Positions 1 through 34,006 of a DNA stretch of 34,006 bases are shown piece by piece. Source of the DNA: Candidatus Uhrbacteria bacterium (GTDB lineage: Bacteria; Patescibacteriota; Patescibacteriia; UBA9934); contig CAIKHN010000013.1 of NCBI GenBank assembly GCA_903827265.1, positions 1-34,006 on the forward strand, given 5' to 3'. The notes under the pieces were generated by a model, which saw nothing but the letters and a program-made list of their open reading frames with translations, was not told the DNA's origin and searched no databases. Position 1 is the stretch's first letter, and the number at the start of each line of letters is the position of its first letter. Made by a program: the position numbers and the translations under genes.

Positions 1-1
1 C

Positions 2-157
2 GCAAACTTCGACGAGCGCCGATACACGCAAGCCGATCACCTCGCACGAACGCTCGAGCTCGTGAGCACCATCTGCAGCGTGAACATTCCTGGGTTCTAC
101 GACAACGTCGAGCGTCGTCGTCGCCTGCGTAACATTGGCCGCCCCGGAGACGAGTGA
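2..157 (+). CDS. C-terminal fragment of an unidentified protein, truncated by the window edge (…ANFDERRYTQADHLARTLELVSTICSVNIPGFYDNVERRRRLRNIGRPGDE*)
   Basis: Open frame from base 2 to a TGA at 155-157, protein-like composition; followed by a hairpin. Confidence 0.5.
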   Translation, partial: ANFDERRYTQADHLARTLELVSTICSVNIPGFYDNVERRRRLRNIGRPGDE

Positions 158-165
158 AAAAAACG

Positions 166-193
166 CCGCGGCGCCGAGTGATCGGCGCCGCGG
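166..193 (-). terminator. Rho-independent terminator of the sigma factor gene (possibly bidirectional)
   Basis: CCGCGGCGCCG(166-176)/CGGCGCCGCGG(183-193) perfect stem; minus strand continues into CGTTTTTTTCAC. Confidence 0.85.
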
Positions 194-201
194 AATTCTT
201 T

Positions 202-1515
202 TTAGTAATCTCGCAATTTCTGAATAATGTCTTTCTGCTGAATCTTTTCGAGCGCCTTTGCCTCAATCTGACGAATACGTTCGCGGGTGACATCGAATTC
301 ACGACCGACTTCTTCGAGTGTGTGTGATACACCATCTTCAAGACCGAACCGCATTTCCAAAATCTTCTGTTCGCGAGGAGTAAGGTCACGCATCGCTTCG
401 TGCACGTAGTCACGAAGCAGCTGGCGAGCTGCGGCCTTATCCGGTGCAAGGTTCTTGGTGTCCTCGATGAAATCCTCGAGCGTTGAATCGTCATCGTCGT
501 CGCCAACGCTCGTGGTAAGCGAAACGGTTTCCTGGGAAATCTTTTGGATGTGCTGAACCTTTTCAAGCGACATGTCCATTTCCGCAGCGAGTTCCTCGAG
601 AAGCGGCTCGCGACCGAGGTCTTGAATTAACCGACGCTCGATCTGTTTAAATCGGTTAATCGTTTCCACCATGTGCACCGGAATACGGATGGTTCTGGAC
701 TGATCGGCGAGTGCACGGGTGATTGCCTGGCGAATCCACCACGTTGCGTACGTGGAGAACTTGTATCCCTTGCGATACTCGAATTTCTTCACGGCACGGA
801 ACAACCCGACGTTTCCTTCCTGAATAAGGTCGAGCAGCGAAAGTTGTTTTCCAACGAACTTCTTTGCGATAGAAACGACGAGTCGCAAGTTCGCCTCAAT
901 TAATCGGCGCTCTGCCTCTTTCTCATTGCGCTCTTTGCGCTTCGCGAGCGCAACTTCCTCATCAGCCGTCAGCAATGGAATCTTTCCAATTTCACGCAAG
1001 TACATCTGAATGGAGTCCTGCGTGAGCTCCGTCGATACTGACATATCCGCCTTTTTGTCGACATGAATACGCAGCTTATCGTACACGTCGTCGCGCGACT
1101 TACTTCCGCCAAGGAAACCTTCTTTCATTTCTACAAAGTGCAATCCCTTGCGTTCCAAACGATCGAGGAACTCCTCGAAAAGCTCGAGGTGATCTTCAAC
1201 GAAACCAAAGGCAAAGAGCACCTCGTTCTCTGTGACGAATCCACGCGTCATGCCGCGCTCAACAACACGGGCCAATACTTCTTCTGTTGGCGGCGCTGAT
1301 TTTTTATCAGGATGCGGGACAAACGGTTTCCCTTTTTGCACCGGCTTTTCTTTTACTTTCACCGCGACCGACTTCTTTGGCGCAGCCTTCGCGACTGCCT
1401 TCTTCGAAACCGCAGGCTTCGACACTTTAACGGTCTTCGAGATTTTTTTCACGGTGTTCTTTAACGATTTTACAAAAGCCTTTCCAGTCATCTTCTTCCC
1501 TTTCTTTGTTGGCAT
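202..1515 (-). CDS. rpoD: RNA polymerase primary sigma factor (sigma-70 family)
   Basis: Sigma-70 motifs in the translation: [75 protein letters not shown]; lysine-rich N-terminal extension. Confidence 0.97.
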
Positions 1516-1560
1516 AAACGGGCAAAAGGACACGCTCCCGAAAAGCCGCGACGGATCGCA

Positions 1561-3459
1561 TTACTTTCGAGAAACAATGTCGCGATAAGCGCGCATCAAC
1601 TGCTGAAGCTTTTCGTCGTCTCCCGACAACTCCGCTTCACGGATGTCACGCTCCAAGGCGGATCGCAACATGCGATTCCGCTCCTGGGAAACAATCGTAA
1701 TATTTCTGTCCGCTTCTTGTCGCACCTCTGTAGGCGAAAGTCCGACCAAGAGCTCGTCCATGCGGAGGGCCAAGGCGTTCACTGCGGATGTCTCCCGCAA
1801 TTTTCCTTGTGCATCGAGCCAGGTCCGAAGTCGCGTAAAAAGAGTTTGTTGGGGTGCCGACGGTGTGGGAAGCTGTTCGGCCGCATGATACACAATGCCG
1901 AGCGCGTTGTACAGCGTTTTCCACAAGTCACTCGAGAGCATTTCTTCGCGAATCACAGACAAGATCTCCTTCGTGAAGCCCTCATATCGAAGCGCGACAC
2001 CAAACAAAAATGCTGCCGCTTGATCGATTTTCGTGTCCGGAACAATCGGCAACGCCACGATCGGCACCGGCGAGATCGGAGCTTTCCCGACCGCACCCTT
2101 CACTGGCGCCACTCTCGCCGCCAGCATCTGCTGAAGCGAATCGATGTCAACGTGCGTCGCATCGCTCATCCGAAGTAAATACAAATGTCGCGAATCCGGT
2201 CGTTGGAGTTTTGCGACGTACGGCAACAACTCGTCGACAAGTGCCTTTCGCGCCTCGATTTTGGCAGCTCCCGACCCGTCCTCGAATCCCCGAAGACGCT
2301 TCGTAAAAACATATTCAATGACGTCTTCCGAATGCACAGCGATCTTGCGCCACAAGTCGGGATCTTTTTCGACGATCTCGTCGGGATCTTTTCCTGCTCC
2401 ATCTGGAATAATCAAACACCGAATTTCGAATTGCGGCGCATTGGGATCCTTTTGAAGCTCAAGCGCAAGATCGAGCACGCGCTTTGCCGCGGCAAACCCC
2501 GCAGCGTCCTCGTCGAGCGCGAAGATGATGCACTTTGTGTATCGCGCTAATGTCCGAAGCTGCGATGTGGTGAGCGCAGTTCCCGACGATGCAACAATAT
2601 TTTCGACGCCGGCCTTGTGCGACGCAATAACATCAAGGTTCCCCTCAACAACAATAATCGACTTCTTTTCTCGCATTCCCGCCTTCGCCAAATGCAGTCC
2701 GTACAACATGTCGCCCTTCTTGTAGATGGGCGTTTCCGGCGAATTCATGTACTTCGGCCCGTCATCCCCCCTCCTTTCCAAGGAGGGATCGGGGGTGGTT
2801 GGAACAGGCAATTGACGCGCAGTAAACGCAACAACATTCCCTGCCGCATCGCAGAGTGGAATCATCATTCTATTTCGGAAGCGATCAACAATTCCCGATC
2901 CGCTCTTTCGCTGTAGGCCGAGTCCGCCTTGAAGAATCTCAGCATCGGTAAATCCATTCCGTTTTAGACACGTTACGAGTGCATCCCACGAATCTGGTGC
3001 CGCGCCGAGTTTAAATTTTGCGACGAGTTCTGCAGGAATATTGCGCTTTGCAACATACGCACGAACCGCTTCGCCAAACGGTGCATCGGCGAGCGTTGAT
3101 GCATAAAACTTTGCGGCAACGTCGTGCATCGCAATCAATCGTTCCTTCGTATGATCCTCCGGTCGTGGTTTGTATGCCGGAAGCTCAACTCCAGCTTTCA
3201 GCGCTAAATGACGAAGCGCCTCCGGAAACGTGAGGCCGTCAATCTCCATCACAAAACTAAAAATATCACCGCCTTTGTCGCAACCAAAACAATGCCAGCT
3301 CTGGCGTTCGCGCGACACGTGAAAACTCGGTGTACGCTCCGCATGAAACGGGCACAGTGCCTTTAAACTCCCCACCCCGGCCGGTTTTAACTGAATATAG
3401 TCGCCAAGCACCTCGGCGACGTCCAATTTCTGTTTAATCTCATCTTTAGGCTCGAGCAT
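1561..3459 (-). CDS. dnaG: DNA primase DnaG
   Basis: CHC2 zinc finger (CPFHAERTPSFHVSRERQSWHCFGC) and TOPRIM (VVEGNLDVIASHKAG, ALDEDAAG); carries a palindromic-element insertion. Confidence 0.97.
   Translation of the reverse strand: MLEPKDEIKQKLDVAEVLGDYIQLKPAGVGSLKALCPFHAERTPSFHVSRERQSWHCFGCDKGGDIFSFVMEIDGLTFPEALRHLALKAGVELPAYKPRPEDHTKERLIAMHDVAAKFYASTLADAPFGEAVRAYVAKRNIPAELVAKFKLGAAPDSWDALVTCLKRNGFTDAEILQGGLGLQRKSGSGIVDRFRNRMMIPLCDAAGNVVAFTARQLPVPTTPDPSLERRGDDGPKYMNSPETPIYKKGDMLYGLHLAKAGMREKKSIIVVEGNLDVIASHKAGVENIVASSGTALTTSQLRTLARYTKCIIFALDEDAAGFAAAKRVLDLALELQKDPNAPQFEIRCLIIPDGAGKDPDEIVEKDPDLWRKIAVHSEDVIEYVFTKRLRGFEDGSGAAKIEARKALVDELLPYVAKLQRPDSRHLYLLRMSDATHVDIDSLQQMLAARVAPVKGAVGKAPISPVPIVALPIVPDTKIDQAAAFLFGVALRYEGFTKEILSVIREEMLSSDLWKTLYNALGIVYHAAEQLPTPSAPQQTLFTRLRTWLDAQGKLRETSAVNALALRMDELLVGLSPTEVRQEADRNITIVSQERNRMLRSALERDIREAELSGDDEKLQQLMRAYRDIVSRK
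2762..2799 (-). repeat. G/C-rich palindromic element, copy A, in frame inside dnaG
   Basis: CCCTCCTT(2769-2776)-TCC-AAGGAGGG(2780-2787) with a flanking GGGGGTGGT arm; encodes TTPDPSLERRGDD between FTARQL and GPKYMNSPETP. Confidence 0.8.
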
Positions 3460-3465
3460 GAAGGG

Positions 3466-3471
3466 ATTGTA
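3466..3471 (-). promoter_or_regulatory. Putative -10 box (TACAAT) 6 nt upstream of the dnaG ATG
   Basis: Minus strand TACAAT-CCCTTC-ATG. Confidence 0.45.
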
Positions 3472-3497
3472 GGCGAAAATCGGTCTAAAGGCGAATA

Positions 3498-3529
3498 CAA
3501 AATCCGGAGCCTTTCGGATCCGGATTTTG
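3498..3529 (-). terminator. Hairpin terminator downstream of the RNase J gene
   Basis: CAAAATCCGGA(3498-3508)/TCCGGATTTTG(3519-3529), 11-bp perfect stem just after the stop codon. Confidence 0.7.
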
Positions 3530-3535
3530 GTTGAT

Positions 3536-5365
3536 TTACTGTGCGATGGAAAGTGCGACGTACGGCGCAGCTTTCATGTCGGTTTCGATCATCTTTTCCA
3601 AACGATCCTGGAGCAATCCTTGCGGATCTTTCTGGAGGCGAACCTTTGGAAACTCGCGTTTCAGGAAGTCAGTAACCGTCTTCTCGACCATTGGAACCAG
3701 CGATTCCTTTCGGAAGCCGAGTGTTGCGATGTTTACCTGGACAATATTGCCGTCCTTGGCAATAGCATCAATAACCATCACACCTTCGTCGCCCAAGCGC
3801 TTACGCTCACGGAGCGTTTCGCCGTCGACGACGTCGTACATATTGCCATCAACGAAGATTGGAGCGACTGGAACCTTTTTCTTCGTGAGTGTTCCGACGC
3901 CGTCTTTCGTGAACTCCATAACCTGACCGTTGTCAGCGATCATGATCTTGTCGCGCATGAAGCCTGTTGCTGTTGCTGCAGCAGCATGGTGATGCAAGAA
4001 CGCATGATGACCTTCAATTGGAATGAGGTACTTTGGACGAATCATCTTCACCACCTCGCCGAGATCAGCCGCCTTCGCATGACCGCCGGCGTGAATATTC
4101 AACATGCGGTAGTTCACCACCTTTGCACCAAGGCGATAGAACTTGTCAGTAATAAACTGCACGGTGCGCTCATTTCCAGGAATAACGGATGACGAGAAAA
4201 CCACAGAGTCGCCAGGCATCACGCGAACGTCGCGCAAATCACCATCAGCTAAGCGGTAGAACGCCGCATTCTGTTCGCCTTGTGCGCCAGGGAAAATAGC
4301 GAGCACTTTGTTTGGTGGGAAATTTCGCACCTCTGAAATGTCGAGCAATGTTCCTGGCGTTGGATTGATGTAGCCGAGATTCTGCGCAATTTCGAGCGTC
4401 GTCTTTAAGCTGAGTCCGCCAATGGCGACGTACCGACCGTACTTTTCCGCAAGCGTAATAATCTGTGCCAAACGAACGACGTTTGTGCTAATCATTCCGA
4501 AGAGCAATCGGCCTTTTGCTTGCGCAACGATCGTATCGAGGTCGTGCATGACTTCGTGCTCCATGGTTTGCTTTCCAGCCTGTGGTGCGTTTGTCGAGTC
4601 CGAAAGAAGCGCAAGAACATTCTTGTCGCCAAGCGACTTCATTTGTTCAAGATATCGTGTTGCCTGAGCATCTTTAGGATCAAGATCGACTTTAAAATCT
4701 CCGGTGTGAACAACAGTTCCGCACGGCGTTTGAATAATCGCCGCAAGTGACGATGGAACCGAATGCGAAACGCCAATAAATGAAACGGCAAAGTTTCCAA
4801 GTTCGAGTGTCGTTGCTTCGTCGATTGGGCGCATGTCAACTTTCACGTCTGGCGTGTATTCCAATTTCTTGGCAATGAGTGCGAGCGTGATTGGCGCAGA
4901 GAACAATGGCACGCCAGGAAGCAATGGCATGAGGTATGGAATACCGCCAATGTGGTCCATGTGCATGTGCGTAATAATCACGGCACGGACATTTTTCTCG
5001 CGACCCTTAATATACGAAAGATCAGGCACGATGCCGTCGATTCCGCGCATGTGCTCCTCGCCGAACTGAATACCCATGTCGATGATAATAATATCGTCGC
5101 CGTATTCCAGGATGGTCATGTTTTTACCGACTTCCTCATTTCCGCCCATCACAATCACGCGCAGGGTGTCCTGTGCGTTGTCTGGCTTGTGGATGGAATA
5201 ATGATCCTTCGGCGTCAGCTCAAGCTTGCCGTATGCCACACCATGACCGGTGCGTGGGTGCTTTGTATCTGGAGTTTTCCAGGCTGCGCCGCGGCCACCG
5301 CGACGGCCACCCCTGCCGCCTCCTGCTGAACGTGGACCTGATGTTGAACGTGGTGAGTTAACCAT
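3536..5365 (-). CDS. rnj: Ribonuclease J family (metallo-beta-lactamase/beta-CASP) with an RGG-rich N-terminal extension
   Basis: ITHMHMDHIGGIPYL, VHTGDFKVD, LSDSTNA and HAGGHAKAADL motifs; N-terminus GGGRGGRRGGRG. Confidence 0.95.
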   Translation of the reverse strand: MVNSPRSTSGPRSAGGGRGGRRGGRGAAWKTPDTKHPRTGHGVAYGKLELTPKDHYSIHKPDNAQDTLRVIVMGGNEEVGKNMTILEYGDDIIIIDMGIQFGEEHMRGIDGIVPDLSYIKGREKNVRAVIITHMHMDHIGGIPYLMPLLPGVPLFSAPITLALIAKKLEYTPDVKVDMRPIDEATTLELGNFAVSFIGVSHSVPSSLAAIIQTPCGTVVHTGDFKVDLDPKDAQATRYLEQMKSLGDKNVLALLSDSTNAPQAGKQTMEHEVMHDLDTIVAQAKGRLLFGMISTNVVRLAQIITLAEKYGRYVAIGGLSLKTTLEIAQNLGYINPTPGTLLDISEVRNFPPNKVLAIFPGAQGEQNAAFYRLADGDLRDVRVMPGDSVVFSSSVIPGNERTVQFITDKFYRLGAKVVNYRMLNIHAGGHAKAADLGEVVKMIRPKYLIPIEGHHAFLHHHAAAATATGFMRDKIMIADNGQVMEFTKDGVGTLTKKKVPVAPIFVDGNMYDVVDGETLRERKRLGDEGVMVIDAIAKDGNIVQVNIATLGFRKESLVPMVEKTVTDFLKREFPKVRLQKDPQGLLQDRLEKMIETDMKAAPYVALSIAQ

Positions 5366-5425
5366 AGTGAATGAATGATGAGCTCGCGATTAATAATCGG
5401 ACGCTCGAATGAAAGAGTTTTATAG

Positions 5426-5495
5426 ATAGAACTTGCTTATTTTAGGCTAGTTTCGATAATGCAAGTCGAAAATAGACAAAATAAGAAAGTTCTAT
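5426..5495 (-). promoter_or_regulatory. Long stem-loop in the RNase J 5' leader
   Basis: ATAGAACTTGCTTATTTT(5426-5443) pairs with AAAATAAGAAAGTTCTAT(5478-5495), 17/18 bp; inner TTTCGA/TCGAAA stem. Confidence 0.75.
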
Positions 5496-5670
5496 TAAGA
5501 CGCTCGCGTTTGCGGATTTCGAGGCACAAAAAGGCACAATCGAAACAAAATGAACCGCAAAAGTGAAGGTCGTAACATGTAAAAACTCCCAATCAAACCA
5601 GGATAATTCGTTATTTTGGACGAGAGCAACAGGAGAAGGCACCAACAAGAGCACCAGCACTCAAGAATAT

Positions 5671-5699
5671 AGTATACCCTATATTCGCCAATGCGTAAA
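5671..5699 (-). promoter_or_regulatory. Putative promoter for the RNase J gene, overlapped by the inverted repeat GAATATAG-TATACC-CTATATTC (5665-5686)
   Basis: Minus strand TTTACG (5699-5694), 17-nt spacer, TATACT (5676-5671). Confidence 0.5.
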
Positions 5700-5712
5700 G
5701 TCAGGGGGCATT

Positions 5713-8280
5713 CTACAGATCAAACGGAGCACCGTCGAACGTCGTCTTCCGAGCCTCTGCAGTGCGGAGTTTAGCGGTGCCGGAACGGGCGTACATTTCG
5801 TCTTCAACCTCTTGCCTATCGCGACCGTACATCAGGCGGGAAATCTGTTTCAAGCCGTCAGCCATTTCTTTGTTTCCTCGAATTTGCGGGAACGCTTTCA
5901 ACGTAAATGGCTTTTCCTGACTACCATTGACCAAAACCTTTGCGCTCCACGTCCACGCCGCCGCATTCATTAAGTCGTATGGGCTGAATGTTGGCTCAAA
6001 AATCTTTCCGAGAACTTCGGTGTCGTCTGGTCCAACTTTTGCCACAAGGAACGATCCGACGTTGCCAAGCACGGCATCGCGAATCTTTGTATCGCCGTTT
6101 CTTACCAACTGTCCCATGTACTGGTGCGCCATCACCAAACTCAAACGATACTTACGCGCTTCGGAAAGAATCGTTGCAATGGACGGATTCACGAAATTCT
6201 GGAACTCATCGATGTACAGCACAAAGTCCTTGCGATCCTTCTCGTCCGTATCACCACGCGTAAACGCTGCAATCTGCAACTTCGACACCAAAATTCCACC
6301 AATCAATGCTGTACAAAGCTCGCCGAGTTTTCCTTTGCTCAAATTAACGATAAGAATCTTTCCCGAATCAAGAATTTCTCGAAAATTAATCGAGCTCTTT
6401 TCTTGCGAAATAATTGGACGGATAAACTCGTTGTTCACGAACTCGCTGAACTTTGACGTAATGTACGGCACCATGTTTGCCAGTGCGCCCTCTCCCCCAG
6501 CCTTCTCTGCCTGCTTCTCCCAAAAATCAACCACCAAACGACTCTTACACTTCGATAACTTCATCTTGCGATACGCGTCGTCTGTAAGCACCTTTGCGAT
6601 TTCAATAAGCGTCGACCCGCTATCAGGATCATCCATCAAAAGCAACATTGCGTTGCTGACGTATTGAATAAACATCGGGCCGCCTGTTGCCTTCAAATCG
6701 TACAGCTGATCAAAAATCGCGAGCATTTCATTCACTACCTTTGTTTTCTGCTCTGGATACTGCGGATCGAACTCCAACATGTTCAAACCGAACGGTCGCT
6801 CGATATCGCCAGGATTGAAGTAAATGACGTCGTCAACGCGATCCTTCGGCACCAGTCCAAGGCAACCCTCGGCCAAATCACCGTGCGGATCAATCACTGC
6901 AACGCCAAGACCATTCGCGATATCTTGCGCAACAAGGTTTTGAATGAACTCCGATTTTCCAGATCCTGTTTTACCGATGATATACAAATGGCGGCGGCGA
7001 TCGGCCATACCAAGCCGCACCACCGTCTCTTTCCCACGATACGTGTTCGTTCCAATCCGCAAACCTTCCGTTGGAAGATTTAATGGAGCCGGCGCAATAC
7101 GCGCAAGCATCCATCGAATATTTGGCGTATCCGTTGATGCTAGCGGCATGTGCCACAGCCCGGCCATTTCTTCAGTGTTCAAAATAATCGCATGGCGCTC
7201 TGAGAAACGTCGATAAATAAAATCTCGAAGAATCCCATCTTTGCCGCGTGGAATGACTTTGGTGAATGAATTTCCAAACTCGTAAATGTTGAATTGGTTA
7301 AACGCAGAGAATACGTTTTCCAAATATGACTTCGCAACATCTGGCGTAGAGCCGCATGCGACAATGCGAATATTCACTTCCATTCCCGCTTTGGAGATTT
7401 TATTTTCAATTCCCTCAAGCATCTTTGTTTCTGCTTGACTGAGTTTTCGTTCCCTGCGTTTCTGCTCCTCTTTCTCCTTCGACTCTTTTGTACCGAACCA
7501 TCCCGAAAAGAAATTCCCACCATTCTCGGCTTCATGAAGTGTCATGCCTTCCTGCATGTGACGGACAATCTTCGCCCCAGTGTCGCGCCAACCGTGATGC
7601 GTTGCACGAACAATATATTGAATTGCGACGCCGTCGTTTTCTGCAACTTTCGACATGGCGTTTGTGAGCGGATTCAATGGATCGCTTTCAAGATCTTTGT
7701 ATGTTTTAATAGGAAATACATTCCGGCGCTTCAACGTGACGTACCCGCCAAGCATCGTGCCTTGCGGCGAAAACATGTTGTAATCCACGACTTCCTCAAA
7801 CTGCGCATCGCTCCACTGCGCATGAAGCTGCTGCTCAAAAAACTCGCGCATGTTTTTTGGAAGCGTGACATAAAACGTGACCAACTTTTTATGCGCAACA
7901 ATCTCAAGCGCAACAGCATCAGACCTGCCCAAAAACCACGACACAATCCCGTGATGCGGCTTCAGTCCACCAAGCGCGGAATACATGCCTTCTGCAAGTG
8001 CGATATGCTCCTTAATTTGCGCAGCGCCTTCGTTTTGCTTTGCGTCTTCCTGATTTCGGAACCGCGGAATCGTCACCATGAGCGTTACCGTTGCGTCTTC
8101 CCCGCCGCGAAGATGACTTTGCGCAATAAGACGTGAGCGAATGAATAGCACAACGGCAACAAGAATACCGGCGCCAACGCCGAACATAATCAATGTTGGC
8201 AAAATATCGCCAAGCACCGACGTTGCCGACGACGGTGTTAACACTGGAGAAAGATCGTTCACGCCGTAGGTGTTGGCCAC
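5713..8280 (-). CDS. TraG/VirD4-like type IV secretion/conjugation-type ATPase with N-terminal transmembrane segment
   Basis: Walker A YIIGKTGSGKSEFIQN, AVIDPHGDLAEG, FVLYIDEFQNFVNPSIATILSEARKYRLSLVMAHQY (Walker B and following region). Confidence 0.9.
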   Translation of the reverse strand: MANTYGVNDLSPVLTPSSATSVLGDILPTLIMFGVGAGILVAVVLFIRSRLIAQSHLRGGEDATVTLMVTIPRFRNQEDAKQNEGAAQIKEHIALAEGMYSALGGLKPHHGIVSWFLGRSDAVALEIVAHKKLVTFYVTLPKNMREFFEQQLHAQWSDAQFEEVVDYNMFSPQGTMLGGYVTLKRRNVFPIKTYKDLESDPLNPLTNAMSKVAENDGVAIQYIVRATHHGWRDTGAKIVRHMQEGMTLHEAENGGNFFSGWFGTKESKEKEEQKRRERKLSQAETKMLEGIENKISKAGMEVNIRIVACGSTPDVAKSYLENVFSAFNQFNIYEFGNSFTKVIPRGKDGILRDFIYRRFSERHAIILNTEEMAGLWHMPLASTDTPNIRWMLARIAPAPLNLPTEGLRIGTNTYRGKETVVRLGMADRRRHLYIIGKTGSGKSEFIQNLVAQDIANGLGVAVIDPHGDLAEGCLGLVPKDRVDDVIYFNPGDIERPFGLNMLEFDPQYPEQKTKVVNEMLAIFDQLYDLKATGGPMFIQYVSNAMLLLMDDPDSGSTLIEIAKVLTDDAYRKMKLSKCKSRLVVDFWEKQAEKAGGEGALANMVPYITSKFSEFVNNEFIRPIISQEKSSINFREILDSGKILIVNLSKGKLGELCTALIGGILVSKLQIAAFTRGDTDEKDRKDFVLYIDEFQNFVNPSIATILSEARKYRLSLVMAHQYMGQLVRNGDTKIRDAVLGNVGSFLVAKVGPDDTEVLGKIFEPTFSPYDLMNAAAWTWSAKVLVNGSQEKPFTLKAFPQIRGNKEMADGLKQISRLMYGRDRQEVEDEMYARSGTAKLRTAEARKTTFDGAPFDL

Positions 8281-8282
8281 AA

Positions 8283-8756
8283 TTATGCATGAGCCGATTC
8301 CGCGAGTATCATGACGCGATCGGTTTTAATTTTAATCTCCTGCTCGAGAAAGTATTTATTCATCCCCGGCAAGCTTCCAAGCCATTCACGAAGTAAGCGC
8401 CAAACTGCTTTCACTTTTGTAACCCCATGAAGAATCATGTCAGTAATTGTGCGCGCAACAGCTTCGCCCTTTTGTTTAAATACTTGTTTTCGATCCGCCG
8501 GCAACGTGAGATACACCTCTTTTAAACCATCAGAAAGAATGTCTTCGACATCTTTCATCATCGAAGACTGTGGGGTGCTCGCAGCTGTCGACAACGCAGA
8601 ACGCGCCGAAGACTGCGCAACTGGCGCATTACTCACCTGCGTCTCATTCCGCTCCAATGCAATACGCGATTCTTCCTCAGCACGAACCTCCACCGAACCC
8701 ACATTCGGCGTTTCCTGGCTTGGCGGAGTATTCAACACGCGTTCAACGTCTGGCAT
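8283..8756 (-). CDS. Hypothetical protein adjacent to the TraG-like gene
   Basis: ORF MPDVERVLNTPPSQETPN…; stop lies 3 nt before the TraG-like ORF start; -10-like TATACT 6 nt before the ATG. Confidence 0.75.
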   Translation of the reverse strand: MPDVERVLNTPPSQETPNVGSVEVRAEEESRIALERNETQVSNAPVAQSSARSALSTAASTPQSSMMKDVEDILSDGLKEVYLTLPADRKQVFKQKGEAVARTITDMILHGVTKVKAVWRLLREWLGSLPGMNKYFLEQEIKIKTDRVMILAESAHA

Positions 8757-8831
8757 GAATGTAGTATACAACACTCGACAATTGCATTGAATTTGACGCA
8801 TCCTATACGTCGCGGTCACTCTACTACGCAG

Positions 8832-8863
8832 AACGCCCCGGCTCGAAAGAGCTACGGGGCGTT
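8832..8863. terminator. Hairpin, possible terminator
   Basis: AACGCCCCG(8832-8840)/CGGGGCGTT(8855-8863); T-rich tail on the plus side, so orientation is uncertain. Confidence 0.5.
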
Positions 8864-8876
8864 GTTCTTTTGGTGA

Positions 8877-9167
8877 TTACGCGAGTTGAAGGTGCTGTTT
8901 TATTTTGACGATTTCAATGCGATGTTCTTCGATTTGCGGAAGAACACCTTCGTCGATGACTTCGGTAATTCCACCGATAATTTCCTCCTTGATCTCATCC
9001 ATTCGCTTGATCAGTCGCTGTTCTGACGCAAACACTGCGGCGTTCACGATAGAATACGTTTCGTCACAAATTTCTCGCTTTAATTGACGGCCGAATATTT
9101 CATTGTTTTCGATCAGCAGTTCACAGAACATCCCTCTGAGAATCGCGATATCTTTTTTGTTCAACAT
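8877..9167 (-). CDS. Small hypothetical protein, predicted helical/coiled-coil
   Basis: ORF of 96 aa with its own -10-like TATTCT upstream; heptad-like hydrophobic pattern. Confidence 0.7.
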   Translation of the reverse strand: MLNKKDIAILRGMFCELLIENNEIFGRQLKREICDETYSIVNAAVFASEQRLIKRMDEIKEEIIGGITEVIDEGVLPQIEEHRIEIVKIKQHLQLA

Positions 9168-9219
9168 ACAAACAAAACAAAAGAATAAGCGTCCTTAGTG
9201 GGGGTCAGACTTTTGTAGT

Positions 9220-10617
9220 CTACCACACCTCCTTCAACTTCTGTCCGTCAGCCGTGTCTTCGGCGATGAAACCGAGCGTCGCGATTTCATCACGTAGCTC
9301 ATCGGACTTCTTCCAGTCCTTACTCGATCGCGCTACCTCACGATCGGCAACAAGTTTCTCGACAGCATTTGGGATCATTATCGGTCGCGCAACAACGTCT
9401 TCAAGTGCGAGGCCGAGAATCTCGTCCATCGCAAGCAATGTCGCCGATTTCACCGAACGTTCCATCGATGCATGGTTCAGTACGCCATAGAAGATCGCGA
9501 GCGCACTCGGCGTGTCGAGATCGTCGTTTATTCGATCCATGAATTGCGCCATCGATTCTGCATCAGCTTCGCCCGGCTTCGGCAAATCACGAACCGCGTT
9601 GCGAATATTTCCGAGCGCGGTATGTGAGGCACCGACCGCGTCCCACGTAAAATTCTGCGGCGTTCGATAATGTGCGCCAAGAATGAAGAGACGGAAGCTC
9701 AACGGATGAATCTTATGCGTCTCAAGATCCGCGACTGTGTACGTGTTGTTCAGTGACTTACTCATTTTCCCGCCATCGATCTGCAAGAACTCATTGTGCA
9801 TCCAAAAGTTCGCCTCTAAGCAATTCCGCGCCGCGAGTGTTTGCGCGATTTCGTTTTCATGATGAACCGCAATGTGATCAATGCCACCGGTGTGAATATC
9901 GAACGGAAGACCGAGATACTTCTCACTCATCGCGGAACACTCAATATGCCAACCAGGGAATCCGACACCCCACGGCGACTCCCACTCCATCTGTCGCTTC
10001 TGGACTGCAGCGTCCGAGCTCGGTGATGGTGAAAACTTCCACAATGCAAAATCTGACGCATTCTTTTTGCCTCTCATCGATACGCGAGCGCCACCTTCTT
10101 TCTCATCAAGCGACTGTCCGGAAAGCTGGCCGTACGATGAAAGCTTCGACGTATCAAAATACACGCCGTCAGCAATCGTGTACGTGTAGCCATTCTTCTC
10201 GATTGCCTCAATCATCGCGATCTGTTCGGCGATGTGATCGGTCGCCTTTGGACTGACGTGTGGCATGAGTATGTTGAATTTCTTCATGTCCTCAAAGTAG
10301 AGCGCGGTATATTTCGCCGCGATGTCCCACGCGCTTTCCCCAGTCTTCTCGCTCATCATCTGCAATTTCTCTGCACCGCCATCAAGATCGCCAACCAAAT
10401 GCCCAACGTCGGTAATATTAATCACCTGCGTCACCGCGTAGTCATTCGCCTCGAACATTCTTCGCAACGTGTCCGCCATCAGGAACGCTCGAAAGTTTCC
10501 GATGTGACCGCGACCGTAAACGGTAAGGCCGCAACTGTAAATTCCAACTTTTCCTGGAATAAGTGGCGCAAAGGCTTGCTTCTTTCGTCCGAGAGTATTG
10601 AAAAGATGAATCGCCAT
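9220..10617 (-). CDS. cysS: Cysteinyl-tRNA synthetase
   Basis: YSCGLTVYGRGHIGNFRAF (HIGH region), GWHIECSAMS, GGIDHIAVHHENEIAQ, KMSKSLNN (KMSKS). Confidence 0.97.
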   Translation of the reverse strand: MAIHLFNTLGRKKQAFAPLIPGKVGIYSCGLTVYGRGHIGNFRAFLMADTLRRMFEANDYAVTQVINITDVGHLVGDLDGGAEKLQMMSEKTGESAWDIAAKYTALYFEDMKKFNILMPHVSPKATDHIAEQIAMIEAIEKNGYTYTIADGVYFDTSKLSSYGQLSGQSLDEKEGGARVSMRGKKNASDFALWKFSPSPSSDAAVQKRQMEWESPWGVGFPGWHIECSAMSEKYLGLPFDIHTGGIDHIAVHHENEIAQTLAARNCLEANFWMHNEFLQIDGGKMSKSLNNTYTVADLETHKIHPLSFRLFILGAHYRTPQNFTWDAVGASHTALGNIRNAVRDLPKPGEADAESMAQFMDRINDDLDTPSALAIFYGVLNHASMERSVKSATLLAMDEILGLALEDVVARPIMIPNAVEKLVADREVARSSKDWKKSDELRDEIATLGFIAEDTADGQKLKEVW

Positions 10618-10679
10618 AGATGGAGGAAGTTTAAAGCACAACGCCGAAAGCCGAAAGCGCGCGTGGGGAAAACAGCAAC

Positions 10680-10697
10680 GGAGCCCGTGAAGGCTCC
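10680..10697 (-). terminator. Putative terminator of the downstream-coordinate hypothetical gene
   Basis: GGAGCC-CGTGAA-GGCTCC followed on the minus strand by GTTGCTGTTTTCCCC. Confidence 0.55.
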
Positions 10698-10717
10698 GCG
10701 CGATGGCGCACCGTGAC

Positions 10718-11155
10718 TCAATCCCTGACGAACGACTGGAACCGCGAACCGTAGCGCACGCCCATCAACTCGAGCATCTCGTTGTACGGAGTACTCCGCG
10801 ACGAGATCTCGATGGAGCACGGATTTCCTTGCGCGTTCCGCATCATCGGCTGCCCGAATTCGTGAGTCATGACGCGGAATTGCTCCGCACAGGACTCGCC
10901 GAAACGAATGACGAGGAGCCCATCCTTGGCTTCCCACGACGTGATGATTCCGAGCGCAGCGCAGATCCGCACTTCCGCCACGTCGTCCACTGCCGGCAAC
11001 AGCGCGAACGCGCCTTGTCCGACGAGAGGAGTCATGTAGTGGTAGTTGTTGAGGACGCCGACGGACGGCATGTTTCGGAAGCCGTTTCTGGCGAGCGTCG
11101 CGATCGGCGGCGGACCAGCATTGAAATCGATACACTGACAATCATCGAAGGACAT
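10718..11155 (-). CDS. Hypothetical protein
   Basis: ORF MSFDDCQCIDFNAGPPP…, followed by a terminator-like hairpin; in-frame extension to 11194 possible. Confidence 0.65.
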   Translation of the reverse strand: MSFDDCQCIDFNAGPPPIATLARNGFRNMPSVGVLNNYHYMTPLVGQGAFALLPAVDDVAEVRICAALGIITSWEAKDGLLVIRFGESCAEQFRVMTHEFGQPMMRNAQGNPCSIEISSRSTPYNEMLELMGVRYGSRFQSFVRD

Positions 11156-11220
11156 GCGCACCCCAGGGAGAGTTGTGCGGCAACACCCTACCACAATTTC
11201 GCGAACGTTGCAATAAAAAG

Positions 11221-13467
11221 TTATTCAGCTAGCATGCTGCCCTGAAGACGAGATTCAACACTATACACCGCAGATCGATAATCAATTGCATGAGTTTTTG
11301 CGCGCCTTGCTTCAGCAACCTTGTTCCACGCCATTGCGATATCTTCATCTGCCAGTTTTATCGCTGAAGTACGGAATACGCTCATGAACGACCCCTCAAG
11401 ATCAACCTTCTTTTTCTTTGCGAACTCAAATGCTCGCTCTGCATCCTCAACTTCTTTTTCACATAATTTCACTTTTGCCTCAGCGTCCTCACCAACATTT
11501 TTAAGATACTCACGCGCTTCTGGAAGCGTTTCTGTGCGTAGCGAATTAAGTATGCTATCAGGTAATGGCAGTACTGTTGCAATAGTTGCTTTTATTTGTG
11601 TTTTACATGGAGCAATTTGCTCACGGAACGTCGCCGATGCACGATCCATCATGCTCTCGGTTTTTGGCCACCATTCCTTTGCATCGGCCTCGTTTCTTTC
11701 CATCACCGCCTCTGACATATGTTCGATGCGGCGGTCGATCTCATACTTCGAAACAACTTTTGAAATATTCCAGACGTCTTCTTTTGGTAACATGTTTTGA
11801 AGAACATTAGAGAGGCGATCCTTCCACTCTCTGTGTTCCGTTTCACAAATCTGTTGCACACGTGGCGCGATCAAAGCCGCACCTCCGTCGTTATTCACGA
11901 CCGAATGCACACGTGATTCAAGAGAGCGAACGAACGTCCGATATTTCTGAAGCCCTTGTGCGGCTGCATGCATATCATTCAATCGCGAATTCCATGTATT
12001 AGCATCAAAATCTGTCACCTGTTCCTGCGCAAGCGAGTGAATTTTTGCAGAACGTTCCGTAACGGTACCGGCAAGACGCGTTATTTCACTAAGCGCAATC
12101 TGCGCATCTCCCTCAATTCTTCCCACATCCGCAACGACTCCTGCGGCGCGATCATTCACCGCAGCATCGACGCGCTTTTGCGATGCAATCGTCCAATCCT
12201 CGCGAACAACCTTTTCAACAACACTCTCTGCTTCAGTAAGTTTTGTAAGATACGATTCGGCATTCTGGAGTATGTCTACCGCATCATTCATGAGCTTCGA
12301 TGGCCCGTTCCAATCAACACCGTGTTTTTCAAGAATCGGTCGAGCCTCGGGAGCTACCCCTGAAAAAGACTTTCCACCTCGCGCAGCAACAATAATTCGG
12401 CGTTCATCGTCCTTCATGAAGCGCGGCAAATGCGAATTACCAACGTTCGAATCCTCAATCGCAAACGTCGCGAGCACAAAACGAAGCTCGTCGATGTTCG
12501 CCTTTCCTTCGCGGAGCGCAATTTCTCGTACCGCAATTTGTGCAGCATCTGGGCCGATAAAACGGAGGAGCTCTTTTTCTGGAGACGTGTCTGCGAGATA
12601 TGCATCAACAAGCGCTTTGCGTACGTCTGGCGTGTTTTCTTTTTCGTATACTGATTGTTCCAAGCGTCCGCGAAGCGACACGCCCACAATTCCGCTCCGT
12701 GTATGCGCGACATGACGACGAACGAGCGCATCGACGGCGCTCTTCACGCTGCCGAGGAGCGTCGGCGAAAGCGACGTCTCATTCTCAACGTATTGTTTGA
12801 GCACAAGATTCGTCACCGCCCCTGGCACGAGATACGTTTCCTCAAGGTACGGGACAAATTTTTCAAACGCGCTTTTCTCCCACTGGCCGTCATACGGGCC
12901 CTGCATTCCGCCAAGAAGCGCTTCAAATCGTTCTTCTTCGCCAATCCGTTCGTTCATCTCCCATTCAATATTCGAAAGTGCGGATGCGTGCTCTTTCGCA
13001 GACATCTTTTTCATTCTCGGCTGTTTTGCAGCTTGTGTTTCGAGCGACGCGAGTGTTTTCCCCGCCTCTTCTCGCTCAATATTCAACGTATCCCGCATTG
13101 AGATCATGGCAGCAAGCATGCCATTCTCCTCCGTTCCTGACGCAACGCTCTCTTCGACGTCTTTAAGCGAACGCCCTTCGGCCATATCGAGAATGGTCGA
13201 CGTCAATTCATCAATCTGTTGGTTGACGGATTGCATCGCAGTTCTTGCGTCTTCGATTGCTCTCGTGTTCTTCGAGACGTCCTCAACGTGCTCCGGAGCT
13301 CCACGTTTCTGCTTTTCCAGAACCGCCTTTCGCGCCAAGCGCCCAAACATCGCCTTCTTTACGCTGGAAACTTCTGGCGATTCCGTTGGAGCGATCACTG
13401 GCTTTTGCCGAGTCTTTCGCTCTCGCTTCGGCGTTTCTGGCGCGATCATTGGAGGAAGTTCCAGCAT
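11221..13467 (-). CDS. Long orphan protein (~748 aa), predicted largely helical/coiled-coil
   Basis: Single long ORF, Glu/Ala/Lys/Arg-rich, no family recognised. Confidence 0.8.
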   Translation of the reverse strand: MLELPPMIAPETPKRERKTRQKPVIAPTESPEVSSVKKAMFGRLARKAVLEKQKRGAPEHVEDVSKNTRAIEDARTAMQSVNQQIDELTSTILDMAEGRSLKDVEESVASGTEENGMLAAMISMRDTLNIEREEAGKTLASLETQAAKQPRMKKMSAKEHASALSNIEWEMNERIGEEERFEALLGGMQGPYDGQWEKSAFEKFVPYLEETYLVPGAVTNLVLKQYVENETSLSPTLLGSVKSAVDALVRRHVAHTRSGIVGVSLRGRLEQSVYEKENTPDVRKALVDAYLADTSPEKELLRFIGPDAAQIAVREIALREGKANIDELRFVLATFAIEDSNVGNSHLPRFMKDDERRIIVAARGGKSFSGVAPEARPILEKHGVDWNGPSKLMNDAVDILQNAESYLTKLTEAESVVEKVVREDWTIASQKRVDAAVNDRAAGVVADVGRIEGDAQIALSEITRLAGTVTERSAKIHSLAQEQVTDFDANTWNSRLNDMHAAAQGLQKYRTFVRSLESRVHSVVNNDGGAALIAPRVQQICETEHREWKDRLSNVLQNMLPKEDVWNISKVVSKYEIDRRIEHMSEAVMERNEADAKEWWPKTESMMDRASATFREQIAPCKTQIKATIATVLPLPDSILNSLRTETLPEAREYLKNVGEDAEAKVKLCEKEVEDAERAFEFAKKKKVDLEGSFMSVFRTSAIKLADEDIAMAWNKVAEARRAKTHAIDYRSAVYSVESRLQGSMLAE

Positions 13468-13517
13468 AACACAAAAAAACAAGAATAAATCTCTTTAAGG
13501 ATATCACATGACGATTA

Positions 13518-13556
13518 CATAACGATGTTATTTGCTGGCCAAATAAAATCGTTATG
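13518..13556. repeat. 39-bp near-perfect palindrome overlapping the PEBP stop codon
   Basis: CATAACGAT-g-TTATTTG-CTGGC-CAAATAA-a-ATCGTTATG. Confidence 0.9.
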
Positions 13557-14022
13557 CCGTTGCGTGTTGCATTGCTCTAATTTTCTGTCGTTGATATCGC
13601 CCTTCCAAAACGCCTTGCGCAATGACGTGTCCTTCCATCGCTTCCTCAATCACGTTTCGTGGCGCGCCGTGGCTTACGTCAAGCATGCAATCTAGCGCGT
13701 ATGCGATGAATCGATATTCATGTTCACCAACTCCAGGACACGGACCGCCGTAGCCAACCTCACTAAAATCTGTTTCTCCTTCACGAGCGCCCTGTGGCAC
13801 ATTGTTTTCACGAATGACTCGTGTGGAAGGAGAAATATTCCACACACTCCAATGCAACCAATTCCCTGATGGTGATGACGGATCGTCAACCAAAACGGCA
13901 ATGCTCTGCGTGTCTCCAGGAACGTCGTCGAAAACGAGTTCAGGATTCACATCTTTCCCGTCGCACGTATATTTCGCGGGAATCATTTCGCCACTTACGA
14001 ACGCTGGAGACGTGACACGCAT
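13552..14022 (-). CDS. PEBP family protein (YbhB/YbcL, Raf kinase inhibitor-like)
   Basis: IPAKYTCDGKDVNPELVFDDVP, VDDPSSPSGNWLHWSVWNI, YGGPCPGVGEHEYRFIAYALD. Confidence 0.95.
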   Translation of the reverse strand: MRVTSPAFVSGEMIPAKYTCDGKDVNPELVFDDVPGDTQSIAVLVDDPSSPSGNWLHWSVWNISPSTRVIRENNVPQGAREGETDFSEVGYGGPCPGVGEHEYRFIAYALDCMLDVSHGAPRNVIEEAMEGHVIAQGVLEGRYQRQKIRAMQHATA

Positions 14023-14183
14023 AGATGTCGATGACTAGTGACGGCGCACGAGATCGTCATGAAGCGCGTTGATGTGATGCATTGTACAAACGCATGAAGA
14101 AAGCGTGAAGTGGAAACATCCACATGTGCACTAGTCGCTTGACGAGAAAATATTTTGCACAAAATCTTTTTGAAAAAAATGAC

Positions 14184-14207
14184 GCGGCCCCATTGCGTTG
14201 GGGCCGC
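14184..14207 (-). terminator. Rho-independent terminator
   Basis: GCGGCCCC(14184-14191)/GGGGCCGC(14200-14207), minus strand continues GTCATTTTTTTC. Confidence 0.85.
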
Positions 14208-14230
14208 GCACATTCGCGCGAGAGATTTCT

Positions 14231-14602
14231 TCAAGCGGTGGCGTTCCTGCGCGCTCGCGGAGTGACACCAGGGTCAGAGAAGCGCGCACTCGCGGGCGCG
14301 TTCTGGTAGACGATCGTCGCCGGATTGATGGCTCGATCATTGGGCGCGTAGTCGTCTCGGCGAACGCTCGTGGGAATGAAGCCGAGATCGACCGTGAACA
14401 CGGCACCAACCGCGAGGAGGCGGAGGATCTGCTCACGCGTCTTTCCGCCGAAGTGCATCACCCGAGGCCGACACCCAAGCGCGGTACGGAGTCGGAAGAC
14501 TTCTCCCGACGCATCTACCATGATTTCGAATTCGACCAAGGCCGGTCCTTTCTCAGGATCGACGTCACTGATGGAACGAACGACACACAGCTTCTGCGGC
14601 AT
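14231..14602 (-). CDS. Hypothetical protein
   Basis: MPQKLCVVRSISDVDPEKGPALVEFEI…; GGAGG ribosome-binding-like site upstream of the ATG; terminator downstream. Confidence 0.65.
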   Translation of the reverse strand: MPQKLCVVRSISDVDPEKGPALVEFEIMVDASGEVFRLRTALGCRPRVMHFGGKTREQILRLLAVGAVFTVDLGFIPTSVRRDDYAPNDRAINPATIVYQNAPASARFSDPGVTPRARRNATA

Positions 14603-14695
14603 GGGAGCCTCCGGGGTTGCGATTTGCGGGTCTGAACTCCTTCTCGTCCTGAATGGACGTGTCACGCTATCACAATATCAGAAAAAATGAAAGGT

Positions 14696-15082
14696 TTACC
14701 AAATCTTCCACCATGGTCTATTTACAGACCGTTCGGTAGCTCCCACCCCCTCCGACTCCCCCTCAGAAAGGGGGAGGGATTTCACGGAGCGCACCCACCC
14801 GTCGATGCGACGCATTTCTTTCTCGATCGTCGGCCCTTCGTACTCACCGCTGTGCGCGTGATTCACTCCGTACGATGGCTTCTTTTGGTCTAGATGCAGG
14901 CTAAACGTCACTTCGTCATTCTTTTGATCGACGTACAAATGAAACCGAGGGTAAAACTCTCCCGTCAATCGCAACACGAAACTCTCCTCCCCGCTCTGCG
15001 GATCTGTAAACGCCGAATATCCCGCTTTTCGCAAAACGGCCAACGGACTATGCATCACGGATTTGTCGTAGACCACCTTCAT
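14696..15082 (-). CDS. Hypothetical protein whose C-terminal tail is encoded by a G/C-rich palindromic element
   Basis: MKVVYDKSVMHSPLAVLRKAGYSAFTDPQSG…; -10-like TACACT 6 nt before the ATG. Confidence 0.7.
   Translation of the reverse strand: MKVVYDKSVMHSPLAVLRKAGYSAFTDPQSGEESFVLRLTGEFYPRFHLYVDQKNDEVTFSLHLDQKKPSYGVNHAHSGEYEGPTIEKEMRRIDGWVRSVKSLPLSEGESEGVGATERSVNRPWWKIW
14742..14784. repeat. G/C-rich palindromic element, copy D
   Basis: CTCCCCCT(14756-14763)/AGGGGGAG(14769-14776) with CCCACCCCC arm. Confidence 0.75.
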
Positions 15083-15125
15083 ATCTCCAGTGTAACAAAA
15101 AAGAACCGCGAAGGCGATTCTTTTT

Positions 15126-15213
15126 TGGCGGAAGGGGAGAGATTCGAACTCTCGATACCTTGCGGTATACACGCGTTCCAGGCGTGCGCACTAGGCCACT
15201 ATGCGACCCTTCC
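15126..15213 (-). tRNA. tRNA-Ser (anticodon GGA), CCA encoded
   Basis: Minus strand GGAAGGGTCGCATAGTGGCCTAGTGCGCACGCCTGGAACGCGTGTATACCGCAAGGTATCGAGAGTTCGAATCTCTCCCCTTCCGCCA; long variable arm. Confidence 0.95.
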
Positions 15214-15315
15214 CTACAAATTTGCTCCAAAAGAATATCTGAAAAGAACGGATTGAGCAATGACTTGTTCCCGAATCTCGATTTCGGTACCATTGTTGGG
15301 TCAGTTTCGAAATAT

Positions 15316-15391
15316 CGGACTATAGCGCAGTTGGTAGCGCGCGTCGTTCGGGACGACGAGGTCGTGGGTTCGAGCCCCGCTAGTCCGACCA
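15316..15391 (+). tRNA. tRNA-Pro (anticodon CGG), CCA encoded
   Basis: CGGACTATAGCGCAGTTGGTAGCGCGCGTCGTTCGGGACGACGAGGTCGTGGGTTCGAGCCCCGCTAGTCCGACCA; anticodon loop TTCGGGA. Confidence 0.95.
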
Positions 15392-15395
15392 AAAG

Positions 15396-15419
15396 ATCAC
15401 TCTTCATGAGTGATTTTTT
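15396..15419 (+). terminator. Terminator after tRNA-Pro
   Basis: ATCACTC-TTCAT-GAGTGAT followed by TTTTT. Confidence 0.85.
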
Positions 15420-15449
15420 GTTTCTCCCCCATCCTGCTATCATCCTTCC

Positions 15450-16709
15450 ATGCAATTCGACGATTCAACACAGTTCGATGTCATCGTGATTGGCGGTGGC
15501 GCTTCGGGGCTTATGGCAGCGGCAACGGCGGCAAGCCGAGGCAAGCGGGTTTTGATACTTGAAAAAAATCCGGAGTGTGGACGGAAACTTTCGATTTCCG
15601 GCGGAGGACGATGCAACATCACCAATGCCGAATTCGACAAACATCTTTTTACCGATCATTACGGCGATGCAAAGAAGTTTTTGCTTTCCGCGTTTTCGAC
15701 GTTTGGCCCGCAAGAAACATTTGACTACTTTAATTCTCGTGGATTGCCGTTTGTTATTGAAGATCGAAAACGTGCATTCCCTGTTACGCACTCCGCACTG
15801 GACGTGACGAACCTTCTTCTCGCCGAATGTAAAAAACACGGAGTTCGAATTCAAACGTCCTCCCCCGTCATGAAAATCGATTTCTTCGAAAATGAAATTC
15901 TTTCGGTGTCGACCAAAAATATTACGTACACCGCCACCAGTTACATCTTTGCCACCGGCGGGTCATCGCATCCAGAGACGGGATCGACCGGCGATGGCTT
16001 CCCATGGCTCTCCAAACTCGGCCACACGGTTGTTACCCCAACACCATCGCTTGTTCCGCTTGCCGTCCGAAGCCCTGACGAAGGACGGTGGGTAACCGAT
16101 CTTCAAGGCATCACCATCAAGGACGTAAAGATCTCCTTCACGGTCGATGGCCGAAAAGCGTTCAATAAGAAGGGATCGATCCTCTTTACGCACTTCGGGA
16201 TTTCAGGTCCGACTGTGCTTCATTCCGCAAAGGGCGTTGCCGATTTGCTTCCCGAAGGCGAAGTTGTCGCGCATCTCGATCTCTTCCCTACCCTCGACGA
16301 CGGCACGTTAAGCAGAAACCTCGTGGCACTTTTTGACGCGCACAAAAATACGATGATCAAAAACGTATTCGCAGGGATGTTGCTCACCGGAATCGTGAAT
16401 CGATCGCTTACGGTCGCCGGAATCGATCCTGACGCTCAAGTAAACGGCGTCACAAAGGAACAGCGCACACGACTTGTGAAAGCGCTGAAGGATCTTTCGT
16501 TCCCTATTTCCGGATTACTCGGCATGGACAAAGCGATTATCGCCGACGGTGGCGTTCCACTGAACGAAGTGTCGATGCAGACGATGCAAAGCAAAGTCGT
16601 CAAAAACCTCTTTCTGACCGGCGATCTCTTTCACATTGTCCGCCCTTCCGGCGGATACTCCCTCCAACTCTGCTGGACAACAGGCTTTCTTGCAGGAAAC
16701 GCTGCGTAA
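15450..16709 (+). CDS. NAD(P)/FAD-dependent oxidoreductase, HI0933 (YhiN-like) family
   Basis: VIVIGGGASGLMAAATAASRGKRVLILEKNPECGRKLSISGGGRCNITN; C-terminal GGYSLQLCWTTGFLAG. Confidence 0.95.
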   Translation: MQFDDSTQFDVIVIGGGASGLMAAATAASRGKRVLILEKNPECGRKLSISGGGRCNITNAEFDKHLFTDHYGDAKKFLLSAFSTFGPQETFDYFNSRGLPFVIEDRKRAFPVTHSALDVTNLLLAECKKHGVRIQTSSPVMKIDFFENEILSVSTKNITYTATSYIFATGGSSHPETGSTGDGFPWLSKLGHTVVTPTPSLVPLAVRSPDEGRWVTDLQGITIKDVKISFTVDGRKAFNKKGSILFTHFGISGPTVLHSAKGVADLLPEGEVVAHLDLFPTLDDGTLSRNLVALFDAHKNTMIKNVFAGMLLTGIVNRSLTVAGIDPDAQVNGVTKEQRTRLVKALKDLSFPISGLLGMDKAIIADGGVPLNEVSMQTMQSKVVKNLFLTGDLFHIVRPSGGYSLQLCWTTGFLAGNAA

Positions 16710-16722
16710 ATTCAGCGAATCC

Positions 16723-16751
16723 TTGCGGAAAAGGCGGATCCGTGCTATTCT
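16723..16751 (+). promoter_or_regulatory. Putative promoter of the DEAD-box helicase gene
   Basis: TTGCGG (16723-16728), 17-nt spacer, TATTCT (16746-16751). Confidence 0.55.
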
Positions 16752-16762
16752 TTCCTGGCTTT

Positions 16763-16830
16763 GATTCGTCCTCAGAGGCGAATCTGTCAGTCCTCACGGA
16801 CTTCGACCGGATTTCTGTCGGGACTCCCGA
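16763..16830 (+). promoter_or_regulatory. Structured leader of the DEAD-box helicase: three consecutive hairpins
   Basis: GATTCGtCCT-cag-AGGCGAATC (16763-16784); AGTCC-tcac-GGACT (16789-16802); TCGGG-act-CCCGA (16818-16830). Confidence 0.65.
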
Positions 16831-16917
16831 ACGAGAAATCAAGCACTCTATTCAAGAGACCGGCTGATTTCATCGTTACCGATTGAAAACGTCTCCCGTT
16901 CTCACTGACATTCTTTC

Positions 16918-18372
16918 ATGTCCGACACAAACTCTGCCGTGCAGAACGGCTTTGCGGGACTTGGCATTGCGCCAACGCTCCTCGAGATCCTTACAAAACA
17001 CGGATTCTCAATCCCAACACCAATTCAGCATCAGTCTATTCCCGTGGCAGTCACCGGAAGCGACGTGATTGGTATCGCACAAACGGGTACAGGAAAAACC
17101 CTCGCGTTCGGTATTCCAATGATCCAGCGCCTCGCTCAGTTTAAGGGTCGTGGATTGGTGATTTTGCCTACCCGCGAACTTGCGCTTCAGGTTGACGAAA
17201 ACCTCAAGAAGATCGGTGCCGGCATTGGCATGAAAACCGCCGTTCTCATTGGTGGCGCATCAATGCACCTGCAAAAGAAGGCACTTCAAACAAAGCCACA
17301 CGTCATCATTGCAACTCCAGGCCGTCTTATCGATCACCTTGAGCAAAAGACTATTCGTTTGGACGACGTGAAGGTCCTCGTCCTCGACGAAGCTGATCGC
17401 ATGTTGGACATGGGCTTTGCTCCACAGATTGCAAAAATTCTCGCAACCGTTCCAAAGGATCGCCAAACGCTCCTCTTCTCTGCAACCATGCCGCTCGAGA
17501 TTGTCCGTATTGCGAACACCGCAATGCGCACACCAGTTCGCGTGGAAGTTGCCCCACAAGGCACGCTCGCTGAACGCGTAGAACAGGAATTGATTTTCGT
17601 TCCGAAGCACGACAAAGAGCGTTTGCTCGAGTTGTTGCTGAAGGAGCAAGAAGGAACTGTTCTTGTGTTCTCCCGCACCAAGCATGGCGCAAAGAAAATC
17701 GCCCGTGCCGTCCATGCCATGGGATACACGGCAGATGAATTGCATTCCAACCGATCATTAGCTCAACGTAAGGCAGCACTTGAAGGTTTCAAAACCGGAA
17801 AATATCGTGTGCTCGTCGCAACCGACATTGCAGCTCGCGGAATCGACGTGAAGGGCATTGCTCTCGTTATCAACTACGACTTGCCAGACAATCCAGACGA
17901 CTACGTTCACCGCATCGGTCGAACCGGTCGCGCGGGAATGGCCGGAAAGGCCGTTTCATTCGCAACACCTGATCAGCGTGGCGATGTGAAGGGCATTGAA
18001 CGCGTCATTCGCGGACTCATCCCATTGAAGCCTGTGCCAAAGGTTCTTCCAGCGTACCGCAACCTTCCACCAGTTGAGCGCGACAACGACGCTCATGCAC
18101 GCGGAAGCCGCAGTGCGAAGAGCTACGGTGGTACAAACACATACCCTGGCGAAAAGCGCTACGCCCCAGCCCCAACCGGCGGACGTGCACCACAAAAGGC
18201 GTACGAGAAGCAATATCACAGCCGCGCAGCAAAACCAGTCCCACAAGGACAGCATCGCGCAAAACGTTATGACGTCGGCACTACTTCTCCATCGATTCCT
18301 GCGCCGCAACCGTACGTCGCGCCAGCAACGAACCAATTCGCTCCAGCAGCACCACGCAAGTTCCGAAAGTAA
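16918..18372 (+). CDS. DEAD-box RNA helicase with basic low-complexity C-terminal tail
   Basis: AQTGTGKTLAFGIP, PTRELALQ, VLDEADRMLDMGF, LLFSATMP, VATDIAARGIDV, HRIGRTGRAG. Confidence 0.97.
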   Translation: MSDTNSAVQNGFAGLGIAPTLLEILTKHGFSIPTPIQHQSIPVAVTGSDVIGIAQTGTGKTLAFGIPMIQRLAQFKGRGLVILPTRELALQVDENLKKIGAGIGMKTAVLIGGASMHLQKKALQTKPHVIIATPGRLIDHLEQKTIRLDDVKVLVLDEADRMLDMGFAPQIAKILATVPKDRQTLLFSATMPLEIVRIANTAMRTPVRVEVAPQGTLAERVEQELIFVPKHDKERLLELLLKEQEGTVLVFSRTKHGAKKIARAVHAMGYTADELHSNRSLAQRKAALEGFKTGKYRVLVATDIAARGIDVKGIALVINYDLPDNPDDYVHRIGRTGRAGMAGKAVSFATPDQRGDVKGIERVIRGLIPLKPVPKVLPAYRNLPPVERDNDAHARGSRSAKSYGGTNTYPGEKRYAPAPTGGRAPQKAYEKQYHSRAAKPVPQGQHRAKRYDVGTTSPSIPAPQPYVAPATNQFAPAAPRKFRK

Positions 18373-18376
18373 GAAC

Positions 18377-18409
18377 AAAAAAACGCGCCGAATAATTGGC
18401 GCGTTTTTT
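18377..18409. terminator. Bidirectional terminator between convergent helicase and DsbA-like genes
   Basis: AAAAAAACGCGCC-gaataatt-GGCGCGTTTTTT. Confidence 0.92.
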
Positions 18410-18416
18410 GTATTTT

Positions 18417-19202
18417 TTATTTTGCCTTGGCGATGGCGTCGTCGATCATCTTCTTCATGCTTGCGTATGGAACCGCGCCAGAAACCAATGTGCCATTAAT
18501 GTACGTTGCCGGAGTTCCATTTACGCCCGCGGTTCGACCAGATGCTGCGTCGGCGTCAACAACGCTCTGGTACTTTGCTGTGCTTACACAGTCATTGAAT
18601 TTCTTTATGTCGAGCTTCAGTGCGGTTGCGGTCTTATTCACGAATGCCGTTGCGGTTGCTGCGTCGCTAGAAAGATTTTCCGTCTGGCCAGCGTACATCG
18701 CATCTGAAAATTCCCAGAACTTTCCCTGCTCGCTTGCGCACTCACTTGCAAGCGCCACTGGCACTGCATTTGGATGGAACGAGAGTGGGAAATGGCGATA
18801 CACCCACGCAACTTGATCGCCGTAATCACTCATGACCTGCTGCATGGTTGGATCATGCTTGCCACAGTACGGACACTGGAAGTCCGAATATTCCACCATC
18901 ACCACCTTCGCCTTCTTGATATCACCTCGGATATGGTCTTTATCCGTCACCGGATCAAGCTTGCCTGTTGCCGCTGGCGCAGTTGCGGCAGCCGCGGCCG
19001 CAGTTGGAGCAACAGTTCCAGCGTTTGCCGCAGCGAGTGCTGTTCCCGTCGAAATAACGGAAAAGTTATTCATCAACAAAATAATCACCATTCCACATAC
19101 TAAACCGAACGTAAACATGGTTCGTGGATTGCCATCGAGGAATCCTGGTGTCGTTGACTGAATAGGCGTCGATCCCGGCGTTTCGTTCATTTCATCAGAC
19201 AT
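18417..19202 (-). CDS. DsbA/thioredoxin-like membrane-anchored disulfide oxidoreductase
   Basis: VVMVEYSDFQCPYCGKHDPTMQQVMSDYGDQVAWVYRHFPL (CPYC), one N-terminal TM segment, Ala-rich linker. Confidence 0.93.
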   Translation of the reverse strand: MSDEMNETPGSTPIQSTTPGFLDGNPRTMFTFGLVCGMVIILLMNNFSVISTGTALAAANAGTVAPTAAAAAATAPAATGKLDPVTDKDHIRGDIKKAKVVMVEYSDFQCPYCGKHDPTMQQVMSDYGDQVAWVYRHFPLSFHPNAVPVALASECASEQGKFWEFSDAMYAGQTENLSSDAATATAFVNKTATALKLDIKKFNDCVSTAKYQSVVDADAASGRTAGVNGTPATYINGTLVSGAVPYASMKKMIDDAIAKAK

Positions 19203-19232
19203 ACGTGGATATTACAGTTCGAGTGAAGTTTA

Positions 19233-19991
19233 TCAGCTCTCGCCCTTCTTTGCGTCTCTTTTTATCCACATTATGAAGAAGGCACCGATTCCGAAAAGGA
19301 CGATCGAAAAGTACTGCCCAGGGGTTAGTCCGAAATATCGAACATCGATAACACGCAAGAAATCCATCCCGAATCGCGTTATGCCGTACCATGTCGAAAA
19401 CACCGCAAGATACATTCCGATGGGACGCGGTTTTCTCGACATCCAAAGGAACACCATCGCAAGAATAAACGCGTTGATTGATTCGTATAAACCGAGGTCA
19501 TGTCGTACGACGCCATCGGGATACTGAACTCCAAAAAAGAAATGCGTTGCAGTGCCGGGATGATCGTGAATAAGAAAACAGCCGATGCGACCAATCCACA
19601 TTCCAAACGGCATGCCGAGCGCGACGATGTCGGTGTAGCGAAGAAGATCGACTTTTCGACGGCGCAGATACAGGATTCCCGTGATCGACGCAACAATGAA
19701 CCCGCCGTAGATCGATAGCCCGCCTTTCCAAATTTCGAAAACCTCGATGATATGCGTTGCGTAATATCCAGGATCGTAAAACAACACATGACCAAGTCGT
19801 CCACCAATCATTCCCGCAAATGCCACCCAGGCCAGCATGTCCCAAATAATCGAGGGATCGTCACCTCGCTGTTTTGCCAGTCTCGACGCCATGAATCCGC
19901 CAAAGAGAAATCCAAAAGCCACAAGCAATCCCCAAGCGTGGAGAGTGAGGGGGCCGAGGGAAAAGGTTGTTATTGCGAGGTACGGGATCAT
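19233..19991 (-). CDS. lgt: Prolipoprotein diacylglyceryl transferase
   Basis: MIPYLAITTFSLGPLTLHAWGLLVAFGFLFGG…GGRLGHVLFYD…GGLSIYGGFIVA…GMPFGMWIGRIGCFLIHDHPGT. Confidence 0.95.
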   Translation of the reverse strand: MIPYLAITTFSLGPLTLHAWGLLVAFGFLFGGFMASRLAKQRGDDPSIIWDMLAWVAFAGMIGGRLGHVLFYDPGYYATHIIEVFEIWKGGLSIYGGFIVASITGILYLRRRKVDLLRYTDIVALGMPFGMWIGRIGCFLIHDHPGTATHFFFGVQYPDGVVRHDLGLYESINAFILAMVFLWMSRKPRPIGMYLAVFSTWYGITRFGMDFLRVIDVRYFGLTPGQYFSIVLFGIGAFFIMWIKRDAKKGES

Positions 19992-20428
19992 AGCGCCCCC
20001 AGCACCACCAATGCCCGCTTGAATTCCGCAATTGCCTTTTCTGCTTGCGCAATCTTCAACTCCGAACCTGCTTCGTGTACGAGCGTGTTGCGCAATGACC
20101 GCGCCCAAAAGGTTCGTTGAAGATCGTGATATTTTCTGCTCGCAAACTTCAATCGCTCCCCAGTCGTTGTTCCCGGAAATGCTTTTGCCTTCAGCGCGAG
20201 TTCGAGCACCGCATCGGCCTGAATAATCGCCAAACGCAAACTCATTATGTCACCCCGACCCGCCAAATCTTCAACCGCCTTCCAGTGTTTCGCGACAGAA
20301 TCACGCTCGCTCCCGAATCTCCACCGTCGCATTGTTCGCCGAATCCACACGGTCGCGATCACGAGAAATACAAAACCGACGACACCGATCACCACATACG
20401 GAATGATGTCAAAGCTAAGCTTTAACAT
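19988..20428 (-). CDS. Hypothetical single-TM protein whose likely ATG lies in a palindromic repeat
   Basis: MLKLSFDIIPYVVIGVVGFVFLVIATVWIRR…; stop overlaps the lgt start by 4 nt (ATGA). Confidence 0.75.
   Translation of the reverse strand: MLKLSFDIIPYVVIGVVGFVFLVIATVWIRRTMRRWRFGSERDSVAKHWKAVEDLAGRGDIMSLRLAIIQADAVLELALKAKAFPGTTTGERLKFASRKYHDLQRTFWARSLRNTLVHEAGSELKIAQAEKAIAEFKRALVVLGAL
20410..20426 (-). repeat. REP-like palindrome GTTAAAGCTTAGCTTTG, copy 1
   Basis: Plus strand CAAAGCTAAGCTTTAAC. Confidence 0.95.
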
Positions 20429-20473
20429 CTGAATCCTTGAAATATCAGGCATATCATCGTATGCCTCGAAAGG

Positions 20474-20490
20474 CAAAGCTAAGCTTTAAC
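20474..20490 (-). repeat. REP-like palindrome, copy 2 (64 bp from copy 1; contains the gatA stop codon)
   Basis: Plus strand CAAAGCTAAGCTTTAAC. Confidence 0.95.
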
Positions 20491-21906
20491 ATTCAACGCC
20501 TCAAATGCTGCGGCGACCTGCAGAACCTTGTTATCGTCGAAATTCTTTCCAAGAATCTGCAATCCCACCGGCAACCCGTGCGCCGTGCCACATGGAACGG
20601 AGATGCCTGGGATACCCGTAATATTCGCGGCAACGGTAAAAATATCGGCAAGATACATTGCGACAGGATCGTTCATCTTTGCCCCAACATCCCACGCGAC
20701 AACCGGCGACGTCGGGCTCACGATAACATCAACACGCGCAAATGCTTGATCGAATTCTGTCTTTAACGCCGCACGAACCGCGATTGCCTTTTTGTAATAC
20801 GCGTCGTAATAGCCAGCAGACAAAATGAATGTCCCGAGCATAATTCTGCGTTTTGTCTCTGCGCCAAATCCTGCACCGCGTGCTGATCGGTAGCTCTCTT
20901 CAATCGCACCCTCACCACGATTCCCGTATCGCATACCGTCGAATCGTGACAAGTTACTGCTCGCTTCCGCTGGCTGAATAATGTAATACGCCGCGAGAGC
21001 GTATGGCGAAAGCGGCAAGGAGATGTCAACAATTTCCGCGCCTGCCCCTCGGAGCTTCTCGATGTTTGATCGAACGCACGTTGCGACATCTTCATCCATT
21101 CCATCAATGAAATATTCCCTTGGTACACCAACGCGAACGCCCTGAAGACTCAGCGACAAATCAGCCGCCACTGGCTCATCGAGCACAACCGAAGTTGCAT
21201 CGAGCGGATCCTTTCCTTCGATAACAGACAAAACGATTGCCGCATCTTCAACATTCTTTGTAAACGGGCTTACCTGATCGAGACTTGATGCAAGCGCAAC
21301 AATTCCGTAACGCGAAACACGTCCATATGTTGGCTTCATCCCGACGATTCCACACAGTGATGCTGGCTGACGAACGGATCCGCCAGTATCCGAACCAAGC
21401 GCAGCAGGAACCATATCCGCAGCAACAGCGGCCGCGGAACCACCCGAAGATCCACCAGGCGTTTTTGTAACGTCTAATGGATTTTTTGTTTTTTGAAATG
21501 CTGATGTTTCGGTGGACGATCCCATCGCAAACTCGTCCATGTTTGTGCGGCCGATGATAATTGCGCCAGCGACCTGTAATCGAGCAACGACCGTTGCGGT
21601 ATATGCCGCGCGATAGTCCGCAAGCATTTTTGATCCCGCGCTTGCAACATGGCCCATGAGAAGCATGTTGTCTTTGATTGCAATCGGAACTCCAGCAAGC
21701 GGGAGACTTTTTTCTCCAGCAGCATGACGAGCGTCAACGTCCTTCGCCGCTTTGCGTGCATCGTCGGCAAATACTTCCAAGAATGCGCCGATCTCGCCGT
21801 CTTTTTTCTCGATCCTGCTCAACGCCTCGTCGACAATCGATGCCGCAGTTGCCGATCCCGAGTTCACCGCATCGCGAATTGCTCTTACCGTCCAGTTCGT
21901 GGTCAT
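20479..21906 (-). CDS. gatA: Asp-tRNA(Asn)/Glu-tRNA(Gln) amidotransferase subunit A
   Basis: Amidase signature TPGGSSGGSAAAVAADMVPAALGSDTGGSVRQPASLCG. Confidence 0.97.
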   Translation of the reverse strand: MTTNWTVRAIRDAVNSGSATAASIVDEALSRIEKKDGEIGAFLEVFADDARKAAKDVDARHAAGEKSLPLAGVPIAIKDNMLLMGHVASAGSKMLADYRAAYTATVVARLQVAGAIIIGRTNMDEFAMGSSTETSAFQKTKNPLDVTKTPGGSSGGSAAAVAADMVPAALGSDTGGSVRQPASLCGIVGMKPTYGRVSRYGIVALASSLDQVSPFTKNVEDAAIVLSVIEGKDPLDATSVVLDEPVAADLSLSLQGVRVGVPREYFIDGMDEDVATCVRSNIEKLRGAGAEIVDISLPLSPYALAAYYIIQPAEASSNLSRFDGMRYGNRGEGAIEESYRSARGAGFGAETKRRIMLGTFILSAGYYDAYYKKAIAVRAALKTEFDQAFARVDVIVSPTSPVVAWDVGAKMNDPVAMYLADIFTVAANITGIPGISVPCGTAHGLPVGLQILGKNFDDNKVLQVAAAFEALNVKA

Positions 21907-21909
21907 AGA

Positions 21910-22194
21910 TTATTCAGCAAAAACTCCAGGAACTTCCATCGTACCACCAACCTGCTTTGGGAACGCAGCAACAACAGCGTCGCGCTCGTTGCGAGTTGAG
22001 GTAACGACGTCTTCGCGCAACACATTCACTGCATCGGTAAGATACGCCTTCGCGTCGACTCCCGACGTGTCGACTTCCTGCAGCTTGTTGATGTATTCCA
22101 AAATATCCGGAAGCTGACGTGCGAGCATCTCCTTTTCTGCATCGGTGAGTTGTAATTTGGCTAATGTTGCAAGCCGATTGATGTCGATATCCAT
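21910..22194 (-). CDS. gatC: Asp-tRNA(Asn)/Glu-tRNA(Gln) amidotransferase subunit C
   Basis: Short ORF next to gatA; ATLAKLQLTDAEKEMLARQLPDILEYINKLQEVDTSGV. Confidence 0.95.
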   Translation of the reverse strand: MDIDINRLATLAKLQLTDAEKEMLARQLPDILEYINKLQEVDTSGVDAKAYLTDAVNVLREDVVTSTRNERDAVVAAFPKQVGGTMEVPGVFAE

Positions 22195-22197
22195 AGA

Positions 22198-24592
<2,395 letters not shown>

Positions 24593-24612
24593 TTTTATCC
24601 CTGAAACGCAAA

Positions 24613-24635
24613 CGCCCCGATCGAAGATCGAGGCG
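24613..24635 (-). terminator. Putative terminator of the hypothetical gene at 24684
   Basis: CGCCCCGATC-GAA-GATCGAGGCG (one mismatch), minus strand continues TTTGCGTTTC. Confidence 0.55.
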
Positions 24636-24683
24636 CCGTACTCGCCGAACCGTTGCCGGCGAGGGTGTCTAGTGGCCGAAGCC

Positions 24684-25202
24684 CTAGACGAAGGTACCGA
24701 AGTTCTCCCGCCCGAGGGTCTTGAACCGCTGCGCCGCAGCTTCGCGACCGTCGCCGCGCGAGCAAAAGTAGTGGAGCGGCGCAAGCATCGCGCGCACGAC
24801 CTCGGCCTTGGTACCGCGACCGATCACCGCGTAGCCGACCGAGTGCCCATCCGCGTCCACGATGATGAAACGACGGGCTTCGAAGCCGTGCTTGACGATG
24901 ACGAACCGCGTCAGGATCTTCCGCGGCATGACGTTGCCGTCGCCGTACATCATGTAGACACCGTCGCTGATGGGGCCGAAGGTGTCGAGCACGCTGTACG
25001 TCCGCCACCAGAACATCGCGAGGACCGCATTCCGGATCACGTTGAGCCAGGCCGGCCACTTGGGATTGGAGGTTGGCGGCATCTTCGGATCGCCCTCGAG
25101 CTCCTTGCCGAACTTCCCTTCCGGAAGCTCGTGACCAAAGATGCGCTCGTACGGAACGGGGATGCCGAGAAGGGAGAGGATGAACAGAGGGATGAGATTC
25201 AC
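24684..25202 (-). CDS. Hypothetical protein (in-frame ORF extends to 25295, but that region holds a terminator and promoter)
   Basis: VNLIPLFILSLLGIPVPYERIFGHELPEGKFGKELEGD…; upstream promoter TTGCTT-17-TATTAT. Confidence 0.65.
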   Translation of the reverse strand: MNLIPLFILSLLGIPVPYERIFGHELPEGKFGKELEGDPKMPPTSNPKWPAWLNVIRNAVLAMFWWRTYSVLDTFGPISDGVYMMYGDGNVMPRKILTRFVIVKHGFEARRFIIVDADGHSVGYAVIGRGTKAEVVRAMLAPLHYFCSRGDGREAAAQRFKTLGRENFGTFV

Positions 25203-25239
25203 GTTTTCACCGGGGGAACGAGTATTGATCGAACACTCT

Positions 25240-25268
25240 ATAATAGCATATTTCCCCACAAAAAGCAA
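25240..25268 (-). promoter_or_regulatory. Putative promoter of the hypothetical gene at 24684
   Basis: Minus strand TTGCTT (25268-25263), 17-nt spacer, TATTAT (25245-25240). Confidence 0.5.
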
Positions 25269-25269
25269 C

Positions 25270-25293
25270 GATACGGCTAATATTAGCCGTATC
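25270..25293 (-). terminator. 24-bp perfect palindrome, likely terminator of the pil gene group
   Basis: GATACGGCTAATATTAGCCGTATC; minus strand continues GTTGCTTTTTGTG. Confidence 0.7.
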
Positions 25294-25317
25294 ATTCATC
25301 GAATCCCCGCTTCGTAA

Positions 25318-25356
25318 GCCCCCTCCTTACTCCCCATAGCTGAGGGAGGGGCGTCC
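25318..25356. repeat. G/C-rich palindromic element, copy C (intergenic, directly after pilD)
   Basis: CCCCTCC(25320-25326)/GGAGGGG(25345-25351); more diverged than the other copies. Confidence 0.55.
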
Positions 25357-26160
25357 CTATCCAAGCAACCCGAAATACCAAGAAACGACCGAGTTGCCAA
25401 AGAAAAGCGCAAGGAATGTTCCGATTACCATGAAAGTTCCGAACGGAACATGACTGCGGAGGTCGCGGCGTTTAAAGAAGATGAGATACATGCCGAGAAT
25501 AGCGCCGATGGCGTAGGCGGTGAGAAGAGCGAAGATGCCGAGCTCGGGACCGAGGAGGAATCCCATCACCATCGCTAAACGAATATCTCCCCCACCAACC
25601 CACGTACCGCGGGAGACGATGTATTGAATAGCGAAGAACGCACCAAGAAGGAATCCGCCGAAGAGCATCGTTAATGGATCAACGCCCATCACCGCGTTCA
25701 GTGAAAGCGCGATGATCATTGCGGGAACAGACAATCGATCTGGAATAATGCTCGCGCGATAATCGAACATGAAAATTGGCAAAAGTAGCATGGCAAGCAA
25801 CCCGTTACGTGCAAAAAGTCCAATCGCGTCAGATGCGTCGCGAGCAAACAATGGGATATTCGTGTCTTGTGCAACAATCTGGTACGCGAATCCCATAAAC
25901 AACATCATCATCGCAATTTCAAGCGCAGGATACTGCCACGGAACGATCGATTTACACATTCGACATCGGCCTTGCAAAACAAGATAGCTTATTAACGGAA
26001 AGTGATCCTTTGCATGCATCGGTCTTGCACATGTCACACACTTTCGTCGTCCAGCCGTGAAACGTAAACCGTCCGGCGTACGAAGCAAAAACACATTCAC
26101 AAATGCGCCGCAAACCAAGCCAAGAACCCCTGCAACTGCTAGTGTTGGAAAAAATGACAT
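25357..26160 (-). CDS. pilD: Prepilin peptidase (A24 family)
   Basis: GAFVNVFLLRTPDGL, two CxxC pairs (CVTCARPM…CRMCKS), PDRLSVPAMI, GGGDIRLAMVMGFLLG. Confidence 0.93.
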   Translation of the reverse strand: MSFFPTLAVAGVLGLVCGAFVNVFLLRTPDGLRFTAGRRKCVTCARPMHAKDHFPLISYLVLQGRCRMCKSIVPWQYPALEIAMMMLFMGFAYQIVAQDTNIPLFARDASDAIGLFARNGLLAMLLLPIFMFDYRASIIPDRLSVPAMIIALSLNAVMGVDPLTMLFGGFLLGAFFAIQYIVSRGTWVGGGDIRLAMVMGFLLGPELGIFALLTAYAIGAILGMYLIFFKRRDLRSHVPFGTFMVIGTFLALFFGNSVVSWYFGLLG

Positions 26161-26163
26161 AGG

Positions 26164-26649
26164 CTACAGCGTTGCACAAGCACCAGCAGTGAATCCATCC
26201 TCGCTCACACAATCCAGCCCTTTTGCAACACCGAGGAGCGAGTTTCCACTTTCAAGTTCAAACTGAATGCGATACGAATCTGCGGTTCCGCTATAGCAAT
26301 AGACATCGTTCGTTCCGCCGCACGCAACGAGCTCACGAAGACCTGCAGATGGTGGAATGGTTACGACGGAAAGATACGGCGTCGGACCGTTTGATGAACA
26401 TGGCGCAGCAAAACCTTCCGCAGAAAGACATGCAGTCAGCGCTTGGCCAAGCGGAATTGCCTCCGCAGCAACAGGATACGAACTATGATTTTGGAAATAC
26501 ATTTCAAGCGCCATTTGCAACTCGCGAACGTTCGCAAGACGCGTCACGTCTCGTGTGTGACTTCGCGCAGAAAGCACAGCGTAGCCAGACACAAGTCCAA
26601 TAACACCAATGATTGCGCCCATGATGAGAATTTCTGCAGTTCGTGTCAT
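26164..26649 (-). CDS. Pilin/pseudopilin-like protein
   Basis: N-terminal hydrophobic helix, RDVTRLANVRELQMALEMYFQNHSSYP pattern as in type II/IV pseudopilins; lies next to pilD. Confidence 0.8.
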   Translation of the reverse strand: MTRTAEILIMGAIIGVIGLVSGYAVLSARSHTRDVTRLANVRELQMALEMYFQNHSSYPVAAEAIPLGQALTACLSAEGFAAPCSSNGPTPYLSVVTIPPSAGLRELVACGGTNDVYCYSGTADSYRIQFELESGNSLLGVAKGLDCVSEDGFTAGACATL

Positions 26650-27029
26650 AGAAGGATCATGTTATGAAGCCGTTCCGCGATGTCACGCGGTGTGCTGTGT
26701 GGTGTAAGAATAATATCATCTGTTCCAACGCCATGAAGTGCGGAAACGAAATCGCTCGACGCACGGGCCGCAAAAACAACAATATGTAATGCTTTCGTCG
26801 TCGGCTGTTTCCGAAGTTTTCGGATTGACGAAACAACATCGTCATCCCCACCCACGCTGCCAACATCAACGACAAGAAGTGACGCATGGAGCCGAAGTGC
26901 CTGCCGCTCGAATTCAGCAATCTCCGGCACAAGAACCACTTTTGCAAAGCGTTCAAGGTGTCGTTCATACACTCTGCCAAGCGCAGCGTGCGTCGTCACC
27001 AACACAATTGTTGGTCGTATGCCCGTCAT
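26646..27029 (-). CDS. Degenerate response-regulator receiver domain protein
   Basis: Receiver-like order TIVLVTTHAALGRVYERHL…ASLLVVDVGSV…GTDDIILTPHSTPRDIAERL. Confidence 0.7.
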   Translation of the reverse strand: MTGIRPTIVLVTTHAALGRVYERHLERFAKVVLVPEIAEFERQALRLHASLLVVDVGSVGGDDDVVSSIRKLRKQPTTKALHIVVFAARASSDFVSALHGVGTDDIILTPHSTPRDIAERLHNMILL

Positions 27030-27032
27030 ACG

Positions 27033-28118
27033 TTATTTGTCTTTTTCGGGGATAACACGCATCGCTAAGCCGATCGCAACCGCGAGCCTGCTTCCCACTT
27101 CATCAAGAACTCCGCGCGACTCTGGTGGCGTTGCAATTCGTGCCCACGGATCGCCGACGTACACATTCATATTCAGCGTTCCTGTCATTGCAGCATCGAT
27201 TCCTGCAAGGGATGCCGATCCGCCGGTAACAATGACCTTATCGACAGGTTTTGGCGCCTGCGCGCTTTCCTGAAGGTTCATATCAAGCGCGTATTTCACC
27301 TCATGCAACAACGGCTTTATCGCGGAAAGAATTGCCGGCGGCATTGCCGCACCAGTTGCGAGCACGAGATCTTTTTTTGTTGCCTCCGCTTCCGGAAGAC
27401 CTAAACTCATTGCGCTCGATAACGCTTGTGTAACAGCGCCACCACCCGATTTAATACCACGAGTAAGATACGGAACGCCTCGTTCAGCAATAACAATGTT
27501 CGTCCGTTCGCCACCAATGTCAACAATCATCGTCTTCGCGTTGTCTTTTCCAATCAACGATCGCATCAACGCAAAAACTTCTGTTTCCAAAGAAATTAAT
27601 TCGATTTTTGCAAGCGCAAAAACGGCAAGATATTTCTCGACTAACGTTTTTGGCGCAGCGGTCACTTGCACCCGAACGGTTTTTACTCCAGTCTCCCCTT
27701 CTTTCGGTAAAAAATCTTTATCGATGATATGCGAATCGATAATCATCTCTGAAACTGGCAACGGTAATAGCTTTCCCGCCTGTGACTCGACGATCGGACG
27801 AATATCTTCCTTGAGGGATTTTGGCGCGGGAATACTGATAATGGCATGAAACACGCTCTGTGCAGGCAATGAAGCAACGGCTTTCGTCGCCTTCATGCCG
27901 CTCTCCTTGATGATGCCCCGAAGCACCTGCGCGAGTTTCCTTGGTTCGTCAATGGAAATCGGCGACGTGTCAGCGCCAAACGGGACGTCGGCGTAACCGT
28001 ACGTCACTAATCGAACTCGGCCGGCGTCAGGAGCGAGTTCAACAACCTTCACCCCTGTCGTCCCAATGTCAACGCCAAGCAACGCCTGCGAAACCTCCTC
28101 TTTTTTTGCTCCAAACAT
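27033..28118 (-). CDS. pilM: Type IV pilus assembly ATPase-like protein PilM
   Basis: LLGVDIGTTGVKVVEL, MIVDIGGERTNIVI, VIVTGGSASLAGIDAAM (actin-like/PilM motifs). Confidence 0.93.
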   Translation of the reverse strand: MFGAKKEEVSQALLGVDIGTTGVKVVELAPDAGRVRLVTYGYADVPFGADTSPISIDEPRKLAQVLRGIIKESGMKATKAVASLPAQSVFHAIISIPAPKSLKEDIRPIVESQAGKLLPLPVSEMIIDSHIIDKDFLPKEGETGVKTVRVQVTAAPKTLVEKYLAVFALAKIELISLETEVFALMRSLIGKDNAKTMIVDIGGERTNIVIAERGVPYLTRGIKSGGGAVTQALSSAMSLGLPEAEATKKDLVLATGAAMPPAILSAIKPLLHEVKYALDMNLQESAQAPKPVDKVIVTGGSASLAGIDAAMTGTLNMNVYVGDPWARIATPPESRGVLDEVGSRLAVAIGLAMRVIPEKDK

Positions 28119-28126
28119 ATAGGGAA

Positions 28127-28132
28127 AGTATA
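28127..28132 (-). promoter_or_regulatory. Putative -10 box (TATACT) 8 nt upstream of the pilM ATG
   Basis: Minus strand TATACT-TTCCCTAT-ATG. Confidence 0.45.
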
Positions 28133-28142
28133 GCACGGAGGT

Positions 28143-28159
28143 GTTAAAGCTTAGCTTTG
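28143..28159 (+). repeat. REP-like palindrome GTTAAAGCTTAGCTTTG, copy 3
   Basis: Exact 17-mer. Confidence 0.95.
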
Positions 28160-28200
28160 CGATCGAAACCGCGATCGAATACGCCAAGATTTTCGATCAT

Positions 28201-28839
28201 TTAAATGTTAAAGCTTAGCTTTGCCATATCTCGATGAGGAATCCACTCCCGAATGAAGACCAGATATTCTTCAGTCGACATTAACGACATCAAAAATTCT
28301 GGATGAATAATTGGGTCGATTGACGCGCCAATGTAATGACGAAGACTTGACCATGGATATTCCACGAGTTTTTCGAATCGTCCGCTTCCCTCTTCAAATA
28401 CATCGAGTTGATTCAAATGAACGTACCGCGTCGAATGTAAAAACTGTCGATCGTCCTCGATCAAAACGGATTTATACGATGATTCGAATAACGAACCGGT
28501 TCGATCGTATTTTCGATTAAAGTATTTTGTGTACCCCGTACCAAGTCGCTGCATGAATCGCGCGACTCCATCATCGACGACCTGCTTCAAAATAAAATGT
28601 ACGTGATTATTCATCAACGTGTAACAAATGATCTCGACCAGTGGAGTCGTCGAACGCAATGGATGACTACCGTCTTCCCCGAGTTCGGGCTTCCTTGCAA
28701 TAACTTCGTCGTCGTTGAAAAGAATACAACCCCGAAGAAACCGACGACGATCCTCATCACAGAGAAAAATATCCCGCCGATCGACTCCACGATTGTAAAT
28801 ATGGTAGTAGCAATCGGCCACCATCGGAGTAACGCGCAT
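28201..28839 (-). mobile_element. REP-associated tyrosine transposase (RAYT, Y1_Tnp/IS200-like HUH family)
   Basis: CYYHIYNRGVDRRDIF, HUH motif NNHVHFILK, GYTKYFNRKYDRTGSLFESSYKSVLIEDDRQFLHSTRYVHLN; flanked by exact palindromic repeats. Confidence 0.93.
28207..28223 (+). repeat. REP-like palindrome, copy 4 (64 bp from copy 3; overlaps the RAYT C-terminus)
   Basis: Exact 17-mer. Confidence 0.95.
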
Positions 28840-28865
28840 AATAGATTGATTTTCCTACTTCAAGT

Positions 28866-28882
28866 GTTAAAGCTTAGCTTTG
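28866..28882 (+). repeat. REP-like palindrome, copy 5 (overlaps the RNase HI C-terminus)
   Basis: Exact 17-mer. Confidence 0.95.
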
Positions 28883-29301
28883 TTTTTTACCCCGTCCAGC
28901 GTCTCGTTCACCAACGCGTCAGCGGCCGCGTTCTGTTCACGGAACACATGGGAGAATGTGATCTTCTTAAACTTTGTGCGAAGATTATGAACCTCAAGGA
29001 ACCGCTTCGCGATTTCAGGATTCTTCACGCGATAAATACCGTTGATCTGTTTTACCGCGAGCTCGGAGTCGAGCCGGACATCAACCTCTTCGTATCCAAG
29101 ATCGAATGCTTTTTGCAAACCAATAATGATACCGGTGTATTCCGCCTGGTTATTCGTATCGATTCCAATGTACTTTGCTGCGTCAGCAACACGCTCGCCT
29201 TGCTCACCGTTCGCTGAAAGCGCAAACAGGACAGCTGCTCCTGCAGCAGGACCAGGATTTCCTCGACTTCCTCCATCTGCGTACATTCGTACTTTTTTCA
29301 T
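28867..29301 (-). CDS. rnhA: Ribonuclease HI family protein
   Basis: VRMYADGGSRGNPGPAAGAAVLF, NNQAEYTGIIIGLQKA, VRLDSELAVKQINGIYRVKNPE, EQNAAADALVNE. Confidence 0.95.
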   Translation of the reverse strand: MKKVRMYADGGSRGNPGPAAGAAVLFALSANGEQGERVADAAKYIGIDTNNQAEYTGIIIGLQKAFDLGYEEVDVRLDSELAVKQINGIYRVKNPEIAKRFLEVHNLRTKFKKITFSHVFREQNAAADALVNETLDGVKNKAKL

Positions 29302-30998
29302 AGTCGGATATCTACGATTCTGCATTGTACATCTCTTCGTCCGTTCCACTCGTTGATTCCTGGTTCGTACGCAATGTCGACTTGTTTTCCACGAACGAGC
29401 ACTTCCGCTTTATCACCCATTCCGAAACCGACCATCTTACACACCTTCCCCGCGCTATCGAGTACGGTGAGTCGCAGATGTGCCCCCGTCGATCCCATCG
29501 TTTCTGCAATCATCACCGTCATTTTCAACGCGCCAAACACTGGCGGACGATTCCCTTCGCCAAATGGCGCGCACGCATTCAATTCGCTGATACCGTCAAT
29601 CGTGAACGTCGACGGCGCAATGATCGCATCGATAGGAAGCGTCACTGACGGTCCGTTTGCCCCGAACTTCGATCGCGCAAAAACATTCATTTGGGTTCGA
29701 AATTCATGCACGTCATCCATCGATCGTACCGATAAACCACACGCCTGAGGATGCCCACCTTTCTTGATGAAAATATCGCCGCACGCATTCATTGCTTCCA
29801 CCAGATGCAATCCACCAGCCGTGCGGCCACTCCCCACGTAGTGATCACCAACTTTTGTGAGCGCAAATGCCGGCAGCGCAAAGTCATTCACGAGACGCCC
29901 GGCAATGAGCCCAACAATCCCTGGCAACCACGAATCGCTCGCAACAACTACCACGTTGCAATCGTCATCAATCATGGACTTTGCGATCTGTTCTGCCTCC
30001 TTGTACGAATCTTTAAAAATCGACTGACGTTCTTTGTTCAGTGCCTCGAGTTTGGTTGCCGCAACCTCAGCAGCCTCAGCCGTTTGCGCGGTCAGCGTGT
30101 CGAATGCCAATTTCGCGCTCGATAATCGCCCCGCAGCATTCAGTCGAGGTCCAATCCGGAATCCGATTGCTGTCGTATCAATCGTGCCGAGATCGGTCCC
30201 GGACATCGCAAGCATCGCACGAAGCCCAGGGCGACGCGTCTTGTTGAGTACCTGCAACCCAAATGTTTCGAGCACGCGATTCTCGCCAAGAATCGGCATT
30301 ACATCGGTGACAGTTGCAATTGCAACAAAATCAAGAAACCATTTCTCGTATCCCTCAGGAATATCGGCTCCTCGATTCCGAGCTTCGTGAATCAAGGCTG
30401 ATGCAAATTTGAACGCAACGCCCGTCCCGCACAATGTTTTATTTGTATACGTCTCCCCCGGCGCTAACGGATGCAGCACCGTCGCATGACTTGGAAAATG
30501 CGTACCCATCTGATGATGATCACAAACAACGACATCGATCCCCGCCTCAAATGCGCGGCCGAGCTCCAACCCATTCGCGATTCCGCAATCAACGGTGACG
30601 AGCAACTTCTTCTTCTCTTGAATGAAGCGTTCAATGGTATGCATTGCGACGCCGTATCCATCTTTTTCACGATCCGGAAGAAACACTTCAACGTTAAAGG
30701 CAAACTTCATCTTCTCGGTAATATATCGCAACGCCTCAAACAACAACGCCGATCCCGAAACGCCGTCCGCGTCATAATCACCATGAATAACCACTGCGTC
30801 ACCACGCTCGATTGCGCCGAACATTGCAACAACAGCGCCATGCATTTGCGTGAAATCGAACGGCGAGTACGTATCACGTTCCCAATTTGGCGCCAAAAAT
30901 CGCTCGCGATCTTCGACCGCAACGCCTCGATTCACTAAAAGCTGCGAAACGAGATCATCCTCGCTCCGCGGCGCAATGTTCCATGCAATCGTCGCCAC
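29298..30998 (-). CDS. recJ: Single-stranded-DNA-specific exonuclease RecJ (GTG start)
   Basis: VVIHGDYDADGVSGSALLFEAL, VTVDCGIANG, VVCDHHQMG, IGPRLNAAGRL, GGHPQACGLS. Confidence 0.95.
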   Translation of the reverse strand: MATIAWNIAPRSEDDLVSQLLVNRGVAVEDRERFLAPNWERDTYSPFDFTQMHGAVVAMFGAIERGDAVVIHGDYDADGVSGSALLFEALRYITEKMKFAFNVEVFLPDREKDGYGVAMHTIERFIQEKKKLLVTVDCGIANGLELGRAFEAGIDVVVCDHHQMGTHFPSHATVLHPLAPGETYTNKTLCGTGVAFKFASALIHEARNRGADIPEGYEKWFLDFVAIATVTDVMPILGENRVLETFGLQVLNKTRRPGLRAMLAMSGTDLGTIDTTAIGFRIGPRLNAAGRLSSAKLAFDTLTAQTAEAAEVAATKLEALNKERQSIFKDSYKEAEQIAKSMIDDDCNVVVVASDSWLPGIVGLIAGRLVNDFALPAFALTKVGDHYVGSGRTAGGLHLVEAMNACGDIFIKKGGHPQACGLSVRSMDDVHEFRTQMNVFARSKFGANGPSVTLPIDAIIAPSTFTIDGISELNACAPFGEGNRPPVFGALKMTVMIAETMGSTGAHLRLTVLDSAGKVCKMVGFGMGDKAEVLVRGKQVDIAYEPGINEWNGRRDVQCRIVDIRL

Positions 30999-30999
30999 A

Positions 31000-31098
31000 C
31001 TAGTATCCCAGCTTGCTCATTGATGCCAACATCGAAACGAGGACCAATAGCGCAACGATTGCCCAAACCTTTCGTGCGTGCTTTCCTTGGAATTTCAT
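31000..31098 (-). CDS. 32-aa single-TM small membrane protein directly upstream of recJ (not in the ORF track)
   Basis: MKFQGKHARKVWAIVALLVLVSMLASMSKLGY*; stop codon adjoins the recJ GTG. Confidence 0.6.
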   Translation of the reverse strand: MKFQGKHARKVWAIVALLVLVSMLASMSKLGY

Positions 31099-31157
31099 GA
31101 CAATAGCGTAACAACGATCGCGAATTCCGTCATTAACCGGTGGGGATGAACGCCGAG

Positions 31158-31186
31158 TTGAAAAAAATCTGAAAAATCGCTAGAGT
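31158..31186 (+). promoter_or_regulatory. Putative promoter of the plus-strand hypothetical gene
   Basis: TTGAAA (31158-31163), 17-nt spacer, TAGAGT (31181-31186). Confidence 0.55.
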
Positions 31187-31208
31187 TTGGCGGCCACATG
31201 GAGATTTC

Positions 31209-31868
31209 ATGCGTCGCGAATCTGAAGAAGTCTCAAATCTGTTCAAGCTCTCCTTCGGTGATCACTTCACCGTCGACGCCGAAAATGAAGAGCAATACAC
31301 TGCGCTCCTATCGATCCACGCCGAGGACCGGTCGGGAATGCAGCTTGTATGTCTTCGTGGGCACCAGGACATCGAAGTAATCGACATGAGCAATGGTGAC
31401 GAAGTGTACTTCGATATCACCATTCTCCCAGACGACTCCATGGAAATGTCGGCGCTCGAGGGAGAAGATCGCGAGGAACTCGAGCAGAAATTTCACATGT
31501 TTCTTCTGCTTCTTACAGCAGACCGCATCACGGCCAACGAACAGCCTCGACGTCTCACCGACGGCACATGGACGATGCACGTAAACGATGTCGAGATCGT
31601 GTGTCAGAAAACCATCGACCTGCTATACGGTGAGGTTGGGGAATACACCGCGCATCTCTTCATTGGAAGCGAGAAGAGGGACGCCGACGACATCGTTAAG
31701 GTGTACCTCGTCTTCCTAGAAGAAACCGAGAACGATCCCGTGCACTACGAACCGATCGATGAAGTGACTCGAGAAATGCTCTATGAGAAGCTCATGAAAA
31801 GCCTCGGCCTGGCCAACGAGCTCGAAGGGCCTGACGACGAATCTGAGCCCAACGAATTCGTGTGCTAA
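31209..31868 (+). CDS. Acidic hypothetical protein
   Basis: MRRESEEVSNLFKLSFGDHFTVDAENEEQYTALLSIHAED…; GGAG upstream, promoter and hairpin terminator frame the ORF. Confidence 0.75.
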   Translation: MRRESEEVSNLFKLSFGDHFTVDAENEEQYTALLSIHAEDRSGMQLVCLRGHQDIEVIDMSNGDEVYFDITILPDDSMEMSALEGEDREELEQKFHMFLLLLTADRITANEQPRRLTDGTWTMHVNDVEIVCQKTIDLLYGEVGEYTAHLFIGSEKRDADDIVKVYLVFLEETENDPVHYEPIDEVTREMLYEKLMKSLGLANELEGPDDESEPNEFVC

Positions 31869-31879
31869 CGACAAACGAA

Positions 31880-31909
31880 ACGGCGACCTCCCTGTTGGGC
31901 GGTCGCCGT
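31880..31909 (+). terminator. Hairpin after the acidic hypothetical gene
   Basis: ACGGCGACC-tccctgttgggc-GGTCGCCGT. Confidence 0.6.
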
Positions 31910-31920
31910 TGCGCATTCTA

Positions 31921-33735
31921 CTAACGTTTGAGCACTTTCATGTACGCTTCGCTCGGAATTTCGACAGAGCCGACACCCATCGCGAGCATTTTCTTTTTTC
32001 CTTTCTTTTGCTTCTCAAGCAGCTTCAGCTTTCGCGTCGCGTCTCCGCCGTACAATCCCGCAGTCACATCCTTTCGCATCGCAGAGATTCGTTCACCGGC
32101 AACCACCTTTCCGCCAATCATTGCCTGGAGCTTGATGACGAATTGTTGACGAGGAATGCTGTCTTTCAAAATTTCGAGCACACGTCGACCAACACGTTCC
32201 GCCTCATTGCGATACACAATCATTGCAAACGCATCGACAGCGTCGTCAGCAACAGAAATATCGAGTCGACACACATCAGCCTCACGATACACGAACACGT
32301 CATAGCTCATCGATGCGTAACCGCTTGATGCACCCTTCAGCTTGTCATTAAAATCGACGATGATTGCAGACAGCGGAAGCTCATAGTGAATAAGCGCACG
32401 ACCTTCGGAGAGATAGTCTGTGTTGATGTAAATGCCGCGACGATCCTGTGCGAGCGACATCACATTTCCGATGGAATCGACCGGCGTGATGATGTCGACC
32501 TTTGCCCATGGTTCATCGATGTGATCAATGAAGCTTGGATCAGGAAGGTCAAGCGCGCTTTTCACGGTTTCAAATTCCCCATCTTTCGCATTCGATCGAT
32601 AGACGTGATACGCCACGCTCGGAAGCGTAACCACGAGATCGATGGTGAACTCACGGCTCAAACGTTCCTTCAAAATTTCCAAGTGCAACATGCCGAGGAA
32701 ACCACAACGGAATCCGTAGCCAAGCGCCGGCGAATGTTCAGGCTCGAACACAAGCGCGGCATCATTCAATTTCAATCGATCCATCGCGTCACGAAGTGCG
32801 CCATATTCATCGCCTTGTGCAGGAAAAATTCCCGCAAACACCATTGGACGAACTTCGCGGTATCCGGATAACGCCTCAACCGGCGTTGTTACCGGCGAAA
32901 CCGTCATTGTATCTCCAACTCGACACGCACGAATGTCTTTTAATCCTGTAACGATGTACCCAATCTGACCGGTTTCAAGTTCATCAAGAGGCGCGAACTT
33001 TGGTTTCAGAGCGCCAAGCTCTAACACTTCGCCGTCCGCGTCCGTTGCGAGCAATTTCAGCTTATCGCGCTTTTTAAACGTGCCGTCCATCACGCGAACG
33101 TATGCCACAACGCCCTTGTAATCGTCGTATGCGGAATCGAAAATAACTGCGCGAGGCGGTTTTGTTTCTGATCCTTCTGGCGACGGAACACGATCGATTA
33201 CCGCATCAAGAAGCTCACGAACGCCAGCGCCAGTCTTTCCCGAAACCTCGAGAATCGAATCTGGATCGCAACCTAACAATTTCACAAGCTCGGCTTTGCG
33301 CGTTGGGACGTCGGCCGCTGGAAGATCGATCTTGTTGAGTACCGGAATAATTTCAAGATTTTCCTCAACGGCGAGGTACAGGTTTGCAATAGTCTGTGCC
33401 TGCACTCCTTGCGTTGCATCGACGAGAAGCACAGCGCCGTTTACCGACGCGAGCGATCGACTCACTTCATAGTTGAAGTCAATATGGCCTGGAGTGTCGA
33501 TAAGGTTCAACGTGTAATCGACGTTGTCCTTTTTCCACACCATTCGTGCCGGGGCGAGCTTAATGGTAATGCCGCGCTCTCGCTCGATATCCATAGAATC
33601 GAGCACCTGATCCTTCATGACGCGCTTGTCGATGGTGCCCGTTACCTCGAGCAAACGATCTGAAAGTGTCGACTTCCCGTGGTCGATGTGGGCAATAATG
33701 CAAAAATTTCGAATGTTTTTCTGGGGGACGGGCAT
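31921..33735 (-). CDS. lepA: Elongation factor 4 (LepA)
   Basis: IIAHIDHGKSTLSDRLLE, DTPGHIDFNYEVSRSLA, VLNKIDLP, C-terminal GGDATRKLKLLEKQKKGKKKM. Confidence 0.97.
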   Translation of the reverse strand: MPVPQKNIRNFCIIAHIDHGKSTLSDRLLEVTGTIDKRVMKDQVLDSMDIERERGITIKLAPARMVWKKDNVDYTLNLIDTPGHIDFNYEVSRSLASVNGAVLLVDATQGVQAQTIANLYLAVEENLEIIPVLNKIDLPAADVPTRKAELVKLLGCDPDSILEVSGKTGAGVRELLDAVIDRVPSPEGSETKPPRAVIFDSAYDDYKGVVAYVRVMDGTFKKRDKLKLLATDADGEVLELGALKPKFAPLDELETGQIGYIVTGLKDIRACRVGDTMTVSPVTTPVEALSGYREVRPMVFAGIFPAQGDEYGALRDAMDRLKLNDAALVFEPEHSPALGYGFRCGFLGMLHLEILKERLSREFTIDLVVTLPSVAYHVYRSNAKDGEFETVKSALDLPDPSFIDHIDEPWAKVDIITPVDSIGNVMSLAQDRRGIYINTDYLSEGRALIHYELPLSAIIVDFNDKLKGASSGYASMSYDVFVYREADVCRLDISVADDAVDAFAMIVYRNEAERVGRRVLEILKDSIPRQQFVIKLQAMIGGKVVAGERISAMRKDVTAGLYGGDATRKLKLLEKQKKGKKKMLAMGVGSVEIPSEAYMKVLKR

Positions 33736-33776
33736 AGTTTGATGCAAATCGTACGGTATTTTACGAAATTCTGCAA

Positions 33777-33805
33777 TTGACGTATCCTCCGTTTTAGGCT
33801 AAGAT
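33777..33805 (+). promoter_or_regulatory. Putative plus-strand promoter upstream of the gene entering the right window edge
   Basis: TTGACG, 17-nt spacer, TAAGAT. Confidence 0.45.
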
Positions 33806-33860
33806 AAAGCGTTTCTTGGATACTCTCCAGGAATGCCACCTTCCCAACCCCCGAGGATTC

Positions 33861-34006
33861 GTGAACACCAAGAATGAGCCGTCTCGCCGCGGCACACCTA
33901 CTTCGTCCGCTACCATGTCTCTACTGCTGTACAGCAGCGGAGTACTCGGATCTGCTCGCGCGATGCCGTCATCGGCGTGCGATGTCAGGCATCGAACGCC
34001 CGAGGA
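33861..34006 (+). CDS. Possible 5' end of a plus-strand CDS, truncated by the window edge (frame uncertain)
   Basis: GTG-initiated open frame VNTKNEPSRRGTPTSSATMSLLLYSSGVLGS…; a second frame from an ATG at about 33873 is also open. Confidence 0.3.
   Translation, partial: MNTKNEPSRRGTPTSSATMSLLLYSSGVLGSARAMPSSACDVRHRTPE

Follow-up and report, generated by a model that had tools for sequence, protein, structure and literature searches.

Which DNA does a transposase act on when it lies among exact copies of a 17-bp palindrome in a genome of Candidatus Uhrbacteria, and how did that arrangement arise? The locus lies in a 34,006-bp contig stretch (the window), in which a sequence-only reading had recognised a Y1/HUH transposase and had proposed a divergent REP/RAYT system.

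The transposase is probably of the RAYT type

The open reading frame at 28201-28839 matches Pfam Y1_Tnp above the curated cut-off (E 2.8e-7). Against NCBIfam REP_Tyr_transpos, the NCBI model for REP-associated tyrosine transposases, the protein scores E 1.3e-7 and 31.6 bits, below the cut-off of 80; the same model is matched by 24 of 24 relatives. A single-sequence search of the PDB with the protein returned nothing useful. A fold search with its AlphaFold model (pLDDT 90.5) ranked 4er8, the E. coli RAYT/REP hairpin complex, first among PDB entries (E 1.5e-7, probability 1.00), followed by the TnpA proteins of ISDra2 and IS608, and the predicted fold of the window RAYT is thus that of a TnpAREP.

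Four residues (H79, H81, Y139, and N143) are invariant in an alignment with 24 relatives, H79 and H81 forming the HxH motif. We assign Y139 in RYVHLN as the catalytic tyrosine, in preference to the Tyr of GYTKYFN, because it is invariant in the 24 relatives and aligns to 4er8. The Y---N(P) motif reads NQ in the window RAYT and NP in most relatives. The Pfam match, the invariant HUH and Tyr residues, and the best fold match bear out the Y1/HUH identity. The gene is under purifying selection that is weaker than that on its neighbours (dN/dS of 0.20 versus 0.04-0.05, with dS near saturation).

The window genome (G000) holds a second RAYT-like gene, of 288 aa (G000:C24, stretch L020 8950-9860). 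It is flanked by inverted GGGGTCAGGTCTTGAAT-type repeats and fits the published TIRYT motif GGGGWSAS.

Palindrome copies at the window loci

The 17-mer GTTAAAGCTTAGCTTTG is present exactly at 28143, 28207, and 28866 on the plus strand and at 20410 and 20474 on the minus strand, all five positions being those given in the sequence-only reading. That reading also had the RAYT gene lying between direct copies. The plus-strand copies do flank the gene, but the one at 28207 is actually inside the RAYT frame, and the distal pair is inverted relative to the RAYT copies (Table 1). Dinucleotide shuffles gave 0.04 matches to the 17-mer even when up to three mismatches were allowed. The two strands differ in predicted hairpin stability (-4.8 versus -3.3 kcal/mol), the better one having a 9-bp stem and a loop of TTA. 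An Rfam search of 20000-29500 gave no match.

Table 1. Coordinates of the RAYT locus and its palindromes in the window.
Feature	Position	Strand	Remarks
Whole RAYT unit	28141..28894		Missing from G004 (36 bp instead); breakpoints at palindromes
Y1/HUH transposase, RAYT type, 212 aa	28201..28839	-	ORF list, Pfam, fold, invariant residues
Palindrome copy upstream of RAYT	28866..28882	+	Gives last codons and stop of rnhA-like gene (KNKAKL, stop)
Palindrome at RAYT 3' end	28207..28223	+	Within reading frame; encodes last residues AKLSFN(I)
Palindrome between RAYT and pilM	28143..28159	+	Outer edge of inserted unit
Direct palindrome doublet, 81 bp, beside RAYT	28143..28223	+	Start-to-start 64 bp; MITE-like
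Second direct doublet, 81 bp	20410..20490	-	At gatA 3' end
Palindrome of window RAYT			GTTAAAGCTTAGCTTTGAC
Palindrome of G002 orthologue			GTCAAAGTCCGACTTTGAC

Several copies contribute coding sequence. One copy of the doublet at 20410..20490 supplies the GatA C-terminus and stop (NVKA, stop), and the second is read in frame early in the gene that follows (MLKLSFDI). Last codons and stops are likewise drawn from palindrome copies in the rnhA-like gene (NKAKL, stop) and in a gene on contig C28 (DVKAKL, stop). The copies that supply these three gene ends are at 20479-20490, at 28867-28882, and on C28 (stretch L019 8109-8125). The 17-mer itself carries stops in two of the three frames on each strand.

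The sequence-only reading had noted no obvious GTAG/GGAG guide, and this held up. In canonical REPs, GTAG/GTGG (or GGAG) stands 0-2 nt 5' of the hairpin; no conserved guide tetranucleotide was found beside 13 copies from three genomes. One of the 13, at 28143, has GGAG 3-6 nt upstream. Each of the 13 copies is preceded by a T, and only this T(-1) is invariant. In E. coli RAYT, residues W94, Q95, E100, H101, and R104 contact GTAG (PMC6006769). The corresponding positions in the window RAYT are F, E, S, V, and E in a weak profile alignment to 4er8 (E 0.18), and this apparent replacement of GTAG-reading residues agrees with the missing guide.

Distribution of the 17-mer

The sequence-only reading had called for the 17-mer to be counted genome-wide and in sister genomes. 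Across the window genome (954,851 bases) there are 10 copies, nine exact and one with a single mismatch. Six of them form three pairs, always direct and exactly 64 bp start-to-start, and the others are single. Among 23 family genomes, allowing one mismatch, copies are restricted to three: 10 in the window genome, 2 in G002, 1 in G004, and 0 in the other 20, which confines the 17-mer to one genus. G002 and G004 carry copies although a different palindrome flanks the RAYT orthologue of G002 and an orthologue is missing from G004. With the caveat of the single G004 copy, the 17-mer is not equally abundant where a RAYT is lacking. A Chi-like or DNA-uptake signal was rejected, as there are only 10 copies in 955 kb.

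These counts also bear on whether the palindromes (AAAGCTTAGCTTT sites) are operators of a host regulator or terminators, the RAYT having merged into the picture only as a bystander that inserted next to a few of these sites. Perfect odd palindromes, several at gene 3' ends, would suit such a role; yet copies lie in frame within coding sequence, no consistent T-tract follows the copies examined, the palindrome is missing from 20 of 23 relatives, and the flanking palindrome differs from one RAYT to the next and tracks RAYT similarity. We therefore consider this role very improbable.

In the window genome, 290 bp of G000:C12 (stretch L017 9574-9860) are crowded with copies of three or more palindrome families, GTCAAAGTCCGGCTTTGAC, GTTAAAGCTTAGCTTTG, and GTTAAAACTCGGTTTTGAC, and a TAAAGACCTGACCCC repeat lies just beyond. 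The cluster is possibly a landing hot spot for palindromes.

Insertion sites and effects on genes

Alignment of the window to G004 runs to 28140 and resumes at 28895, with 36 bp between in G004. Because the alignment breaks there, we take the RAYT unit to be bounded by its outer palindromes. The unit is also missing from G001. A deletion in G004 may be the alternative to an insertion, the comparison drawing on few genomes and few exact sites; likewise, it is from few genomes that we infer the ages and direction of insertions.

At other sites the palindrome appears in place of different sequence. The gatA 3' end carries the 81-bp doublet in the window genome and about 50 other bases in G002 and G004. 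In G004, cysS contains an in-frame copy (stretch L023 9117-9133; VLKLSFDI) that leaves the gene unchanged in length relative to cysS of the window genome and matches another copy along 25 bp. Gene conversion of the RecA type, spreading copies from palindrome to palindrome without a transposase, could account for a cysS copy that replaces sequence at constant length and for a gatA doublet that replaces about 50 bp instead of inserting cleanly. We judge it highly implausible as the general explanation: the pairing of transposase with palindrome, the fixed spacing, and the presence or absence of the RAYT unit are left unexplained. The same two sites (G004 cysS and the gatA neighbour) could instead point to a guide-less, hairpin-specific HUH enzyme whose specificity changes together with that of the palindrome at a fixed locus, the hairpin spreading by templated in-frame replacement and not by insertion; this we hold to be improbable.

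The missing unit in G004 would also be expected of an ordinary insertion sequence of the IS200/IS605 kind that lacks any REP-type relation to its host, its left- and right-end hairpins being the palindromes and its MITEs (PATE-like) the doublets. The same-orientation, direct hairpins are as found at IS200/IS605 ends, and the doublets resemble internal deletion derivatives, those of genome G013 carrying the RAYT 3' end. However, the RAYT is the single copy of its kind in the window genome, and where one genome has paralogues, they have diverged from each other and are not identical. Its Y139...N143 arrangement is the Y---N of class 2 and not the Y---Q of IS200 (PMC6006769), its nearest fold is the RAYT 4er8, and isolated single palindromes exist too. 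An ordinary insertion sequence thus appears unlikely.

Other enzyme and palindrome pairs

G002 has a RAYT orthologue, 61-62% identical, at the same locus between the rnhA-like gene and pilM. The order palindrome-RAYT-palindrome-spacer-palindrome is as in the window, and the palindrome is GTCAAAGTCSGACTTTGAC. Allowing two mismatches, GTCAAAGTCSGACTTTGAC has 8 matches in G002, 5 in the window genome, 1 in G004, and none in the other 20 of the 23 family genomes; it is therefore restricted to the genus and commonest in G002. Three matches (G000:C21, G002:C1:120121, and G004:C13) share a single conserved stretch of coding sequence and are unlikely to be repeats; removing them leaves 7, 4, and 0, respectively. 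Here GTCAAAGYCNGGCTTTGAC, within the conserved stretch GSKSGFDSLEECFGEM (stretches L181, L184, and L185), is repeat-like and probably ordinary coding sequence.

Further pairs occur in the family. The G013 RAYT is flanked by TGCAACCCTWAGGGTTGCA, which has 14 copies in G013 and none elsewhere; the fixed-spacing doublets of this genome are at 57 bp and take in the RAYT gene's 3' end. The palindrome TCAACCCTTAGCGTTGACC is commonest in G015, which has its RAYT, and is also found in G003 (exactly at G003:C13:14023 and G003:C24:8597), where no RAYT was found. Orphan palindromes would therefore persist, and those of G003 were possibly left behind by RAYT loss.

At RAYT loci with enough flank, upstream and downstream flanks share an exact word of at least 14 bases in 80 of 97 cases, compared with 13 of 1940 mismatched flank pairs (0.7%); four of the loci are contigs seen twice, and without those the figure is 76 of 93. 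The core of an upstream-flank palindrome recurs downstream at 64 of the 97 loci, compared with 36 of 1921 controls. These recurring palindromes are nearly all odd-centred, often with GTCNGAC, GTTNAAC, GCTNAGC, or ACTNAGT. Similarity of palindrome arms rises with protein identity (Mantel rho 0.30, reached by 0 of 2000 permutations), with 5.1 of 6 arm positions matching for RAYTs at least 60% identical and about 2.4-2.6 of 6 below 40%. Scanning the genome collection with a 6-row subset of the 24-row RAYT alignment gave at least 568 relatives, mostly in Patescibacteria. At E 1e-20 or better the family was found in 64 of the 286 class genomes sampled (about a fifth), a figure that counts some distant TIRYT-like proteins. 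On these sequence comparisons, dozens of relatives each pair with their own private palindrome, making up a naturally diversified set of enzymes and hairpins.

Proposed explanation

The family and predicted fold, the invariant active site, the flanking and dispersed palindromes, the 64-bp spacing, the palindrome-bounded presence or absence, and the co-variation are the observations on which our explanation builds. HUH enzymes such as those of IS608 and ISDra2 and TnpAREP bind a hairpin on one DNA strand and nick beside it by means of a tyrosine. We think it probable that the window RAYT is an enzyme of this type that recognises and nicks a cognate hairpin, accompanied by low-copy, MITE-like palindrome pairs; binding, strand choice, nicking, and movement are here what we infer. 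The Y1/HUH transposase would recognise the hairpin TGTTAAAGC-TTA-GCTTTGACA on one DNA strand and nick single-stranded DNA beside it through Tyr139. Nicking would move or copy small palindrome units, chiefly the 81-bp direct pairs, and the RAYT gene would itself lie within such a palindrome-bounded unit. The hairpin would be private to the enzyme lineage, with enzyme and palindrome changing together, so that the cognate pair differs from one related genome to another. The divergent REP/RAYT system first proposed, one that lacks a GTAG guide, is supported by the copy count, the restriction to one genus, the palindrome swap at the orthologous locus, the private palindromes of other relatives, and, in a weak alignment, the loss of GTAG-reading residues.

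Work on RAYT hairpin choice and on the joint change of enzyme and repeat has mainly used the GTAG REPs of Proteobacteria. The present set is a large natural collection of guide-less pairs, including an orthologous locus with different palindromes, from which specificity residues could be mapped by covariation and swaps. It also offers candidate sequence-specific nickases of single-stranded DNA hairpins with many targets. Moreover, mobile palindromes, if they move as we propose, would rewrite gene ends in streamlined genomes.

Comparison with known systems

The locus shares much with the REP/RAYT (TnpAREP) systems of Proteobacteria, including the E. coli RAYT (4er8) and REPINs: an HUH and Tyr enzyme of class 2 in single copy, a gene flanked by palindromes that are dispersed as singles and pairs, and co-diversification of enzyme and repeat. 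Joint evolution of RAYT and REP is the view of Nunvar et al., as cited by Quentin et al. (PMC6006769). In contrast to those systems, the GTAG/GGAG guide is missing here, and the residues that would read it appear replaced in a weak profile alignment. A REPIN consists of two inverted REPs, whereas the three doublets of the window system are all direct, at 64 bp. Usual REP families exceed 100 copies per genome (PMC2817692), compared with 10 in the window genome, which counts against a REP/RAYT reading.

IS200/IS605 elements and their PATE or MITE derivatives are alike in HUH fold, same-orientation hairpins, and miniature derivatives; they differ in having Y---Q where the window RAYT has Y---N and in multiple identical copies, which are absent here.

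Closer precedents have repeats other than GTAG REPs. Di Nocera (2013; PMC3733652) described RAYT-like genes bounded by non-GTAG repeats, some of which are self-complementary and occur in moderate numbers in the genome, and introduced the names TIRYT and TIRtron; TIRYTs fall mostly in TnpAY1 subclass 2.1 of Quentin (2018; PMC6006769). The window locus likewise has a RAYT-like gene between repeats that bear no relation to GTAG REPs, but it lacks the GGGGWSAS of the majority group and its protein is short (212 aa); the C24 RAYT has the motif and fits a TIRYT. In TnpAY1 subclass 2.6, or RAYT group 5, of Bacteroidetes, atypical flanking hairpins are repeated in the genome and the GTAG-reading region is not conserved (PMC6006769). 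Both properties are alike here, as compared by description only, whereas the host phylum differs.

Within our literature search, outside which lay subscription journals and preprints, no paper tying RAYT palindromes to Patescibacteria was found. What that literature does not seem to report is the wide occurrence in Patescibacteria of guide-less palindromes, mostly odd and each with an enzyme of its own, together with the locus switch and the direct, fixed-spacing pairs. Since the TIRYTs of Di Nocera and subclass 2.6 of Quentin are already described, the window system is a variation on a known type: a system in an ultra-small bacterium that is related to, yet distinct from, known REP/RAYT.
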